Shown: positions 1-64,000 of the stretch, piece after piece | Layout: the number at the start of each line of letters is the position of its first letter | Numbering within the stretch: the first letter of the stretch is position 1 | NCBI GenBank assembly: GCA_002238825.1 | Contig: MPNC01000004.1 | Coordinates: forward strand, 193,241 to 257,240 | Source: SAR202 cluster bacterium bin87 | Lineage (GTDB): Bacteria > Chloroflexota > Dehalococcoidia > Lucifugimonadales > UBA3495 | Reading direction: 5' to 3' | DNA: 64,000 nucleotides | Notes under the pieces: generated by a model | What the model was told of the DNA's origin: nothing | The model's input: only the letters and a program-made list of their open reading frames with translations | The model's database searches: none | Made by a program: the position numbers and the translations under genes

Positions 1-58
1 CGCGGATCAACGCGCGGAATTCGTCTATGGTGAGTTCGCCGATTGTTTGCGCGGCCAT
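1..58 (-). CDS. N-terminus of a small hypothetical protein (partial)
   Basis: An ATG on the minus strand at 58 follows a clear GGAGG ribosome site (66-62) and opens a frame that runs off the left edge. The visible peptide is MAAQTIGELTIDEFRALIR. No family can be assigned from 19 residues. The helical, acidic start would suit a small helical or antitoxin-like protein, but that is a guess. The ribosome site is the main support. Confidence 0.5.
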   Translation of the reverse strand, partial: MAAQTIGELTIDEFRALIR

Positions 59-160
59 GTTTCCTCCGGTCGGGAGTGTTGCGACGGGCAAGGGCTTCAT
101 GCAACCGGCGCGGGGTCGAGTCTAACACCGTGCGTTTGACAGCGGCAAACCGGGAAAACG

Positions 161-194
161 CTACCGCCGCCGGCAGGATCGCCGGCGGCGGTAG
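161..194 (-). terminator. Hairpin terminator after the two-repeat protein gene
   Basis: A perfect 14-bp GC-rich stem (CTACCGCCGCCGGC and its complement) encloses a 6-base loop. It lies 36 bases past the stop of the minus-strand gene at 230-1081. On that strand it is followed by CGTTTT, as expected of an intrinsic terminator. Confidence 0.65.
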
Positions 195-229
195 AAGAAG
201 TCCAGGATGCCTCGATTGGCGCGGTGTGG

Positions 230-1081
230 TTACCGTACCAGGTTGGGCGTGACTTCAGGGGGAATTCCGCCGGCTTCCATCTCGCGGCCGCGGGATTCCA
301 CCTGGGGGATCACCGAGGAGAGGAGGTCCTCGTCCAGGTCAGCGGCGACGCCGGGGTAACCGGCGCGCTCCAGCATGGCCTTGAGCTTGCCGGTCTTGAA
401 CTGGTCGAGGCACCAGCCCAGCGGGTCCGGAACCAGGGTCTTGTCCCAGAAGATCCGGTGGTTCTTGTTGCGCGGGCCGTAGTGGTAGTGCGGCTCGTCG
501 CGGAAGCAGTCGAAGGCCAGCAGCTCGGTCTCTTCCGTGAACACGCGGCCGGTGTTGCCGGCGAGGTCGCTGAGGACGTGGATGGCCAGCCCGCCGTCGC
601 CGGAGGCCTGGCGGCGCATCTCGAGGCCAAAGCGGATGTTGCCGGCTTCGATGATGTCAGTGCCGCGGTTGTGCTTGACGGTGTTGCGCTCGGCGGCGAA
701 CTTGGCCCGCGCCGTACTGTCCACCTCGGCCAACGCAGCATTGACGGCGTTCATATCCACGGCGCCGGCGGCGTCGGCGTAGCCAGCTGAGGTCAGCATG
801 GCGGCCAGGTTGTTGCGAATGGTCTTCACGGACCAGCCGATGGGGTTGCCGTCGACGGTGTGGTCCATGCGGTACTGGACGTTCTTGCCGTCGGGCGCGT
901 AGACGTAGCTCTTCTCGATGTCGAAGCAGTTGAAGCGCAGAGCGGTCTCGCCACCAACGTCAACCAGGATAACCACGCCCTGGTCGGAGTGGTCCTGGAT
1001 GTTGCCGTCCCACAACTCGTGCTGGACGATGAAGGTAACGTTGCCGGCCTCAAATCGAGCCCTTCCCGTCTGAGTGGTCAT
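230..1081 (-). CDS. Hypothetical protein with an internally duplicated domain
   Basis: A 283-residue soluble protein. Two halves repeat the same pattern: a CF..E..Y.Y.P..KN.....D.T....P.GW core, then L.AML..AGY, at about residues 50-106 and 187-245. This shows an internal duplication of a roughly 110-residue domain. There is no signal peptide or membrane segment. The start chosen is ATG at 1081 because GGGAGG lies just upstream; the frame stays open further but runs into a repeat element (1162-1321). It is followed by a strong hairpin terminator and may form a unit with the DinB gene upstream. Function unknown; the many conserved aromatic residues suggest a ligand-binding module, which is inference. 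Confidence 0.75.
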   Translation of the reverse strand: MTTQTGRARFEAGNVTFIVQHELWDGNIQDHSDQGVVILVDVGGETALRFNCFDIEKSYVYAPDGKNVQYRMDHTVDGNPIGWSVKTIRNNLAAMLTSAGYADAAGAVDMNAVNAALAEVDSTARAKFAAERNTVKHNRGTDIIEAGNIRFGLEMRRQASGDGGLAIHVLSDLAGNTGRVFTEETELLAFDCFRDEPHYHYGPRNKNHRIFWDKTLVPDPLGWCLDQFKTGKLKAMLERAGYPGVAADLDEDLLSSVIPQVESRGREMEAGGIPPEVTPNLVR

Positions 1082-1161
1082 ATTCGATTTCCTCCCTTTT
1101 CTTGAACGAAAGTAAGGGAAATATAACCGTGCGGTTTCGTGGGTGTCAAACGGGCGCCGCC

Positions 1162-1321
1162 GCTCACGCGTATCCATTCTGTCATCGTGAGGAGCGATGC
1201 GACGTGGCGGTCTCATTCCCGCAGCAGTGTTCGTTGCCCCAGCGAGATTGCCGCGCTTCGCTCGCAATGACAGTACCGGCGAGTTCGCAGTGACAGTGCC
1301 GGCGAAGCGGGTACGGGTGAG
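1162..1321. repeat. Composite repeat: family A element inside outer inverted repeat
   Basis: The inner family A element (1181-1271) begins GTCATCGTGAGGAGCG and ends CGCTCGCAATGAC, giving imperfect terminal inverted repeats. It is enclosed by an outer pair, GCTCACGCGTATCC on the left and GCGGGTACGGGTGAG on the right. It fills the spacer between two minus-strand genes. Confidence 0.8.
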
Positions 1322-1335
1322 GGCGCCGCCGGGGA

Positions 1336-1833
1336 TCACATCCCGAGGGCATCACGGATGGCGCGGAGTTGGTTGAGGTGCTCGCCCCAGTGCCGTTCCA
1401 GGCCGTCGATGAACGACTGCGCCGTGCGTGGTTCGTGGATCTCGCGGTGCGGCAGGTGGGCCATGGCGGTTCGTTCCTCGAAGTCCCCATCGCCGGCGTT
1501 GGCGATGGCGTCCTCGGCGGTTTGCAGGATGGCCAAGGGTCCCGCCAGGGCATCGTCGATTTCGGCGGCAAGGCGATCCGGCGTCATGTTGCTGATGTCG
1601 GGCAGGATGGTGACCTCTTCAAGATTGCCGTTCAATACGCCGGCGATAACGCTGCCGATGCCCCCTTCGGGAGTGTCCACCAGGTGGTAAAGGACCTCGC
1701 GGGCGCACCATGGATCAGCGTCGGATCCGGAGGCGTCCTTCCAGTCCAGGCAGTAGTCCATGCCGTCCAGAAGCGTGGTCAGTTCCTCGCGGACGCGGCG
1801 GACGGTGGCGAGGTTAGTAGCGCGGTCGGCCAT
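1336..1833 (-). CDS. DinB/YfiT-like four-helix protein
   Basis: A 165-residue protein matching the DinB-like fold: a helix with WCAREVLYHLVDTPEG early and a C-terminal RHWGEHLNQLRAIRDALG helix. The spaced histidines are typical of the metal site in this superfamily. Members are often thiol-dependent transferases or stress proteins; the substrate cannot be read from sequence. ATG at 1833 is chosen over an ATG-like codon 11 residues upstream because GGAGAG precedes it. Its start overlaps the stop of the upstream membrane protein gene by 20 bases, suggesting co-translation. A second DinB protein is encoded at 54129. Confidence 0.75.
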   Translation of the reverse strand: MADRATNLATVRRVREELTTLLDGMDYCLDWKDASGSDADPWCAREVLYHLVDTPEGGIGSVIAGVLNGNLEEVTILPDISNMTPDRLAAEIDDALAGPLAILQTAEDAIANAGDGDFEERTAMAHLPHREIHEPRTAQSFIDGLERHWGEHLNQLRAIRDALGM

Positions 1834-2548
1834 ATTCGTACTCTCCGGTTGCGTTTTGAGGGGCATCGTCGGCGTCGAGGGTCGGCGCTGGCGGCTTGAG
1901 CCGGCCGGCGACCAGCCATATTCCGCTCACGACGAGCCAGGCGAGGAAGGCAATGCCCGACACGCGGTGCATGGCGGTGGCGGCGTCGACCCAGATGAAC
2001 AGCATGACGACACCGATGACGAGATCAGCGACGGCTGCGCCCTTGAGCAGGCCGCCCACCCGCCACTGTACCGGGGCCAGGGCGATGAGACCTAGGCCGG
2101 CCAGGGAGAAGCCGAGCTTGCCGGTGATCCAGCGGGCGGTGTCCAGGCGGCTTGCCAACTCGAACAAGCCGGCGTCATCGAATGCGATTGCGGACGGGCC
2201 AATGTTGGTCAGGATGAGGGCGCACACGCCCGATACGACCGTTATGACGCCCGACAACGACAGGGCGGTCGTTGCCAGTTTCGCCGGCGCCGAAAACCAG
2301 GGCGTCGTCACGGATCTCAATAGTCCCGCCGCCACCACCAGAAAGATGCCAGAGGCGATGCGGGCCACGGCGCTATAGATGTAGGCCAGCGTATTCTCGT
2401 CGATTGCCTCGAGAGACAGGCGCAGGGTCGGCTGGTCGGCATCGGCCATGATCCGGGTGGGCACCATGATCGCGGTGGCCAGGGCGGTGAGCAGGAGGAA
2501 GACGCCGGCCAGCCGAGGGCTGGCAGCGTTAAAGGCGGCGATGGACAT
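1814..2548 (-). CDS. Multi-pass membrane protein, unknown function
   Basis: A 244-residue protein with about six hydrophobic helices (around residues 10-30, 52-75, 90-112, 140-160, 168-188 and 192-213) and a short polar C-terminal tail. The layout resembles small bacterial integral membrane proteins of the DUF4386 kind, but I see no diagnostic motif, so no function is assigned. Its 3' end overlaps the DinB gene and 16 bases separate it from the upstream small helical gene, so all may be one minus-strand transcript. Confidence 0.7.
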   Translation of the reverse strand: MSIAAFNAASPRLAGVFLLLTALATAIMVPTRIMADADQPTLRLSLEAIDENTLAYIYSAVARIASGIFLVVAAGLLRSVTTPWFSAPAKLATTALSLSGVITVVSGVCALILTNIGPSAIAFDDAGLFELASRLDTARWITGKLGFSLAGLGLIALAPVQWRVGGLLKGAAVADLVIGVVMLFIWVDAATAMHRVSGIAFLAWLVVSGIWLVAGRLKPPAPTLDADDAPQNATGEYEYGRPRY

Positions 2549-2564
2549 GTCAATCGGTCACGTG

Positions 2565-2918
2565 TCAGGCAGTCAGGGGGAGGAGACGGTTGATGAGGGT
2601 GTGGGTTTTCGCTACCGCGCTATTCAACAACTCTGGAGGCATATCGTTGTGGTAGAAATGGGCGTGCAATCTCTGGGCTTCGCTGAAGTCGCGCCGGATG
2701 GACCCATCGCCCAATTCACTCACCAGGTTACGTACCGTGGCCCGGCGATGTTGATGGTCCTGTATGGGCTCCCGGCGATTCATGGCGATGACTATGACAA
2801 TCTGAGTGACCGCGCCCCACAGCATTTCGGCGCCGACCATGGATCTACCGGCACCGAAAAAATGATCTGCGAGAGCGATGAATTCCCGCGCGGCCCTGAT
2901 GCGCTCCTCGGCGGTCAT
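2565..2918 (-). CDS. Small helical protein, HEPN/PaREP1-like (second of a pair)
   Basis: A 117-residue all-helical protein. GAEMLWGAVTQIVIVIA near residue 30 and LHAHFYHND near residue 88 match the A..LW.A....A and LH.(N/H)FY signatures shared by small HEPN or PaREP1-like proteins. Its ATG overlaps the stop of the preceding gene (ATGA at 2918-2915), so the two are translationally coupled. No nucleotidyltransferase (MNT) gene is adjacent. HEPN proteins are often RNases in toxin systems, but the RX4-6H catalytic motif is not evident here. Related genes occur at 2915, 43637, 58986, 59374 and 60651. Confidence 0.65.
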   Translation of the reverse strand: MTAEERIRAAREFIALADHFFGAGRSMVGAEMLWGAVTQIVIVIAMNRREPIQDHQHRRATVRNLVSELGDGSIRRDFSEAQRLHAHFYHNDMPPELLNSAVAKTHTLINRLLPLTA

Positions 2919-3283
2919 TCGATCCGGCGCGCCGGGCGTCCCAGTATCCTTTCGACAAAGCCCGGAGCAAGATCCCAGTCTTCGATCACTTCGTAGTCTT
3001 CAAATATTTTCCATTGGGCGTTGGCTCGGTGACACTCAGCATAGTTCAGCTCCGATTCAGCGGAGGATTCATCTGACTGTTCACGGGCGATCTTGCGCCC
3101 GGCCGCGTAAATTTCCTCAAAGGTTGCGTGGGGCCAACCCCTTTCTTCGGCAACGAACTTGATGGCCAACGCGGTGGCGTCCCACATTTTCTGGCTGGCC
3201 AAGCAGTAATCCTGCTGGCCCAATGCCAGATCGGCCTCCCAAACTACGCTCTGAACTTTTCGCGCTTGCTTCGGCGATAGCAT
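2915..3283 (-). CDS. Small helical protein, HEPN/PaREP1-like (first of a pair)
   Basis: A 122-residue helical protein with CLASQKMWDATALAIKFVA near residue 25, the same A..MW.AT signature as the other small helical proteins of the window, but without the LH..FY motif. The start is placed at ATG 3283 (MLSPKQAR). An upstream in-frame codon at 3316 falls inside the -10 hexamer TATAAT (3320-3315) and cannot be the start if that promoter is used. Coupled by ATGA overlap to the gene at 2565. Function unknown; possibly one subunit of a two-protein module. Confidence 0.65.
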   Translation of the reverse strand: MLSPKQARKVQSVVWEADLALGQQDYCLASQKMWDATALAIKFVAEERGWPHATFEEIYAAGRKIAREQSDESSAESELNYAECHRANAQWKIFEDYEVIEDWDLAPGFVERILGRPARRIE

Positions 3284-3314
3284 GGCTCTCTCCGATTTGG
3301 ATCCACACCCAACC

Positions 3315-3320
3315 ATTATA
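3315..3320 (-). promoter_or_regulatory. -10 box for the small helical protein pair
   Basis: TATAAT on the minus strand, 32 bases upstream of the ATG at 3283. No convincing -35 hexamer is visible. Confidence 0.5.
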
Positions 3321-3337
3321 GCGGCTGCACGGAGCGT

Positions 3338-4666
3338 CTAGCTGCTGGCAGCGGCCGGCTCGGGGTCGCGGCTTCGGCCGGGGATGGCCAGGGAGGCGAG
3401 GAAGCCCACGGCGTAGATGCCGCCGGCGATGAAGAAGCCGTACTGCCAGCCGAGCCACTCGATGGGGCCGAAGATGAACACGGCGGCGACGGCTCCGAAC
3501 AGCACGTTGTTGCCCCACATCAGGCCGAGGAAACTGGACTCCAGGCGGTAGCGGGCGGCGACGTCGGCCGCGGCTGCCGAGGTGAGGTTGATCACCGTGA
3601 AGTGCTGTAAACCGTAGAGGGCGACGCAGACCGTTATCCAGACGGAGTACTGTTGCCCGCCCAGGGGAATGGCGATGGTCAAGACCGTGGCAAAGGCCAT
3701 CAGGAACACGATGAGCGGTTTGCGTCCCACCCTGTCGGACAGCGCGCCCAACAGCGGGGCGGTCACCATCGCCGGGCCGACCATCAGCGCCAGGTGGGCC
3801 GAGGCCTGGAAGGTGTTGATGCCCAGCGCCTGGGTGAGGTACAGCGGCACCAGGAACAGCATGGACCCGTCGGCCATGCCGCGCACCGCGGCCACCGCGA
3901 AGATGGCCCACAGGCCCGTCCCCCGGAAGGCTACGTAGGTGCCCTGCCACATGGTCCGCAGCCGTTGCCCCAGATCGACGTTCACGGGCGGCGCGTTGCC
4001 GGCGTGGCGCAGCAGTCCGTAGATGACGAAGGTGGCGACGAACATGATGGGCGCGCCAAAGGCCAGTATCCAGCGCCAGCTGACCGGCTCGATGCCCAGT
4101 TCCCAACCGACGGCCAGCCCGTCGGCGGCCTCCCAGCGCAATGCGCCGAGCAGCAGGATGCCGGCGATCATCGGGCCCACCACGTCGCCGACGCTGCCGG
4201 TGGAGCGGTGCATGGACAGGAACAGACCCCGGCGGGTGGGGAATCTCTGGGCCAGCAGGCCCAATGCGGGGGGATGCCATAAGGCGGCGCCGGACGACGC
4301 CAAAGCCAGCGCCATCAGGATCACCCCATATGACGGCGATATCGCGATCAGCAGCAGGCCCACGGCGGTGAGCAGGGCGCTGATGGACAGCACCCACGCG
4401 ATCCGGTGGTGGAGCAGGTCGGACAGGAACCCACCGGTGACGCTGGTGATGCCCGCCGCGGCCGAGCGCACAGCCACGATGGCCCCCACCTGCAGCGCGC
4501 CCAGACCCAGGTCCACAGCCATCACCGTGGTCAGCAGCGGGATGCTGTTGGAGATGAGGTGTTCGAAGCCGTGGGCGCCGATCAGCGTGGACGCCAGTAC
4601 ACGGTTGCCGGTGCGACGGTCACCCGCCGCCGGCGCATCGGGAAGCGTCCCCTGCGCTGCTGCCAA
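3338..4666 (-). CDS. MFS transporter (first tandem paralogue)
   Basis: A 442-residue major facilitator with about 12 hydrophobic helices. The N-terminal half carries GGFLSDLLHHRIAW, matching the G-x-x-x-D/R loop 2-3 motif, and LSDRVGRKPLI in the second half repeats it. It is clearly homologous along its whole length to the next gene upstream (4685-6028), sharing ALWHPPALGLLA and FLSMHRSTGSVGDV. The open frame begins with TTG at 4666 and has no strong ribosome site; conserved sequence begins near residue 20, so the start is uncertain. Substrate unknown; proton-driven uptake or efflux of a small organic molecule is likely. Confidence 0.85.
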   Translation of the reverse strand: MAAAQGTLPDAPAAGDRRTGNRVLASTLIGAHGFEHLISNSIPLLTTVMAVDLGLGALQVGAIVAVRSAAAGITSVTGGFLSDLLHHRIAWVLSISALLTAVGLLLIAISPSYGVILMALALASSGAALWHPPALGLLAQRFPTRRGLFLSMHRSTGSVGDVVGPMIAGILLLGALRWEAADGLAVGWELGIEPVSWRWILAFGAPIMFVATFVIYGLLRHAGNAPPVNVDLGQRLRTMWQGTYVAFRGTGLWAIFAVAAVRGMADGSMLFLVPLYLTQALGINTFQASAHLALMVGPAMVTAPLLGALSDRVGRKPLIVFLMAFATVLTIAIPLGGQQYSVWITVCVALYGLQHFTVINLTSAAAADVAARYRLESSFLGLMWGNNVLFGAVAAVFIFGPIEWLGWQYGFFIAGGIYAVGFLASLAIPGRSRDPEPAAASS

Positions 4667-4684
4667 TCCGAATTTACCCTGCGG

Positions 4685-6028
4685 CTAGGCCGGCGACGGG
4701 ACGGCCTCGGGTTCGCGCGGCTTGCCGGGGATCAGCAGCGAGACGAGGAAGCCGGCGAAGTAGATGGCGGCGGCGATGAAGAAGCCGTACTGCCAGTCGA
4801 ACCATTCCACCGGACCGAAGATCATGAAGGCGGCGATGGCGCCGAACAGGGTGTTGTTGCCCCACATCAGGCCGAGGAAACTGGACTCCAGCCGACGGCC
4901 GGCGGCGATGTCGGCGGCGGCGGCCTGGGTCAGGTTGTTGACCGAGAAGTTCATCATCCCGTAGATGGCGACGAAGACGGTGATCCACGGGCTGTAGCCC
5001 TCGCCGCTGACCATGATGATGGCGATGGTGAGCATCGTGGTGACGCCCATGATGAAGATGATCAGGGGGCGGCGGCCGATGCGGTCGGAGAGCGAGCCGA
5101 TGATCGGGCCGAAGAGGATGCCGGGGAGCACCATGAGCATGACGTGGACGGCGGCCTGGAACTCGCCGACTCCCAGGTGGATCAGATACAGGGGGACCAG
5201 GAACACGAGGGACCGGTCGGCCATGCCGCGCACGGCGGAGACGGTGAAGATGGACCACATGCCGGTGCCGCGGAAGGCGTCCTTCATGCCGGCCCAGTTG
5301 GTGCGGACGCGGGCGCCGATGTCGACGTTTACCGGCCGCTCGCTGCCGGCGTTGCGCAGCAGGATGAAGATGACCACCGTGGCGATGAACATCACCGGCG
5401 TGCTGAACCCCAGGATGTAGCGCCAGTCCACGGTGCCCCAGGGCAAGGGCCACGACACTGCGACCTCGGCATCGCCAACGCCGCCGCTCCAGGTCAAAGC
5501 GCCGGCGATGAGCGCGCCTGCGGCCAAGGGGCCGATGACGTCGCCCACGCTGCCGGTGGAACGGTGCATGGATATGAACAGGCCGCGCCGCTCGGGGAAG
5601 CGCCGGGCGAGCAGGCCCAGGGCCGGCGGGTGCCACAGCGCGCTGCCCATGGATCCCAGGGCCAGGGCGCAGAGGATCAGGGCGTAGGACGGGGCGATGG
5701 ACATGAGCAGGTAGCCGGTGCCGATCATCAGCGTGCTGATCGCCAGCACCCAGGCCACCCTATGGTGGAACAGATCGACCAGGAACCCGCCGGCGGTGCT
5801 GGTGATGCCGCCGAAGATGGAGCGGATGGCAACCACCGCGCCGACGCTGAGCGCGCCCAGCTCGAACTCGGTGATGATGGCCAGGATGATGATGGGGATG
5901 CTGTGGGCGTACAGGTGCTCGAAGGCATGAGCGCCCACCAGCGTTGTCGCCATCACCGAGCCCTTGGTACGGGGCGGCGCATCCTGCGTCGTGGATTGAG
6001 AGGGGCTGACGCCGGCTGCCTGTGCCAT
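4685..6028 (-). CDS. MFS transporter (second tandem paralogue)
   Basis: A 447-residue major facilitator with 12 predicted helices, GGFLVDLFHHRVAW and LSDRIGRRPLI loop motifs, and the same SMHRSTGSVGDVIGPL segment as its neighbour at 3338. ATG at 6028 is preceded by TGAGGAG, a good ribosome site, and by a TATAAT box at 6077-6072. The 18-base gap to the downstream paralogue suggests a two-gene operon produced by tandem duplication. Substrate unknown. Confidence 0.9.
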   Translation of the reverse strand: MAQAAGVSPSQSTTQDAPPRTKGSVMATTLVGAHAFEHLYAHSIPIIILAIITEFELGALSVGAVVAIRSIFGGITSTAGGFLVDLFHHRVAWVLAISTLMIGTGYLLMSIAPSYALILCALALGSMGSALWHPPALGLLARRFPERRGLFISMHRSTGSVGDVIGPLAAGALIAGALTWSGGVGDAEVAVSWPLPWGTVDWRYILGFSTPVMFIATVVIFILLRNAGSERPVNVDIGARVRTNWAGMKDAFRGTGMWSIFTVSAVRGMADRSLVFLVPLYLIHLGVGEFQAAVHVMLMVLPGILFGPIIGSLSDRIGRRPLIIFIMGVTTMLTIAIIMVSGEGYSPWITVFVAIYGMMNFSVNNLTQAAAADIAAGRRLESSFLGLMWGNNTLFGAIAAFMIFGPVEWFDWQYGFFIAAAIYFAGFLVSLLIPGKPREPEAVPSPA

Positions 6029-6071
6029 GTATTGCGCTCCTCAGAAGGTGGCCAGGGGCGGAATTGGGCGC

Positions 6072-6077
6072 ATTATA
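6072..6077 (-). promoter_or_regulatory. -10 box of the tandem MFS operon
   Basis: GAGTGTATAAT on the minus strand, 44 bases upstream of the ATG at 6028. It contains a full TATAAT with no clear -35. Confidence 0.5.
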
Positions 6078-6125
6078 CACTCCAACCCAGATGACGCCAC
6101 AGCAGTGCTCACGTCGGGCTTGTTT

Positions 6126-6226
6126 TGCAAGCAAGGTGCAAGCAAAATCCAGCGGCGCTCCGGCAGGAACGGAGTGGCGTCAGCGGCCAAATTGCGCGTT
6201 TCTGCAAGCAACGTGCAAGCAAAATC
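6126..6226. repeat. Two 24-base direct repeats
   Basis: TGCAAGCAAGGTGCAAGCAA at 6126 and TGCAAGCAACGTGCAAGCAA at 6203 belong to a 24-base unit repeated with one mismatch, start to start 77 bases apart. Each unit itself contains TGCAAGCAA twice. They lie in the gene-free spacer between the MFS promoter and the next minus-strand gene. They could be a remnant of an integration site or a binding array; neither is shown. Confidence 0.6.
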
Positions 6227-6297
6227 GGGCTGCCTAGAACGGCAAGTTACGTCAAAGCACGCCCCTTCTCTAATCGAACAGAGTGTGTCAAGCCGCG

Positions 6298-7101
6298 TCA
6301 GTTGGTCGCACGGGAGTCATCGGTCCCACTGATGTCATGCTGGACGACTGACAGCGATATGGCGAGGCTGTCCGTGATATCCGGCCTGGTGGCCTCGGCG
6401 GCGCCGCGCTCGGCTGCCTTCTCCAGTGAGGATAGTTTTTCACCGGAGGGCGGAGTCGCCATCTGGACGGTCACGACGATTTCAAAGCTGTCACTGTCGT
6501 AATAGGTCACGCTGTCCTGTACACCGTCCTCCGCCATCACCGCGAAATGCGCTCCGATTACCGCTTCATCCGCCTCCCGCCTGGTGAACCCCGGGTCTTT
6601 GCCTGCTTGTAGGCTGATCGCAACGTGAGGGTTTTCGGACTGGAATTTGTCGATGGCATTCCGGGCGTTGCCGGAGATGGAACCTGAAAACTTGATCCGG
6701 GCCGATGACCCGCTGGTGATGGCGACATCAACGACGCTGTCGGGTTCGTCGTCCTCGATGGCCGTTACCATGCTTGAGAAGTCGTCGCCCCAGGCATAAC
6801 GCGCGATGGACTCATCGAGCGTGATGCCATCCTGGTTCGCGATGAATTGCAGGTCGTTCAACTCGGCGAGGCTGCTGATGCTGGGGTGTTGGCGGACCAG
6901 CGCAGCCGCTTCGTGGGGGCTCAACGTCGCCATGTTGTGGTGGCTCACCACCGCCTCGCCGTCACCGTGACCAGTTGACAGCACGGCGATCACGACCACG
7001 GCCGCGATCACGCCCAGGACGCCGCCGCCGTAGGCGAGCCACATGTACCAGCGGGTCCAACGATTGTTTGGTGAGCCGCGTCGCTCATTCTCGGTCATCA
7101 T
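6298..7101 (-). CDS. Membrane-anchored hypothetical protein
   Basis: A 267-residue protein with a short polar N-terminus, one membrane helix at about residues 18-42 (WLAYGGGVLGVIAAVVVIAV), and a soluble region outside. The ATG pair at 7101/7098 follows GGAGGC. The soluble part contains an SGSSARIKFSGSISGNARNA segment and ends in charged residues; no enzyme motif is seen. It would be held on the outer face of the membrane. Function unknown. Confidence 0.65.
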   Translation of the reverse strand: MMTENERRGSPNNRWTRWYMWLAYGGGVLGVIAAVVVIAVLSTGHGDGEAVVSHHNMATLSPHEAAALVRQHPSISSLAELNDLQFIANQDGITLDESIARYAWGDDFSSMVTAIEDDEPDSVVDVAITSGSSARIKFSGSISGNARNAIDKFQSENPHVAISLQAGKDPGFTRREADEAVIGAHFAVMAEDGVQDSVTYYDSDSFEIVVTVQMATPPSGEKLSSLEKAAERGAAEATRPDITDSLAISLSVVQHDISGTDDSRATN

Positions 7102-7596
7102 CTGGAAGCCTCCTACGGAGCCGCGGCCCATACAAAGAGGGAATTTCGCTACTCGAGATTTGACTGACAGGCAGTCAGAACTGGTCAATTTGATGACGAA
7201 TCTCTTCGCAGAGCACTAGCTATCTTGGAACAAACATCGCGGTGTAACAGATGCCCCTTTTCCCAAGATGCTTCGACCGAAAGCTCGTCACCTGCGAAAC
7301 TGCCGGCAATGCAAGAGCCACGCGGTCGCCCAACTCAACCTCTCGGCAAAATTGCGCTGCCAAGGCCACCGACCACAACGGAGCGCGATTCAGCATACCG
7401 GTCTTACCTGACGAAAACCGAAAGGCGCCACAGATCCGAGCAAATTGGACATGCCGCCATTCCATCAACGGGAAGGGTTCCATCCGGCACTCTATCCTCA
7501 CACCAGCGCCGGCTTGCGGATCGATGGCTCATGCGTACCAGGTTTGTCCTTAGGAGGAGCGGCGCGACGTGCCGAACTATCGTGCACGCGAGAGCG
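7102..7596. other. Gene-free spacer
   Basis: No open frame here has coding-like composition or a ribosome site. A short inverted repeat (TGACTG, loop, CAGTCA at 7161-7177) lies just upstream of the membrane protein gene and may be part of its leader or an operator. Nothing else recognisable. Confidence 0.5.
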
Positions 7597-8598
7597 TCAG
7601 TACTCGTAGAACATGTCCTGCAGAGAATCCCTGTCGTTGCTGAGAGACAGGCCGAGCATCAAAAGTATGCGGGCCTTCTGGGGCATGAGGTTGTCGGAAA
7701 CGATGAAGCCCTGCTCGTCCTTGCGCGGGGTCATCACCACGCGGCCGGCGATGGAGCGGCTGGCGAGGACGACGGGGATACCGCCGGCTACGGCGGCCTC
7801 GGCGGCGGAGATGACCGCCGGCGGGAAGGTGCCCGCGCCGAATCCCGCTAACACCAGGCCCGCCGAACCGTGAGCCCTCACCGCGTCGATGAGCATGCCG
7901 TCGGCGCCGGCGTAGGCGTGCACGATATCCACCCGGGGCAGGTCGCTCATGCCATCCACGCGGAAGGGCGTCTCAACGGTGTGCTTGCGGACGGGCCGTC
8001 GGTAGAACACGACCTGGTGGTCGGAGTCGGCATAGCCCAGGAAGCCCAGTTCGTTGGCCCTGAAGGTCTCCACGCGCAGGGTGTTGGCCTTGTAGACCTC
8101 GCGGGCGCAGTGGATCTCGTTGTTGAGGACGGTGAGCACGCCCATGCCGGCGGCCTCGGGCGTGGCGGCGATGCGCACGGCGTCAAACAGGTTGAGGTCG
8201 GCGTCGGTGCTGATGGCCGTGGGCGGACGCATGGCGCCGGTGATGACCACGGGCCGCTGGGTCTTGACGGTCAGGTGCAGGAAATAGGCGGTCTCCTCCA
8301 GGGTGGCCGTGCCGTGCGTGATGACGATGCCGGCGGTGTCGGGCTCGTCGCGGTCGATGGCGTGGATGCGCTCGGCCAGGGCGATCCAGTTGGCGGGGCC
8401 GATGGCGGTGCTGCCGACGCTGACCATGTCCTCGGCGATGATGTTGAAGTGGTCGCCGATCTCCGGTACGCGGGCCAGGTTCTGGTCGATGGTGAGGTGG
8501 TCACCGATCTCGGGATACAGGGTGTAGTCCATGCGGTCGGGGCCGACGCCGGCGATGCTGCCGCCGGTGGCGATGATGTGGACGGTGGGATTGGGCAT
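7597..8598 (-). CDS. Asparaginase/glutaminase-family protein with an altered active site
   Basis: A 333-residue protein aligned along its length with type II L-asparaginases, which hydrolyse asparagine to aspartate and ammonia. The nucleophile loop is ATGGSIAG (near residue 11), with Ser where Thr12 normally stands. The second Thr is kept in THGTATLEET, but the following catalytic Asp (GTDT in the family) is Ala; the codon is GCC. The catalytic Lys appears in EVYKANT. No signal peptide, so cytoplasmic. ATG at 8598 follows AAGGAGCC. The changed triad means asparaginase activity cannot be assumed; a different amide substrate or a weak enzyme is possible. Confidence 0.85.
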   Translation of the reverse strand: MPNPTVHIIATGGSIAGVGPDRMDYTLYPEIGDHLTIDQNLARVPEIGDHFNIIAEDMVSVGSTAIGPANWIALAERIHAIDRDEPDTAGIVITHGTATLEETAYFLHLTVKTQRPVVITGAMRPPTAISTDADLNLFDAVRIAATPEAAGMGVLTVLNNEIHCAREVYKANTLRVETFRANELGFLGYADSDHQVVFYRRPVRKHTVETPFRVDGMSDLPRVDIVHAYAGADGMLIDAVRAHGSAGLVLAGFGAGTFPPAVISAAEAAVAGGIPVVLASRSIAGRVVMTPRKDEQGFIVSDNLMPQKARILLMLGLSLSNDRDSLQDMFYEY

Positions 8599-8717
8599 GG
8601 GTGGCTCCTTAAGTTAATCAAACAACGATCAAACAAAAATAGGCGGCATTTCAAGTAGGAAAACCGTGATTCCTGCCTTTCCTGCACCCTATTTTGGGCG
8701 ATGCCATCAAACAATCA

Positions 8718-10214
8718 TCAAAGAACCTGATCGCCTATTTCTCTCCGGCTGGCCCAGTACGGAAGGTACGCTCTGCTGCGAGCGCCGGCATCAGGATTGC
8801 CGATGACGATATACCCATCGTCCAATGCCTCTCGGAGGAACCGTGAAGCTGCTGCGGCATTCTGTCTCGCGATACCAAACCGATCTCGGATCGAGGCATT
8901 GTTCATGGGCTGGTTGGTGACATAGCGCAAACAGGCGTGCAAGTAACATGCGCGTACCCGTTCCGGTCGGTCCATATCCGACAAAGGCTTGCGTGCGAAA
9001 AGAAAAGTGCGTGTAGAACCGGTCGGCGCTTCAAATAGCGGGGGTGGCGATTGATGCAGTTCAACGCTGAGGACTACTTTATCGATGCCGGTGCCGCGTT
9101 CTTCGCAAATATCGAACCTCCGCATCAGCGAAGCCAGTGTCTCATTCCGTGATCTTGGAGGCCTGTCGAGAAAACGTTCAACCTCGACCAGTGGCTCACC
9201 AGGGTGTGTAATTTCCATGCGGGTATCAAAAATTTCCACCATCGGACCAGTTCCGGTGATTGAGTAATCTTGGTGGATCAGGGCGTTGGCGACGAGTTCG
9301 CGTACGGCGATGCGTGGGAACATCGTGACTTCCTCACGCAATGCTCGTTCGATTGTTTCAGTGGCAGGCGCCAAGGCCATGATGTAGTCCACGATTTCAT
9401 CGAATGAGATAGCGTACCCTGCCATGAACTCGCGTTCGCGTTTGGCTTCGGTACGTCCATTGCCACGATATTGTATGACACGCAGAGTTTTGCGCCGAAT
9501 ATTTGGAAAATTCCGAATATCTCGCGCCAACAGGATCGCTCCCAAATTGCTAATGTTCCAACCACCGGCAGGACAGCGAGCGATCAGATTGTCGCTGCAC
9601 AGCTTATCTAGGATAGCCACTCGACCGTCCGGCAGTGGCAACTTTAACCGGTTGAAGTATTCCGGATGGTCCAATTTCAGGAGCACATCTTCATCGGTCA
9701 CTCTTTCTTCAGCAAGTCCGTTCTCGAAGTTGACACGCTCCAAAAGACGCCAGAGGGTTCGCTCCTTCTCAGGGTGGTCTTTGAGCTTCTTGGTAGCACT
9801 GCCGATGCGGATATACCTTTCGCCGCCAAACGCGACCGGATGTTGGGCCGTGGCATCAATTTCCAGAATCACGATAGCTTTACCGGAAATCTCGACGCCC
9901 CCAAAAGCGAAGTTCAATTGCGGACTGATTCGCCTAAGCAACCAGTTTTCTAGCAACTCACCACCTCTCTTCGAAGCACCGGGAATAAACGTTGTGCCGA
10001 CGAGGTAGTGGGTTTCATCTTCGATGCCCCACACGATATAAGCCTTGGCCTTCCCACTGAGCACAGCGCCATTGGACAACGCGGCGATATCCGCCCCAAT
10101 CATCGCTGGATCAGTATTATTTTCCTTGAACTCTACCCATTCGGTCTCGTGTGGCAATTTGCATAGCTCATTTACCAACCCGGTCAAATATTCCTGGTCT
10201 CGAACAGCAACCAT
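8718..10214 (-). CDS. AlbA_2 (Schlafen-like) domain and HATPase_c_4 regulator
   Basis: A 498-residue protein. The N-terminal region (about 15-150) carries E-W-V-E-F-K followed by D-I-A-A-L-S-N and a basic GERYIRIGS segment, typical of AlbA_2/Schlafen-like nucleic-acid binding domains. Residues about 300-390 carry IAVRELVANALIHQDYS and RGTGID, matching the ATPase-like HATPase_c_4 domain of RecG-related proteins. A winged-helix region follows (NNASIRDRFGIARQNAAAA). Family members act as transcription regulators or in mobile and defence islands. The gene is lower in GC than its neighbours (a 60-base sample at 9481 has 29 G+C), suggesting transfer. It has its own TTGCTATAAT promoter and stands alone. 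Confidence 0.8.
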   Translation of the reverse strand: MVAVRDQEYLTGLVNELCKLPHETEWVEFKENNTDPAMIGADIAALSNGAVLSGKAKAYIVWGIEDETHYLVGTTFIPGASKRGGELLENWLLRRISPQLNFAFGGVEISGKAIVILEIDATAQHPVAFGGERYIRIGSATKKLKDHPEKERTLWRLLERVNFENGLAEERVTDEDVLLKLDHPEYFNRLKLPLPDGRVAILDKLCSDNLIARCPAGGWNISNLGAILLARDIRNFPNIRRKTLRVIQYRGNGRTEAKREREFMAGYAISFDEIVDYIMALAPATETIERALREEVTMFPRIAVRELVANALIHQDYSITGTGPMVEIFDTRMEITHPGEPLVEVERFLDRPPRSRNETLASLMRRFDICEERGTGIDKVVLSVELHQSPPPLFEAPTGSTRTFLFARKPLSDMDRPERVRACYLHACLRYVTNQPMNNASIRDRFGIARQNAAAASRFLREALDDGYIVIGNPDAGARSRAYLPYWASRREIGDQVL

Positions 10215-10265
10215 GATTCAATCATCCCGCGTACGGTGCCCATGCACTGGCCAAAAATCCTTAGA

Positions 10266-10271
10266 ATTATA
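10266..10271 (-). promoter_or_regulatory. Extended -10 promoter of the AlbA_2 regulator
   Basis: TTGCTATAAT on the minus strand, an extended -10 (TGnTATAAT), 52 bases upstream of the ATG at 10214. Confidence 0.6.
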
Positions 10272-10349
10272 GCAACTCGATAAACGAGATCATCCTCCCC
10301 GTCAACCGACTGCAACGAGCAACGCCGGGGGTCGCGGCTGACGGTAGGG

Positions 10350-10355
10350 TATAAT
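10350..10355 (+). promoter_or_regulatory. -10 box of the cyclophilin gene
   Basis: GGGTATAATC; the TATAAT lies 42 bases before the ATG at 10397. No good -35 is present at 16-18 bases upstream. Confidence 0.5.
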
Positions 10356-10396
10356 CGGCGGGACTTATCCGCTCCACGAACATCAGGAGACATTCG

Positions 10397-10933
10397 ATGC
10401 CCCCCAAGCAATATGAGAACTCGCCCGGCCTGGTCATTGAAGGGACCAAGCGGTACCACGCTGTCATCAAGACCGACAAGGGCGACATGACTATCGAGCT
10501 GCTGTCGGAGGTTGCTCCGAGAGCCGTCAACAACTTCGTCTTCCTGGCGCGGGACGGATTTTACGAAGACAACCAGTTCCACCGGGTCATCAACGGGTTC
10601 ATGATCCAGGGCGGGTGCCCCAAAGGCGACGGCACTGGCGGGCCCGGCTACCGGTTCAGCGACGAGGAAGTGACGCGCTCCTACACGCGGGGGACCCTGG
10701 CCATGGCCAACGCGGGCCCGAACACCAACGGGAGCCAGTGGTTCATCGTCCACGGCGCGAACGCGGGACTGCCGCCCAACTACACCATCTTCGGAATGCT
10801 GACCGAGGGCGACGACGTGCTGGAAGCGCTGGCCAACTCGCCGGTGCGGCAGAGCCGCGGCGGCGAGAACTCGCAGCCAACTGAGCGTCTGGCCATCCAG
10901 AACATCGAGATCACCGAGACCGACCTGGGCTGA
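10397..10933 (+). CDS. ppi: Cyclophilin-type peptidyl-prolyl cis-trans isomerase
   Basis: A 178-residue cyclophilin that speeds cis-trans isomerisation of X-Pro bonds in protein folding. The signature block FHRVINGFMIQGGCPKGDG (around residue 55) supplies the catalytic Arg and the Phe/Met/Gln pocket, and NTNGSQWFIVHG adds the second part of the site. No signal peptide, so cytoplasmic. AGGAGAC precedes the ATG, with a TATAAT further upstream and a hairpin after the stop, so it is a single-gene transcription unit. Confidence 0.95.
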   Translation: MPPKQYENSPGLVIEGTKRYHAVIKTDKGDMTIELLSEVAPRAVNNFVFLARDGFYEDNQFHRVINGFMIQGGCPKGDGTGGPGYRFSDEEVTRSYTRGTLAMANAGPNTNGSQWFIVHGANAGLPPNYTIFGMLTEGDDVLEALANSPVRQSRGGENSQPTERLAIQNIEITETDLG

Positions 10934-10960
10934 TCCGCAACGGCACGGACGTTGAACGAT

Positions 10961-10985
10961 GAGGGCGGGTACGAAACCCACCCTC
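10961..10985 (+). terminator. Hairpin after the cyclophilin gene
   Basis: GAGGGCGGGT, a five-base loop, then ACCCACCCTC: a ten-base stem with one mismatch followed by AATCTTT. It lies 28 bases past the stop and could serve as an intrinsic terminator. Confidence 0.5.
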
Positions 10986-11030
10986 AATCTTTGGCGTGGT
11001 GCGCCCGGTCATCGGGCCCGGGGTTGTGGC

Positions 11031-12428
11031 CTACGAGTCGCCGGCGGCGGGGGCCGGGGCGGCGACGGGTGCGGCTGCTGCGGGCGTGGTGGGGATGCTC
11101 GGTCGCTTGGCGAACAGGAAGAAGACGCCGCCGATGAAGTTGAACGCCGCCAGCACCAGGAAGGCGATGGTGTAGGAGCCCCGCCAGTCGTACATGTAGC
11201 CGGCGAAGGGGCTCGAAATCAGGAGCAGCCCGTTCATGGGTATGGTGCTGATGCCCAGGATCTTGCCGAAGTTGCCGCGACCGAAGTACTCGCCGCGTAT
11301 GGACGTCGTGAGTGGGTTGCGGCCCCCGAAACCAAAGCCGAAGATCACGGCGAAGGTGTAGAACATCCAGAGCTCGGTGCTGAAGGTGAGGAGCAGCACG
11401 GCGCCGGCCTGTATCGTGGTGAACACGAACAGCCCATAACGCTTGGGGAAGCGGTCGCCGATGTAGCCGCCCAGGGGCTGGGAGAACATGGACACCATGG
11501 TGTAGAGGATCACCACGGTGCCGGCGTATTCCTCGAAGCCCGCGTCCTTGAGCAGCAGGCCGAGGTGGGTGAAGATGGCCAGGATGATCATGCTGGTCAT
11601 GCCGTGGCCGAGGGCGATGAGCCAGAACGCGGAGGTGCGCACCGCTTGCTGGGCGGTGAGGCCCTGGGGGGCCGGCGGAGTGCGACGTCCGCCGCGCGCC
11701 GGCGATGAGGTTTCGGTTCCCTCCGCCTGGAGGCCCATATCCTCCGGCCGGTTACGTATGACGTAGGACAGCGGGAGGGCGGCGACGAGGATCAGGATCG
11801 CCAGGATTAACGCGACGTTTTCCCAGCCGATGGCGCGGCCGATACCGAGGGTATGTCCGGTGAAGGGCACGCCGACGCTGCCGTTGATGCCGAGGTCGAT
11901 GAGGGGGATGACTATGAGCGCGCCGCCGCGGCTCATGAAGTTGGCCCAGCCCATGGCCGAGGCCATGCGGCGGGAGAACCAGTTGTTGATGGTGGTCATC
12001 ATGGGGACCCAGCTGCCCATGCCCTGGCCGGCCGCCATGACCATGTAGGCGGCGTAGAACATGTACAGGGGCGCCACGGGCCAGAAGCCGGCGTCGATCT
12101 GCCAGAAGATCAGGAAGCCGATGCCCAGGATGATGAACCCCATGAACACCATCTTGCGGGCGCCGAGCTTGTCGGTGAGGTAGCCCTCGATGGGCCCCAT
12201 CAGGCCGCCTTCGATGCGGGTCAAGGTGAGGGCGAGGGAGAGTTGGCCGCGGGGCCAGCCGAAGCTGTTTTCGAGGGCGACGGCCCAAAGGGTCATCGCG
12301 TGGAACAGCGGCACCGTGGCTATCGTCATCACGAAGCCGGTGGCGAAGACGATGTACCAGCCGTAGTAAACGTTGCGCGGCCGGAAGCCGAAGCGCGCTC
12401 CGCCGGAGGGTGCGTCGTTGCTGGTCAT
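11031..12428 (-). CDS. MFS transporter, oxalate/formate antiporter-like
   Basis: A 465-residue major facilitator with 12 predicted membrane helices. GPIEGYLTDKLGARKM in the N-terminal half and GGYIGDRFPKRYG in the C-terminal half are the repeated loop 2-3 motifs. The overall pattern, including WPRGQLSLALTLTRIEGG and the FGFGFGGRNPLTTSI segment, resembles the oxalate:formate/monocarboxylate group rather than the tandem MFS genes at 3338 and 4685. The substrate is probably an organic anion, by family only. The C-terminal tail is Ala/Pro-rich. Confidence 0.85.
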   Translation of the reverse strand: MTSNDAPSGGARFGFRPRNVYYGWYIVFATGFVMTIATVPLFHAMTLWAVALENSFGWPRGQLSLALTLTRIEGGLMGPIEGYLTDKLGARKMVFMGFIILGIGFLIFWQIDAGFWPVAPLYMFYAAYMVMAAGQGMGSWVPMMTTINNWFSRRMASAMGWANFMSRGGALIVIPLIDLGINGSVGVPFTGHTLGIGRAIGWENVALILAILILVAALPLSYVIRNRPEDMGLQAEGTETSSPARGGRRTPPAPQGLTAQQAVRTSAFWLIALGHGMTSMIILAIFTHLGLLLKDAGFEEYAGTVVILYTMVSMFSQPLGGYIGDRFPKRYGLFVFTTIQAGAVLLLTFSTELWMFYTFAVIFGFGFGGRNPLTTSIRGEYFGRGNFGKILGISTIPMNGLLLISSPFAGYMYDWRGSYTIAFLVLAAFNFIGGVFFLFAKRPSIPTTPAAAAPVAAPAPAAGDS

Positions 12429-12566
12429 AGCGATTAAGAAAAACGGCGCAACGCGACGATTGCCGTTGCGCGACGGCGGTCATTTTACGCCTTTGATGAA
12501 TATGCGCACAAGGCATATAGATTGATGGCGATTATCACAAACTTCTATCCGGGAGGTGGCGGGGAC

Positions 12567-12678
12567 CGTCAGGATCAGGATTTACGGGATTTTATGATTT
12601 GGCAGGATCGGGAGATATCGATCACAGAACGATTCCAATCCTGCTAATCCTCAAATCTTGAAAATCCTGCTTCTGACG
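12567..12678. repeat. Family C palindromic element, copy 1
   Basis: About 112 bases, opening with CGTCAGGATCAGGATTT and closing with AAAATCCTGCTTCTGACG, so the ends are inverted repeats. The inside alternates GGATT and AATCC blocks. Two further copies are at 26501 and 37550. Confidence 0.75.
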
Positions 12679-12711
12679 ATTTGCGAAAGCGGGCGCGCAT
12701 GAGCTCGTTTA

Positions 12712-12876
12712 CGCTCACACGTACCCAGTTTGTCATCGCGAGGAGCGTAGTCCGCTCATGGTGAGCTTGTCGAACCACGTGGCGATCTCGTTGCTGAAAG
12801 AGACCCTGGTTGCCATCACGGGATTGCCACGTTTCGCTCGCAATGACAACTGAGCCGCAAAGCGGGTACGCGTGAG
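12712..12876. repeat. Composite repeat: family A element inside outer inverted repeat
   Basis: Inner element 12732-12847 starts GTCATCGCGAGGAGCG and ends CGCTCGCAATGAC. The outer pair is CGCTCACACGTACCC on the left and GCGGGTACGCGTGAGC on the right. A degenerate right outer half (GCGGGCGCGCATGAGC) sits at about 12690, directly after family C copy 1, and a truncated family A half follows at 12884. The 12429-12991 spacer is thus almost all repeat. Confidence 0.8.
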
Positions 12877-12991
12877 CTCGCATACGGGATTGCCACGCTG
12901 CGCCGTCGGTGCCAAACTTGGGGACAAGTCGACAACGACACCAAACCGTCCCGACGCTCCCAAGACCCGACACTCCTAAGAGAGGTGCAAC

Positions 12992-13807
12992 GTGAGCAGC
13001 GCGCAAATCAACGGAATTGACCTGCACTACCAGAGCTACGGCGAGGGCGATGCCATCGTGTTCGCCCACGGCGCCGGCGGCAACCTGCTGAGCTGGTGGC
13101 AGCAGATACCCTTCTTCTCGCAGCGGTACCGGTGCGTCACCTTTGACCACCGCGGGTTCGGCCACTCGTACGATGTGCCCGACGGACCGGGAGCCAATTC
13201 CTTCGTGGACGACCTGCGGGGGTTGCTGGACCACCTGGGGATCGAATCGGCGCACCTGGTGGCGCAGTCCATGGGCGGCCGGACGATGCTGGGGTTTGCC
13301 GTGGCATATCCACGCCGGGTGAAGAGCCTGGTGATGGCCGACACGGTGGGCGGCATGAACGTACCGGAGGTGCTGGAGCAGCAGCGCATCTGGGCGGAGA
13401 AGCAGGCATCCAACCCCGCCGCCAGCGGCGATATCGGCTACCGGGCGGTGGCTCCACTATTCGTGCAGCGCAATCCCAACCTGGCAAACCTCTACCTGCA
13501 GGTGTCGCGCACCAACCCGCCGCGTCACACGCCGCCGGGCGGCATGGTCGCTGGCCCCAGCGCTGATCAACCGGCGAATCTGAATGTTCCCACCCTGTTC
13601 TTCGTGGGCGAGGACGACCAGATCTCGCCGCCGCAGGTGATCGAGGCCGGTGCGCGGGCCATCCCCGGGTCGCGGCTGCTGCGGGTGCCGGAGGCCGGCC
13701 ACTCGGTCTACTTCGAGAAGCCGGACATCTTCAACTTCGAGGTGCTGCGGTTCATCGAGAGCGCCGTTGCCGCCGGGACGCCGGAGCCGGTGGCAGCTGC
13801 GGTCTAG
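12992..13807 (+). CDS. Alpha/beta hydrolase
   Basis: A 271-residue alpha/beta-hydrolase fold enzyme. HGAGGN near residue 25 forms the oxyanion loop, VAQSMGGRT near residue 90 is the nucleophile elbow with its Ser, EDDQISPP supplies the acid, and EAGHSVYFE the catalytic His. The closest families are esterases, C-C bond hydrolases and haloperoxidase-like proteins; the substrate is unknown. The start is GTG at 12992 after AGAGGTG. It leads a plus-strand group running to the enoyl-CoA hydratase. Confidence 0.85.
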   Translation: MSSAQINGIDLHYQSYGEGDAIVFAHGAGGNLLSWWQQIPFFSQRYRCVTFDHRGFGHSYDVPDGPGANSFVDDLRGLLDHLGIESAHLVAQSMGGRTMLGFAVAYPRRVKSLVMADTVGGMNVPEVLEQQRIWAEKQASNPAASGDIGYRAVAPLFVQRNPNLANLYLQVSRTNPPRHTPPGGMVAGPSADQPANLNVPTLFFVGEDDQISPPQVIEAGARAIPGSRLLRVPEAGHSVYFEKPDIFNFEVLRFIESAVAAGTPEPVAAAV

Positions 13808-13825
13808 CAGTTGCAGTTGTGAAGG

Positions 13826-14176
13826 ATGGAAACACCTCCAAATCTGCCCGATGACGCATCAGACGTCGAAAGACTACGTGCAGAATTCGATCGAATGCCA
13901 AAAACCCGGCATGGAGCCGAGCTCCAAGAAACTCACCCTGAAGTATTGCCGGAATGGGTGATGCGGACCATTGAACAACCATACGAACAATGGGAAGAAC
14001 ATGTAGCGCACCGGAATGAAGTCAGAACTGTCCTGGTTGGACGTGTCCCTGAGTTCGATCAGTGGATCAAAGTCGTGCTTGTAGGCCGTCCGGGGACGGG
14101 CGCTCTGCACACCGCTTACCCAGACAGGCAACTAGAGAGAAGATACGGAGGCAGGCCGTGGTCAAATCTACGGTGA
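13826..14176 (+). CDS. Small hypothetical protein, possible DUF4258-like toxin partner
   Basis: A 116-residue protein. The middle reads HPEVLPEWVMRTIEQPYEQW, then a strand RTVLVGRV, and later GALHTAYP. A Pro-rich helix, a strand, and a terminal TAYP strand recall small RNase-like DUF4258/BrnT-type proteins, which are often encoded just before a DUF2283 protein, as here. The gene overlaps the downstream DUF2283 gene by 19 bases. The ribosome site is weak. Function is inferred from layout only. Confidence 0.5.
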   Translation: METPPNLPDDASDVERLRAEFDRMPKTRHGAELQETHPEVLPEWVMRTIEQPYEQWEEHVAHRNEVRTVLVGRVPEFDQWIKVVLVGRPGTGALHTAYPDRQLERRYGGRPWSNLR

Positions 14177-14418
14177 ATCACCAAGAGAACGAGCCCGAGG
14201 TGAAGTATTACGCCGATACCGAGACGCTCTGCATCACCAACGGCAGGCCCTTGGGCGAAGGCGACGACGTTTGCAAGGACGTGGTGGCGTTCTTCGACAA
14301 GGAAAACCCGTCCGAAGTGGTCGGGGTGACCATCGAATGCGCCGAAGAGGTGCTGAAGCCCTTCGTCGACGCCATTTTGGCCAAGCACGGCGTAACCAAG
14401 GCTGAGACGACCATATGA
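14158..14418 (+). CDS. DUF2283 family protein
   Basis: An 86-residue protein with VKYYADTETLCITNG at the N-terminal strand and VVAFFDKENPSEVVGVTIE in the middle, matching the DUF2283 pattern of YY...D.L.I and a D.....VVG.EI turn. DUF2283 proteins are frequently partners of DUF4258 genes and have been suggested to be antitoxins. The start is GTG at 14158 because GGAGG lies six bases before it. The stop overlaps the start of the enoyl-CoA hydratase (ATGA), so the three genes are coupled. Confidence 0.7.
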   Translation: MVKSTVNHQENEPEVKYYADTETLCITNGRPLGEGDDVCKDVVAFFDKENPSEVVGVTIECAEEVLKPFVDAILAKHGVTKAETTI

Positions 14419-15206
14419 GTGGGAATGGAGCCAACGTGACCAACGGAGTATCGGTGGAAATCCAGAACGGAATCGCCACGCTGTCCATCGCGGGGCGCAC
14501 GCACCTGAACCTGCTGGGGCCCGACGTGTTCCGGGAGTTGCGGGAGCGGGTCGAGGAGTGTGGGAACGATGCGACGGTGCGGGCCATCATCTTGCGCGGG
14601 GCCGGTGAGCGGGCTTTCTCGGCCGGTGTGGACCTGCGCGAGATGAAGGACCTGACGCCTCTGACGGCGGAGCAGTTCATCCGCAGCCTGCACGGAGCGG
14701 CGCGCATCCTGGTGGACGTGCCGGTGCCGGTGGTGGCGGCGATACAGGGGCCGTGCCTGGGCGGCGCGCTGGAGTTGGCGCTGGCCGCCGATATCCGCAT
14801 CGCGTCGGATGACGCCATCTTCGGGCTGCCGGAGGTGCGGGTGGGTCTGCCCTCGGTGATCGAGGCGTCGCTGCTGCCGCCGACGGTGGGCCTGGGCCGG
14901 GCGCGGAAGATGCTGCTCACCGGCGAGACCGTGGACGCCGCCGAGGCGCATCGCATCGGCCTGGTCGATGAGGTGGTTGATCACGAACTGGTACACGAAA
15001 CGGCGATGGCAACGGCGCGGGAGTTCCTGGGCATGGCCCGGCCCGTGCTGGCATCGCAGAAGGACATCGTCGGCAAGTGGCTGGAGTTGGGCGAGGCGGA
15101 GTCGGCGGAGTACACCATCAAGGCCTTCGCCCTGGGGTTCGCCACGCCGTATCCCCATGAGGCGATGACCGCGTTCCTGGAGAAGCGCGCGCCGCGATTT
15201 GACTGA
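14415..15206 (+). CDS. Enoyl-CoA hydratase/isomerase family protein
   Basis: A 263-residue crotonase-fold protein. AFSAGVDLREMKDL (near residue 70) is the first oxyanion-hole segment, and IQGPCLGGALELALAADIRIA (about residues 113-133) the second. FGLPEVRVGLPSV follows, where crotonases place the catalytic Glu. Members hydrate or isomerise enoyl-CoA thioesters in fatty-acid or aromatic breakdown; the exact substrate is unknown. It overlaps the DUF2283 gene by four bases, an odd partnership that may be simple adjacency. Confidence 0.9.
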   Translation: MSGNGANVTNGVSVEIQNGIATLSIAGRTHLNLLGPDVFRELRERVEECGNDATVRAIILRGAGERAFSAGVDLREMKDLTPLTAEQFIRSLHGAARILVDVPVPVVAAIQGPCLGGALELALAADIRIASDDAIFGLPEVRVGLPSVIEASLLPPTVGLGRARKMLLTGETVDAAEAHRIGLVDEVVDHELVHETAMATAREFLGMARPVLASQKDIVGKWLELGEAESAEYTIKAFALGFATPYPHEAMTAFLEKRAPRFD

Positions 15207-15213
15207 CAAGATC

Positions 15214-15305
15214 GTCATTGCGAGCGCAGCGCGGCAATCTCGTCGGACTAACGGACGTTGCTACGCGAGCGAGATCGCCACGTCGCCAACGCTCCTCGCG
15301 ATGAC
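15214..15305. repeat. Family A element
   Basis: Starts GTCATTGCGAGCGCAGCG and ends CTCCTCGCGATGAC, with imperfect terminal inverted repeats. It begins seven bases after the enoyl-CoA hydratase stop. The next copy, at 15359, is nearly identical, so the two form a direct tandem separated by an outer-repeat half (CTCACGCGTACCC at 15331). Confidence 0.8.
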
Positions 15306-15358
15306 AAACCACAGAGGCATGAAACCGGACCTCACGCGTACCCAGTTTCACTGGAACT

Positions 15359-15450
15359 GTCATTGCGAGCGCAGCGCGGCAATCTCGTCGGACTAACGGA
15401 CGTTGCCACGAGAGCGAGATCGCCGCGCCGCCAACGCTCCTTGCGATGAC
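15359..15450. repeat. Family A element, tandem copy
   Basis: Nearly the same 92-base sequence as at 15214, including the internal CGGACTAACGGACGTTGC, so one is probably a recent duplicate of the other. It lies 37 bases before the nitroreductase start. Confidence 0.8.
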
Positions 15451-15486
15451 AAACCGGACAGACATAAAACCGGAGGAGTACACCCA

Positions 15487-16128
15487 ATGACGGAATCCAC
15501 CGAACTGTTTCACATCATGCGCACCACGCGGGCCATGCGCCGGCTCAAGCCGGACCCGGTGCCCGACGAGCTGATAAATCGCATCCTGCAGGCCGGGCAG
15601 TGGGCGGCCAACGGCGGGGCCAACCAGCGCTGGCGGTTCCTGGTGGTCAAGGACCGCAGCATCAAAGAGCAGGTGCAGAAGTGGTACCAGAAGGCCTTTG
15701 ACGAGGTGGTCGGGCCGCGCTACCTGGGCAGCGAGCCGCCTCCCGGTTCCAGCCCGGGGCGGTACCGCCGGCAGCACGACGCGGTGGAGTACCTCACCGA
15801 GCACTACCACGAGGCGCCGGTGTGGATCGTGGCCTGCCAGGACGACGGCGCGGAGACGCCGACGCGTTCGGCCGGCGCGTCCATCTATCCGGCGGTGCAG
15901 AACATGCTGCTGGCCGCCCGCGCGTTGGGCCTGGGTTCGACGCTGACCAGCCGGCACCTGCGCCACGAGAAGGAGGTCGAGGAGATCCTGGGCCTGCCGC
16001 CCGGTGTCCACTCCTACGCCATCCTGCCCATCGGCTACCCCATGGGCAACTTCGGGCCGGTGCGTCGGGGGCCGCTGTCCGACGTCGTTTACCTGGACAG
16101 GTGGGGCGAGACGTACGTGGCAGACTGA
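15487..16128 (+). CDS. Nitroreductase family protein
   Basis: A 213-residue FMN-dependent nitroreductase-fold protein. MRTTRAMRRLKPDPVP (near residue 9) is the phosphate-binding start, WAANGGANQRWRFLVV the conserved FMN contact, and GLGSTLTS the second. The C-terminus ILPIGYPMGNFGPV is shared with a second nitroreductase at 62173. Family members reduce nitro groups, quinones or flavins with NAD(P)H. ATG at 15487 is preceded by GGAGGAG; the frame is open upstream but that part is repeat DNA. Confidence 0.85.
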   Translation: MTESTELFHIMRTTRAMRRLKPDPVPDELINRILQAGQWAANGGANQRWRFLVVKDRSIKEQVQKWYQKAFDEVVGPRYLGSEPPPGSSPGRYRRQHDAVEYLTEHYHEAPVWIVACQDDGAETPTRSAGASIYPAVQNMLLAARALGLGSTLTSRHLRHEKEVEEILGLPPGVHSYAILPIGYPMGNFGPVRRGPLSDVVYLDRWGETYVAD

Positions 16129-16157
16129 ATCGGCAGACGCATTGATGCTTGCGACGC

Positions 16158-16185
16158 GTAGGGGCGAATAATCATTCGCCCCTAC
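16158..16185. repeat. Family B 28-base palindrome, copy 1
   Basis: GTAGGGGCGAATAATCATTC continues to CGCCCCTAC, a near-perfect inverted repeat. It lies 30 bases after the nitroreductase stop and would fold into a hairpin in RNA. Confidence 0.85.
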
Positions 16186-16220
16186 GATGCGTGTACCCAT
16201 CGCATTGGGGGAGGGAACCA

Positions 16221-17333
16221 ATGGCGGATACTTTTCGGGCGGATCACGTGGGGAGCCTGCTGCGGCCGGAGTCGGTACACGAGGCGCGGCGCGCCTTCCG
16301 TGAGGGCCGGCTGGACGCGGAGGAACTGCGCGCCGTGGAGGACCGGGCCATCCTGGACGCCATCGAGCGGCAGCGGGCCGCCGGCGTTTCGGTGTACACC
16401 GACGGCGAGTTCCGGCGCACCGGGTTCCAGAACGACCTGATCGAGGCGGTGGACGGCTTCGTGATGCCGGAGCAGCCGGCGGTGGTGCGGGTCTGGCAGG
16501 GGCCAGGCGGCGTGCCTACGGAGCAGGGGACGCGGCAGGTTGTGGGCGCAAAGCTGCGGCAGGTGCGCGGTTTAACCGAGAACCAGCGGGGGTTCCTGCA
16601 GGAGCACGCGCCGGGTCCTGTCAAAATGACGTTGCCCAGTCCCAGCCAGTTTCCGGCGATCAGCTTCCAGCCGGGCGTTTCGGATCAGTTCTATCCCACC
16701 CGCTCGGACCTGCTGTGGGAGATCGCCGGGTTCATCAAGGCGGAGATCGCCGCGCTGCTGGATGCCGGGGTTGACTACATCCAGATCGACGCGCCGCGCT
16801 ACAGCTACTACGTCGATCCGCGCTGGCGGGAGCACCTGCGCGAGCTGGGCGAGGACCCGGACGCGATGTTCGAGGAGGCGGTGAACGCCGACAACTTCTG
16901 CCTGGAAGGGGCGCAGCGGCCGGACACGACGATTGCCATGCACATCTGCCGGGGCAACAATCAGAGCAAGTGGTACGCCGAGGGCGGGTACGAGGCCATC
17001 GCCGAGCGGCTGTTCGGCTCCCTGGCGGTGGACCGGTTCCTGCTGGAGTACGACACGGAGCGGGCCGGCACCTTCGAGCCGCTGCGCTTCATACCCGAGG
17101 ACAAGATGGTCGTGCTGGGCCTGGTCAGCAGCAAGGAGTCGGCGGTGGAGTCGCGAGACTACCTGCTGGAGCGCATCGAGGAGGCCAGCGGGTACGTGCC
17201 GGTGGATCGGCTGGCCCTCAGCCCGCAGTGCGGCTTCGCCTCAACGGCGGCCGGCAACCTGCTCACCGAGGAAGACCAGTGGCGCAAGCTGGAGCTGGTT
17301 GCAGAGGTGGCGGGGGAGGTTTGGGGCGGTTAG
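16221..17333 (+). CDS. Cobalamin-independent methionine synthase core (MetE C-terminal-like)
   Basis: A 370-residue protein matching the catalytic C-terminal half of MetE, not the full length of about 750. It has RADHVGSLLRP at the start, MHICRGN (His and Cys zinc ligands), a Glu in LLEYD, and a Cys in SPQCGFAS, so the zinc site is intact. YTDGEFRR and DYIQIDAPRYS are also conserved. Such short forms transfer methyl groups to a thiol, from donors that may not be folate. ATG at 16221 follows a purine-rich GGGGGAGGG. Confidence 0.85.
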   Translation: MADTFRADHVGSLLRPESVHEARRAFREGRLDAEELRAVEDRAILDAIERQRAAGVSVYTDGEFRRTGFQNDLIEAVDGFVMPEQPAVVRVWQGPGGVPTEQGTRQVVGAKLRQVRGLTENQRGFLQEHAPGPVKMTLPSPSQFPAISFQPGVSDQFYPTRSDLLWEIAGFIKAEIAALLDAGVDYIQIDAPRYSYYVDPRWREHLRELGEDPDAMFEEAVNADNFCLEGAQRPDTTIAMHICRGNNQSKWYAEGGYEAIAERLFGSLAVDRFLLEYDTERAGTFEPLRFIPEDKMVVLGLVSSKESAVESRDYLLERIEEASGYVPVDRLALSPQCGFASTAAGNLLTEEDQWRKLELVAEVAGEVWGG

Positions 17334-17383
17334 TGAGCGTGAATTGCTGACATCCGGTTTTTATGCCCGCGGCCGGCGATGGG

Positions 17384-17389
17384 TATAAT
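17384..17389 (+). promoter_or_regulatory. -10 box before the small protein and dcd
   Basis: GGGTATAATG; the TATAAT lies 32 bases before the ATG at 17421. Confidence 0.45.
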
Positions 17390-17420
17390 GCGGCGGCAAT
17401 TTCCAACGGAGGATTTCAGC

Positions 17421-17735
17421 ATGGCCATCCCGTGGATAGAATTCGACGATAGCGCCACTCCTATTCGTATCAGCCTGGAGCCGGGCGACGCGCGCCTCAG
17501 CCCATGGGGCGACCACGACACCGTCATCATCCGGAAAATCGGCGAAAAGCAGTTTGATGCTTTGGTGCCGACATGGTCGGTGGCCGAAGATCGGAGTTAC
17601 GTCATGGCGGCCCGCGTGGGCCGCGCACAGGGAAAGATTGTGGTCTATCTGGCCACTAGCAATGAAGGGCGGCCCGCCTGGCGGCTGACGGAAACCGAAT
17701 ACGCCCAAGTTGCAACGAAAGCGGAGACCAGCTGA
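17421..17735 (+). CDS. Hypothetical protein upstream of dCTP deaminase
   Basis: A 104-residue protein with short beta strands (ATPIRISLEPG, TVIIRKIG, KIVVYLATS) and no recognisable motif. CGGAGG precedes the ATG. Its stop and the dcd start share bases (TGATG at 17733-17737), so the two are translated together. No function can be assigned; the coupling suggests a role tied to Dcd or simple co-expression. Confidence 0.65.
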   Translation: MAIPWIEFDDSATPIRISLEPGDARLSPWGDHDTVIIRKIGEKQFDALVPTWSVAEDRSYVMAARVGRAQGKIVVYLATSNEGRPAWRLTETEYAQVATKAETS

Positions 17736-18268
17736 TGGTGCTGTCGGACGGCGAATTGTTTGAAGCCATCGCCAACGGACATCTGGTGATTGCGCCCTTT
17801 GATGATGACAACGTGCAGCCTTCATCTATCGACTTGAGATTGGATCCATTGCTCACTGTCCAGCGTCGCAACCCGGTACCCGGCATGACCCTCCATCCGG
17901 ATGCGTTGAACGTGGCAGAGCACATAAGCCTCTATGCCGAGGAAAAGGTTGACCTGTCGGGCGGACAGACCTGGAATTTCGAACCCGGTCGCTTCATCAT
18001 CGGGCAAACCCTGGAGACCGTCGGATTGCCGCTGGATCTGGCCGGCCGGGTGGAGGGAAGAAGTCGCCTCGCCCGCCTCGGTCTCGGCGTACACGTCACC
18101 GCGCCGAAAATCGACCCCGGCTTCCGCAACCGGATCACCCTGGAAATGTTCAATCTGGGGCCGTGGACCATCGGCCTGACCGCCAATATGAGGATTTGCT
18201 CACTCGTGGTGGAGCGACTGGGCCGAGCCGCCCAGGGTGGTTACCAGGGTGCGTTCCAAGGCAGTTGA
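17735..18268 (+). CDS. dcd: dCTP deaminase
   Basis: A 177-residue trimeric dUTPase-fold enzyme that converts dCTP to dUTP for thymidylate synthesis. NVQPSSIDLRLDP (near residue 27) and GRSRLARLGLGVHVTAPKID (about 108-127) are the nucleotide-binding segments; the catalytic Glu is in RITLEMFN. The ending is shorter and less conserved than in enteric Dcd. Coupled to the small upstream gene by a TGATG overlap. Confidence 0.85.
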   Translation: MVLSDGELFEAIANGHLVIAPFDDDNVQPSSIDLRLDPLLTVQRRNPVPGMTLHPDALNVAEHISLYAEEKVDLSGGQTWNFEPGRFIIGQTLETVGLPLDLAGRVEGRSRLARLGLGVHVTAPKIDPGFRNRITLEMFNLGPWTIGLTANMRICSLVVERLGRAAQGGYQGAFQGS

Positions 18269-18296
18269 ACCTGAATTGGCGCTGTTGGAGAAACAA

Positions 18297-18324
18297 GTAG
18301 GGGCGAATAATCATTCGCCCCTAC
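18297..18324. repeat. Family B 28-base palindrome, copy 2
   Basis: Identical to copy 1 at 16158. It lies between the convergent dcd and DUF1501 genes, where it could end transcription from both sides. Confidence 0.85.
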
Positions 18325-18348
18325 GGTTTTGCCGTATGGCAAGGTCGC

Positions 18349-19476
18349 CTACAGGAAGGCGAACTGCTCGTAGTCGCCGTGGACTATGGGGATGGGGTCC
18401 AGCTCCAGCCAGCGGTTGAGGATGGTGGCGTAGGTGGAGCGGAAGTCGGTGGTGAAGTGCATGTCGCCTTCGGAATGGTCCTCGGGACGCAGCGACGGGT
18501 ATTCGCCGTAGATGCCGCCGTTGACCGAACCGCCGAGGACGAAGGCCACGCCGCCGGAACCGTGGTCGGTGCCGGTGCCATTGTCCTTGATGCGCCGCCC
18601 GAACTCGGAGAAGACCAGGATCAGCGTGTCGTCCAGCATCCCGTGCTCGTCCAGATCGCTGGTGAAGTCGGCGATGGCGGTGGACACGTCGGTCCAGAGC
18701 TTGTGGTGAGCGGGAAGCTCGTTGCTGTGGGTGTCGAAACTGCCGTGCATCGTGTAGTAGATGCGGGTGCCCAGGTCGGCGGACATCACCTGCGCCATGT
18801 TCCGCAGCGACTGGCTGATGGGGGTGTCGGCGTATTCGACGGTGGACGAGTACAGGCCGGGAGCGCTGCGCAGCCGGTCGGCGCCCTTGAGGGCGTTGGA
18901 GCCGGTCTCGGACAGCACCTGGGCGACGATGTCCTTGCTCTCGGTGGGGCCGTAGATGCGGCTGAATGCCTCCAGCGCGTACTGGCGGGACTTCTCGTCC
19001 TGGATGTCGGGCATCAGGCCGTAGGTCTCCAGGTTGGCGACGGAGGCGACGGGCACGCCCTTGCACACCATGGACCGGGGGAGGCCGCGGCCGAAGTTGA
19101 CGCCGGTGAGGACGTTTTCGCCCCGAGCGTCCAGGTCGCGGATGGCCGCGCCCAGCCAGCCCTCAGCGCCGATCTTCTCGGACTCGGCGGTGTACCACAC
19201 GTCCCGGGAGCGGAAGTGGGAGCGGTTGGGGTTGGGGTAGCCGATGCCGTTGATGATGCCGATATTCCCCTGGTCCCAGAGGTGCTTCATGGGCGCCAGG
19301 CTGGGGTTGAAGCCGACCTCGCCGTCCAGATGCAGCACGTCGCCCTCGGGAATGCCGACGTTGTTGCGGAAGTCGTAGTAGAGGGGGTTGTTGTAGGGGA
19401 TGACGGTGTTCAGGGCGTCGTTGCCGCCCTGGAGTTCAATCACCACCACCGACCTTTCCTTCTTGGTGGAAGTCAT
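18349..19476 (-). CDS. DUF1501 family protein
   Basis: A 375-residue protein of the DUF1501 group, related to the alkaline phosphatase/sulfatase superfamily. VVVIELQGGNDALNTVIPY at the start, GSFDTHSNEL near residue 245, LILVFSEFGRRIKDNGTGTD near 285 and DHGSGGVAFVLGG are the conserved blocks. Most members carry a Tat signal; none is seen here, so this one is probably cytoplasmic. DUF1501 and DUF1800 genes usually sit together, as here. The biochemical role is not known. Confidence 0.85.
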   Translation of the reverse strand: MTSTKKERSVVVIELQGGNDALNTVIPYNNPLYYDFRNNVGIPEGDVLHLDGEVGFNPSLAPMKHLWDQGNIGIINGIGYPNPNRSHFRSRDVWYTAESEKIGAEGWLGAAIRDLDARGENVLTGVNFGRGLPRSMVCKGVPVASVANLETYGLMPDIQDEKSRQYALEAFSRIYGPTESKDIVAQVLSETGSNALKGADRLRSAPGLYSSTVEYADTPISQSLRNMAQVMSADLGTRIYYTMHGSFDTHSNELPAHHKLWTDVSTAIADFTSDLDEHGMLDDTLILVFSEFGRRIKDNGTGTDHGSGGVAFVLGGSVNGGIYGEYPSLRPEDHSEGDMHFTTDFRSTYATILNRWLELDPIPIVHGDYEQFAFL

Positions 19477-19523
19477 CGGGCTATCCTCCTGTTCGGGTTT
19501 GCCGGGGCCGTTTTGACTGCGAC

Positions 19524-19551
19524 GGGATTGCCACGCTGCGCTCGCAATGAC
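19524..19551. repeat. Half of a family A element
   Basis: GGGATTGCCACGCTGCGCTC runs to GCAATGAC, one terminal half only. Its last base is the first base of the NHL protein stop codon on the minus strand (TAG at 19553-19551). Confidence 0.7.
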
Positions 19552-20588
19552 TAGGCGGAGGCGTGGGCTGGCCGGTACACCTGGATGCGGTGCCGGTTGC
19601 TTTCGGTTACGTACAGGTTCCCGTCGCGGTCAAGCTTGATCGACACGGGGGACCAGAAATACTTTTCGATGTGGGAAGATTCCTCGTGGGGCTCGTCCAC
19701 GAAGTATTCGATTTCGGGTTCGAGGTTGGCCCGGGAGCGGGCTGCGCCTTCCTCGACGTTGATGGCCAGGAAGTTGGCGGCCCAGTCGGACAGGGTGGCC
19801 TCGCCGCGCAGTTTCTGGACGAAACTACCATTGGCGTCAAGCACCTGGACCCGTTCGTTGCCCCAGTCGGCCACGTAGATGTTGCCGGACGCGTCGACAG
19901 CGACGCCGGAGGGGCGGTGGAACTGCCCATCGCCGCGTCCGCTGGTTCCGAAGGATGCCAGGTGTTCGCCGTCGGAGGAGAACTTCTGGATGCGGTCGTT
20001 GCCCCAGTCGGCCACGTAGACGCTGCCGTCGGCGCCGACGGTGATGCCCCAGGGGAGGTTCAACTGGCTGGGGCCGTTGCCCTCGCCTCCGAAGGCGAGC
20101 AGGAAGCGGCCGCTGGCGGTGAATTTCTGCACCCGGTGGTTGTAGGTGTCGGCGACGTACAGGTTGTCGTCGGCGTCGAAGGCGAGGCCGGACGGAGTGT
20201 CCAGACTGCCCTCAGCGGAACCGTGCTCGCCCCAGTTGGACAGGGGAGCGCCCTCCCGGTCGAACACCGAGATGCGATGCAGGTATTCGTCGCTGACGTA
20301 GACCCGACCGAGGCTGTCCAGGGCGCAGGCCGATGGCCAGATGAATTGCCCGAGGGATTCGCCGTAGGATGCGAAGGTGCCGTAGTACTCGCTGTCGATG
20401 TCGCAGACGGTGACGCGCACGCCGCGCACGACGCCCTCCAGCGAACGGTTGGCGACGTACATGCGCCCGTCGTCCGCAATGGCGACGTCGGTGGGGCTGT
20501 AGAAGCCCCGACCCTCCATGGTCGTCATGCCCACGGTCATGCGGTACTCGAGGAGCTTGATCTCCGGTATGTCTTGGACTGAGGTCAT
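19551..20588 (-). CDS. NHL repeat beta-propeller protein
   Basis: A 345-residue protein with about six NHL units. Each reads roughly G.PSGLAVDA.GNIYVADWGN.R.Q.F, for example HRPSGVAVDASGNIYVADWG and DTPSGLAFDADDNLYVADTY. NHL propellers bind proteins, RNA or ligands, and some are lyases or lactonases; no catalytic residues are obvious. ATG at 20588 has GGAGG upstream; a codon seven residues earlier is inside repeat DNA and is rejected. It lies between DUF1501 and DUF1800 genes and may be co-transcribed with them. No signal peptide. Confidence 0.85.
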   Translation of the reverse strand: MTSVQDIPEIKLLEYRMTVGMTTMEGRGFYSPTDVAIADDGRMYVANRSLEGVVRGVRVTVCDIDSEYYGTFASYGESLGQFIWPSACALDSLGRVYVSDEYLHRISVFDREGAPLSNWGEHGSAEGSLDTPSGLAFDADDNLYVADTYNHRVQKFTASGRFLLAFGGEGNGPSQLNLPWGITVGADGSVYVADWGNDRIQKFSSDGEHLASFGTSGRGDGQFHRPSGVAVDASGNIYVADWGNERVQVLDANGSFVQKLRGEATLSDWAANFLAINVEEGAARSRANLEPEIEYFVDEPHEESSHIEKYFWSPVSIKLDRDGNLYVTESNRHRIQVYRPAHASA

Positions 20589-20604
20589 GGTTTGTTCATC
20601 CTCC

Positions 20605-20681
20605 GTCATTGCGAGAAGCGCAGCGACGTGGCAATCTCGTGCTCGTAGCGATGACCGTTGCCGCGCTGCGCTCGCAATGAC
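20605..20681. repeat. Family A element, short form
   Basis: 77 bases from GTCATTGCGAGAAGCG to CGCTCGCAATGAC. It occupies almost the whole gap between the DUF1800 and NHL genes. Confidence 0.75.
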
Positions 20682-20690
20682 ATCGTCGAG

Positions 20691-22106
20691 TTACGCCCGC
20701 TGGAACTCGTGGCTTGACGCGACCATCTGCAGCACCTCGGCGATGCGCGCGTGGCCGGCGTCGTCGGGAGTACCCACCACGGATGCGAAGTCGACCAGTT
20801 CGCGGCGGGTCTCTTCAGACACCTGGATGGCGCCCACCTGGTCGAGGCAGGCGTCGACGAGCATTTCGGGCGAGACGGCCGACGGGGTCTCGGCGATGCG
20901 CTCGACCATGGCGCTGACGCCCGGCTTTGCGGTATCGCCGAGCTGCTGGGAGGCGAAGTTGATGCGCTCCACCAGCGAGCCGGTGTCGATCCAGTCGGTG
21001 CCTTGGTGCCAACCCTCCACGCTGGGCGGGTTATTGAGGAACTGGCCCATGAAAACGGCCTGCTGGTAGCGGTCGAGGATCTCCTTGCGGGGGCGGTCGA
21101 ATTCGCCGGTGAGGCGGAGCACGCCGGCCACCAGCTCGACGGGGCTCTTGACCTTGCGGTACCACACCGCTTCGTCCCGGAAGAAGTCGGCGTTGAACAG
21201 GGCGCGGAGCATGGCGGCGATGCTGTAGCCGCTGTCGAAGTAGGCCTTGACCAGCAGGTCGATGGCCGCCGGGTCCTGGGGCTCGGTGTAAGGCCACTCG
21301 GGGACGGGCGGCTCGTCGGCCACAAAGAAGCTGTACATGTGCCGGGAGATGAACCGGGCGGTGGCCTCCTGCTGGCAGATGATGTCGACGATGTCGTCGC
21401 CGTTGAACTGCCCGCGTTGGCCGAGGAACTCCTTCTCGCCGAAGTCGTGGTCCTCGTCCTGGAACTCGAAGTGCCAGGAGATGCGGCCGTAGGGCCAGTC
21501 GGAGTCGCGCATGGAGCGCAGTTCCATGTACTCGCGGTTGCCCAGGGTCCAGCCGGTGAAGGCGCGGGCGCACTCCTGGACGTCCTGCTCGGTGTAGCTG
21601 CCGACGCCCATGGAGAAGAGCTCGAGCAGTTCGCGGCCGAAGTTCTCGTTGATGGCGTCCTTATGGTTGTCCTGGTTGTCCAGCCAGATGATCATGGCCG
21701 GGTCCCGGGACAACTCGAGCAGCAGGTCCTTGAAGCTGCCCATGCCCCGGTAGCGGAACATGCGGACCTGGTCGGAGAGGGCCTTGCCGTGAATGACCTT
21801 GGGGTAGCCGGTGGCGAAGATGCCGTGCCAGAACAGGGCGACCTTCTCGCGCAACGGGGTGGTCGTGGTGGCCATGCGGTACAGCCAGTTCTCGCCGGAG
21901 CCCAGGGTGCCCATCATGGCGGACAGCTCGGGATGGAAGCGGCGGATAAGGTCGTCGCCCATGCGCTGCTCGCTGCTGTGGTCGAGAAGCCGCTCGACGG
22001 TGGCCTCGTAGCCCTGGGCAGCGTAGGCCTCCAACTGCTCGCGGGTGGCGCCGAAACCGGCGCGCCGCATCAGGTGGCCGATCAGTTCTACATCTCGGTT
22101 TGCCAT
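20691..22106 (-). CDS. DUF1800 family protein
   Basis: A 471-residue protein. LIGHLMRRAGFGATREQLEA at the start, KVALFWHGIFATG near residue 87, NENFGRELLELFSMGVG near 150 and VQECARAFTGWT are the DUF1800 signatures. The family has no settled function; its members are repeatedly encoded beside DUF1501 genes. No Tat or Sec signal is evident. TAGAGGAGG precedes the ATG, and 12 bases separate it from the GMC gene, so they are one transcription unit. Confidence 0.85.
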   Translation of the reverse strand: MANRDVELIGHLMRRAGFGATREQLEAYAAQGYEATVERLLDHSSEQRMGDDLIRRFHPELSAMMGTLGSGENWLYRMATTTTPLREKVALFWHGIFATGYPKVIHGKALSDQVRMFRYRGMGSFKDLLLELSRDPAMIIWLDNQDNHKDAINENFGRELLELFSMGVGSYTEQDVQECARAFTGWTLGNREYMELRSMRDSDWPYGRISWHFEFQDEDHDFGEKEFLGQRGQFNGDDIVDIICQQEATARFISRHMYSFFVADEPPVPEWPYTEPQDPAAIDLLVKAYFDSGYSIAAMLRALFNADFFRDEAVWYRKVKSPVELVAGVLRLTGEFDRPRKEILDRYQQAVFMGQFLNNPPSVEGWHQGTDWIDTGSLVERINFASQQLGDTAKPGVSAMVERIAETPSAVSPEMLVDACLDQVGAIQVSEETRRELVDFASVVGTPDDAGHARIAEVLQMVASSHEFQRA

Positions 22107-22118
22107 GTGTTGCCTCCT

Positions 22119-23666
22119 CTAGCTGCCCTGTCGCATGAGTTCGGAGACGCGCTCGCCGATCATCATGGTGGTGACGTTGGTGTTGGCGCGGATGCAGTCG
22201 GGCATGATGGACGCGTCTACGACGCGCAGGTTCTGCACGCCCTTGACCCGGCCCTGCTGGTCGACCACCGCCATGGGATCGGAGTCGGGGCCCATCTTGC
22301 AGGTGCAGGAAATGTGCTGTGCGGTGGAGACGTTGCTGCGGAGCCAGTGGTCCAGCGCCTCATCGGTTGCGAGGTCGGAGTCCAGGGGCTCGGTGCGCTC
22401 CTGGATGATGTCGGCGAAGTCGCTGTGGTTGCCCAGTTCTGCGGCGATGCGCACGCCGTCCCGCAGGCGCTTGCGGTCAAACTCTTCCTTCAGGTAGTTG
22501 TAGTCCAGGTAGGGCTGCTGGTGCGGGTCCGTGGACTGAAGCTTCAACTCGCCGGCGCCAACGGCAAGGTAGATGGAAACCGAGGCGCGGATGCCCAGGG
22601 GTTCCATGCGGTCGCCGCCGCGGATGACCTGCTCGGTGGCAAACGACGAGAAGATCATGATCATGTCGTTGCGCAGATCGGACCCTTCGGCGGTGTATTT
22701 CAGGCAGGTCTGGATCCTCGGAGCGAATCCGTCGAGATCGAATCCCGGCTTGGTCCGCCAGGTGACGGGAACGATGGGATGGTCGCGGAGGTTCTGGCCG
22801 ACGCCGGGGCTGTCGTGAACCACGGGGATGCCGAGGCTGCGCAGGTGGTCGGCGGGACCGATGCCGGAGAGCATGAGGATCTGCGGAGAGGCGATGGCGC
22901 CGCCGCTGAGGATGATCTCGTCGGCCTCAACGGTGAAGATCTCGCCGCCGGTTTCGACCATCACGCCGGTGGCCGTATTGCCGTCGAACATGACCCGGTG
23001 CACCGTGCAGTTGGGGCGGATGGTGAGGTTGAGGCGGTGCCGGGCCATGTCGAGGTAGCCCAGGGCGGTGCTCCAGCGGATGCCATTGGGGTTGTTGAAA
23101 GGCGTGGGGCCGATTCCGGTGGAGTCGGGGCTGTTGTGGTCGTCCGTGTGCGGAAAACCGTAGGCGCGGGCGGCGTTGTAGAACGCTGACTGGGCGGGGA
23201 GCCATTCCTCGCGCTTGAAGCGCCGCGCTATGATGGGGCCGTCGTTGCCGTGGAAGTCGTCGGAGAAATCTGTGTCGGTCTCCAGGCGGCGGAAACAACC
23301 GACCAGGTTCTGGAAGCTCCACTGGTCGTTGCCCATGGCGGCCCAGCCGTCGTAGTCCTCGGGGACGCCGCGCAGGAACATCTGGCCGTTGATGGCGCTG
23401 GAGCCGCCGGTGACCTTGCCGCGAGGCACCATGATCTCGGGGTTCTCGTCGGTGCCGTGCCCGGTGAACTGCCAGTTGTGGTCGCTGGTCATGACGTCGG
23501 TGGCGGTGGCGTAGCCGAACTTCACCTCGTCGGGCAGGTGGTCGAAGATGGGGTAGTCCGGCCCGGCCTCGAGGAGCAGCACCGAGGTGTTGGGGTCCTC
23601 GCTCAGCCGGGTGGCCATGATGGAGCCGGCCGACCCGGCGCCGATGACGATGTAGTCGTACTTCAA
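22119..23666 (-). CDS. GMC family oxidoreductase (first paralogue)
   Basis: A 515-residue FAD enzyme of the glucose-methanol-choline group, which oxidises alcohols. MKYDYIVIGAGSAGSIMATR is the FAD-binding GxGxxG start, LLLEAGPDY follows, GSSAINGQMFLRG and LSGGAIASPQILMLSGIGP are the GMC signatures, and HISCTCKMG carries the active-site His. It is close in length and sequence to the GMC protein at 55536. It is the first gene of a minus-strand group with DUF1800, NHL and DUF1501, so its oxidation step may be linked to those proteins. Confidence 0.9.
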   Translation of the reverse strand: MKYDYIVIGAGSAGSIMATRLSEDPNTSVLLLEAGPDYPIFDHLPDEVKFGYATATDVMTSDHNWQFTGHGTDENPEIMVPRGKVTGGSSAINGQMFLRGVPEDYDGWAAMGNDQWSFQNLVGCFRRLETDTDFSDDFHGNDGPIIARRFKREEWLPAQSAFYNAARAYGFPHTDDHNSPDSTGIGPTPFNNPNGIRWSTALGYLDMARHRLNLTIRPNCTVHRVMFDGNTATGVMVETGGEIFTVEADEIILSGGAIASPQILMLSGIGPADHLRSLGIPVVHDSPGVGQNLRDHPIVPVTWRTKPGFDLDGFAPRIQTCLKYTAEGSDLRNDMIMIFSSFATEQVIRGGDRMEPLGIRASVSIYLAVGAGELKLQSTDPHQQPYLDYNYLKEEFDRKRLRDGVRIAAELGNHSDFADIIQERTEPLDSDLATDEALDHWLRSNVSTAQHISCTCKMGPDSDPMAVVDQQGRVKGVQNLRVVDASIMPDCIRANTNVTTMMIGERVSELMRQGS

Positions 23667-23803
23667 GGCTATCCTCCTAGCTCAGGAGCGTTCGGTTTCA
23701 GGAGAATGCGGGAGCAGTCTGGTTGATTTCCGCAATGATACTGGAAAAGGCGGGGCAGTTCCAGATTGGCGGCGCGCTTCAATCTGGGCACAAAGCACTT
23801 CTG

Positions 23804-23809
23804 TATAAT
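23804..23809 (+). promoter_or_regulatory. -10 box of hicBA
   Basis: TTCTGTATAATTGG; the TATAAT lies 52 bases before the hicB ATG. Confidence 0.45.
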
Positions 23810-23861
23810 TGGGCTGAACGCAATGGCGGATCAAGTTCTGGCGCAACCGGGAGGACCAGCG

Positions 23862-24068
23862 ATGCGGCAAGTAATCCTATATCCCGGCGAGGACGGCTAC
23901 TGGGTGGTCGAATGCCCCAGTCTGCCCGGCTGCATCAGCCAGGGAGAAACCAGGGAAGCGGCCATTGCCAACATCAAGGAGGCGATTGAGGTTTACATTG
24001 CTGCGCTTGAAGAGGACGGACTAGCAGTACCCGAAGAACGCTTTGAGGCGCTGGTCGTCGCCGTATGA
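23862..24068 (+). CDS. hicB: HicB-family antitoxin
   Basis: A 68-residue protein. YPGEDGYWVVECPSLPGCIS, then GETREAAIANIKEAIEVYI, is the HicB partial RNase-H-like fold. It neutralises HicA by binding it. There is no C-terminal DNA-binding domain, unlike longer HicB proteins, so autoregulation would need another route. ATG at 23862 follows GGGAGGACC. Its stop overlaps the hicA start (ATGA). Confidence 0.85.
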   Translation: MRQVILYPGEDGYWVVECPSLPGCISQGETREAAIANIKEAIEVYIAALEEDGLAVPEERFEALVVAV

Positions 24069-24286
24069 ACAGGCTGCCCCAAGTTTCAGGGCAGGAGTGT
24101 GTAAGGGCACTGGAGAGAATAGGCTTCTACGAAAGGCGGCAACGGGGTAGCCACATCATCCTACGCCGTGACGAACCGTTCGCTCAGCTTGTAGTCCCCG
24201 ATCATCGAGAACTAGACGCGGGTACGCTACGCGCGATCATCCGGCAATCCGGCCTGAGTGTCGCAGAATTTCGGCAATTGTTGTGA
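24065..24286 (+). CDS. hicA: HicA-family mRNA interferase toxin
   Basis: A 73-residue double-stranded RNA-binding-like protein: VSGQECVRALERIGFYERRQ, then RGSHIILRR with the catalytic His near residue 28, then VVPDHRELDAGTLRAIIRQ. HicA cleaves mRNA when not bound by HicB. The gene order is antitoxin then toxin, the reverse of the classic E. coli hicA-hicB. Confidence 0.9.
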   Translation: MNRLPQVSGQECVRALERIGFYERRQRGSHIILRRDEPFAQLVVPDHRELDAGTLRAIIRQSGLSVAEFRQLL

Positions 24287-24333
24287 CTTCGCAGTCGCCG
24301 CACGGCACTCATCACACAAGGGGAAGGACCACC

Positions 24334-25347
24334 ATGCCTCAAACCATCCGACCTGACGACCCCCGGCTGACCTGGCAGGGGGCGATTTCGTTTCACGACA
24401 CTCCCGAATGGCGGATGCCGTGGCGCATCCCCTACGATGACCGTTCGCTGTTTCCACCCGACGCGTTGCGGGAGCGGGCAGCGATGCCGGCCGGCGTGCG
24501 GATTTCATTCAACAGCGACATGGATTCGCTGGCCGGATCGGTGGTTCCGGCGGCGGAGTCCAGCGCGATTGATCTCTACTGCGACGGGAAGTTGCAGGGA
24601 TCGGCCGCGCTGGAAGGACGGGACGGCTTCCGGTTCGACGGGCTGCCGGCTGGCCAAAAACTGATGGAGCTTTGGCTGCCGCAGCACGGGGAGTTCCGGC
24701 TGCGTCACCTGGAAGTGGCTGACGGGGCGGGCCTGGAACCGCACGATGACCGGCGGCCTCGGTGGGTGACCTACGGGAGTTCCATCACCCACTGCCGCAC
24801 CGCCGCCAGTCCCAGCCTGACCTGGCCGGCCGTGGCCGCTCGGGCCTGTGATCTGAACCTGACCTGCCTGGGCTACGGCGGCGGGTGCCACCTGGAGCCC
24901 ATGGTTGCCCGGATGATGCGGGACCTGCCGGCCGATTATCTGTCGATGAAGGTTGGGATCAACATGTACACCGCGGCCAGCATCGGGTTGCGGACGTTCA
25001 TGCCGGCCATCCTCGGCTTCGTGCACATCCTGCGGGAGAAGCATCCGGACACGCCGCTGGTGGTGATTTCGCCGATCTTCTCGACGTGGCGGGAGAACAC
25101 GGAGAACCCCGTCGGGTTCACCCTGTCGGCGATGCGCGCGGAGGTCGCCGAGGCGACCGCGCTGATGCAGGCGCGCGGCGACCGGAACCTTCATTACTTG
25201 GACGGGCTGGAACTGTTCGGGCCGGAGATGGCCCACATGCTGCCCGACGACCTGCATCCCGACGCTGAAGGTTACCAGGCCATGGGGCGGAACTTCGTGG
25301 AGAAAGTGGCGGCTACGGTGTTTGGTCGGGCTCCGGTTCCGGCGTAA
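24334..25347 (+). CDS. SGNH/GDSL hydrolase family protein
   Basis: A 337-residue protein. The C-terminal domain is SGNH: WVTYGSSITH (nucleophile Ser, near residue 150), GYGGGC, KVGINMY (oxyanion Asn), and DDLHPDAEGY with the Asp-His pair. The N-terminal 140 residues form a beta-rich region as in carbohydrate esterases. No signal peptide. ATG at 24334 follows GGGGAAGGA. The natural substrate is probably an acyl or acetyl ester. Its 3' end overlaps a gene on the other strand by 35 bases. Confidence 0.8.
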   Translation: MPQTIRPDDPRLTWQGAISFHDTPEWRMPWRIPYDDRSLFPPDALRERAAMPAGVRISFNSDMDSLAGSVVPAAESSAIDLYCDGKLQGSAALEGRDGFRFDGLPAGQKLMELWLPQHGEFRLRHLEVADGAGLEPHDDRRPRWVTYGSSITHCRTAASPSLTWPAVAARACDLNLTCLGYGGGCHLEPMVARMMRDLPADYLSMKVGINMYTAASIGLRTFMPAILGFVHILREKHPDTPLVVISPIFSTWRENTENPVGFTLSAMRAEVAEATALMQARGDRNLHYLDGLELFGPEMAHMLPDDLHPDAEGYQAMGRNFVEKVAATVFGRAPVPA

Positions 25348-25675
25348 TCCACTCGGAGATGGCGCAGCCGGGCTCGCGCTTGCGGGGGAAATCCCGGCAG
25401 ACGCGGGGGCGCTGGTCGTAGATGCGGCAACCCGAGGTCGCCGTATCCAGCATGGGGCAGCACTCCCGCTCTTGATCCAGGAAGAGCACGTTGCCGCCGC
25501 CGTCGGCAGCGCGGCTGATCCGCGCCTCGGTGCCCAGATCGGCGGCCCGGCGATAGAAGCCGGTGACCTCGTCCGGTTCCAGCCGCAGGATGATGGGGCC
25601 ACGACAGCACATGGCGTGGCACTCCTTCATGCAGATGCGGCTGGCTTCCTCAGGAGAGAGGGTCAAGTCGGGCAC
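25313..25675 (-). CDS. YkgJ-type cysteine cluster protein
   Basis: A 120-residue protein with a CxxxCxxxCC start (ICMKECHAMCCRG) and later CCPMLDTATSGCRIYDQRP then CRDFP, the pattern of the Fe-S/zinc-binding YkgJ/UPF0153 group. The role of this family is not settled. It is convergent with, and overlaps, the SGNH gene. A start at M1 is assumed because MPDLTLSPEEASR leads directly into the domain. Confidence 0.8.
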   Translation of the reverse strand: MPDLTLSPEEASRICMKECHAMCCRGPIILRLEPDEVTGFYRRAADLGTEARISRAADGGGNVLFLDQERECCPMLDTATSGCRIYDQRPRVCRDFPRKREPGCAISEWITPEPEPDQTP

Positions 25676-25714
25676 GGCGCGACGCCCTCATGCGTAGCCG
25701 GCTGCGCTCGAACC

Positions 25715-25805
25715 GTCATTGCGAGCGCAGCGTGGCAATCTCGTCGGGGTGGCAGCGTCTCTTTCAGCAACGAGATCACCACGTCGCTGCGCTCCTCGCG
25801 ATGAC
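25715..25805. repeat. Family A element
   Basis: From GTCATTGCGAGCGCAGCG to GCTCCTCGCGATGAC, between the YkgJ-type gene start and the next gene. The left flank (CTCATGCGTAGCC) is a degenerate copy of the outer repeat. Confidence 0.8.
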
Positions 25806-25860
25806 AAGCCCGGTATGGGCGAGACGCGATGACAGGCCTGGTAGAGACGAGACGCACCGG

Positions 25861-26205
25861 CTACTTGCCGTCCTCGATGCTGACCGTGATGATGGCGTTG
25901 GCGATCAGGGTGCCGTCGCTGCCGTCCTCGTTGAGCAGCTGGAGGCCGCCCACGACGACATCCACGTTGGCGCGGCCATGGGGCAGCGAGTCGGCGACCT
26001 CGTCGGCGTTGACCTTCTCGGGATGGGGCGCGCCGATGGTGACGTTGACCGTCATGTCGTCGGCGGTGGCATCCACCAGGCGGGCAAACCCCAGGCTGCT
26101 GTGGTGGATGGCATCGAACACGGCCCGCTTGGCCGCGAGGGTGTAATCCAGGCCATGGACATCCACGCCCATGCCCATTTCGGTAACGCAACGCACGAGA
26201 GCCAT
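25861..26205 (-). CDS. Lin0512 family protein
   Basis: A 114-residue protein. MGMGVDVHGLDYTLAAKRAV followed by DAIHHSSLGF near residue 30 and GRANVDVVVGGL near 78 match the Lin0512 family, a small oligomeric fold often next to amidohydrolase genes. No catalytic mechanism is established for it. ATG at 26205 is chosen because TTAGGAGGT precedes it. Confidence 0.75.
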   Translation of the reverse strand: MALVRCVTEMGMGVDVHGLDYTLAAKRAVFDAIHHSSLGFARLVDATADDMTVNVTIGAPHPEKVNADEVADSLPHGRANVDVVVGGLQLLNEDGSDGTLIANAIITVSIEDGK

Positions 26206-26325
26206 TTGGTGACCTCCTAACGGTCGACTGGTCTTGCAAGGGGAAGGGGCGGCAGTCCCGAGAAGTCGGTGCCGCCGTTGGGCCATTTAACGGCAGCGCC
26301 AGTGGCAAGTCAAGGCGGGGCCGTT

Positions 26326-26464
26326 GCTCACGCGTACCCAGTTTCATTCGAACTGTCATTGCGAGCGAAGCGTGGCAATCTCGTGATGGCAGCCGGGGTC
26401 TCTTTCAGCAAGGAGATCGCCACGTCGCTTCGCTCCTCGCGATGACAACATCGGTACGGGTGAG
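26326..26464. repeat. Composite repeat: family A element inside outer inverted repeat
   Basis: Inner family A at 26355-26446. The left outer half, GCTCACGCGTACCCA, is at 26326; the right, TCGGTACGGGTGAG, ends at 26464. Ten bases later another left outer half begins, enclosing family C copy 2. Confidence 0.8.
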
Positions 26465-26473
26465 GGACCCGTT

Positions 26474-26642
26474 GCTCACGCGTACCGGTTTCACTGGAAT
26501 CGTCAGAAACAGGATTTTCAAGGTTTGAGGATTGTCAGGATTGGTACCGTTTTGTGAAGGATGTCTCCCAATACTGTCCAATCATAAAATCCCATACATC
26601 CTGCTTCTGACGTTCCTCCACCGCAAACCGGGTACGGGTGAG
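26474..26642. repeat. Composite repeat: family C copy 2 inside outer inverted repeat
   Basis: Inner family C element 26501-26612 runs from CGTCAGAAACAGGATTTTCA to CATCCTGCTTCTGACG. The outer pair is GCTCACGCGTACC on the left and CCGGGTACGGGTGAG on the right. The same outer repeat therefore encloses two unrelated inner families side by side. Confidence 0.8.
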
Positions 26643-26653
26643 GGGGCCGTTGC

Positions 26654-26659
26654 TATAAT
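26654..26659 (+). promoter_or_regulatory. Extended -10 promoter of the mod operon
   Basis: TTGCTATAAT, 37 bases before the modA ATG. It lies only 12 bases after the right outer repeat, so the repeat occupies the -35 region. Confidence 0.6.
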
Positions 26660-26696
26660 TCACGTCTATGTGTGACCGACGAGGACTCCTGGCCCG

Positions 26697-27578
26697 ATGA
26701 ACTCCGGCTTGTTTGCGCTGGCGCTGGCAACGGCGGCGTTCGTCCTGTCGGTCGCGGCCGGCGGGTGCGCTGCCTCCGCATCACAGGAAGCAGCGCCGGT
26801 GGACACGGTGACCGTGTTCGCCGCGGCTTCACTGGCGGAGCCGTTCCGCGCCGTGGCGGACGCTTTCGAGGCCGGCCAACCCGGCGTCGAGGTGACGTTC
26901 AACTTCGCCGGGAGCCAGGCGTTGCGTACCCAGTTGGAACACGGAGCGCGGGCGGACGTTTTCGCCTCGGCGGACTGGGAGCAGATGGCGGCGATCAGGA
27001 AAGCCAGCCTGCTGGGGAACACTCCGGAATACTTCGCCACCAACCGGTTGGCGGTGGTCGCCCCGGTCGGATCGAGCGCCGTGGAGAGCCTGGACGACCT
27101 GGCGCGCCCGGGGGTGAGCATCGCCATCGCGTCGGCGGAAGCGCCGGCCGGCGCCTACGCGCGGGCGACGCTGGACCTGATGGCGGAGTCGGCAGATTTC
27201 CCCGACAACTTCGCTGAGAGCGTGTTGGCCAATGTGGTGACCAACGAGACCAACGTGCTGGCCGTGGCGCAGAAGGTTGCCCTGGGCGAGGTTGACGCCG
27301 GCATTGTGTACGAGACGGACGCGAAGACGGGGCAACTCGACGGTTCATTTCGAGTGGTTGAAATTCCGCTGCAATTCAACCCGGCAGCGGAGTATCCCAT
27401 CGCGGCGCTGGGGGAGGCTGCCAATCCGCAGGTCGCCCTGGATTTCATCGAGTTCGTGCAGGGTGACGACGGGCAGGCCATTCTCCGGGACTACGGCTTT
27501 GCGCCGCCGGCCAACGTCGCGTGTCCCTGCCACGACGCGGTGCCCACCGGAAGCGTTGCGCCGTCAACGACACGGTGA
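26697..27578 (+). CDS. modA: Molybdate ABC transporter substrate-binding lipoprotein
   Basis: A 293-residue ModA. It has a signal peptide ending in a lipobox-like AAGGC (Cys24), so it would be lipid-anchored outside the membrane. VFAAASLAEPF and FNFAGSQALRTQL are the ligand-binding segments of molybdate/tungstate-binding proteins, and VVTNETNVLAVAQKVALGEVD is conserved near residue 180. It delivers molybdate or tungstate to ModBC, but a CoiA-like gene separates it from modB. Confidence 0.9.
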   Translation: MNSGLFALALATAAFVLSVAAGGCAASASQEAAPVDTVTVFAAASLAEPFRAVADAFEAGQPGVEVTFNFAGSQALRTQLEHGARADVFASADWEQMAAIRKASLLGNTPEYFATNRLAVVAPVGSSAVESLDDLARPGVSIAIASAEAPAGAYARATLDLMAESADFPDNFAESVLANVVTNETNVLAVAQKVALGEVDAGIVYETDAKTGQLDGSFRVVEIPLQFNPAAEYPIAALGEAANPQVALDFIEFVQGDDGQAILRDYGFAPPANVACPCHDAVPTGSVAPSTTR

Positions 27579-27607
27579 TCGATGATGGTTCCGTTTGGAA
27601 TTGCGTG

Positions 27608-28522
27608 ATGTCAATGAGTAGTCCGTCCCGCCGTCTGCGAAACCCATTTGCTATAACCGCTGACCGGCGCATCGTGGGGGTTGATGAAGTTCCGCGCGGG
27701 GCAGATTGCGGATGTTTCTGTCTGAATTGTGAGGAACCCCTGATTGCCCGAAAAGGCGACGAGGTTGTTCACCATTTCGCGCATCATTCAGACGGGGGGT
27801 GTGGTAGTGGTTCGGAGGAAAGCGCCTTGCATAAGGCGGCAAAAAATGTCCTGGTGTCATCCCCAGGCAAAGGTATTGCGCTAGGGATAGGCGGCTACCG
27901 GTGTCGGTTGGACAGCGCAGAACAGGAGAAGACTATCCCCAATTCACCAAGACGGGGGGACGTGCTAGCAATGATCTCCTACACGCGGGGGAAGACGGGA
28001 CAGTTATATCGGGCGCAGGCTGAATATACCGGCCTGTTGAACATTGAAATCTGTATGTACAATCCGAAAGATGACCAATACGCGCAGGAAATGTCGGATG
28101 TGGGAATCCCTGTACACGAAAAACCGCTTAGTCTTGACAGAATTAGGGACATTCAAGCCAACCGACGGGTTACGTTGGTGAGTGCTTTGCGAGCATGTTT
28201 ACTTTCGGAGAACTCTGGACACTGGCTTTCCGTGGCAGGGCTCCCGTACGAAATAGCGGCGAGCATCGATTGCTACAAAGGCCCACCCCATGCCGCCCTG
28301 AACATAGCCAGTTGGTTTTTTCGGAACGGCGATATTGAGATGAGCAAATTCACCTTAATCAGACTTGCCCGTCGAAAAGAGCATTGGGATCTAGATAGCA
28401 ATCGCAGGTGGACGCGAGGGGCTGCCCTGATTACTGACGCCGACAAAACCCGAACCACGTGCCGGCTGTGCTTGGGGCCGAAAAAAGAGGCTTATGACAC
28501 CTGCTGGTATTGTTATCGATAG
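27608..28522 (+). CDS. CoiA-like nuclease-domain protein inserted between modA and modB
   Basis: A 304-residue protein. The N-terminus reads CFCLNCEEPLIARKGDEVVH, then HFAHHSDGGCGSGSEESALH with HKAAKN after it: a CxxC zinc finger, the HFAH motif and a His/Glu-rich helix, as in the competence protein CoiA and related nucleases. The C-terminus carries a second finger, TCRLCLGPKKEAYDTCWYC. The gene is lower in GC than the mod genes around it (a 60-base sample at 28321 has 27 G+C), which suggests recent transfer. ATG at 27608 has no strong ribosome site. Probably a DNA-processing enzyme, not part of molybdate uptake. Confidence 0.7.
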   Translation: MSMSSPSRRLRNPFAITADRRIVGVDEVPRGADCGCFCLNCEEPLIARKGDEVVHHFAHHSDGGCGSGSEESALHKAAKNVLVSSPGKGIALGIGGYRCRLDSAEQEKTIPNSPRRGDVLAMISYTRGKTGQLYRAQAEYTGLLNIEICMYNPKDDQYAQEMSDVGIPVHEKPLSLDRIRDIQANRRVTLVSALRACLLSENSGHWLSVAGLPYEIAASIDCYKGPPHAALNIASWFFRNGDIEMSKFTLIRLARRKEHWDLDSNRRWTRGAALITDADKTRTTCRLCLGPKKEAYDTCWYCYR

Positions 28523-28558
28523 CCAAAGCGAGATCACGCAATTTCAAACGGAATCTCG

Positions 28559-29407
28559 ATGATCCCGAGGTTCCTGCTGGGCACCGGCCGGGCTGACGGC
28601 GTACGACACCAGGCGTCCCTGGGAGCGCTGGCGCCGGCGGGCGTGGCCGCGACCGTCGTCTACGTGCTGTTCATCGGGCTGCCCATCGTGGCGCTGCTGG
28701 CGCGGGCGGGACAGCAGGAAGGATTCCTGGCCGGACTGACGGGCGAGCTGGTGATGCAGGCACTGCGGCTCACGGTGATCACCAGCATGGTGAGCATGGT
28801 GGTGGTCGTGGTGGTGGGCACGCCGTTCGCGTTGCTGCTGGCCCGACGGCGGTCGACCGTGCTGCGGGTGATCGACACCTTCGTGGAGCTGCCCATCGTG
28901 CTGCCGCCGGTGGTGGCCGGCGTGGCGATGCTGATGGCCTTCGGGCGCAACGGGCTGCTGGGCCCGGCTCTGGGCGGATTGGGTGTGACCCTGCCGTTCA
29001 CCACGGCGGCGGTGATCTTCGCGCAGGTGTTCGTGGCGGCGCCCTTCTACATCCGGGCGGCGCGGATCGGGTTTGCCGGCGTGGACCCGACCTACGAGGA
29101 AGTGTCGCAGACGCTGGGAGTGTCGCCTTGGGCCACGTTCTGGCGGTTGACGCTGCCGGTGGCGTGGCCGTCGCTGCTGACCGGGCTGACGCTGGCCTGG
29201 GCGCGGGCCGTGTCGGAGTTCGGCGCGACCATCATGTTCGCCGGGAACCTGACCGGGCGCACGCAGACCATGCCGCTGGCCATCATGACGGCAATGGAGT
29301 CGAGCCTGGGATCGGCGCTGGCGTTGTCGGTGCTGCTGCTGGCGATGTCCGTGCTGGCGTTGGCGGCGCTGAGCGTGCTGTTGCGGCGCACAGGGTCGAC
29401 GGCATGA
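28559..29407 (+). CDS. modB: Molybdate ABC transporter permease
   Basis: A 282-residue inner-membrane permease with six predicted helices. The EAA loop EEVSQTLGVSPWATFWRLTL (about residues 180-200) contacts ModC. VELPIVLPPVVAGVAMLMAF and EFGATIMFAGN are typical of ModB. Its stop overlaps the modC start (ATGA), so the two are coupled. Confidence 0.92.
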   Translation: MIPRFLLGTGRADGVRHQASLGALAPAGVAATVVYVLFIGLPIVALLARAGQQEGFLAGLTGELVMQALRLTVITSMVSMVVVVVVGTPFALLLARRRSTVLRVIDTFVELPIVLPPVVAGVAMLMAFGRNGLLGPALGGLGVTLPFTTAAVIFAQVFVAAPFYIRAARIGFAGVDPTYEEVSQTLGVSPWATFWRLTLPVAWPSLLTGLTLAWARAVSEFGATIMFAGNLTGRTQTMPLAIMTAMESSLGSALALSVLLLAMSVLALAALSVLLRRTGSTA

Positions 29408-30525
29408 GCGATCAAACCGGCAGCAACGGCGCGTCCGGCCACTTTGCGGTGAGCCTGGGCGACTTCCGCACGGAACTTGCCTTCGAGGTTGACGCCGGGC
29501 GCATCCTGGTGCTCTTCGGGCCGTCGGGAGCGGGCAAGACCACGGCGTTGCGGACCATCGCCGGCCTGGTGCGGCCCGACGCCGGGCGCATCGACATAGC
29601 GGGCCGCACGGTGTACGAGGACGGGAACGGCGCCGGAGCGCGGCCGGTCTGGGTGGAGCCGCATCGACGGGGAGTCGGATACGTCACGCAGCAGAACCAC
29701 CTGTTCCCGCACCTGACAGTGAGCCAGAATATCGCCTACGGCCTGCGGGACCGGCGAGGCGATCCGGCCCGGCAACGGGTGGCCGAACTGCTGGAACGAT
29801 TGCGGCTGGACGGGCTCGCGGATCGGCGGGTCTGGCAGCTTTCGGGAGGGCAACAGCAGCGAGCGGCGCTGGCACGGGCGCTGGCGCCGCGGCCGGACCT
29901 GCTGCTGCTGGACGAGCCCTTCGCCGCGCTGGACATGGAGTTGCGGCGCGAGCTGGGCTCGGAGTTGCGGGCAACCGTTCGGCAGTTCGACGTGCCGGTG
30001 ATCCTGGTGACGCACAGCCGGGAAGAGGCCCTGGCATTGGGCGACGAGGTGCAGATCATCGACGGCGGAGTAACCGTGGCGTCGGGGCCGCCGCTCACGG
30101 CGCTGGAGCAGCCGGGACGCGGCCGGGTGGCAAGGCTGGTGGGAGTCGAGAACCTGCTGGAGATGCGGGTGACGGCGCGGCTGCCGCAGGACGGCACGAT
30201 GGTCTGCGCGGCGGCGGAGCGTCAGCTGGAGACGCCGCTGGCGGACGGCTGCGCGGTGGGCGATACGGTGACCGTGGGGATCCGGGCGTCGGACATCATC
30301 CTGGCGACGGGCCCGCTGCCGGAGTCGTCGGCGCGGAACACCTGGGCCGGCGTGGTGTCGGCGGTGACGCTGCGGCCGCCGGGTTACGAGGTGACGCTGG
30401 ACTGCGACGGCGTGCCGCTGCGGTGTCACATCACGGGCACGTCGATGGAGGCGATGGGCATCGGTCCGGGCCTGCCGCTGTGGGCGATTTTCAAGGCGTC
30501 GTCGTGCTTCCTGCTGAGTGAGTGA
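29404..30525 (+). CDS. modC: Molybdate ABC transporter ATP-binding protein
   Basis: A 373-residue ABC ATPase: Walker A GPSGAGKTT (near residue 37), Q-loop region VGYVTQQNHLFPHL, signature LSGGQQQR, Walker B LLLLDEPFAALD and H-loop VTHSREEA. The C-terminal third (about 290-373) is the MOP/TOBE domain that senses molybdate in ModC. ATG at 29404 is chosen because it overlaps the modB stop. Confidence 0.92.
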   Translation: MSDQTGSNGASGHFAVSLGDFRTELAFEVDAGRILVLFGPSGAGKTTALRTIAGLVRPDAGRIDIAGRTVYEDGNGAGARPVWVEPHRRGVGYVTQQNHLFPHLTVSQNIAYGLRDRRGDPARQRVAELLERLRLDGLADRRVWQLSGGQQQRAALARALAPRPDLLLLDEPFAALDMELRRELGSELRATVRQFDVPVILVTHSREEALALGDEVQIIDGGVTVASGPPLTALEQPGRGRVARLVGVENLLEMRVTARLPQDGTMVCAAAERQLETPLADGCAVGDTVTVGIRASDIILATGPLPESSARNTWAGVVSAVTLRPPGYEVTLDCDGVPLRCHITGTSMEAMGIGPGLPLWAIFKASSCFLLSE

Positions 30526-30678
30526 ACCCACACACTGGTAAGTTCCCCGGCGAACTGGATGTGGGAGACGCCGTGCAGCATCGGCATGGTGGACAGTCCC
30601 CCCGCAGCCACCTTTCGCCAAGCCAGACTATTATGCTGGGATACCGGACCGTATCGTGTTGAACCGGGAAGGATATTC

Positions 30679-31344
30679 ATGATGGACCAGTTTGAGGAAA
30701 TCATCGGAAAGTTGACCGCGCCGATCAACGATCAACTGCCACGCCCATGGATGACTGAGATGAAAGATCCGCAGGCGGCGGAGGTGTTTATCGTGGGGAT
30801 GAACCAACGGAATCCGTATCCGGCTAAGGAAATACCTCACTCGCGACATTTGGATGCCCTGTTCAACCGGAATGGCGAAAGTTGCCGCTCTCTCTATGAT
30901 GAAGTCACCAAGGGAAAGCCATCCCGGACTCGGCGGAATACCGACGGTTTGACGGCTCGCCTAAAGCAACGAAACGTCCATAGCATCCTGGAAACGGACG
31001 TGGTTTGCTTCTCCACCCCTCTGGGACGCGATCTTCGGCAGAGCGTCAATGTCGTTGGTGCGAAAAATGGGGAAGAGATTTTCAGATACTTGCTCACCGC
31101 GATCGCACCTAAGGCGCTCATCATTCACGGCGCGGGTTCTGTGAAGCGTGCTTCACGCATACTTTCAATGAACGGGTTATGCGTACCCAGTTCCGCCGAT
31201 GAGATATGCGATGTCCAAACGTCCCAGCATGTGGTTATTCCCATACCAACGCTGGCTCCTCCAGGGTTCAACATGTGGTCATCGTGGTCGGAAGAATATC
31301 TCGATCGAGTGGCGGACCGTGTCCATGACTATCTGGCGGCTTGA
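30679..31344 (+). CDS. Orphan protein, possible uracil-DNA glycosylase-like fold
   Basis: A 221-residue protein. VFIVGMNQRNPYP (near residue 36), ETDVVCFSTPLGRDLRQ (near 110) and PKALIIHGAGSVKRASRIL (near 150) sit where UDG-superfamily enzymes have their G-x-x-P motif, core strand and H-G/A-motif. The match is suggestive only. ATG at 30679 follows GGAAGG. It is lower in GC than its neighbours and stands alone after modC. If it is a glycosylase it would remove damaged bases; otherwise its role is unknown. Confidence 0.5.
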   Translation: MMDQFEEIIGKLTAPINDQLPRPWMTEMKDPQAAEVFIVGMNQRNPYPAKEIPHSRHLDALFNRNGESCRSLYDEVTKGKPSRTRRNTDGLTARLKQRNVHSILETDVVCFSTPLGRDLRQSVNVVGAKNGEEIFRYLLTAIAPKALIIHGAGSVKRASRILSMNGLCVPSSADEICDVQTSQHVVIPIPTLAPPGFNMWSSWSEEYLDRVADRVHDYLAA

Positions 31345-31420
31345 CGAAACAGCCGTGCTCGAAGCGTCCGGAGGCGCCAGGTGACGCGACAACAAGTACG
31401 GAAGCACGCATCGCGTGGGA

Positions 31421-31426
31421 TATAAT
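31421..31426 (+). promoter_or_regulatory. -10 box of the HAD phosphatase gene
   Basis: GGGATATAATCG; the TATAAT lies 44 bases before the ATG at 31471, followed by GGGAGG at the ribosome site. Confidence 0.5.
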
Positions 31427-31470
31427 CGACGGGCTGCGACCGGAATTAGCATTCGGGAGGATTACTGGCG

Positions 31471-32133
31471 ATGCCTGGTTACAAGGGGATATTGTTCGAC
31501 ATGGACGGGGTGCTGGTGGACAGCGAGCCGCTGTTCCACAAGGCGGTGAACGTCATGGTGGAACGCTGCGGGGCGGCGCCGATCACGGAAGAGGAGAACA
31601 ACCGCCACCTGCTGGGCACGACGGTGGAGGAAACCTGGGTCCGGGTCAAGGAGCTGCGCGGCATACCGCAGACTCCGGCCGAGCTTCTGGCCGGCTACAA
31701 CGAGGTGGTCAAGGACGTGCTGCGCTCCGACCTCGTGGCGCGGCCGGGGGTCAAGGCGCTGATCGCCGAAGCGCAGCGGCGGGGCCTGCCCATCGCGGTG
31801 GCGTCGTCATCGCTGCGTGAGTGGGTGAACCTGAAGCTGTCGGTGATCGGGCTGTCCGATGCCTTCCCGGTAAAGCTGGGCGGAGACGACATCGAAAACG
31901 GCAAGCCGGCTCCGGACATCTACATCAAGGCGGCGCGGCTGCTGGGCCTGGAGGCTACGGAGTGCGTGGCGATCGAAGACTCGCCCATCGGGCTGGCGGC
32001 GGCCAGTGGGTCGGGGGCCTATACCGTCTGCACACTGACCGATTCGACGCGCCACCTGGACCTGTCGGCGGCGGACGTGATCATCGAGAACCTGGAGCAC
32101 TTCGACTACGGGCTGCTGGCTGAGGGCGGCTAG
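31471..32133 (+). CDS. HAD hydrolase, beta-phosphoglucomutase-like
   Basis: A 220-residue HAD-superfamily protein. LFDMDGVLVDSEPLFHKA (motif I, DxD near residue 10), VASSSLREWVN (motif II), GKPAPDIYIKAA (motif III Lys) and AIEDSPIGLAAA (motif IV) are complete, with a helical C1 cap. Members are sugar-phosphate phosphatases or beta-phosphoglucomutases; substrate unknown. The stop overlaps the stop end of the convergent SCO1664-family gene. Confidence 0.88.
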   Translation: MPGYKGILFDMDGVLVDSEPLFHKAVNVMVERCGAAPITEEENNRHLLGTTVEETWVRVKELRGIPQTPAELLAGYNEVVKDVLRSDLVARPGVKALIAEAQRRGLPIAVASSSLREWVNLKLSVIGLSDAFPVKLGGDDIENGKPAPDIYIKAARLLGLEATECVAIEDSPIGLAAASGSGAYTVCTLTDSTRHLDLSAADVIIENLEHFDYGLLAEGG

Positions 32134-32861
32134 TCCCGACGCCGGCGCCGGCGATACCCCGGGAGGCCGGGGTAGGTGCCTTCCTGCAGCACCCACTGCA
32201 GCCGCTGCATCAGGGCCCGGGCCTCGGCGGCGTCCATAAGGGACACCAGCTCCGCGACCTCGCCGACGGGGGCGATCAGTTGCCCGCAGAGGCCGCGCAG
32301 GGGTTCCAGCAGGCGATCGGGAATGGGTTCGTCGGCGAAATCCCAGATGGCGGTGCGGATCTTCGTGTCCGCGTGGAAGGTCAGCCCGTGGTCGATGCCC
32401 CAGAGCTTGCCGTCGGAGGCGCGGAGGACGTGCTCCGGCTTGCGGTCGGTGTTGTTGGCAACCAGATCGAAGCAGCAGATGGTGCGCAGTTGGTCGGCGT
32501 CGCAGTCGCTGAGTTCCTCGCGGGTTATGGTGTAGTAATTTTCCCGGGGGTTGTGGTCGACGTAAAGCTGGACCGAACCGATGCCGCCCGGGCCATCGCG
32601 AATGATGGTGGGCGGGATAAAGTCCCAGCCGAGGATATGGCTGAGCAGGTAGGCGGCGTATTCGCGCTTGTAGAGGGTACCGGAGGGGAAATCCCACAGG
32701 GGCCACTCGCCCTGCCGGGGTTTGTAGATGGCCAGGGCGTAGCGATCTTGCAGCGAGATCTCGGCCAGGTACGTGTAGTTGGAACCCTGACGGGTCAGGT
32801 CGCAGCTCAGGATCTCCCCGTGCTGCAGGAGGTCAAGGTCGGATGTCCCGTCGGTGACCAC
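32130..32861 (-). CDS. SCO1664 family protein (PI3/4-kinase-like fold)
   Basis: A 243-residue protein. YALAIYKPRQGEWPLWDFP (near residue 42), REYAAYLLSHILGWDFIP, VANNTDRKPEHVL and LWGIDHGLTFH match the SCO1664 family, whose core resembles phosphatidylinositol 3/4-kinases with a lysine (YKP), an NxxR-type loop and a D-H-G metal loop. Its role is not known. It forms a pair with the DUF3090 gene just upstream (24-base gap), the same order as in actinomycetes. Confidence 0.82.
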   Translation of the reverse strand: MVTDGTSDLDLLQHGEILSCDLTRQGSNYTYLAEISLQDRYALAIYKPRQGEWPLWDFPSGTLYKREYAAYLLSHILGWDFIPPTIIRDGPGGIGSVQLYVDHNPRENYYTITREELSDCDADQLRTICCFDLVANNTDRKPEHVLRASDGKLWGIDHGLTFHADTKIRTAIWDFADEPIPDRLLEPLRGLCGQLIAPVGEVAELVSLMDAAEARALMQRLQWVLQEGTYPGLPGYRRRRRRD

Positions 32862-32885
32862 GGGAAAAGGCGGCCGGATGGCCGG

Positions 32886-33419
32886 CTAGCCGGTTTCGAA
32901 TACGGCGTGGCCGTTGGCGCGGGCGCAGCGGTGGCCGTCGGGATCGATGGGCGCGCCGCACAGGAAGCAGGGGGGTCGGCCGGACGCGCAGATCCGCAGC
33001 GCCTGGTCGGCCAGAGTTGACGACTGGGCCATGGTCATCCAGAAACTGACGGAGGTCTGGGCGCCGGCGTCCGGGTCGTCCTCGTCACCCTCGTAGGCGT
33101 GGATGACAAAGCAGTTCGCGTCCTTGTCGTATTCCAACTGCATCTGGCGGGCGCGGAAGTCCTGCTCCAGCGGATCGCCCATCCAGGCGGTCTCGCCGGG
33201 AGCGCTTTCCTGATCGCCTGCGGATTCGCCCAACTGCTTCACGGCCTGCTGGAGATACAGCGCCAACTGCAATAGCTGCTCTTTTTCGAGCCAGATAAAT
33301 GACTGGGCCCTTCCGGCCTCCGCAACCAGCCGGAAAGTTCGTTGACCGGGGCGCCCGAAAGTCTCGGCGGAGACGGACTGGGCGGCACCCATCTTATAGC
33401 GGACTTCGCGCTCTGCCAT
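32886..33419 (-). CDS. DUF3090 family protein
   Basis: A 177-residue protein. GAAQSVSAETFGRPGQRTFR, then SFIWLEKEQLLQLA and CFLCGAPIDPDGHRCARANGH at the C-terminus, match DUF3090. The end forms a CxxC...H..C zinc-ribbon-like site. In actinomycetes DUF3090, SCO1664 and a phosphatase-like gene (MSMEG_4193 family) are usually together; the third is not seen here. ATG at 33419. Confidence 0.82.
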   Translation of the reverse strand: MAEREVRYKMGAAQSVSAETFGRPGQRTFRLVAEAGRAQSFIWLEKEQLLQLALYLQQAVKQLGESAGDQESAPGETAWMGDPLEQDFRARQMQLEYDKDANCFVIHAYEGDEDDPDAGAQTSVSFWMTMAQSSTLADQALRICASGRPPCFLCGAPIDPDGHRCARANGHAVFETG

Positions 33420-34826
33420 GCCGCTATGATAGTCGCCGACTCTTAAGCTGGCAAGTGGCGATGCGTCCCGCTTGCGGTTCCTTTACGGTCAGTCTATCGG
33501 CCGAGCCTCCAACCGGTATGTGCCGCGCCAGCCATGCCCCGGCGCCAATGGGACAAGTCCCGCGCCGGCGACCCAGAGACGGCGTCAGCAAGGATCCCGG
33601 CGTTTTGGCGATTTCCCCGGCAGGGTGGCCGCCCGCAACGCGGCGGCGCCGGTTCACGCAACCATCCTTGGCCGCAACCGCGACTCCGAGATCGCCCTCT
33701 GCTCCGTTGCTTTGGCCATTCGCATCGCCATGTTTACATTTCTGGCCGGAGGCTGGGCACGCGTTTGCACATGAACATCGGCTTGGAGCAATCGGCAGCA
33801 ACTCAGCGGCAATCGCCGTTTTGCACCGCAAGTCGTGGTTATCTTTGTGCACACGCTCCCCTATGGCCGTGCAAAACTACCAAATGCACAGACTTTGTTG
33901 ATACCGGAGCCTATCATCCGGGCGTAAGGTCACACTCCCGCGTTCACGGTCGCCCCAAGGGTGTCTGTAGACACATAGCACGTAACGCGCGTGCGCGAAC
34001 AGGGCCGCCTCGGTTGATATCGATTGTCACTCACGACGATTCTGCCTTACAAATAGCCGCGTGACAGCATTATTTCGTACCATGCACATTGACGCCAAGG
34101 CAAAATCGACGTCATGACTGGGATCACTGCCGAATGCCACACAGTATTCCCGGTCAATCGATTGCTCGCTTCCAGGCCACGGACGCAAACGGCGGAGAAA
34201 CTCGACGGGGCGAAATCGGCGTACAGGCGTGGCAACCGCAATCCAGGAGGAACCCGGATAAATGCACCTTGGCCACAAAAACACGGCGCCATTCGATCTG
34301 AAACTGACGCTCTTGCTCAGGAATTCCTGGCGTTTTGCGCTCCTGGGGATTCTGTTCGCGCTGACGTGCTGGGAGGTAAATCCGGGACAAATGCCGACGC
34401 CGGGCGACCTCCCCAGCAGGTTTGAATCTTCAACCGTTGTTACAGAGGTGAAAGCGGACCGGGTCAGGTAGGGGCTGTAACGAGAACGTGGCAGGGGAAC
34501 AACCCAAGCAGCACAGCCATTGTCCCCTGGGGCAGTTGCCACACCGGTCGGTTGCGCGAGGGCCGGCAATCCGCGGCGACCGGGTTGGCTCCGGGACCAT
34601 GTTGAAACGGGGGTAACCCAGATGCCGGCGCCGGAGTCCCTCCTACACTCGTTGCGCCACGGTTTGCTCGATGCCGGTGGAGGAAGCGACGCGGCGGCGA
34701 TGGTCTCAGACCGGCCGACGGGGGCTTCCCTAAACAGCAGAAAACCGGTCCCTGCAGGGACCGGTTTTCTGAAAAGTCTTGCCGGGATGTGCGCGCAGCT
34801 ACGATGTTCGCCGAATGGCGCCGGAT
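33420..34826. other. Long gene-free region, with a possible structured RNA segment
   Basis: No frame in this 1.4 kb shows coding-like sequence on either strand; the longest frames (for example minus 34569-34027) are rich in Arg, Pro and Ser and look random. Within 34480-34775 the plus strand can form a hairpin of GTGGCA with TGCCAC, nested with GGGGAACA against TGTCCCC, followed by further GC-rich stems and then the palindrome at 34738. An inverted repeat GTGTCT-GT-AGACAC sits at 33961. It resembles no RNA family I can name. Confidence 0.4.
34738..34771. terminator. Perfect 34-base palindrome, bidirectional terminator candidate
   Basis: CAGAAAACCGGTCCCTGCAG continues as its exact complement to GTTTTCTG. 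The GC stem CCGGTCCCTGCAGGGACCGG has T runs on both strands, so it could end transcription from the left and also end the gcvT-gcvH transcript, whose stop is 56 bases away. Confidence 0.65.
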
Positions 34827-35216
34827 CTACAGGCCACCGAGGTAATCGTTGTAGCTGCCGGCGTCGAGCAGCGCTTCCAGCTCAGCCGGATCGCTCATGC
34901 GGACGCGCAGCATCCAGCCGTCGCCGAAGGGGTCGGTGTTCACCAGTTCGGGCTCCTGAGCCAGGCGTCCGTTGATTTCGGTGACCTCGCCGCTGACGGG
35001 CGAATACAGGTCCGAGACGGCCTTGACGGACTCGATCTCACCCATCTTGGCCATGTGACCGACGGGGGCGCCCGAGTCGGGCAACTCCACGTACACCACG
35101 TCGCCCAGTTGGTCCTGCGCATAGTGGGTGATGCCCACCAGGACGGTGCCGGCGGCGGCATCTTCGACCAGGGCCCACTCGTGTTCCCTGGAATATTTGC
35201 GGTCTTCGGGATTCAC
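34827..35216 (-). CDS. gcvH: Glycine cleavage system H protein
   Basis: A 129-residue lipoyl carrier that shuttles the aminomethyl group between the P, T and L proteins of glycine cleavage. The lipoyl Lys lies in GEIESVKAVSD, inside the usual hammerhead YSPVSGEV fold. Start is GTG at 35216, ten bases after GGGAGG, giving the normal family length; longer frames would add unrelated sequence. It follows gcvT by 82 bases. No gcvP gene is in the window. Confidence 0.9.
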   Translation of the reverse strand: MNPEDRKYSREHEWALVEDAAAGTVLVGITHYAQDQLGDVVYVELPDSGAPVGHMAKMGEIESVKAVSDLYSPVSGEVTEINGRLAQEPELVNTDPFGDGWMLRVRMSDPAELEALLDAGSYNDYLGGL

Positions 35217-35298
35217 TTTGTCTGATACCTCCCAAGGGTAGGGTAGTCGATGGATCGGTGGCCCGCGGTTCCGCAGAACACGCCGATGCGCGCCGGAG

Positions 35299-36456
35299 CT
35301 AGCTTGGTCGCTGGTAGAAGGGCGGTTCCGTCGTGGTGGCCTGGGACTGGCGCCCGCGAATGTCCACGGTGAGGACCGTGTCGGGGTCAGCGTGGGCGGC
35401 GTCCACGAAAGCCATGGCGATGCACTGCTCCAGGGTTGGCGAGTAACTGCCGCTGGCGACGGTTCCGACCACCTGGCCATCGGCCAGCACATCGTAGCCG
35501 GCGCGGGGAGCGCTGCGGCCGGGCAGGGTCAGGCCAACCAGGCGGCGTTCGGTCCCGTACACGCGCTGGTGGTCCAGCACGTCGGCGCCGTTGTAGCCGC
35601 CGTCGCGCCGCACGAACCGGCCGAAGCCGGCCTCAATGGGCGTGATGGTATCGGACAGTTCGTGGCCATGCAGCGGAAGGCCAGCCTCCAGCCGGAGCAC
35701 GTCCCGCGCTCCCAGGCCACAGGGAACCACGCCGGCGTCGGTGAGCTTGTTCCAGATGGGAACGACGTCGGCGGACCCGACAGCGAGCTCAAACCCATCC
35801 TCTCCGGTGTAGCCGGTGCGCCCGATGAAAACGCGGCGACCGTCGATGTGGCCACGGCCCCAGGCGAACGGGCGCAGTTGGGAAGGAGCGGGGGTGCGGC
35901 CCGGGTTGCTTGCCCGACGAGCGCCGGAGGTGAAGTCCTCGCACAGTTGGTCGACCATCCCCACCGCCCTGGGGCCCTGCACGGCAATGAGGCCGGTGAG
36001 CATGGTGCGGTCGGTGATATGCACGCCCCGGCCGTCGAAATGCAGGGCGAGCTGGCGGTCGAACCAGCGGGCCACGGCGGGCCGGTTGCCAGCGTTGGGG
36101 ATGAGCAGGAACTCGTCCTCGGAGAGGCGGTAGAAGATGGTGTCGTCGATGACGCCGCCCTGATCGTTGCAGATGAAGCAGTAGCGGGCGCGACCCACGC
36201 GCAGGCCGGATGCGGAACCGGTGAGCAGAATGTCCAGCAGCGCGGCGGCATTGGGGCCGCCGATGTGCAGCCGGCCCATGTGCGAAACGTCGAAAAGGCC
36301 GGCCGCGTTGCGCACGGCGGCGACCTCCGCGATGACTCCCTGGTACTGCACGGGCATGTCCCATCCACCGAAGGGCACGATGCGGGCGCCAAGAGCTACG
36401 TGGGTGTCGTAGAGCGCGGTGCGGAGATTATCAGCAACAGTGGTATCAGCAGCCAT
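35299..36456 (-). CDS. gcvT: Aminomethyltransferase (glycine cleavage T protein)
   Basis: A 385-residue protein transferring the methylene carbon from the H protein to tetrahydrofolate. [18 protein letters not shown] near residue 22, [13 protein letters not shown] near 55 and [12 protein letters not shown] near 220 are the GcvT signatures, with a C-terminal barrel (residues about 290-385). First gene of gcvT-gcvH. Confidence 0.92.
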
Positions 36457-36597
36457 AGGTTATTCAAGCGGCGGTGTGACGTGGGAGAACTCTGAGAATC
36501 ATCATACCGCCAAGACAGTTGGGGCGCAATGAGGAAAAAGCCGGCGCCAGGGCCTTTCCAAAGTCCACGCTTGCAGCCCTTTCGGTCCAAACTGGCG

Positions 36598-36670
36598 TTC
36601 CCGCGAAAGCGGGAATCCAGAATATCTCTGCTGATGGGAATCTCTGGATTCCTGCTTTCGCAGGTAATGA
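36598..36670. repeat. Family D inverted repeat, copy 1
   Basis: TTCCCGCGAAAGCGGGAATC on the left and TTCCTGCTTTCGCAGG on the right are each small hairpins, and together form a larger inverted repeat with CCAGA/TCTGG blocks. It sits in the 36457-36884 gap between the divergent gcvT and PPOX genes, where strand composition flips. Confidence 0.75.
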
Positions 36671-36884
36671 TGGATTAACTTTGGAACAGCCCCAAGCCGG
36701 TACGCCGCGCTCTCATCGGGGGCCTCTGCGTGAATTCCACCAGGCATTCGTGTCGGACCTGGAAATTTGGCCGTTGACCATGACGTGTTTCCGCTCAGGC
36801 TCCTTCGTGGTGGCACGATGGCCCCGAATCCGGTATTCTGTGCCCCACCATCAATAGAGCAAAATGCCCGGAGGGTTTGTGACC

Positions 36885-37478
36885 ATGACGACCACCGCTG
36901 CCCCAACAACCGACGACCTCTGCACCATCGAACAGGAGCCGAGCCGGTTCAACGACGAGTTCGGCGAAATGAGCCCCCGGGCCAAGCTCAAGGTCAAGGG
37001 CGAGATGTCCGACTTCGTGCAGAAGTTCATCGCCGCCTCGCCTTTCGTCGTCATGGCATCGTCCGACCCGGACGGCAACTGCGACGCCTCGCCCAAGGGC
37101 GGCAAGCCCGGCTTCGTCAAGGTGCTCGACAGCACCCGCCTGCTCATGCCGGACGTCGCCGGCAACCGCCTGTTCCAGTCCTACCAGAACATGGACTCCA
37201 ACCCTCACGTTGGCCTGCTGTTCATGATTCCCGGCGTCAACGACACTGTCCGCGTCAACGGCACCGTCACCATCGTGAGCAAGGAAGAGCTGGAGCAACA
37301 GAAGGTTGAGCTGGAACTCTACTGGACCGACGACAACTCCAAGCATCTCCAGGGTGTCATCATCAACGTCGAAGAGTCCTACGGCCACTGCCCCCGCGCC
37401 TACAACTTCGCCAAGCTATGGGACACCGACCAGATCGAGGAAAACCAGACCAACCGCCCCATCCCGCTGCGCCCGTAG
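36885..37478 (+). CDS. Pyridoxamine 5'-phosphate oxidase-like flavoprotein
   Basis: A 197-residue FMN-binding split-barrel protein. SPFVVMASSDPDGNCDASPK near residue 52 and GGKPGFVKV then LLMPDVAGNRLFQSYQNM are typical of the MSMEG_1061-type PPOX group, which reduce or oxidise small molecules with FMN or F420. Start is ATG 36885 with GGAGG upstream; an earlier ATG seven residues away has a weaker site. Confidence 0.82.
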   Translation: MTTTAAPTTDDLCTIEQEPSRFNDEFGEMSPRAKLKVKGEMSDFVQKFIAASPFVVMASSDPDGNCDASPKGGKPGFVKVLDSTRLLMPDVAGNRLFQSYQNMDSNPHVGLLFMIPGVNDTVRVNGTVTIVSKEELEQQKVELELYWTDDNSKHLQGVIINVEESYGHCPRAYNFAKLWDTDQIEENQTNRPIPLRP

Positions 37479-37503
37479 CGCGGCACGCACGACGCAAAAC
37501 TCC

Positions 37504-37530
37504 GTAGGGGCGAATAATCATTCGCCCCTA
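37504..37530. repeat. Family B palindrome, copy 3
   Basis: GTAGGGGCGAATAATCATTC then CGCCCCTA; the last base of the usual 28 is lost. It lies 25 bases after the PPOX stop, upstream of family C copy 3. Confidence 0.85.
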
Positions 37531-37549
37531 ACCTTTGCACTGCTTGGAC

Positions 37550-37659
37550 CGTCAGTATCAGGATTTTCGAGATTTTTGGATTTGCAGGATTGAAGCGTTT
37601 CAGCGACAAAAGCGTCTCAATCCTGTCAATCCCCAAATCCGGTAAATCCTGATTCTGAC
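37550..37659. repeat. Family C palindromic element, copy 3
   Basis: From CGTCAGTATCAGGATTTTCG to AAATCCTGATTCTGAC. It abuts the stop of the site-2 protease gene (TAG at 37665-37663). No outer repeat is seen here. Confidence 0.75.
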
Positions 37660-37662
37660 AAT

Positions 37663-38361
37663 CTAACCCAACCCGGTCGCCAGTCGGAACACGAACAGCG
37701 CCGGCTGAATGAGTATCCGCCCCAGGAAGTTGATGCCAAAGGCGTAGCTCAGGAACAGGTTCACGCCGATCAGCCCCATCAAAGGTATCCAGCCGTACCG
37801 CTCGAATTGCAGATATGAACGGTACAGGGAGCCGGGCAGCAGGCCGCCCACCACCTTGCTTCCGTCCAGCGGGGGCAGTGGTATCAGGTTGAATATCCCC
37901 AGTATCAGGTTGAAAAATATCGCGAGGAACGCGGCAAAGCCCAGGATGTCGACGATACCGGATATGAACCGCGTGTCAGTGACCACGGGCAGCAGTTCGA
38001 ACCGGAAGACCAGCCCAAGCACAAACGCCAGCACGAAGTTCGACAGCGGGCCGGCCAGGGCCACCATCGACATCCCCAATCGCCCGTGTCGCAGGTTGTA
38101 GGGGTCGACCTGCACCGGCTTGGCCCAGCCAAAGCCCACCACCAGCAGCAGGATGAACCCCAGCAGGTCGATGTGCTTGATTGGGTTGAAGGTCAGCCGC
38201 CCCATGCGCCGGGCGGTGTCATCCCCTTCGATGTGAGACGTCAGCGCGTGGCTGAACTCATGGACGGTGAAGCCGATGATCAGGCCAACCAGCCCGATGC
38301 CGATCACCAGGACGAACGCCGCCGGGTTCTCCCGCAGCAGGTCGAGGCTCTGAAGGATCAC
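37663..38361 (-). CDS. Site-2 protease family protein (M50)
   Basis: A 232-residue membrane zinc protease with about five helices. TVHEFSHALTSH (HExxH, near residue 33) holds two zinc ligands, and IPLPPLDGSKV (near 165) carries the third Asp in place of the usual NPDG. These proteases cut membrane anchors of regulators. ATG at 38361 overlaps the stop of the next gene upstream (ATGA). Confidence 0.85.
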   Translation of the reverse strand: MILQSLDLLRENPAAFVLVIGIGLVGLIIGFTVHEFSHALTSHIEGDDTARRMGRLTFNPIKHIDLLGFILLLVVGFGWAKPVQVDPYNLRHGRLGMSMVALAGPLSNFVLAFVLGLVFRFELLPVVTDTRFISGIVDILGFAAFLAIFFNLILGIFNLIPLPPLDGSKVVGGLLPGSLYRSYLQFERYGWIPLMGLIGVNLFLSYAFGINFLGRILIQPALFVFRLATGLG

Positions 38362-39080
38362 GTCGTTGCGCTTTCCAGGCCGGTCCGGGCCCCGCGACGC
38401 GAAGCCGGCTGCGCGCGCGGCATGGCCATCAGGTCCGCCTTGATCGCGGCGAGGCCCTCGGCTCCATGGTCGTTGGCCTCGGCGACGATGGCCACCGCGC
38501 CGGCCTGACGCAGCCCGAGCAGTTCGTTGGCGCTGGGCCGCGGCCCCACGCGTACGATCAGAAACTTCTCGGCTCGCCGGGCGGCGTCAGCAACTTGCCC
38601 AAGGTCGGGCAGCGTCCACGGGCCGGTCATCGCCGACCGGTCCAGAACCAGGAAATCCAGCGGCGTGCCGGCGAGGATGCGCCACATGTGGCCATCCACG
38701 TCGTCCGGTATGCGCGCGCCATGGGTCATCTGTGGGTCGGCCAGGTCGATGGCATCCACCTGTGCGCTGGCGAAGGGAGACACGGTGAAATCGGCGCCCG
38801 CTTCGCGCCAGGCTTTCACGACATCCGGTTGCAGCGGCGCCCCGCCGGCTCCCCAGATGCGATCGCCCATCTCCGGTAGCTGGTCCGGAGATAATCCGGG
38901 AGCGAAGATCACGCACGCATCTGCGGCCTCCGCCGACGCCGCCAGCGCCGCCTCGACGTCGCCCGAGCAGCGGGCGATGAGCGCCATGCCCGGCAGCCGT
39001 GCCGATTGGGCGGAACCAAATCCCAGCGTGGGACCGCTACCCGCTTCAATCCGTTCCAACAGGCTGCGCAACTGCGTCAT
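38358..39080 (-). CDS. Hypothetical protein, possible TIM-barrel fold
   Basis: A 240-residue soluble protein. Alternating strands and helices (MALIARC, DACVIFAPG, DFLVLDRS, KFLIVRVG, GAVAIVAE), with conserved Asp and Gly, suggest an alpha/beta barrel. No enzyme motif is recognised. It is coupled to the site-2 protease gene by a four-base overlap. The tail is Arg/Pro-rich. Function unknown. Confidence 0.65.
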   Translation of the reverse strand: MTQLRSLLERIEAGSGPTLGFGSAQSARLPGMALIARCSGDVEAALAASAEAADACVIFAPGLSPDQLPEMGDRIWGAGGAPLQPDVVKAWREAGADFTVSPFASAQVDAIDLADPQMTHGARIPDDVDGHMWRILAGTPLDFLVLDRSAMTGPWTLPDLGQVADAARRAEKFLIVRVGPRPSANELLGLRQAGAVAIVAEANDHGAEGLAAIKADLMAMPRAQPASRRGARTGLESATT

Positions 39081-39103
39081 TCCAAGGCCTCCCTGACGTG
39101 AAA

Positions 39104-39130
39104 TAGGGGCGAATGATCATTCGCCCCTAC
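39104..39130. repeat. Family B palindrome, copy 4
   Basis: TAGGGGCGAATGATCATTCG then CCCCTAC. It lies between two minus-strand genes, 20 bases from the stop of the MBL gene. Confidence 0.85.
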
Positions 39131-39149
39131 GGTGTCTACTATTGCGATT

Positions 39150-40022
39150 CTAAAGCGGCTGCCAGACCCGCTTGCCGTCCACGCGGGCGATCTTGCCGAT
39201 CTGCTTGCCAGGCGGGAAGTGGCCCGCGCAGATCACCCAGTCCCCTTCCTCGGCGGCGTCCAGCAGGCGGCTGCGGGAAGCGGCGGACTGCTCCTTGTCC
39301 GTATCAACGCCGGCGCACCAGCTGGGCTCGGAAATCTGGGCGATGGTGTGCAGCACGTCGCCCATGACCACGCCACGCTGGCCGTTGGAGTTGATCAGCA
39401 CCACCTGGTGGCCCGGAGTGTGGCCCGGAGCCGGCGCGATGGAGATCTCGTCGCTGATGGTGTGTTCCGGCTCCTCCAGGATCTGCTGCAGGCGCAGGCG
39501 GCGCAGCGGCATCACCTGGCGGTCGATGTACGGGTACATCTGGCGACCCGCATCCGACGTGAAGTAGTCGTAGTCCGGCCGCGACATGACGTAGCGGGCG
39601 CGGCGGAAGTTCGGCGCGGGCATTCCGCCGGAGTAGCGCAGGTTCCAGCCCACGTGGTCGCCGTGCAGGTGCGTGTGGATGATGTAGTTCACCGAGTCGC
39701 TGGGGCCCACGTTGGTGTTGTTTACGCCCACGTTGGATTCCAGATGCGGCCGGAGCTCTTCGTACAGGTTCCCGGTGACGTTGCCTCGGTCGGGGTGCGG
39801 GCCTGGGCCCATGCCGGTGTCCACCAGGATCACGTGCTCCGAGGTCTTGAGGAGGAACACGCCGTAGTAGAGCTGGAGCTGGCCGTCTTCCAGGGTGTCC
39901 TGGTAATCCGCCCAGGCGGAATCAGGGACGTCCGGGAACATCGCCGAGGGCTCGCGCGGCGGCGGCACCATGTCGATTACGGCGGTAACTTCAACGTTGC
40001 CGATGGTTGCTTGTTCTGCCAT
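39150..40022 (-). CDS. Metallo-beta-lactamase fold hydrolase
   Basis: A 290-residue MBL-fold protein. IIHTHLHGDHVGWN (HxHxDH, near residue 113), GHTPGHQVVLI (near 205) and CAGHFPPG (near 267) give the two-zinc site. Its length and layout recall N-acyl-homoserine lactonase-like and other lactonase-type MBL enzymes; the substrate is unknown. AGGAGGAAA precedes the ATG. Confidence 0.85.
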   Translation of the reverse strand: MAEQATIGNVEVTAVIDMVPPPREPSAMFPDVPDSAWADYQDTLEDGQLQLYYGVFLLKTSEHVILVDTGMGPGPHPDRGNVTGNLYEELRPHLESNVGVNNTNVGPSDSVNYIIHTHLHGDHVGWNLRYSGGMPAPNFRRARYVMSRPDYDYFTSDAGRQMYPYIDRQVMPLRRLRLQQILEEPEHTISDEISIAPAPGHTPGHQVVLINSNGQRGVVMGDVLHTIAQISEPSWCAGVDTDKEQSAASRSRLLDAAEEGDWVICAGHFPPGKQIGKIARVDGKRVWQPL

Positions 40023-40064
40023 TGGGAATTTCCTCCTGAGTACGCTGCAAGTGGCCCCTGCGGC

Positions 40065-40595
40065 CTATTCGTCGACTTCAAATGTGACCAATGAGAAGAG
40101 GTCATGGTCGGCCAGCGCTTCCCGGCCTCCCAGACCAATCAGTTCAATTACAACGCCGATGCCTGCGGTCGATCCGCCGGCCTTTTCGATCAACTTCGCC
40201 GCCGCCTGCAGGCTGCCGCCCGTGGCGACCAGGTCATCGATGATCAGCACCCGGCCTCCCTGCGGCACGTCTTCGGCGTGTACTTCCAGCGAGGCATGCC
40301 CGTATTCCAGGCTGTACTCGTAGGAAAGGGTCGCGCCCGGAAGCTTCCCGGCTTTGCGCAGCAGCACCAGCGGCAACCCCATCCGCATTGCCATCGGTGA
40401 GGCGAAGATGAACCCACGGGAATCTACGGCGGCCAGACAATCCACATCCATCGCGCCGGCCAGCTTCACCATCTGGTCGATGGTCTCGTTGAACGCGTCC
40501 GGCGAGAGCAGCAGCGAGGTGATGTCCTTGAACTGCACCCCATGGATGGGGAAGTCAGGCACGTTGCGGATATGTTCGGCAAGATCGATAGGCAT
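40065..40595 (-). CDS. apt: Adenine phosphoribosyltransferase
   Basis: A 176-residue purine salvage enzyme that makes AMP from adenine and PRPP. DFPIHGVQFKDITSLL near residue 14, VDSRGFIFASPMA near 59 and the PRPP loop VLIIDDLVATGGSL near 120 are all present. ATG at 40595 gives the normal family length; earlier codons add non-homologous residues. Confidence 0.92.
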   Translation of the reverse strand: MPIDLAEHIRNVPDFPIHGVQFKDITSLLLSPDAFNETIDQMVKLAGAMDVDCLAAVDSRGFIFASPMAMRMGLPLVLLRKAGKLPGATLSYEYSLEYGHASLEVHAEDVPQGGRVLIIDDLVATGGSLQAAAKLIEKAGGSTAGIGVVIELIGLGGREALADHDLFSLVTFEVDE

Positions 40596-40698
40596 AGGGT
40601 TGACACCAGAGCCCGCCGCTCCGTCTATACGATCCGCAGCGAGGCGCAAATTAGTCTATTAGCAGCCGATGGTACAGTCAACCGCCGACGTGCCGGGC

Positions 40699-41403
40699 TT
40701 ACCCTCCCGACTGCCGACGGGCCAGTTCGGCTTCCAGTTGACGCACCCGCTCCAGGGCTGCATCCCGCTGCGCCTTGGCTTCCGTCAATTCCGGTAGGTA
40801 CTCGCCTGTGGTCGGATCCCAGAAGCGAAGACCGCCCTCATACCAACGCAACTCAAGGCCGAGCGCTGCGCTGTAACCGCGGATCACGCCGTCTTCGCCG
40901 GTAACCGTCGGAATTGGCTCGTAGATTCCGTCAACCAGCCGGTCGCCCGCCAGCGCCGCGTCGTGATAACGCCCGCCCGTGTGGTCAAACCGCCAGTACT
41001 CCACGACTCCATAGCCGGCGTAGATGGCCCGCTTGTCGGTGTAGTCGCGCTGGCCGGTGCTCTTGGACGCCACCTCCAGCACGAAGTCGGGCGGCTTGCC
41101 GATTTCGCTGATGGCGTAGCCGTTGGATTCCGTAATCTCCGCCGGAGGAATCTCCAACCCGGTTGCCACCATGCAGTCCGGCTTGGGGGCATTGGGAATA
41201 TCGCTGGGGGAGTAACAGAGATAGCCCTCGCCTCCGACGAATACGTCGGGCCGGGATCTGAAATGATCTTCAAGGATCACATAGGCACGGCTGATGTAAG
41301 GGAATTGCTCCTGCATATCCGGCGAAACTGGCGGGTCCGGCAGCCACGTCAGCCGGGGAAGCTGACCTGCGGAACCGATCTGTGAAGCGGGTTTGGTTGT
41401 CAT
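40699..41403 (-). CDS. Uma2 family protein (PD-(D/E)XK fold) with C-terminal coiled coil
   Basis: A 234-residue protein of the Uma2/DUF820 family. KPDCMVATG (near residue 73) and FVLEVASKSTG (near 106), followed by a Lys, supply the restriction-endonuclease-like PD...ExK core. The C-terminal 35 residues (AKAQRDAALERVRQLEAELA) form a coiled coil. The activity of the family is not established. ATG at 41403; a longer frame upstream looks non-coding. Related proteins are at 49812 and 54653. Confidence 0.8.
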   Translation of the reverse strand: MTTKPASQIGSAGQLPRLTWLPDPPVSPDMQEQFPYISRAYVILEDHFRSRPDVFVGGEGYLCYSPSDIPNAPKPDCMVATGLEIPPAEITESNGYAISEIGKPPDFVLEVASKSTGQRDYTDKRAIYAGYGVVEYWRFDHTGGRYHDAALAGDRLVDGIYEPIPTVTGEDGVIRGYSAALGLELRWYEGGLRFWDPTTGEYLPELTEAKAQRDAALERVRQLEAELARRQSGG

Positions 41404-41468
41404 GGTGGGCCTCTCGGCGCGATCAATCACACGGTGGAGACTGGCAAGATTGTAGCACTCCCCGCCGT

Positions 41469-41873
41469 CTACTCCGAAACCGCGTTTGTCAGGTGTTGCA
41501 TGCTGAGTACCCTGCGACCCGCTCCCAACCGGATTGCCACCAGGTCGATGCGCCAGTCGGGGTCTGCCCCGGCCTCGTCGCATTGCGCCAGGAAGTCCTG
41601 GGCCGCCAGCATGAGATGCCGGGCCTTGGATTCCGTCAGCGATTCCTCCGGCCCACCGTAGGCGCCGCTCCGGCGCGTGCGCACCTCGACGAAGACCCAT
41701 TCCCGGCCGTCGCGGGCGATCAGGTCGATCTCTCCCCACCGGCAGCGGTAGTTGGTCGCAACGACGCGGTACCCCTTGGCCTCAAGGTGATGGCGCGCCA
41801 GCTCCTCGCCGATCGCTCCGATCCGGTGCGAGGATAGCGCGGTATCCGGCCGAGGATCATCGGGCGTCGGCAT
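41469..41873 (-). CDS. yraN: YraN/UPF0102 family nuclease-like protein
   Basis: A 134-residue protein. GAIGEELARHHLEAKGYRVV near residue 18 and WGEIDLIARDGREWVFVEV (EID...D...FVEV, near 46) are the UPF0102 signature, an endonuclease-like fold related to Holliday-junction resolvases. ATG at 41873 lies within the rnhB 3' end (17-base overlap), and YraN genes often follow rnhB. Confidence 0.88.
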   Translation of the reverse strand: MPTPDDPRPDTALSSHRIGAIGEELARHHLEAKGYRVVATNYRCRWGEIDLIARDGREWVFVEVRTRRSGAYGGPEESLTESKARHLMLAAQDFLAQCDEAGADPDWRIDLVAIRLGAGRRVLSMQHLTNAVSE

Positions 41874-42498
41874 CGGAGAGCATCCGCGCCTGTCGCAGCG
41901 GGCTGAAGGAGCGTCGGTGTATGGGCGACGGCCCCAGCTCAGACAGGCAAAGCAGGTGATGCGTGGTGGCATAGCCCTTATGCCTGGCGAACCCGTAACC
42001 GGGGTAGCAACCCTCTGCCCGAACCATCAGATCATCGCGGGCCACCTTCGCCAGGATGCTGGCCGCCGCTATGGACAACGATCTTGCGTCACCCTTGACC
42101 ACGGTCTGATGCGGCAGCGGACACTCCTTGATGGGCACCCAGTCCATCAGCAGGGCATGGGGCGCCGGCCGCAAACGGTTCACTGCCGCCAGCATCGCTC
42201 TGATCACCGCCTGCCCGATGCCGATGCGATCTATGATCTCGGCGGAGATCAGTTCTACCGCGCAAGCCAGGGAGTTCTCTCGTATCAGCGCTGCGGCTTC
42301 CGTCCGGCGCCGTTCCGACAGGCGCTTGCTGTCGTCAATCGCCGCCATCCAGGGTTCGTCGCCCGTCAGGCAAGGAGGCAGGATCACTGCGGCGGCGGCA
42401 ACCGGGCCGGCCAGCGGCCCGCGTCCGGCCTCGTCCACGCCGGCGATCAGGTGATAGCCCTGGAGACGGAAATCCGCTTCCAGGGACAGGTCAGGCAT
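41857..42498 (-). CDS. rnhB: Ribonuclease HII
   Basis: A 213-residue enzyme that removes ribonucleotides and RNA primers from DNA. IAGVDEAGRGPLAGPV near residue 18 gives the Asp-Glu pair, DDSKRLS follows, and LLMDWVPI near 117 supplies another acidic residue. ATG at 42498 overlaps the mnmA stop region, so mnmA-rnhB-yraN form one unit. Confidence 0.93.
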   Translation of the reverse strand: MPDLSLEADFRLQGYHLIAGVDEAGRGPLAGPVAAAAVILPPCLTGDEPWMAAIDDSKRLSERRRTEAAALIRENSLACAVELISAEIIDRIGIGQAVIRAMLAAVNRLRPAPHALLMDWVPIKECPLPHQTVVKGDARSLSIAAASILAKVARDDLMVRAEGCYPGYGFARHKGYATTHHLLCLSELGPSPIHRRSFSPLRQARMLSDADAR

Positions 42499-43633
42499 TG
42501 ACGAGCGCGGGGTCCGCGGTTGCGGCATGCGTCGCCGGCTCATGGCCGGCAATAGCTCCGCCGCCGAGGACGGTATCGCCCTGGTAGAACACCGCCGCCT
42601 GCCCCGGCGTGATCGCCCGTTGCGGTTCCCGGAACCGAACCAGCGCCCCGCCACCGACGGCAGTCACCGTCGCCGGAGCCTCCGCGAACTTGTAGCGTAT
42701 CTTGACCGTCACGTCGGTCGGGCCAGTCGGAGGGACACCAGAGACCCACGACACCGGATCGGCGTACAGCGTGTCCTGGTACAGGTCCGTTTCGGAGCCG
42801 ATCACCACGTTGCGCGTGTCCGGTTCCAGCCGTATCACGAAGCGCGGCGGCCCGCCGGAAAGCCCGAGGCCGCGTCGCTGCCCCACGGTGAAGTACTGGA
42901 TGCCCTCGTGCTGACCCAGCACGTTGCCGTCGGCGTCCACGATGTCGCCGGGCCGCTCGTCGGTGCGCTCGCGCAGGAATTCGCGGTAATCGCCGCTGGG
43001 AATGAAGCAGATGTCCTGGCTGTCCGGCTTGTCTGCGTTGGGGAACCCGGCCTCCATTGCCAGCCGGCGGATCTCTGCCTTCGGGTAATGACCCACGGGC
43101 ATCAGCGTCGCCGCCAACTGCTCCTGCCGCATGCCGAAGAGTACGTAGGACTGGTCCTTGTCGGCGTCGACACCGCGCCGCAGCGCCCGGCGATCCGGCC
43201 CGTTCGGTTCGATGCGGGCGTAGTGGCCGGTGGCCACGTAAGCCGCCTGCAGCATCTGGGCACGCTGCGCCAGGAAGCTGAACTTGATCTTGTCGTTGCA
43301 GGCGATGCATGGGTGCGGCGTCCGCCCGTTCTCGTACTCCCGGCGGAAATAGTCGATGACGAAGGCGCGAAACTCCCGCTGCACGTTCATCACGTAGTGG
43401 GGCACGCCCAGGATGCGGCAGACCGCCCGCGCGTCCTCCACGTCATCCAGGGTGCAGCAGCCCCGGTAGTACTCGGGCAAGTCGGCCTGGTCGATGTCGT
43501 ACAGCTTCATCGTCACGCCGATGACGTCGTAGCCCTCCCGGTGCAGCAGCAAGGCAGCCACCGAAGAGTCGACGCCGCCGCTCATGGCGACGACGGCGCG
43601 GTTGGGTATCGTGCGGTTGGAAGCAGCGCTCAT
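42491..43633 (-). CDS. mnmA: tRNA 2-thiouridine synthase
   Basis: A 380-residue enzyme that thiolates the wobble uridine of Lys, Glu and Gln tRNAs. MSGGVDSSVAALLL near residue 18 is the ATP pyrophosphatase loop. PHPCIACND near 106 and PDSQDICFIPSGDY near 203 carry the two catalytic cysteines, and the C-terminal beta domain (GGGALVRFREPQRAITPGQA) is complete. First of mnmA-rnhB-yraN. Confidence 0.94.
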   Translation of the reverse strand: MSAASNRTIPNRAVVAMSGGVDSSVAALLLHREGYDVIGVTMKLYDIDQADLPEYYRGCCTLDDVEDARAVCRILGVPHYVMNVQREFRAFVIDYFRREYENGRTPHPCIACNDKIKFSFLAQRAQMLQAAYVATGHYARIEPNGPDRRALRRGVDADKDQSYVLFGMRQEQLAATLMPVGHYPKAEIRRLAMEAGFPNADKPDSQDICFIPSGDYREFLRERTDERPGDIVDADGNVLGQHEGIQYFTVGQRRGLGLSGGPPRFVIRLEPDTRNVVIGSETDLYQDTLYADPVSWVSGVPPTGPTDVTVKIRYKFAEAPATVTAVGGGALVRFREPQRAITPGQAAVFYQGDTVLGGGAIAGHEPATHAATADPALVNA

Positions 43634-43636
43634 ACG

Positions 43637-44092
43637 TCAATTGTCGTCAGAAGCAACCCAGTCGTCAAACGAAATGCCACCCGTATATTCGCCGGGCAGT
43701 TCAGCCCATAGAATTTCGACCAGGGGCACAATATCCTCCAACGCCAATTCCGTCTGCAGCCGATCAAGAAAAACTTCGTAAAAGTTGCCGTGCAGAACAT
43801 CTGCCGAGGTCAAACCACGAATGATGGTGTCCTGATGATCGCTGTATTCGTGGGCCAGTTCGCGGATGACCTCACGCAGCCGATCATGGTCGGAATGCTG
43901 CCAACCCCGGTGCGTGGCCACCGCCTTCGTCAACTGGGCCACCGCTCCCCACGCCTTTTCTCCAGCCTGGCACAGATCTCCCTCAGCCAGGTATCCGGGC
44001 CACTTTGTCCAGTATTCGCCCGCCTTGGGCAGATGCTTGCGGATAGCAGCATCGCGGCGTTCCGGAGATTGTCGTCGTTGTCGAGGTGGCAT
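43637..44092 (-). CDS. Small helical protein, HEPN/PaREP1-like (single)
   Basis: A 151-residue protein. LCQAGEKAWGAVAQLTKAVA near residue 38 and SADVLHGNFYEVFLDRLQTE near 95 are the best examples in the window of the A..KAW.A and LHGNFYE motifs of PaREP1-like proteins. It stands alone, three bases upstream of mnmA on the same strand, with its own TGCTATACT promoter. Function unknown. Confidence 0.7.
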   Translation of the reverse strand: MPPRQRRQSPERRDAAIRKHLPKAGEYWTKWPGYLAEGDLCQAGEKAWGAVAQLTKAVATHRGWQHSDHDRLREVIRELAHEYSDHQDTIIRGLTSADVLHGNFYEVFLDRLQTELALEDIVPLVEILWAELPGEYTGGISFDDWVASDDN

Positions 44093-44135
44093 CAGGACTT
44101 GCGCTCAAATGTCGTCTTGCGACCAGTATTTCAGT

Positions 44136-44141
44136 AGTATA
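44136..44141 (-). promoter_or_regulatory. -10 box before the small helical protein
   Basis: TGCTATACT on the minus strand, an extended -10, 44 bases upstream of the ATG at 44092. Confidence 0.45.
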
Positions 44142-44201
44142 GCATCGGCCCCGTTCAGCCAGCCGAACCCAACCCTGCATACCACCACGGAGGCAAACCC
44201 C

Positions 44202-45155
44202 ATGCCCGTCACCTTCGGATGCTCCCTCCCCAGCCGGGGAGCCATGGCCTCTCCCGACAACCTGCGCAGCCTGGCCCAGCGCGCCGAGGACCTGTCCTTC
44301 GACCACGTCTGGGTCAGCGACCACATCATCATCCCCCACGAGGTATCGTCCTTCTATCCCTACGCCGCGGACGGCGTGGCGCCCTTCCAGCGGGACAACA
44401 CCTACTTCGAGCCGCTGGCCGCCCTGAACTTCCTCGCCGGTTGCACCACCCGCGTCAGGCTGGGCACCCATGTGTTGATCCTCCCCTACCGCAACCCTGT
44501 GCTCACCGCCAAGATCCTGGCCACCCTGGACGTGCTCAGCGGCGGCCGCCTGATCCTGGGCGCCGGTGTCGGCTGGATGGAGGAGGAGTTCCAGGCAATG
44601 GGGCTCGACACCTACGCCCAGCGCGGCCAGGTCACCGACGAGTACATCCAGATCTTCAAGGAACTCTGGACCTCCGACAACCCCGAGTTCCACGGCGAGC
44701 ACTACGACGTCAGCGGCGCCGGTTTCCTGCCCAAGCCCGTGCAGAAACCCCACCCGCCCATCTGGATCGGCGGCCACACCAACCCGGCCATCCGCCGCGC
44801 CGCCACCCTGGGCGACGGCTGGATGCCCATCGGCCTGCGCCCGCCGGCCATCCTGGAGCCCGAGGAACTGGCCGAGAAGATCGCCCGCCTCCGCCGCGTC
44901 AGCGCAAGAGCCGGCCGCGCCGAGGACGCCGTGGACCTGGTCTTCAGCACCGACTGCGTGTTCCACGACGCGCCGCAGTCCGACCGCCGCCTGGTATCCG
45001 GCATCCCGGAGCAGATCGCCGCCGACCTGCGCCAGTACCAGGACCTGGGCGTGCAACACTTCATCTTCAGCTTCCCCGCCGAATCCGCCGCCCAGCAGCA
45101 GGAAGCCATGGAGCGCTTCTCCCGCGAGGTCATGCCGCTGATCCCCAACGATTAG
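44202..45155 (+). CDS. LLM class F420-dependent oxidoreductase
   Basis: A 317-residue luciferase-like monooxygenase. FDHVWVSDHIIIPHE near residue 30, VRLGTHVLILPYRNPVLTAK near 90 and GRLILGAGVGWMEEEFQAMG near 117 are the TIM-barrel signatures of this class; PPIWIGGHTNPAIRRAATLG follows. Members use F420 or flavin to oxidise small organics. CGGAGG precedes the ATG at 44202. Confidence 0.88.
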   Translation: MPVTFGCSLPSRGAMASPDNLRSLAQRAEDLSFDHVWVSDHIIIPHEVSSFYPYAADGVAPFQRDNTYFEPLAALNFLAGCTTRVRLGTHVLILPYRNPVLTAKILATLDVLSGGRLILGAGVGWMEEEFQAMGLDTYAQRGQVTDEYIQIFKELWTSDNPEFHGEHYDVSGAGFLPKPVQKPHPPIWIGGHTNPAIRRAATLGDGWMPIGLRPPAILEPEELAEKIARLRRVSARAGRAEDAVDLVFSTDCVFHDAPQSDRRLVSGIPEQIAADLRQYQDLGVQHFIFSFPAESAAQQQEAMERFSREVMPLIPND

Positions 45156-45363
45156 CAAACGACATTAACGGCGTGTATTGCCTTTCGTGAGGTTGCTTCG
45201 GCGTCGCCCAGAACCGGAGCCTCCGGTGTACCTGCCGTTGCCCCTATTGCCCAACTGTAACGCTTTTCGTAAAATGACACTCGGATAACATCCAGGTTCG
45301 GCAATCCGGATCCCTGCAGATCGGTCCGTATAAAGGGTCGCAATCGGTCGATGGGAGGACACC

Positions 45364-47085
45364 ATGGGCAAATCATTTGGTCTCCTGTTCGCATCAATCC
45401 TGATGGCGCTGGCCCTGGCGTGGGGAGGTGTCGCTTCCGCCGTGAAGGCGGCGGGAGTCGACTCGCCCGCCAATGCGGCGGTTATTTCGCGCGTTGCAGT
45501 TGCCGTAGACGAAGAGGAGGGGGATGAGGACGACAGTACTGGTGACGTTCCCCAGACTGATAATGATGGTGTGGACACTCCTTACACCGACGATGATGGG
45601 GTGGACACCACCGACAACGACGGCATCAACACCGCCACCACGGATGGCGACGGCGTTCAAACCCCATACACCGACGATGACGGGGTCGACACCACCGATA
45701 ACGACGGCATCAACACCGCCACCACGGATGGCGACGGCGTTCAGACCCCATACACCGACGATGACGGGGCGAATACCACTGACAACGACGGTATCAACAC
45801 CACTGCCGGCACGGGTGTTCCGTACACCGACGGTGACGGAGTTGACACCACCGACAATGACGGCATCAATACCCCCTATACCGATGATGACGGGGTGGAC
45901 ACTACCGACAACGACGGGATCAATACTCCCTACACGGACAACGACGGGACGGATACCTCGGATAACGACGGGATCAATACTCCCGCGACCGACAACGACG
46001 GGATCAGTACCCACGAAACCGACAATGACGGCATCAATACCCCCTACACCGATGACGACGGAATAGACACTACCGACAATGACGGCATCAACACCGCCAC
46101 CACAGACGGCGACGGCGTTCAAACCCCATACACCGACGATGACGGGGTGAATACCACTGACAACGACGGTATCAACACCACTGCCGGCACGGGTGTTCCG
46201 TACACCGACGATGACGGAATTGACACCACCGACAATGACGGCATCAATACCCCCTACACCGATGACGACGGTATAGACACTACCGACAATGACGGCATCA
46301 ACACCGCCACCACAGACGGCGACGGGGTTCAAACCCCCTATACCGATAACGACGGGGTGGACACCACCGATAACGACGGCATCAACACCGCCACTACGGA
46401 TGGCGACGGGGTTCAGACTCCTTACACCGATAACGACCAGGTAGATACCACCGATAACGATGGGATCAACACGGCCTCTACGGATGGCGACGGGATCCAG
46501 ACCCCCTACACTGACGATGACGGGGTGGACACCACCGACAACGATGGGATTAACACCACTGACGGCACTGGCTCTCCGAATACCGATGGTGACGGGGTGG
46601 ACACCACCGACAATGACGGGGTCAATACTCCTTACACCGACGACGATGGGATGGATACCTCGGATAACGACGGGGTCAACACTCCCTATACCGATGGTGA
46701 CGGGGTGGACACCACCGATAACGACGGGATAGATACTCCCTATACCGACAACGATGGCGTGGACACCACCGACCACGACGGCGTCGCGACCCCATACACG
46801 GATAACGATGGCGTGGACACCTCCGATAACGACGGCGTCGATACTACGGACAACGACGGTACCGACTCCGACGGCATCGACACTCCAACTCCCACCGACA
46901 ACGACGGCACCGACTCCGACGGCATCGACACCCCCACTCCCACCGACGGCATCGACACCCCCTCGCCGGACACTCCGACCCCAGACACCCCAACGCCGGA
47001 CACCCCAACGCCGGACACCCCGACCCCGGACACTCCGGACACTCCGGACACTCCGGACAGCGGCGCCAGCAGCGCCGGCAGTTAG
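45364..47085 (+). CDS. Secreted hyper-acidic DxDG-repeat protein
   Basis: A 573-residue protein. A signal peptide (MGKSFGLLFASILMALALAW, then GGVASA) is followed by an acidic linker and then, from about residue 60 to 525, some 48 short units of Asp-x-Asp-Gly-hydrophobic-Asp/Asn/Gln-Thr. Units alternate 8 and 10 residues, the commonest being TDNDGINT and YTDDDGVDT. A TPDTPTPD stalk ends the protein in SGASSAGS. There is no LPxTG, lipobox or C-terminal membrane helix. The DxDG loops recall calcium-binding repeats such as thrombospondin type 3 or dockerin, so calcium binding outside the cell is inferred. GGGAGG precedes the ATG. The DNA itself is a tandem repeat. Confidence 0.85.
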   Translation: MGKSFGLLFASILMALALAWGGVASAVKAAGVDSPANAAVISRVAVAVDEEEGDEDDSTGDVPQTDNDGVDTPYTDDDGVDTTDNDGINTATTDGDGVQTPYTDDDGVDTTDNDGINTATTDGDGVQTPYTDDDGANTTDNDGINTTAGTGVPYTDGDGVDTTDNDGINTPYTDDDGVDTTDNDGINTPYTDNDGTDTSDNDGINTPATDNDGISTHETDNDGINTPYTDDDGIDTTDNDGINTATTDGDGVQTPYTDDDGVNTTDNDGINTTAGTGVPYTDDDGIDTTDNDGINTPYTDDDGIDTTDNDGINTATTDGDGVQTPYTDNDGVDTTDNDGINTATTDGDGVQTPYTDNDQVDTTDNDGINTASTDGDGIQTPYTDDDGVDTTDNDGINTTDGTGSPNTDGDGVDTTDNDGVNTPYTDDDGMDTSDNDGVNTPYTDGDGVDTTDNDGIDTPYTDNDGVDTTDHDGVATPYTDNDGVDTSDNDGVDTTDNDGTDSDGIDTPTPTDNDGTDSDGIDTPTPTDGIDTPSPDTPTPDTPTPDTPTPDTPTPDTPDTPDTPDSGASSAGS

Positions 47086-47094
47086 TCGACCGTG

Positions 47095-48312
47095 ATGGTC
47101 ACGCAGCCCGTCGCATCACTCTACCCTGAGGTCGATTTTCCTGAAGACCCGGGTTTGGGCGAGTTGCCAAAACTCTTCGATCCCAACTGGATCTGGGAGA
47201 CGTTTTGTCAGCGCTTTGAAGGGCCGGACACCGATCCTGATCGTTTCCGTATCCGCCAGTTCAGCCATACCCTGGGCCGCAGCGCTATCATCAGCTATGA
47301 GGTGGAATGGGACCCGGAAGATTATCTGCCTTCACAGCACTTCACCGTAAGCATCCATCGGGACAAACCCATCGAGGTGTTCCAATTCCCTGACGACCCT
47401 CTGCTGCCGGGGTTGAAGGAAGCGTCCGACCCGGAGACCGCCCTGCGCCTGCTGAACCGGCACGTTCTGCCCGTTGGGGCGCGACGCGCCAGGGTCGAAG
47501 TTATCAGATACCGGTACGGCAGTCGGGCCGTTTTGCGCCACAGCGTGAGCAGGGCCAGATTCTATGCGCGTGTGATGCGCTCCGACGCCACGGCTCCCCT
47601 GCTTGCCGCCAGAGAGCCTATTGGACGATCGAGTTTCGTCCTGCCAAGGCTTGCCGGATATTGGTCCGAGGGCAGCGTGATGTGGATGCCGGAAATGCCG
47701 GGCAAGAACCTGCGCCGGCACATCCGCCGGGGCAATATGCCAGACCCGGCTCCGTTGTTGGACGGTCTCGAAACCCTATGGGCGCAGTCGGCCACCCCGG
47801 ACGTCGGACAGCCCTTCGACCTTGCCACAGCATATGGTCGGGCCAAACGCGCCATCCGACACAAGGTCCACTGCGGCGAAACTGCTTTTCAAAGCCTTGA
47901 CGAGGCCACCCGGACGCTGGATCCGTTCGTGAAGGCGTGGCAGCCCATTGCTCTCGCCCATAACGACTTCTACGACGACCAGTTGCTGGTCTTGCCCGAC
48001 GGGCGCATGGCCGTTGTGGACTTTGAAGAAACCGGGCCGGGCGACCCGCTGCTGGATGTGGGCAACTTCTTGGCGCACCTGCGATGGCGATCGTGCCTGG
48101 GTCGACAGCGCGACAACGATGCCAGCGCCGCCTACCACGACCTCTTGCGCCACGCTGCGCTGCGGCAATTTGGATGGAACCCGGGAGAACTCGCTCAGCG
48201 CGAAGCTGTATGCCTGTTCCGGATCTGCACCAATATAATCCGCCATCCTCAATCGGACTGGCGCGACAAGTTGGAGGCGGGCCTTGCGTTGGTGAACGAG
48301 ACGTTGGGATAG
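47095..48312 (+). CDS. Aminoglycoside phosphotransferase-fold kinase-like protein
   Basis: A 405-residue protein. The C-terminal half has ALAHNDFYDDQLLVLPDGRM (HND catalytic loop, near residue 285) and VVDFEETGPGDPLLDVGNFL (DFE, near 310), as in the APH/choline-kinase group. The N-terminal half holds a kinase-like lobe (ITYRYG...LRHSV). The substrate is unknown. It begins nine bases after the stop of the DxDG protein (ATG at 47095, GTG at 47092 also possible) without its own ribosome site, so it is probably translated from the same message. A hairpin follows. Confidence 0.75.
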   Translation: MVTQPVASLYPEVDFPEDPGLGELPKLFDPNWIWETFCQRFEGPDTDPDRFRIRQFSHTLGRSAIISYEVEWDPEDYLPSQHFTVSIHRDKPIEVFQFPDDPLLPGLKEASDPETALRLLNRHVLPVGARRARVEVIRYRYGSRAVLRHSVSRARFYARVMRSDATAPLLAAREPIGRSSFVLPRLAGYWSEGSVMWMPEMPGKNLRRHIRRGNMPDPAPLLDGLETLWAQSATPDVGQPFDLATAYGRAKRAIRHKVHCGETAFQSLDEATRTLDPFVKAWQPIALAHNDFYDDQLLVLPDGRMAVVDFEETGPGDPLLDVGNFLAHLRWRSCLGRQRDNDASAAYHDLLRHAALRQFGWNPGELAQREAVCLFRICTNIIRHPQSDWRDKLEAGLALVNETLG

Positions 48313-48349
48313 CCCACCCGTTCGTTCATAGAATGCTGACGCGTTTTCA

Positions 48350-48386
48350 GGCGGAACGGCTCATCTCTACGGGCCGTCCCGCCTTT
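48350..48386 (+). terminator. Hairpin after the kinase-like gene
   Basis: GGCGGAACGGC, a 12-base loop, then GCCGTCCCGCC and TTTATA: an 11-base stem with one mismatch, 37 bases after the stop. Confidence 0.6.
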
Positions 48387-48453
48387 ATAGTTCCGTTGAC
48401 GCCGTCAACTTCCAGCGACACCCCTCTTTCCTGCCGGCCAACACCCGCTATCG

Positions 48454-48492
48454 TATAATGCACCCCAACCAAATAATGCACCCCAACCAAAC
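48454..48492 (+). promoter_or_regulatory. -10 box inside an 18-base tandem duplication before DUF1015
   Basis: TATAAT at 48454-48459 opens the first of two copies of AATGCACCCCAACCAAA. The gene starts downstream at 48512. The duplication places a second AATAAT 18 bases on; whether it is a second promoter is unknown. Confidence 0.5.
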
Positions 48493-48511
48493 TGCCGGAG
48501 CCCAGAAACCC

Positions 48512-49795
48512 ATGGCCACCATCAGACCCTTCCGCGGTTGCCGCTACGATACCAATGCGGTGGGCAACCTTTCCTCCGTCATCTGTCCTCCCTACGACAT
48601 GATCGGCCCGCAGCTGAAGACCGAGCTGCAGCAGCGCAGCCCCTACAACGCGGTCCATCTGGAGGGCGGCGAGCAACCCGATCCAGTGGACCCCCAGGCC
48701 GGTTACCAGCAGGCCGCGGGTTTGTTCCAACGCTGGCTCACCGACGGTGTACTGGGCCGGGACGATACGGCCTCGCTCTACCTGATGCGGCACGCCTACG
48801 ACTTCGGCGGACGCCGGTATCAGCACCTCGGCCTTTTCGCCGATATCCTGGTGGAAGACTACGACGCCGGGTCAGTCCTGCCCCACGAGTTCACCCGCGA
48901 ACCGTCGGTGCTGGATCGGGTGGCTCTGCTGGACGCCTGCCAGGCCCAGTTCAGCCCCATCATGTCCCTGTATCGCGACGCCGAAGGCGATCTCCGACGT
49001 GTATTCGATGCCATCGTCGCCGAGGCGCCGGACGCGTCCGCAGCCACCCCGGCCGGCGGGAATGCCGAGTTCTGGCGCATCGACGACGCGACAACGCAGT
49101 CGAACATCGTCGATGTCTTTGCCGGTCGCCCCATCTTCCTCGCCGATGGTCACCATCGCTACGAGGCCGCGCTCCGGTATCGACGCAGCCGCCCCGACGC
49201 AGAACAAGCCGACGACGCAGCCGCCAGCAACTACGTGATGATGACCCTCGTCGAGTTCGACGACCCCGGCCTCCTCCTGCTGCCCTACCACCGCGTCGCC
49301 GGCGGCATGTCCCCCGAGCAGCTTGATGCGGTGCGCTCCAAAATAGACGAGTGTTTCGAATCGCGGCCCTTGCACCCCGACATCACACCGCAGGCGGCCG
49401 TCGCCGATGTTGCCCGCATCGGCGAAACCTCCCACTGCTTTGCCGTCTTCTGGGCCGACGCCCCGCCCACCATCCACACGCTGCGCCCTGAAATCGACTG
49501 GGCCGCGTGGGGACAGCTGGCGGTTTCCGAGGCGTGGGTGCTGCAGGAGATGGTGCTATCCCCCGTGCTGGGCGACACCCTGGGTGATCACATCGATTAC
49601 AGCCCAGACCATGAGGCCATCGTCCAGCAGGTTCACGTCGGCGAGCAGCAGGCCGCAATCCTGCTCAAACCCTTCCCGCTGGAACCCTTCCGGCAGATCG
49701 TCAGCGCCGGCAACCGTCTCCCGCCCAAGTCCACCTTCTTCTACCCCAAGCTCCCCACCGGCTTGGTGATCAACCAGCTCTCCGGCAGCATCTAG
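48512..49795 (+). CDS. DUF1015 family protein
   Basis: A 427-residue cytoplasmic protein. RPFRGCRYDTNAVGNLSSVI near the start, CPPYDMI, LPHEFTREPSVLDRVALLDA near 130 and FLADGHHRYEAALRY near 210 are the DUF1015 signatures; the last His-His-Arg block is its most conserved part. Members are found near serine and glycine metabolism genes; an aminotransferase-like gene lies 0.8 kb downstream. ATG 48512 is chosen because the promoter -10 overlaps earlier ATGs. Confidence 0.85.
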   Translation: MATIRPFRGCRYDTNAVGNLSSVICPPYDMIGPQLKTELQQRSPYNAVHLEGGEQPDPVDPQAGYQQAAGLFQRWLTDGVLGRDDTASLYLMRHAYDFGGRRYQHLGLFADILVEDYDAGSVLPHEFTREPSVLDRVALLDACQAQFSPIMSLYRDAEGDLRRVFDAIVAEAPDASAATPAGGNAEFWRIDDATTQSNIVDVFAGRPIFLADGHHRYEAALRYRRSRPDAEQADDAAASNYVMMTLVEFDDPGLLLLPYHRVAGGMSPEQLDAVRSKIDECFESRPLHPDITPQAAVADVARIGETSHCFAVFWADAPPTIHTLRPEIDWAAWGQLAVSEAWVLQEMVLSPVLGDTLGDHIDYSPDHEAIVQQVHVGEQQAAILLKPFPLEPFRQIVSAGNRLPPKSTFFYPKLPTGLVINQLSGSI

Positions 49796-49811
49796 CCCGC
49801 GAGGTCACGCC

Positions 49812-50396
49812 ATGACGACGACCGCCCTGCCCGTACAAACCGCCACGCCAACCCGCCGCCGGTTCACCGTGGAGGAATACTGTGCCATGGCCGAAGCCGG
49901 CATCCTGGCCGCGGATGAACGCCTGGAACTGCTGAGTGGAGAAATATTTCTAATGGCGCCTATCGGAGCGGCTCACGCGGACATCACAGACCTCTTCGAT
50001 GACTTTTTCAAATCTTCGTTGCGGGGTCGCGCTCGCGTGCGGGTGCAGGGGCCGCTGAGAATCGATGACACCACATTACTGTATCCGGACCTCGCGGTGC
50101 TCCGCCTGCGGTCAGACTACCGTCACCGTCTGCCCGGACCGGAGGATGTACTTCTGGTCATCGAGGTATCCGACAGCTCGATACGGCGCGACCGTGAGGC
50201 CAAGTTGTCTCGCTACGCCGCGGCCGGCATCCCCGAGGTGTGGATCGCCAACGTGCCCGACTGCCACGTCGAAGCCTTCCACGACCCAGTGGACGGCGTT
50301 TACCAGAGCAGCCGCATAGTCCCGGCCGACGGCCGGATCAGCCCCCGGGCCTTCCCCGACGTGGTGCTCACTGTAGGCGACTTCCTGCTCGGCTGA
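49812..50396 (+). CDS. Uma2 family endonuclease-like protein
   Basis: A 194-residue protein of the Uma2 family. RRFTVEEYCAMAEAGILAAD, LELLSGEIFLMAPIGAAHA, LLYPDLAVLRLRS near residue 92 and LLVIEVSDSSIRRDREAKL near 115 complete the PD...ExK core. These are widespread in cyanobacteria and Chloroflexota; the biological target is not known. It lacks the coiled-coil tail of the other two Uma2 proteins. Sixteen bases after DUF1015. Confidence 0.85.
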   Translation: MTTTALPVQTATPTRRRFTVEEYCAMAEAGILAADERLELLSGEIFLMAPIGAAHADITDLFDDFFKSSLRGRARVRVQGPLRIDDTTLLYPDLAVLRLRSDYRHRLPGPEDVLLVIEVSDSSIRRDREAKLSRYAAAGIPEVWIANVPDCHVEAFHDPVDGVYQSSRIVPADGRISPRAFPDVVLTVGDFLLG

Positions 50397-50453
50397 CCCA
50401 ACGGCTCCGGGTGTCCGTGCGCGTTAGGCCGGAACGAATCCGTAAATCCTTGC

Positions 50454-50459
50454 TATAAT
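50454..50459 (+). promoter_or_regulatory. Extended -10 promoter of the aminotransferase gene
   Basis: TTGCTATAAT, 120 bases before the ATG at 50580, giving a long leader. Within it CGCGACGACGAACGTCGCC could form a small hairpin. Confidence 0.55.
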
Positions 50460-50579
50460 ATTTGCCGCGTGCGCACGAAACCGTGCTGTTATCCGCCGTC
50501 ACACGACGAGCCACCGCGACGACGAACGTCGCCCCAACCACCAGTCACAACCCCTGCGTGACTCCCAGGAGCTTTCCCG

Positions 50580-51695
50580 ATGACCTTGACCAAGATTGAG
50601 CCCCAGAACCTGCGAACCCCCGGCCCCACTCCCATCCCCGACGACATCGTCGATGAGATGTCCCTCCCCATGATCAACCACCGGGGTCCCGAGTTTAAGG
50701 AGCTGATCGAGGCCACCACCGGCGGTCTGAAGCAAGTCTTCATGACCAACAACGACCTCTACATCCTCACCTCCAGCGGCACCGGCGCCCTCGAAGCCGC
50801 CGTGGTCAACACCCTGTCCCCCGGCGACAAGGTCATCGCCGCCACCGCCGGCTCCTTCGGAGATCGCTTCGTGCAGATCGCCGAGGGCTACGGCGCCGAC
50901 GTGATCCGCATGGACTTCGAATGGGGCGACGCCATCGACCCCGAGGCCATACGCGCCGAGCTCCACAAGGACCCCGATATCAAGGCGGTGCTCGTCACTC
51001 ACAACGAGACCTCCACCGGCGTGACCCACGACCTGGAGTCCATCGCCCGCGTGGTCAAGGGTGAGTTTAACAAGCTCCTGCTGGTGGACGCCGTGAGCAG
51101 CCTCGGCTGCATCCCCCTCCCCGTGGACGGCTGGAACTGCGATGTCGTGGCCACCGGCTCCCAGAAGGGCTTCATGATCCCACCGGGCCTGGCCTTCATC
51201 AGCATCAGCGCCCGCGGCTGGGAAGCCTACGAAGACGCCAAAATGCCCCGGTTCTACTTCGACCTGATGGCCGCCGAGCGCTCCCTGTCCCGTGGCCAGA
51301 CCCCGTGGACGCCCAACGTCGCGCTCCTGTACGGCCTGCGACTGGGCCTCGACCACATCATCGGCGAAGGCCTGGAGAACGTGTACGAGCGTCACGCTGA
51401 GGTTGCCGACTACTGCCGCGCCGGCGTCAAGGCGTTGGGCCTGGAACTCCTGGCCAACGACGAATCCCGCGCCTCCAACACCGTCACCGGCATCAAGATG
51501 CCCGAGGACATCGACGGCGGCCGGCTCATGTCCATGATGCGCGAGGACGAAGGCGTCGTCCTGGCTGGCGGCCAGGGCAAGCTCACCGGCCACTGCTTCC
51601 GCATCGGCCACCTGGGCTGGGTGACCAAGGACGACATCACCGAGGTGCTGGAAGCCCTGGAGCGGGTGCTCCCCAAAGTCGGTTTCAAGAGTTAG
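50580..51695 (+). CDS. PLP-dependent aminotransferase, alanine-glyoxylate/serine-pyruvate type
   Basis: A 371-residue fold-type I class V aminotransferase. RTPGPTPIPDDIVDEM at the start, LTSSGTGALEAAVVNTL near residue 63, LVDAVSSLGCIPL near 170 and the PLP-binding Lys in TGSQKGFMIPPG near 197 are all present. Related enzymes transaminate serine, alanine or purine-derived amines. It may act with the glycine/serine pathway, which is inferred. CCAGGAG precedes the ATG. Confidence 0.9.
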   Translation: MTLTKIEPQNLRTPGPTPIPDDIVDEMSLPMINHRGPEFKELIEATTGGLKQVFMTNNDLYILTSSGTGALEAAVVNTLSPGDKVIAATAGSFGDRFVQIAEGYGADVIRMDFEWGDAIDPEAIRAELHKDPDIKAVLVTHNETSTGVTHDLESIARVVKGEFNKLLLVDAVSSLGCIPLPVDGWNCDVVATGSQKGFMIPPGLAFISISARGWEAYEDAKMPRFYFDLMAAERSLSRGQTPWTPNVALLYGLRLGLDHIIGEGLENVYERHAEVADYCRAGVKALGLELLANDESRASNTVTGIKMPEDIDGGRLMSMMREDEGVVLAGGQGKLTGHCFRIGHLGWVTKDDITEVLEALERVLPKVGFKS

Positions 51696-51714
51696 TCCAA
51701 ACGCGAAACTCGGC

Positions 51715-51740
51715 GGGGGCGAATGATCATTCGCCCCCAC
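51715..51740. repeat. Family B palindrome, copy 5
   Basis: GGGGGCGAATGATCATTCGC then CCCCAC: the variant with five G residues. It lies 20 bases after the aminotransferase stop. Confidence 0.8.
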
Positions 51741-51754
51741 GTTTATTTACTGCC

Positions 51755-52216
51755 ATGTCATCCATCTCTCAACTGCAACAGGCAATGGCGGCCTTGCGCC
51801 TTTCCCTGGCTGAAATCCGCCACAAGGAAGAACAGCTGGACACGAGCATTGCCCAGTTCCGCACCCAGCTGCGCCGGCTACCCCGCCAGACCATCTACGG
51901 CCGGGCCCCGCTGGACATGGCCCTGTCGGCCATGGGTGAGGTTGAAGAGCGGCTGCGCGACGCCGAGGAGAACCACCGGCGCCTGCTCACCATCAAGAAG
52001 GCGGCGCTGGACGAACTGGCCGCGCTGGAATCGGTCCAGCAGGTCGACAAGGCCCGCAAGGAGTTGGCCCAGCTGAAACAGCAGGCCGGCCGCCAGGAGC
52101 CTTCACCGGAAGGCGCGGCGGAGATCCGACGCCTCGAACAGTTCATCGCTGAACACAGCAAGCGCGCTGAGCAGGCGATCACCGCCAGTTTCGAGGAGCG
52201 GCGCGGCCAGCGTTAG
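51755..52216 (+). CDS. Coiled-coil hypothetical protein
   Basis: A 153-residue protein, almost all heptad-like helix (LQQAMAALRLSLAEIRHKEE, AALDELAALESVQQVDKARK, IRRLEQFIAEHSKRAEQAI), with a short YGRAPLDMALS break in the middle, so it may fold as a hairpin of two helices. No enzyme motif. It sits 14 bases after a family B palindrome and has no strong ribosome site. Function unknown. Confidence 0.65.
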   Translation: MSSISQLQQAMAALRLSLAEIRHKEEQLDTSIAQFRTQLRRLPRQTIYGRAPLDMALSAMGEVEERLRDAEENHRRLLTIKKAALDELAALESVQQVDKARKELAQLKQQAGRQEPSPEGAAEIRRLEQFIAEHSKRAEQAITASFEERRGQR

Positions 52217-52295
52217 CGCCGGTCACGGGGCCGATCAGAGACCCGAACAACCACGTTGGCGGCAACGCCAGAAAGGATCGCAGGAGCATCATCGC

Positions 52296-53399
52296 ATGAA
52301 AGCATCCTATCTCGGCGCCATGGGATACGCCCACCGGCGGGACTTTCCTCCCACCTGGCCCACGCCGCCATCCTACAGCGACCCCACGACCTCGGTGCAA
52401 AGCTACCAGGACGGCATCGAAGAGTGCGAATTCGCCGAGGAAATGGGCTTCGAGTGGGTCAGCTTCTCCGAGCACCACTACTCCGGTCGCATCGCCACCG
52501 GCACGCCCGCCGTCATGGCCGCCGCCGTCGCGGAGCGGTGCAAGTCGGTGAAGATCGCCATGCTGGGCCCGCTGCTCCCCCTCAACAACCCCATCCGCGC
52601 GGCGGAAGAGCTCACCCTGCTGGACAACATCACCAACGGCCGCCTGGTCATGGGCTTCCTCCGCGGCACCCCCAACGAGGACCAGGTGTACGGCGTCCAT
52701 CCTTCAGAGGGGCGCGGACGCCTCCTCGAAGGCATGGATCTGATCCTCAAGGCCATGACCGAACCCGAACCCTTCTCCTGGGAGGGCCGCTACTACCAGT
52801 ACCGCACCGTGGCCGTCTGGCCGCGTCCGGTGCAGCAACCCTTCCCGTCGGCCCTCGTGGCCACACGCAGCGATGACGCGGTGCAATACGCCGCGGAGCA
52901 CGGATTGGGCCTCGGCGTATCCTTCGTGCCCTGGGAACAGGTGGCGGGCATCACTGAGAAATACCTGAAATGGTGCGACGAAGCTGGCTGGCAGCCGGAA
53001 CCGGACCAGCTGGTGTTTCGCGGCAGCATTTACCTGGCCGAAACTGACCGCGAAGCCCAGGACTGGTTCAACGCCCAGACCGACCAGGGCCGCGCCCCGG
53101 GCATGGCTCTACGCTCCTCGGTGTCCCAGGTGATCCAGGCCTCTCGCTCCGGCCAGGACGTTGACTACCGCAACGTATTCGCCGGCAGCGCCAGCGGCGA
53201 CATCGTGGGCGGCGCGCCGGGCCTCACCTTCGTCGGCGGGCCCGATACCGTCTTTGAACAGATCAAGGCCTACCACGACCAGTGCGGCACCGGCGTCATT
53301 GACCTCTTTTTCCAGCAACCGAGCCTGACTCACCGCGACGTGATGGCCGAGATCGACCTGTTTGGTCGTGAGGTCCTGCCTCGCCTCAAGGAGCTGTAA
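52296..53399 (+). CDS. LLM class flavin-dependent oxidoreductase
   Basis: A 367-residue luciferase-like monooxygenase. GFEWVSFSEHHYSGRIATGT near residue 50, VKIAMLGPLLPLNNPIRAAE near 85 and LLDNITNGRLVMGFLRGTPN near 107 are typical. The family oxidises aldehydes, alkanes or sulfonates with FMNH2. It belongs to the bacterial LLM group distinct from the F420 type at 44202. Coupled to the next gene (3-base gap). Confidence 0.85.
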   Translation: MKASYLGAMGYAHRRDFPPTWPTPPSYSDPTTSVQSYQDGIEECEFAEEMGFEWVSFSEHHYSGRIATGTPAVMAAAVAERCKSVKIAMLGPLLPLNNPIRAAEELTLLDNITNGRLVMGFLRGTPNEDQVYGVHPSEGRGRLLEGMDLILKAMTEPEPFSWEGRYYQYRTVAVWPRPVQQPFPSALVATRSDDAVQYAAEHGLGLGVSFVPWEQVAGITEKYLKWCDEAGWQPEPDQLVFRGSIYLAETDREAQDWFNAQTDQGRAPGMALRSSVSQVIQASRSGQDVDYRNVFAGSASGDIVGGAPGLTFVGGPDTVFEQIKAYHDQCGTGVIDLFFQQPSLTHRDVMAEIDLFGREVLPRLKEL

Positions 53400-53402
53400 A
53401 AA

Positions 53403-53975
53403 GTGGCCTCTGACCAGGTGCGCGAAAGCGTCGTTATCCTCGACGGATCAGAAGCGAGGTCCAGCAACTTGCGGGACGGCCTGGCCCAACGCTGGGTGGT
53501 GCTGGAACCGCGTTTGGACGACTTTGGCCCCGGCGCCGAAGACCAGGTGGCCGCAGCGGTTGCTCCGCTGGCCTCCGGACCATACGGGCTTGTGGGCGTT
53601 TCCGCCGCCGCGACGGTGGCCATCCGCCATGCTCTGCGATCGCCGGAAAGCGTAGCGGCGCTGATCCTGGTGTCACCCATGGCGGTACGGCCCGCCGGAT
53701 CGCCGGTCGGGGCTACCCACGATCTGGAGGCACAGCTCGACCAAATCCAGTGCCCCACGCTCGCCGTTTTCGGACAGGCGGACGGCACGATTGACCCGGC
53801 AGCTCCCAGCATTTACCGGAGCCGCATCCCCAACTGCAACGTCGCTTTCGTGTACGATGCCGGCCACGACATTGCTGCCGAGCGTCCGCAATCTCTGCTC
53901 AACCTCGTCACGGACTACCTCGAGAGGCGCGAGACTTTCATCGTGCAGAGCCGCAGCGGCGCCATCAACCCCTGA
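53403..53975 (+). CDS. Alpha/beta hydrolase-like protein (short)
   Basis: A 190-residue protein. LVGVSAAATVAIRHAL near residue 60 is a nucleophile-elbow-like G-x-S-x-A, ILVSP follows, LAVFGQADGTIDPAA holds the acid, and VYDAGHDIAAERP the His. It is shorter than most alpha/beta hydrolases (no long N-terminal strands). Start is GTG at 53403, three bases after the LLM stop, so it is probably translated with it. Confidence 0.72.
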   Translation: MASDQVRESVVILDGSEARSSNLRDGLAQRWVVLEPRLDDFGPGAEDQVAAAVAPLASGPYGLVGVSAAATVAIRHALRSPESVAALILVSPMAVRPAGSPVGATHDLEAQLDQIQCPTLAVFGQADGTIDPAAPSIYRSRIPNCNVAFVYDAGHDIAAERPQSLLNLVTDYLERRETFIVQSRSGAINP

Positions 53976-54015
53976 TCTGGGCCGCTATAGGGTCTTTCGG
54001 TTCTTCCTGATCCCT

Positions 54016-54089
54016 CATACCGGCGAAAGCCGGAATCTCGAGTCCTCTACTGCAAAGACCCTCTGGGTTCCCGCGAAAGCGGGAACGAC
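54016..54089. repeat. Family D inverted repeat, copy 2
   Basis: ATACCGGCGAAAGCCGGAAT on the left and GTTCCCGCGAAAGCGGGAAC on the right; each is a small hairpin. It lies between convergent genes. Confidence 0.7.
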
Positions 54090-54128
54090 GGGATAAGGAT
54101 TTTGAATTCTGGAAGGCGCTGTTGGCCG

Positions 54129-54659
54129 CTAGTTGCCCGACGAGCGCGCCTGCTGCCCTTCCTGCAACTCGTCGATCTGTTCCCGCGTGCGTCCGTAGAT
54201 CTGCGGCACGTCCCAGCCCTGCAGTCCGGCGTAGGTGTCGATCTGCGAGCGATGGTGCACTTCGTGTTCCACCAGCATCATCAGGATCCGCCAGCCGCTG
54301 AGCATTCCGTCGGTGTCGATCATCTTGATCCGCCGCGTCAGCCAGTCCGCGGGTGTGCCATCCAGCCGGCTGCGGAACTCGGTAGCCGAGACCTCCAGCG
54401 CCGGGACCCAGTCGTCGATTGACGCCGTGCTGGGAACCTCCCAGTCGTACAACCATCCCTCGTTGCGGTAGGCCCGCGCAAAGTACATCCGCGACTCGCA
54501 GATGTGATGCACGATCTGGGCGATGCTCCACGCGTTCTCGCCCTCGCCCGCCGGCGGCGCCCACGATTCCGCCGGAGACGGCAGCGCCTGGATGTCCCGC
54601 ACGGTGCGGCGGTGTATCCCGTCGAAGTAACGCAGGAATGCCTGTGGGTCGTTCAGCAT
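54129..54659 (-). CDS. DinB family protein
   Basis: A 176-residue four-helix protein. FDGIHRRTVRDIQALP near residue 10, WSIAQIVHHICESRMYFA near 43 and LVEHEVHHRSQIDTYAGLQG near 128 carry the three metal-binding histidines of the DinB superfamily. The ATG at 54659 overlaps the stop of the Uma2 gene upstream. The substrate is unknown. Confidence 0.82.
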   Translation of the reverse strand: MLNDPQAFLRYFDGIHRRTVRDIQALPSPAESWAPPAGEGENAWSIAQIVHHICESRMYFARAYRNEGWLYDWEVPSTASIDDWVPALEVSATEFRSRLDGTPADWLTRRIKMIDTDGMLSGWRILMMLVEHEVHHRSQIDTYAGLQGWDVPQIYGRTREQIDELQEGQQARSSGN

Positions 54660-55462
54660 GGCGTGGCATCTCCTTCAGTTTCATTCTCTTCGCCGTTTCT
54701 GCGACCAAGCAGTTCCCGCAGCCGCTCAACCTCCGCAAGAGCGGCGTCGCGCTCTTCCCGGGCTGCGTCCCGCTGATCCTCGGCCGCGATTGCGGCAGCC
54801 TGTTCCGCCCGCCAGTTCCGTTGGTACGTTCCATGCGCAGGGTCGAACACCAGCGGCCAGCCGTCATCCCAGCATATGCTTATACCGAGAAGCGGACTAT
54901 ACACCTTGAGGATGCCGTCGGGTTCGCGGGTTTGCGGCAACTCCCGGTAGCTTCCGTCAACCAGTTCACCGCCCCATATGGGCTGCCCGTGATACCGCCC
55001 GCCGGTTGGGTCAAAGCGCCAGAATTCTGGGATGCCGATGGCAGCGTAGATGGCAGGTTTACGGTTGATGTCCGCGCTGGCGGTGCTCTCGGACGCGATT
55101 TCCATAGCCCAGTCGGGCGGCTTCCCCACCTCCCAGGGCAGGTAGATTTTGCGGGGTCGAATCGCCTCGGCGTCCACGCCAAAGGCCAGATAGATATCGG
55201 GCGCCGCCCGCACGTTCAGGTTGCTCGGGTCGTAGCAGATGAAGGTTTCATTATCCAGAAATACGTCGGGGCGCTGATTGAAATCGGTGAAACGGGCGCG
55301 GAAGAGGCCAAGGATTTCCGCCAGTTCGAGGTTCTGTTCCATGGCGTCCGGGGTCACATTCTTCTCATTGGGGTCGAATTCCAGGCTGGCGTAGTCAATC
55401 TCGCCCTGCCGCCGGTAGGGCAGCATCTTTGCGCCGCTGGGTGTCTTGGGGGCCGCCATCAT
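54653..55462 (-). CDS. Uma2 family protein with C-terminal coiled coil
   Basis: A 269-residue Uma2/DUF820 protein. RAAPDIYLAFG near residue 93 and WAMEIASESTASADINRKPA near 123 form the PD...E.A..K core, followed by IPEFWRFDPTGGRYHG. The C-terminal 60 residues form a coiled coil (QRDAAREERDAALAEVERLR). Start at the ATG pair 55462/55459 is chosen because of GGGAG upstream and because the GMC gene on the other strand begins further out. Close in layout to the protein at 40699. Confidence 0.78.
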   Translation of the reverse strand: MMAAPKTPSGAKMLPYRRQGEIDYASLEFDPNEKNVTPDAMEQNLELAEILGLFRARFTDFNQRPDVFLDNETFICYDPSNLNVRAAPDIYLAFGVDAEAIRPRKIYLPWEVGKPPDWAMEIASESTASADINRKPAIYAAIGIPEFWRFDPTGGRYHGQPIWGGELVDGSYRELPQTREPDGILKVYSPLLGISICWDDGWPLVFDPAHGTYQRNWRAEQAAAIAAEDQRDAAREERDAALAEVERLRELLGRRNGEENETEGDATPC

Positions 55463-55535
55463 CGAACTCCCGGCTGGGCCGTTTGTGCCGATAGTGTAGA
55501 ATCGGCCATCAGAAACCGCAAGCGAGGGTATGGTC

Positions 55536-57071
55536 ATGAAGTATGACGTGATTGTCGTGGGCTCCGGTTCCGCCGGTTCCGTGGTTGCAAGCCGGTTATC
55601 CGAAGACCCCAACCGCTCGGTGCTGCTCCTGGAAGCCGGGCAGGACTATCCCGTCGCCGACCACCTCCCCGATGTCGTCCGCGACGGCTACTCCAACGCG
55701 GGCGAGCAGCCCGGCTCCCCGGTCTCCTGGAATCTGCACGGCACCATCAACGACCAGCAGGGCGAGATCAACATCGCCCAGGGCAAGGTCATCGGCGGCT
55801 CCGGATCCATCAACGGCCAGGTCTACCTGCGCGGCCTGCCCGAGGACTTCGAGCGGTGGGCATCCTTCGGCAATGAGGAGTGGAGCTACCTGAAGGTCCT
55901 GCCCTTCTTCCGCAAGGCCGAGACCGACCTGGACATCCAGGACGACTTCCACGGCAGCGAGGGTCCCATCCCCATCATCCGCCGTGAGAACCAACCCTGG
56001 CCCGATGTCCAGAAGGCCTTCCACGCCGCCGCCATGGAACGCGGCTACGCGTACAACCCCGATCTCAACGGCCCCGACTCCCCTGGCATCGGCGCCATAC
56101 CCATGAACAACCAGGCCGGCGTCCGCATGAGCACCGCCATCACGCACCTGAATCCGGTGCGCCACCGCCTCAACCTGACCGTCAAGGGCAACGTCTTCGT
56201 CCGGCGCGTCCTCTTCGACGGCAACGACGTCGCCGGCGTCGAGGTCGAGAGCGGCGGTGAGATCTTCACCGTGGAAGGCGACCAAGTGGTGCTCAGCGCC
56301 GGCGCGTTGAAGTCGCCCCACATCCGGATGCTGTCCGGCGTCGGCCCAAGGGATCAACTGGCTCAATTCGGCATACCCGTCATCCACGAACTCCCCGGCG
56401 TCGGCCAGAACCTCTTCAACCATCCCATGGGCAACGTCTCCTTCCGGGTGAAGGACAACGTCGAGCTTCACGCCAACGCTGGCGCGCTGAGGTTCGGGTT
56501 GCGCGTTACCTCAGAAGAACCCTCGTATCCCAGCGACGTCATGCTGCACACCCTGGGTGTGTTCAACGTGATGACCGGCGAGCACCTGCCGGACCGCATC
56601 GCTCGCATCGCCTGTGCCCTGGAGCTGCCCGATGGTTCCGGCTGGGTGCGCCTCGCATCGTCCGACCCGACGCAGCAGCCTGACATCAACTACCGCTACC
56701 TGCACAACGAGAACGACATGCGCCGCATGCGTGACGCGGTGCGCCTTGCGGCCAACATGCTGGAATCCGAGGCGTATCGCGACGTGATCGATCACCGCAC
56801 CGCGCCGGCGGATGATGTGCTCACTGACGACGATGCCCTGGACGCCTGGATACGCCAGACCGTCGGCACCTCGCGCCACGTCTCGGGAACCTGCCGCATC
56901 GGCCCCGACGGCGACGCCATGGCCGTCACCGATCAGCAGTGCCGCGTTCGCGGAGTGCAGGGCCTGTGGGTCGCCGACTCGTCCATCATGCCCCAGGTCA
57001 CCCGCGCCAACACCAATGCCACCGCCATCATGATCGGCGAGCGCGTCGCCGACTGGATCGCCACACAATAG
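55536..57071 (+). CDS. GMC family oxidoreductase (second paralogue)
   Basis: A 511-residue FAD alcohol oxidase. MKYDVIVVGSGSAGSVVASR, LLLEAGQDY, GSGSINGQVYLRG, LSAGALKSPHIRMLSGVGP and the active-site His in TSRHVSGTCRIG match the paralogue at 22119 block for block. ATG at 55536 is preferred over 55530 because of the spacing from GAGGG. It is divergent from the Uma2 gene, so the two share a short promoter region. Confidence 0.9.
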   Translation: MKYDVIVVGSGSAGSVVASRLSEDPNRSVLLLEAGQDYPVADHLPDVVRDGYSNAGEQPGSPVSWNLHGTINDQQGEINIAQGKVIGGSGSINGQVYLRGLPEDFERWASFGNEEWSYLKVLPFFRKAETDLDIQDDFHGSEGPIPIIRRENQPWPDVQKAFHAAAMERGYAYNPDLNGPDSPGIGAIPMNNQAGVRMSTAITHLNPVRHRLNLTVKGNVFVRRVLFDGNDVAGVEVESGGEIFTVEGDQVVLSAGALKSPHIRMLSGVGPRDQLAQFGIPVIHELPGVGQNLFNHPMGNVSFRVKDNVELHANAGALRFGLRVTSEEPSYPSDVMLHTLGVFNVMTGEHLPDRIARIACALELPDGSGWVRLASSDPTQQPDINYRYLHNENDMRRMRDAVRLAANMLESEAYRDVIDHRTAPADDVLTDDDALDAWIRQTVGTSRHVSGTCRIGPDGDAMAVTDQQCRVRGVQGLWVADSSIMPQVTRANTNATAIMIGERVADWIATQ

Positions 57072-57096
57072 GCCCAACGGCATCCCACCGCGAAAC

Positions 57097-57124
57097 GTAG
57101 GGGCGAATGATTATTCGCCCCTAC
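57097..57124. repeat. Family B palindrome, copy 6
   Basis: GTAGGGGCGAATGATTATTC then GCCCCTAC. It lies between the convergent GMC and amidase genes. Confidence 0.85.
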
Positions 57125-57161
57125 CGATTTCATGGGCAACGGCCTTGGCGCCGGCCAAGCC

Positions 57162-58559
57162 CTACACCGGCGGCCGCAGGTTGTGCTCCGTGGCCTTCTC
57201 GTAGGCGTCTCCGATCTGCACCAGCAGCGGCTCGGACAGGTGCTGGCCCACAAACTGGATGCTCATGGGCAGTCCTTCGCTGTTCAGGCCCGCCGGCAGT
57301 GAGATCGTCGGCGCGCCGTTGAAATCATAGGGGATGGTGAAACGACCCCAGGTCCACTCGTCGTCGCCCATGGGACCGTAAAGCTCCTCAGGCGTGACCC
57401 GGCCGGGCGGAGTTGTCATGGACGGGCAAACCAGCACGTCGATGTCCTCAAATACGCCGGCCAGCGTGCCGTTGCACGCCAGGCGCACCTGATTGGCGGC
57501 GGCGAACTCGGCCGCGCTGTACCCGCTGCCCTTTTCCAGCCAGCCGCGGAACCACGGGCCATACTCATCGGCCCGCGAGGGATAGGTGTCCCGGTGAGCC
57601 GCTGCGGCCTCAGCGGAACACAACACGCCCCAAGCGCGGGAGAACGGCAGGGTATCCGGCATCTCCACCGTCACCAACTGCGCCCCCATGCTCTCCAGCA
57701 GCCTCGCGCCGGCCATTGCGGCCTCGGCCATCCCGTCGTCCACATCGTCGCCGATGTAGCGCTCGTCCACACCGATTCGGATCCCTTCAACGCCTCTGCC
57801 CAGGCCCGACAGCATGGCGGGGACCGGAGAGCGCAAGGACGTCGGGTCATTGGGATCGTGGCCGGCAAGGGCCTGCAGCATGATCCCGGCGTCGGCGGCG
57901 GAGCGGGTCATGGGACCAACATGGTCCAGCGACTCCGCCAGCGCCAGCACCCCGTGCCGGCTGACCCGGCCCCACGTCGGCTTGATGCCCACGGTGCCGC
58001 AGGCCGCCGCCGGAAACCGGATCGACCCGCCCGTGTCGCTGCCCAGCGAGCCGTAGCACAGGCCCGCCGCCGTGGCCACTCCCGATCCACTGGAAGAGGC
58101 GCCGGCCCAGCGGTCCGCGCCCCACGGGTTGATGGGGATGTCAAAGGCCGGATTGTACCCGGCCATGGCCCCTTCCGTGAGGTTCAGCTTGCCCAGGATC
58201 ACCGCGCCGGCATCGTTGAGACGGCGCACCACCGTGCTGTCGAAATCAGGCACCAGGTCCCGGAGTACCTGCGTACCACCCATGGTGACAACACCCGTGG
58301 TGAAGCACAGGTCTTTTACTGCAATGGGCACGCCGTGCAGCGTGCCGCGGTAGCGCCGCGAAGCGATTTCCGCCTCCGCGGCCCGCGCCGCCGCCATTGC
58401 CTGTTCAGCCATGACGGTCGCGTAGCTCTTCAACTCACCATCCAGCGCGGCGATGCGATTCAACTGGGCTTCGGTCAGTTCAACGGGTGAGATCTCGCGC
58501 GACCGGATCCGCTCCGCCACCTCGGTGATGGTCTGGTAGTGCAACGGCGTGTCCGTCAT
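57162..58559 (-). CDS. Amidase (amidase signature family)
   Basis: A 465-residue amidase. HGVPIAVKDLCFTTG (catalytic Lys, near residue 80), WAGASSSGSGVATAAGLC (first Ser, near 153) and GSDTGGSIRFPAAACGTVGI (second Ser, near 178) complete the Ser-Ser-Lys triad. It hydrolyses an amide; the natural substrate is unknown. It is not obviously GatA because no gatB/C genes are near. AAGGAGC precedes the ATG. Confidence 0.9.
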   Translation of the reverse strand: MTDTPLHYQTITEVAERIRSREISPVELTEAQLNRIAALDGELKSYATVMAEQAMAAARAAEAEIASRRYRGTLHGVPIAVKDLCFTTGVVTMGGTQVLRDLVPDFDSTVVRRLNDAGAVILGKLNLTEGAMAGYNPAFDIPINPWGADRWAGASSSGSGVATAAGLCYGSLGSDTGGSIRFPAAACGTVGIKPTWGRVSRHGVLALAESLDHVGPMTRSAADAGIMLQALAGHDPNDPTSLRSPVPAMLSGLGRGVEGIRIGVDERYIGDDVDDGMAEAAMAGARLLESMGAQLVTVEMPDTLPFSRAWGVLCSAEAAAAHRDTYPSRADEYGPWFRGWLEKGSGYSAAEFAAANQVRLACNGTLAGVFEDIDVLVCPSMTTPPGRVTPEELYGPMGDDEWTWGRFTIPYDFNGAPTISLPAGLNSEGLPMSIQFVGQHLSEPLLVQIGDAYEKATEHNLRPPV

Positions 58560-58576
58560 GGCATTGCTCCTTCAGG

Positions 58577-58972
58577 CTAGGCGGCCGGCTGCACCAGCTC
58601 GATCAGCACGTCGTCCGGCCCCTCGATGTACGAAAGCTTGGAACCCGTGGGCGTCTCGGTGATGGGCAGCACCGTGCGGATACCGGCGGCAGTCAGCCGC
58701 TCCATCTCCGCCTCGATGTCCTCCACGTCGAACCCGAAGTGCTCCAGCCCCAGCCGGTTCAGCTCGGCGACGGGGCGCTCGTCTGACGATCCCGGCGGCT
58801 TCGATGAAACGTTGAGCCGGCAAGCTCCGCCCATCTCCATGCCGATGGTGATGGTGCGCGGCATCACCTCCCGTTCGGATACGATGCGGGCGTTGAAGTG
58901 CTTCTCGTACCACGCCGCCGTGGCGTGTGGGTCCGCGGCGCGGATGTGCACGTGGTTGATGCGGTATTCCAT
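58577..58972 (-). CDS. VOC family (glyoxalase/dioxygenase-like) protein
   Basis: A 131-residue protein of two beta-alpha-beta-beta-beta units. RINHVHIRAADPHATAAWYE at the start and EHFGFDVEDIEAEMERLTAA near residue 80 carry the His and the paired motifs; YIEGPDDVLIELVQP ends with the Glu of the usual metal site. VOC members include glyoxalases, dioxygenases and epimerases. It lies 17 bases upstream of the amidase gene on the same strand, so they may be one unit. Confidence 0.85.
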   Translation of the reverse strand: MEYRINHVHIRAADPHATAAWYEKHFNARIVSEREVMPRTITIGMEMGGACRLNVSSKPPGSSDERPVAELNRLGLEHFGFDVEDIEAEMERLTAAGIRTVLPITETPTGSKLSYIEGPDDVLIELVQPAA

Positions 58973-58985
58973 GATTGGCCTCCCT

Positions 58986-59384
58986 TCAGGCGTCGCGTTG
59001 GTAGATGTTTAGCATGGTGTCGATGAACGCTTGCGCTTGTTCCCAAGCTTCAGCAAACTCTGCAGGGTTCAGGTTTCCACGATCCGCATGGATGTGGAGT
59101 CGGTCGGCGCGTTGCCAATTTTGCATCAGGGTCGGTCCGTTCGGAACCTCTGTTGTGATCTCCCGTAATGCGCTGACCTTGCCGCCAGTAGTACCGGGGT
59201 TTTGGTCACGCTGATTGGCCACGGCATTGATGCACTGCTTGGCGGATTCATACAAGAGTGCGGCGGCACAGTCAGCGTCTGAGTCTCGTTGCAGCAGCAA
59301 CCCGGCTTGACGACGGTAGTTGCGGGCTCTGGCCTCGTGTCTGATGGCTCGCTCACGGTATTGCTCGGAGCGGCTAGAGCTCAT
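58986..59384 (-). CDS. Small helical protein, HEPN/PaREP1-like (second of a pair)
   Basis: A 132-residue helical protein. DCAAALLYESAKQCINAVAN near residue 38 and RADRLHIHADRGN near 95 resemble the A..LYE.A and LH.H motifs of the small helical family. Its ATG overlaps the end of the preceding gene by 11 bases. No recognised enzyme residues. Confidence 0.62.
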   Translation of the reverse strand: MSSSRSEQYRERAIRHEARARNYRRQAGLLLQRDSDADCAAALLYESAKQCINAVANQRDQNPGTTGGKVSALREITTEVPNGPTLMQNWQRADRLHIHADRGNLNPAEFAEAWEQAQAFIDTMLNIYQRDA

Positions 59385-59736
59385 GGAGACACTCTTTGAT
59401 GAACTGCTCCGCCGTTTCGTACGCCAGTTCCAGTTGGTAACTCTCCAGTACTCCCATTTCCGCGTGGTCTTTCAACAAGGAACCCGGAGCCAGGCCACCT
59501 CGATAGCGCCACTTGGGCACGGACCCGTCCGCTTCCAGTCCCCTGGCTAGATCGATGAGGTCGCCCTCATCCACACTGCCGAGTTCCACACCGTGAGCGT
59601 CGGCCAACGCGATAAAAGTCGCTTGCGTCGCCTGCCACATCAGCCCCGCGGCCTTCCGGTGATTTCCCACCTCTCGCTCTCGCTTGGAAGCATCCACATA
59701 TTCAAGTGGTGTCATCCCCATCGCCGGCGCGCTCAT
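59374..59736 (-). CDS. Small helical protein, HEPN/PaREP1-like (first of a pair)
   Basis: A 120-residue helical protein. RKAAGLMWQATQATFIALAD near residue 30 has the A..LMW.AT motif, and, like the first gene of the pair at 2915, it lacks the LH..FY motif. ATG at 59736 is preferred because GAGGGAG precedes it; a GTG four codons upstream is an alternative. TTGCTATAAT is the promoter. Paired with 58986. Confidence 0.62.
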   Translation of the reverse strand: MSAPAMGMTPLEYVDASKREREVGNHRKAAGLMWQATQATFIALADAHGVELGSVDEGDLIDLARGLEADGSVPKWRYRGGLAPGSLLKDHAEMGVLESYQLELAYETAEQFIKECLHEL

Positions 59737-59795
59737 AATCTCCCTCACGAGACCCTATCGTTCGTCTCGATGGTTCAAACCGATTCTGTTTCTGC

Positions 59796-59801
59796 ATTAT
59801 A
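59796..59801 (-). promoter_or_regulatory. Extended -10 promoter of the second small helical pair
   Basis: TTGCTATAAT on the minus strand, 60 bases upstream of the ATG at 59736. Confidence 0.55.
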
Positions 59802-59907
59802 GCAACGCGCCTCACCGTGCGTTCCGGTTGCCCCTGCCCAGCCCCGTTGCTACACTGGCCGCGCATTCAATAACCACCGAAACCACCCGACCCTCCCGGA
59901 GGAAAAC

Positions 59908-60525
59908 ATGATTTACGAAGTCCGCACCTACGACCTCAAGCCCGGCGCCGTCGCCCAGGCCGAGGAAGCCTTCGCCGAGGCGCTGCCCCATCGGGAGAAG
60001 TACTCCCCCATCGCCGCCTTCTGGCACACCGAGATCGGCCCGCTGAACCAGATCATCCACGTCTGGGGCTACGAAAGCGTCGAAGAGCGCAACCAAATCC
60101 GCGCCGAGGCCGGCAAGGACCCCAACTGGCCGCCGAAGATCACCCCCGGCAACATCCTCAACATGAACGCCGAGATCTGGAACCCCGCGCCCTTCATGCG
60201 CCCCATGGGCGGCGACCAGGCCCTGGGCAACATCTACGAGATGCGCGTCTACACCTACGAGAACGGTTCCATGCCGGAACTGCTGCGCCGCTGGGAAGAA
60301 TCCCTGCCCTACCGCGAGGAGTTCTCCCCGCTGGCCGCCGGCATGTTCACCGAGTTCGGCGACCTGAATAAGTGGATGCACGTCTGGCCCTACCAGGACC
60401 TAAACCACCGCGCCGAGGTCCGCGCCGAGGCCAGCAAGATTCCCCAGTGGCCTTCCGGCGCCCCCGGCCGCGTCAAGCAGGAGACCAAGATCATGGTCCC
60501 CGCCAGCTTCTCGCCGATGCACTGA
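59908..60525 (+). CDS. NIPSNAP family protein, two domains
   Basis: A 205-residue protein with two NIPSNAP-type ferredoxin-like domains. IYEVRTYDLKPGAVAQAEEA at the start and IYEMRVYTYENGSMPELLRR at about residue 111 begin each, and LNQIIHVWGY and LNKWMHVWPY are the matching second strands. The family is widespread; its molecular role is not settled. CGGAGG precedes the ATG. Confidence 0.88.
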   Translation: MIYEVRTYDLKPGAVAQAEEAFAEALPHREKYSPIAAFWHTEIGPLNQIIHVWGYESVEERNQIRAEAGKDPNWPPKITPGNILNMNAEIWNPAPFMRPMGGDQALGNIYEMRVYTYENGSMPELLRRWEESLPYREEFSPLAAGMFTEFGDLNKWMHVWPYQDLNHRAEVRAEASKIPQWPSGAPGRVKQETKIMVPASFSPMH

Positions 60526-60535
60526 CGGCAACCTT

Positions 60536-60562
60536 GCAGGGGCGAATATCATTCGCCCCTGC
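60536..60562. repeat. Family B palindrome, copy 7
   Basis: GCAGGGGCGAATATCATTCG then CCCCTGC: a variant with GCAG/CTGC ends, both arms changed together. It lies 11 bases after the NIPSNAP stop. The paired change argues that the stem is conserved. Confidence 0.8.
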
Positions 60563-60650
60563 AACTGGGCCAGCCTTTTGCCCCCTCCGGCGTCGTGCGA
60601 CGTCCGCTTCCCATCGCTGTACCGCGCCAACCAGCGAGTATCAACCCTAT

Positions 60651-61046
60651 ATGGTCACCACCGACCGCGTATCCGCCATCTTCGCCGACGCCCGCGCCGT
60701 CCACGCCGACGCGCTGCGGCTGCTTGAGGCCGGCGACATCCGTGACGCCGCTGAGAAGGCATGGTGCGCCACTAAGCGGGCCACCGATGCGCTGATCCTG
60801 GCCCGTACTGGGTCTGAGCCGGAAATATCCTCAGATACCTCCAGGGGCCTGGCGGCGCTGGCCACAGAAGATCAATCTTTCCGTGCCCTACGCAGACGTT
60901 TCCACTCCCGACAGAGCGCGCTTCACGGCGACTGCTTTTACTTGGGAATCTGCGAGCCCCTTGACGAAGTGGAGCGGCGCATCCGCCAGACCGCTGACTA
61001 CATCAACGACGCCGCACGGCTGGCCGGATACTCTGGCGCCGCCTGA
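60651..61046 (+). CDS. Small helical protein, HEPN/PaREP1-like (single)
   Basis: A 131-residue helical protein. IRDAAEKAWCATKRATDALI near residue 25 and SALHGDCFYLGI near 90 share the A.KAW.AT and LH...FY motifs of the other small helical proteins. It is on the plus strand, 34 bases before the FAH gene. No partner gene is adjacent. The start has no strong ribosome site. Function unknown. Confidence 0.65.
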   Translation: MVTTDRVSAIFADARAVHADALRLLEAGDIRDAAEKAWCATKRATDALILARTGSEPEISSDTSRGLAALATEDQSFRALRRRFHSRQSALHGDCFYLGICEPLDEVERRIRQTADYINDAARLAGYSGAA

Positions 61047-61079
61047 ACAACGAGACCCACCGGAAGAGGAACCACGACC

Positions 61080-62096
61080 ATGAAACTCCTGACCTACGAC
61101 AACGGCACCGGTCCCCGCTGCGGCGTCCTCCAGGATGACGCGATCGTGGACGTGGCCGCCCTGATCGGCTCCGATCGTCCACTGGCCGACGTCCGCGCCC
61201 TGTTGGACACCGGCGACGGCGCAGTCGACCGCGTGGGCGACGCCCTTGCCGGAAGCGTGGCCGCGCCCACCGTGGCCCTGGCCGACGTGCGCCTGCGCGC
61301 CCCGATCCTCCAACCGCCCACGGTGCGCGACTACATCGTCTACGAGGAGCACGCCACGTCCCAGGGCACCCGCCAGATCGACCCGGTCTGGTACCGCATG
61401 CCCGTGTTCTACTTCTCCAACCCACTGGTCATCTACGGGCCGGACGAGGATGTGCCCTATCCCGCGGCCTCTGAACAATTGGACTACGAATTGGAAATCG
61501 GCTGCATCGTGGGCCAGTCGGGAACCAACGTCGCCGCTTCCGAGGCCCTGCAATATATCGCCGGTTTCTGCATCTTCAACGACTGGAGCGCCCGCGACCT
61601 GCAGTTCGACGAGATGACCTTCGGCCTCGGACCCGCCAAGGGCAAGGACTCTGCGTCGTCCATCGGCCCGTGGATCGTGACCACAGACGAGATGATGCCC
61701 CACATCAGGGACGGCCGGCTGGACCTCAAGGCCCACGTCAGGGTCAACGGCAACGACTGGCTCCGCGACAGCGAGACCGTCAACGCCTGGTACAGCTGGG
61801 GCGAGATCATCGAGCGCGCGGCCAAGGACAGCCGCATCGCTCCCGGCGACGTCATCGGCAGCGGCACCGTGGGCGGCGGCTCCGTCCGCGAGTCCATCCG
61901 CAAGGGCTACGAGACCTCCCGCTGGCTGGAACCGGGCGACACCGTGGAACTGGAAGTCGAAAACATCGGCGTCCTCCGCAACACTCTCGCTCCCAAGGTC
62001 GGCGCCGACCCCAACTACCCCTACCTGCCCAACAGCCCGACGGCCACGCCCGAACGCGGCACCGCCAGCGACTACCGCTACGAGCGCACGCGCTGA
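61080..62096 (+). CDS. Fumarylacetoacetate hydrolase family protein
   Basis: A 338-residue protein. DYELEIGCIVGQSGTNV (metal Glu residues, near residue 137), FCIFNDWSARDLQ near 162, GPAKGKDSASSIGPW near 183 and IGSGTVGGGSV near 260 are the FAH signatures. These enzymes cleave C-C bonds of acylpyruvates or decarboxylate them in aromatic breakdown. AGAGGAAC precedes the ATG; a strong terminator follows. Confidence 0.9.
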   Translation: MKLLTYDNGTGPRCGVLQDDAIVDVAALIGSDRPLADVRALLDTGDGAVDRVGDALAGSVAAPTVALADVRLRAPILQPPTVRDYIVYEEHATSQGTRQIDPVWYRMPVFYFSNPLVIYGPDEDVPYPAASEQLDYELEIGCIVGQSGTNVAASEALQYIAGFCIFNDWSARDLQFDEMTFGLGPAKGKDSASSIGPWIVTTDEMMPHIRDGRLDLKAHVRVNGNDWLRDSETVNAWYSWGEIIERAAKDSRIAPGDVIGSGTVGGGSVRESIRKGYETSRWLEPGDTVELEVENIGVLRNTLAPKVGADPNYPYLPNSPTATPERGTASDYRYERTR

Positions 62097-62114
62097 CGCC
62101 TAACCGCATCAAAC

Positions 62115-62153
62115 AACACGAGGGGCAACCAGTCCGGTTGCCCCTCGTGTTTT
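62115..62153. terminator. Strong intrinsic terminator between convergent genes
   Basis: AACACGAGGGGCAACC, a five-base loop AGTCC, then GGTTGCCCCTCGTGTT and TT: a perfect 16-bp stem. It serves the FAH gene and probably the nitroreductase from the other side. Confidence 0.85.
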
Positions 62154-62172
62154 GCAGTTGCTGGGGACTTAC

Positions 62173-62799
62173 CTAATCCGGCGGCGCGCCCCACCGGTCA
62201 TAGCTGCACACCTCGTTCAGCGGCAGCCGCGTCACCGGCCCGAAGTTGCCCCGCGGGTAGCCGAAGGGCATGCAGTACACCACCTGCGCGGTGTCCGGTA
62301 TGCCGAACAGTTCGTGGACCCGCTCTTCCACCACCGCATGCAGCGTGGCGATGGTGCCGCCGATGCCGAAGGCCCGCGCCGCCAGCAGCATGTTCTGCGC
62401 CGCCGGTATCACCGAGCCGGCCGCCTGCGCCCCCTTGGAGGTGGCGCACACCAGCACCATCACCGGCGCGTTGCCGATCTCGTTGGCCAGCCGCATCGCC
62501 GAGCGCATCGAGTTGCGCCCCGGCGGTATGTCCTGCGGCCCCATGATGCCAGCGTCAGCCCGCTTGGCCCACCATGCCTCGTGGTACAGGTCACCCAGCT
62601 TGCGCCGCGTTTCCTCCTCCTGAACCACGATGAAGTGCCACTGCTGGTTGTTGCCCCCGTTGGGCGCGCGGATGGCGGCTTCCATGATGTCCTGCATCAC
62701 GTCGGCCGGTATGGGGTCCGTCCTGAACCGGCGGATGGCCCGCTGGGAGAACATCGCTTCGCCCAGGGGAATGACATTCAAACGATCGGCGGTGGTCAC
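62173..62799 (-). CDS. Nitroreductase family protein (second paralogue)
   Basis: A 208-residue FMN nitroreductase. FSQRAIRRFRTDPIPADVMQ near residue 16, AAIRAPNGGNNQQWHFIVVQ near 38, AAQNMLLAARAFGIGGTIAT and the end YCMPFGYPRGNFGPVTRLPL are shared in layout with the protein at 15487. Start is GTG at 62799 with GGAGG upstream; an ATG further out has none. Confidence 0.85.
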   Translation of the reverse strand: MTTADRLNVIPLGEAMFSQRAIRRFRTDPIPADVMQDIMEAAIRAPNGGNNQQWHFIVVQEEETRRKLGDLYHEAWWAKRADAGIMGPQDIPPGRNSMRSAMRLANEIGNAPVMVLVCATSKGAQAAGSVIPAAQNMLLAARAFGIGGTIATLHAVVEERVHELFGIPDTAQVVYCMPFGYPRGNFGPVTRLPLNEVCSYDRWGAPPD

Positions 62800-62861
62800 G
62801 TTGCTACCTCCAGGTTTTGTACAGTGCGCCGATGTTACCACAAGGGTGCCCTGCGGATTGC

Positions 62862-62867
62862 TATAAT
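62862..62867 (+). promoter_or_regulatory. Extended -10 promoter of the PLP enzyme
   Basis: TTGCTATAAT, 68 bases before the ATG at 62936. No -35 hexamer is visible at the usual distance. Confidence 0.55.
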
Positions 62868-62935
62868 CCTTGCGCTTGGCTACCGCAAGCGCAGCTCACC
62901 ATCCCAATCAGCCTGCCACCCATCAGGAGTGCGCC

Positions 62936-64000
62936 ATGAACCAGCAGAATATCTCGAACGCGGAACAGGCATACCGCAACCTGGGCGTCACTCCCATCAT
63001 CAACGCCAGCGGATCGGTCACCCGCCTGGGCGGCTCGCGCACCCGCCCCGAGGTCCTCGAGCAGATGGCCGGCACCGCCCGCGTCATGGTCAACATCGAC
63101 GAGCTGAACCGCAAGGCCGGCGAGGAGATCGCCCGCCTGGTCGGGTCTGAGGCGGCCATGGTCAGCAGCGGCGCCGCCGGCGGACTGCTGCTCCAGGCTG
63201 CGGCGTGCATCGCTGGCAACGACCCCGTCAAGATGCAGCGTCTACCTGAGACCGAAGGCATGAAGAACGAGATCATCATGCAGACGACGCACCGCTTCCC
63301 CTACGACCACGCCTACCGCGCCGCCGGCGCCAAGATCGTCGAGATCGGCAACTACCTGTTCAACCATCCGTGGGAACTGGAGGGCGCAATCAACGAGCGC
63401 ACTGCCGCCGTGGCCTACCTGTGCGCCCCCTTCACCAGCAAGCGGGTGATGCCGCTGGCCCAGGTCTGCGAGATCGCCCACGCCCACGACGTGCCCGTCA
63501 TCGTTGACGCCGCGTCCATGCTACCGCCTCGGGCCAACCTCCAGCGCTACCTGCGGGACGGCGCCGACATGGTGATCTTCAGCGGCGGCAAGGGAGTGCG
63601 CGGCCCCCAGGGCACCGGCATCCTCTGCGGCCGCGCCGACCTCATCGACGCCGCCCTGGCCAACGCCAGCCCGGCCCAGTTCATCGGCCGCTCGGCCAAG
63701 GTCGCCAAGGAGGAGATCGTCGGCCTGGTCACCGCCCTGTCCATGTTTGTCGACGAGGACGAGGAGGCCGAAATGGCGTGGTACCGCAGCATGGCCCAGC
63801 GCGTGGTGGACAGCCTCATCGAGGTGCCCGGCCTCAACATCTCCCTGGAGCACGACGGCGTCGACTACCTGCTGCCCAACGCCGTGCTGCGCCTGGGCGG
63901 GGACTGGTCCGGTCCGTCGGCGCAGCAGGTCGCCGCCGCCCTGCAGCAGGGCGACCCGCCCATCTACCTGCAGCAGTTGAGGGCGCCCGACGAGTTGATG
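62936..64000 (+). CDS. PLP-dependent enzyme, SelA/D-glucosaminate ammonia-lyase-like (partial)
   Basis: The frame runs off the right edge; 355 codons are visible. INASGSVTRLGGSRT near residue 20, GSEAAMVSSGAAGGLLLQAA near 64, PVIVDAASMLPP near 187 and the PLP Lys in FSGGKGVRGPQGTG near 215 match the group of fold-type I enzymes including selenocysteine synthase SelA and related ammonia-lyases. The selenocysteine pathway is not otherwise seen in the window, so a lyase of a hydroxy- or amino acid is more likely. CAGGAG precedes the ATG. Confidence 0.82.
   Translation, partial: MNQQNISNAEQAYRNLGVTPIINASGSVTRLGGSRTRPEVLEQMAGTARVMVNIDELNRKAGEEIARLVGSEAAMVSSGAAGGLLLQAAACIAGNDPVKMQRLPETEGMKNEIIMQTTHRFPYDHAYRAAGAKIVEIGNYLFNHPWELEGAINERTAAVAYLCAPFTSKRVMPLAQVCEIAHAHDVPVIVDAASMLPPRANLQRYLRDGADMVIFSGGKGVRGPQGTGILCGRADLIDAALANASPAQFIGRSAKVAKEEIVGLVTALSMFVDEDEEAEMAWYRSMAQRVVDSLIEVPGLNISLEHDGVDYLLPNAVLRLGGDWSGPSAQQVAAALQQGDPPIYLQQLRAPDELM

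Follow-up and report, generated by a model that had tools for sequence, protein, structure and literature searches.

What is a secreted protein made of some four dozen short Asp-x-Asp-Gly units, and does it work alone? The question is raised by one gene of the 64,000-nucleotide stretch of DNA analysed here (the window), which the sequence-only reading had described as an open reading frame with a signal peptide, about 48 DxDG units, a TPDTP stalk and no surface anchor. This description is borne out by our analysis, and the features of the gene are as follows:

45247..45275, plus strand: weak sigma-70-like promoter match 5' of the repeat gene; with 1 found versus 1.2 expected it does not exceed chance expectation
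45364..47085, plus strand: secreted acidic repeat protein, 573 aa, with a congener orthologue that has 49 DxDG motifs
45364..45441, plus strand: signal peptide, residues 1-26, a hydrophobic run with a ...VASA end (from the sequence; model helix 4-21)
45487..45537, plus strand: junction Ser42-Arg43, then the acidic tract DEEEGDEDDS (S42 and R43 invariant in A2)
45556..46956, plus strand: repeat region [TS]-D-x-D-G-x-x-T, 48 DxDG, units mostly of 8 or 10 residues
46957..47055, plus strand: Thr-Pro-Asp stalk
47056..47085, plus strand: C-terminal DSGASSAGS and stop, compared with the tails of relatives

The repeat is represented by the peptide TDNDGINTPYTDDDGVDT, and the 48 DxDG motifs lie within residues 66-520; a spacing of 8 or 10, proposed earlier as the rule, does predominate, but spacings of 16, 18, 5 and 11 occur too. 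The protein contains 146 Asp and 121 Thr against one Arg and two Lys, the repeat is free of Cys, the mature chain carries a charge of about -149, and neither an LPXTG motif nor a C-terminal membrane segment was found in it. Signal peptides were called by eye. The gene is the sole one of its kind in its own genome, and an antisense ORF of 460 aa that traverses the repeat (45394-46776, minus strand) mirrors the repeated codons and is no evidence for a gene.

Thrombospondin type 3 and dockerin repeats have the DxDG motif in common with the window repeat, and the earlier reading had set the unit apart from both, rightly according to our analysis. A Pfam search of the window protein matched no calcium-repeat family, and pattern counts in it were zero for the thrombospondin type 3 pattern DxDxDGxxDxxD, for D-x-[DNS]-x-DG, for the dockerin or EF-hand loop (D-x-[DN]-x-D-G) and for the RTX nonapeptide GGxGxDxU. 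The repeat units have Thr or Tyr at position 1 of the EF loop, not the Asp of the known families, and with neither a Pfam nor a pattern match the known calcium repeats were rejected as the identity of this protein. The NCBIfam model ser_rich_anae_1 (32 versus a cut-off of 650 bits) was dismissed as a low-complexity match, no related solved sequence was found for the protein, and a literature search returned no relevant paper naming the repeat.

Modelling of the repeat, suggested as a check by the earlier reading, led to disorder: an AlphaFold2 run with five low-complexity sequences gave a mean pLDDT of 39, the signal helix (residues 4-21) being the sole ordered part. The protein is thus predicted to be disordered, which the model fits without proving it, and in this respect too it departs from thrombospondin type 3 and dockerin repeats. 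A beta-roll or beta-helix of 18 residues per coil (8+10) was rejected on the same model and on the units of 10, 12 and 16 residues in relatives. Calcium or mineral binding by so acidic a chain is possible, and the Asp content, the charge and the DxDG loops may even suggest a secreted polymer whose DxDG turns chelate metal, with any kinase in a secondary role. We regard metal binding as an improbable main function, in view of Thr or Tyr at loop position 1, the zero pattern counts and those proteins, described below, that lack DxDG and conserve acidic Thr/Ser instead. An anti-freeze role, also mentioned earlier, found no support.

The repeat units themselves are old, with purifying selection acting on the protein sequence. 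The 49 eight-codon units comprise 43 distinct DNA sequences with a mean nucleotide identity of 73%, and the earlier description of them as near-identical DNA does not hold. Among these units pS is 0.68 and pN 0.157 (pN/pS 0.23), and against congener G003 pN/pS is 0.19 over 536 aligned codons, the congener orthologue having 49 units and an identity of about 80% over those codons; both ratios indicate that the amino-acid pattern has been kept by selection over long times. The numbers of DxDG are 48 and 49 in the two sister genomes and range from none to 31 in remoter relatives, so the number of units does change, as had been supposed, but over long times, and slippage of near-identical units was rejected for want of near-identity in the DNA. 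Of the 14 genomes of the genus, 8 contain a relative of the repeat protein, as do several other lineages; unit lengths shift among these relatives between 8, 10, 12 and 16 residues. Assemblies are broken at the repeat arrays in two genomes (G008 and G010); an assembly artefact in the window is very unlikely because the congener has an orthologue with 49 units.

The sequence-only reading overlooked that a kinase gene follows and forms a tightly conserved pair with this one, and it also overlooked the shifts of unit length in relatives and the exchange of the cassette. The features of the downstream gene are:

47092..48312, plus strand: APH-fold (PF01636) kinase, 406 aa, 6 nt 3' of the repeat gene
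47569..47571, plus strand: invariant Arg159 where distant relatives have the beta-3 Lys (LFIKVV versus FYARVM), inferred from the alignment
47959..47982, plus strand: catalytic-loop motif H289-N-D291-F-Y-D-D-Q296, invariant in 18/18 except for Y293
48016..48030, plus strand: metal-binding (DFG-equivalent) motif V308-D309-F-E-E, with V308, D309, E311 and E312 invariant in 18/18

The enzyme belongs to PF01636 (40.3 bits versus a gathering score of 23.2, with all 18 members matching), and it shares fold and catalytic motifs with the aminoglycoside, choline and methylthioribose kinases of that family. It differs from them in its N-terminal 98 or so residues, which lie beyond most matches, in the Arg at the beta-3 Lys position, and in that its own group almost always has a secreted acidic protein next door. 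Its model is confident (pLDDT 89), with the APH kinase fold from about residue 98 onward and Arg159 within strand E154-161. In the alignment of the 18 members the position of the catalytic-loop Asn is occupied by Gln, which, together with the Lys-to-Arg change, suggests that the enzyme may be atypical in its activity or in how it binds nucleotides. It might even be supposed that such a kinase-fold protein performs no phosphotransfer and serves as a chaperone, a secretion partner or another modifying enzyme for the acidic tail; the invariant change at beta-3 would be in accord with this, and there is a precedent in kinase-fold cyclases that have no kinase activity and lack kinase residues (PMC12291118). 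Unlike these cyclases, the enzymes retain the catalytic Asp (H289-N290-D291) and the metal-binding Asp (D309) in 18 of 18 cases, and we consider a role of this kind quite unlikely.

Which substrate such an enzyme acts upon is left undecided by structural ranks, since in the model-based comparison small-molecule kinases stand level with the lanthipeptide kinase LxmK (Z about 21 for methylthioribose kinase versus 19.4 for LxmK). LxmK (NF038156) is the best named NCBIfam match of the window enzyme, a weak one that falls short of the curated score (29.3 bits versus 315), and all 18 members match this model. The CotS spore coat kinase model TIGR02906 was matched by one member of 18 only (E 0.18), so this family test failed. 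The weak similarity to LxmK, a class V lanthipeptide kinase, brings to mind a RiPP-like route of phosphorylation followed by elimination to dehydro-amino acids, which we find very hard to credit with no Cys in the repeat and no cyclase neighbour. The HopA1-type lyase PF17914 was absent from 14 of 14 genomes of the genus while the control was positive; the class V lanthipeptide test thus failed, and lanthipeptide-type dehydration was rejected.

The gene context shows that the gene of the secreted acidic repeat protein and the kinase gene are coupled. At 39 of 39 kinase orthologue loci, defined as those with at least 520 bits at which the upstream DNA could be read and the neighbour classified, the gene directly upstream on the same strand specifies a secreted protein whose tail is acidic and rich in Thr/Ser; L059 (41% identity, 522 bits), which has no clear partner ORF and lies outside this set, would make it 39/40 if taken as a failure, and four loci truncated where their contigs end (L039, L052, L060, L061) stand outside the count. 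The gap between partner and kinase is usually within 72 nt (280 nt in L078), and a kinase relative of 38% identity (G001; L051) has no partner adjoining. The orthologues come from further families of both the class and the phylum and from three Acidimicrobiia genomes. Compared from the side of the repeat protein, the flanks of its relatives contain a homologue of 47092-48312 next door wherever they are readable, even in an Acidimicrobiia genome (52% identity). Within the family 13 genomes have both genes and 33 neither (Fisher p 2e-8, uncorrected for phylogeny), and the only repeat-only match, in G020, was set aside as an unrelated low-complexity protein. The survey comprised 1,803 genome searches in two phyla, some repeating the same genomes. 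A sponge origin of the relatives, suspected from MAG names, found no confirmation in the literature.

Across 23 wider loci no third conserved gene was found, and only the kinase and its partner recur. This bears on the reading in which the enzyme is a small-molecule kinase of the sugar, choline or ethanolamine type and the primed group is attached to the partner, giving a glycoprotein or phospho-substituents. The closest solved folds (5-methylthioribose, choline and aminoglycoside kinases) and the Thr-Pro-rich stalk of the partner speak for it; such stalks are usual targets of O-glycosylation. Against it, neither a glycosyltransferase nor another third gene accompanies the pair over the 23 loci, and the exchange of a two-gene unit between strains, to which we now turn, fits direct action better than small-molecule priming. 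We judge this reading unlikely, if the least so of the alternatives. The exchanged segment is:

45155..48429, no strand assigned: exchanged two-gene segment; an inverted divergent cassette stands between the same neighbours in congener G011

The repeat gene and the kinase gene move together. Between the window genome (G000) and G011 the neighbouring proteins are 99% (LLM), 94% (mnmA), 97% (AGXT), 95% (Uma2) and 86% (DUF1015) identical, while the enzymes share 52% identity and the two genes lie in opposite orientation between these common neighbours; G005 has the arrangement of G011. DNA similarity extends to 45154, where the upstream neighbour has its stop codon, and returns at 48429. Such joint replacement of the two genes speaks for a specific functional link between them. 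In the enzyme tree, many inner branches of which are unresolved, the two cassette types of the genus are separated with strong support and Acidimicrobiia enzymes are found among Chloroflexota ones. No common direct or inverted repeat of at least 9 nt was found at the borders, and mobile-element ends were rejected; so was phage or plasmid carriage, there being no viral relative and plasmid matches of just 24-28% identity, and none of the defence-system models matched the locus. Around the cassette two copies of an 18-bp unit, ATAATGCACCCCAACCAA, lie at 48455-48491, where the DUF1015 gene starts and the exchanged segment has its border. A Uma2-family (PF05685) gene lies beside the cassette at 49812-50396, with two tandem copies in L033, and a gene of the PaREP1/PaREP8 family ('archaeal' in Pfam) at 43637-44092 (minus strand), of which L033 has two copies side by side.

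The partners have in common a tail rather than a whole protein. Their N-terminal parts vary: a signal peptide alone, an SLH domain, a weak fn3-like part or uncharacterised domains of two types (GTVVSLQGTPHLWF and ALDCAG...VTNADGVPMWDFVR). The last two are seen in L068 and L079, from other Chloroflexota families, where such globular domains bear the acidic tail; Pfam gave no match above threshold for them. The common layout is an Arg junction with an acidic run (in most partners R[STR] ahead of a D/E run, often R-R-S or S-R-S/T), then T/D repeats of the types TDNDG..., TDNDGTDSDGIDTPTP, TDHDGFDTTAN or TATATATATDDGTS, and then a tail without basic residues. Among the 39 partners the C-terminal residue is Ser or Asp in 36, none has K or R in the last 12 residues, and 27 have S-(acidic)-S, DSD or SDD there; the relatives end, for instance, in DSDDSGASS, DSDDSGNDS or DSDDSD. 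Several partners of the same kinase, those of the TATATATATDDGTS type, lack DxDG, from which it follows that the conserved property is acidic Thr/Ser and not a calcium-like motif. The SLH surface domain belongs to a cross-phylum relative of the repeat protein, and the earlier idea of a secreted surface or coat polymer fits such an acidic chain.

A small control set of distant Acidimicrobiia enzymes (24-29% identical), classified by eye, is useful because it was not chosen to test the pairing idea. In L090, L093 and L096 the directly upstream genes encode secreted proteins with Ser-Glu/Asp repeats (SESVESES, SPDSVES), and in L089, L098 and L100 a divergent secreted acidic protein adjoins the enzyme. 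Most of these six neighbours bear Ser/Thr-Glu/Asp repeats, and the six loci possibly represent another branch of such systems. No secreted acidic neighbour was found for others of this group (e.g. L086, L087, L097), nor for the more distant APH enzymes L123-L127.

On balance we believe that a dedicated kinase phosphorylates Thr/Ser of its partner before export, and that the polymer then forms a polyanionic surface or matrix layer. The repeat gene would be the substrate half of a two-gene cassette, and its product a polymer that is flexible, rich in Thr/Ser and strongly acidic. Since the enzyme lacks a signal peptide, its action must precede export: the APH-fold enzyme would phosphorylate, in the cytoplasm, Thr/Ser of the repeats, of the acidic Ser tail or of both, recognising its substrate by the Arg-Ser/acidic junction, the repeat or the tail. 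Sec export would follow the modification, and outside the cell the modified polymer may constitute the polyanionic layer. More tentatively, and with doubts that we retain, it could be suggested that APH-fold kinases of this sort polyphosphorylate the acidic tail of whatever secreted protein they are paired with, that a phospho-polyanion surface layer results, and that the pair, exchanged across strains and phyla, is an undescribed and widespread system.

Known systems lend sense to such a scheme. In the Bacillus spore coat the CotH kinase gene clusters with the CotB and CotG genes, and CotH polyphosphorylates the Ser-rich repeat region of their products (PMC7821199); a kinase gene beside a surface protein gene makes this the closest working analogue of the window pair. 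CotH is a different kinase family, absent from the Pfam matches of the window enzyme, and the repeats of CotB and CotG are rich in Ser, Lys and Arg, whereas those of the window protein are acidic; spores are not implied here. The APH-like CaoK phosphorylates Ser/Thr of a precursor peptide iteratively in vitro (PMC9486802), and CaoK and LxmK resemble the window enzyme in being APH-fold proteins that act on Ser/Thr of a polypeptide from the same cluster. The window pair differs in having no LxmY-type lyase and, for a substrate, a large Sec-exported protein instead of a short leader-core peptide.

To our knowledge bacteria offer very few cases of a kinase dedicated to a secreted repeat protein, CotH in spores being an example. 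If our proposal is true, uncultured Chloroflexota and Acidimicrobiia would have a second solution, unrelated to CotH. Two products without a telling name, a 'phosphotransferase family protein' and a low-complexity protein, become one testable unit, in which the kinase is a reliable handle to partner proteins that low-complexity filters hide in ordinary searches. Replacement of both genes at once, at an unchanged position in the genome, suggests that variation of the cell surface is favoured by selection, as in contact with phages, hosts or competitors.
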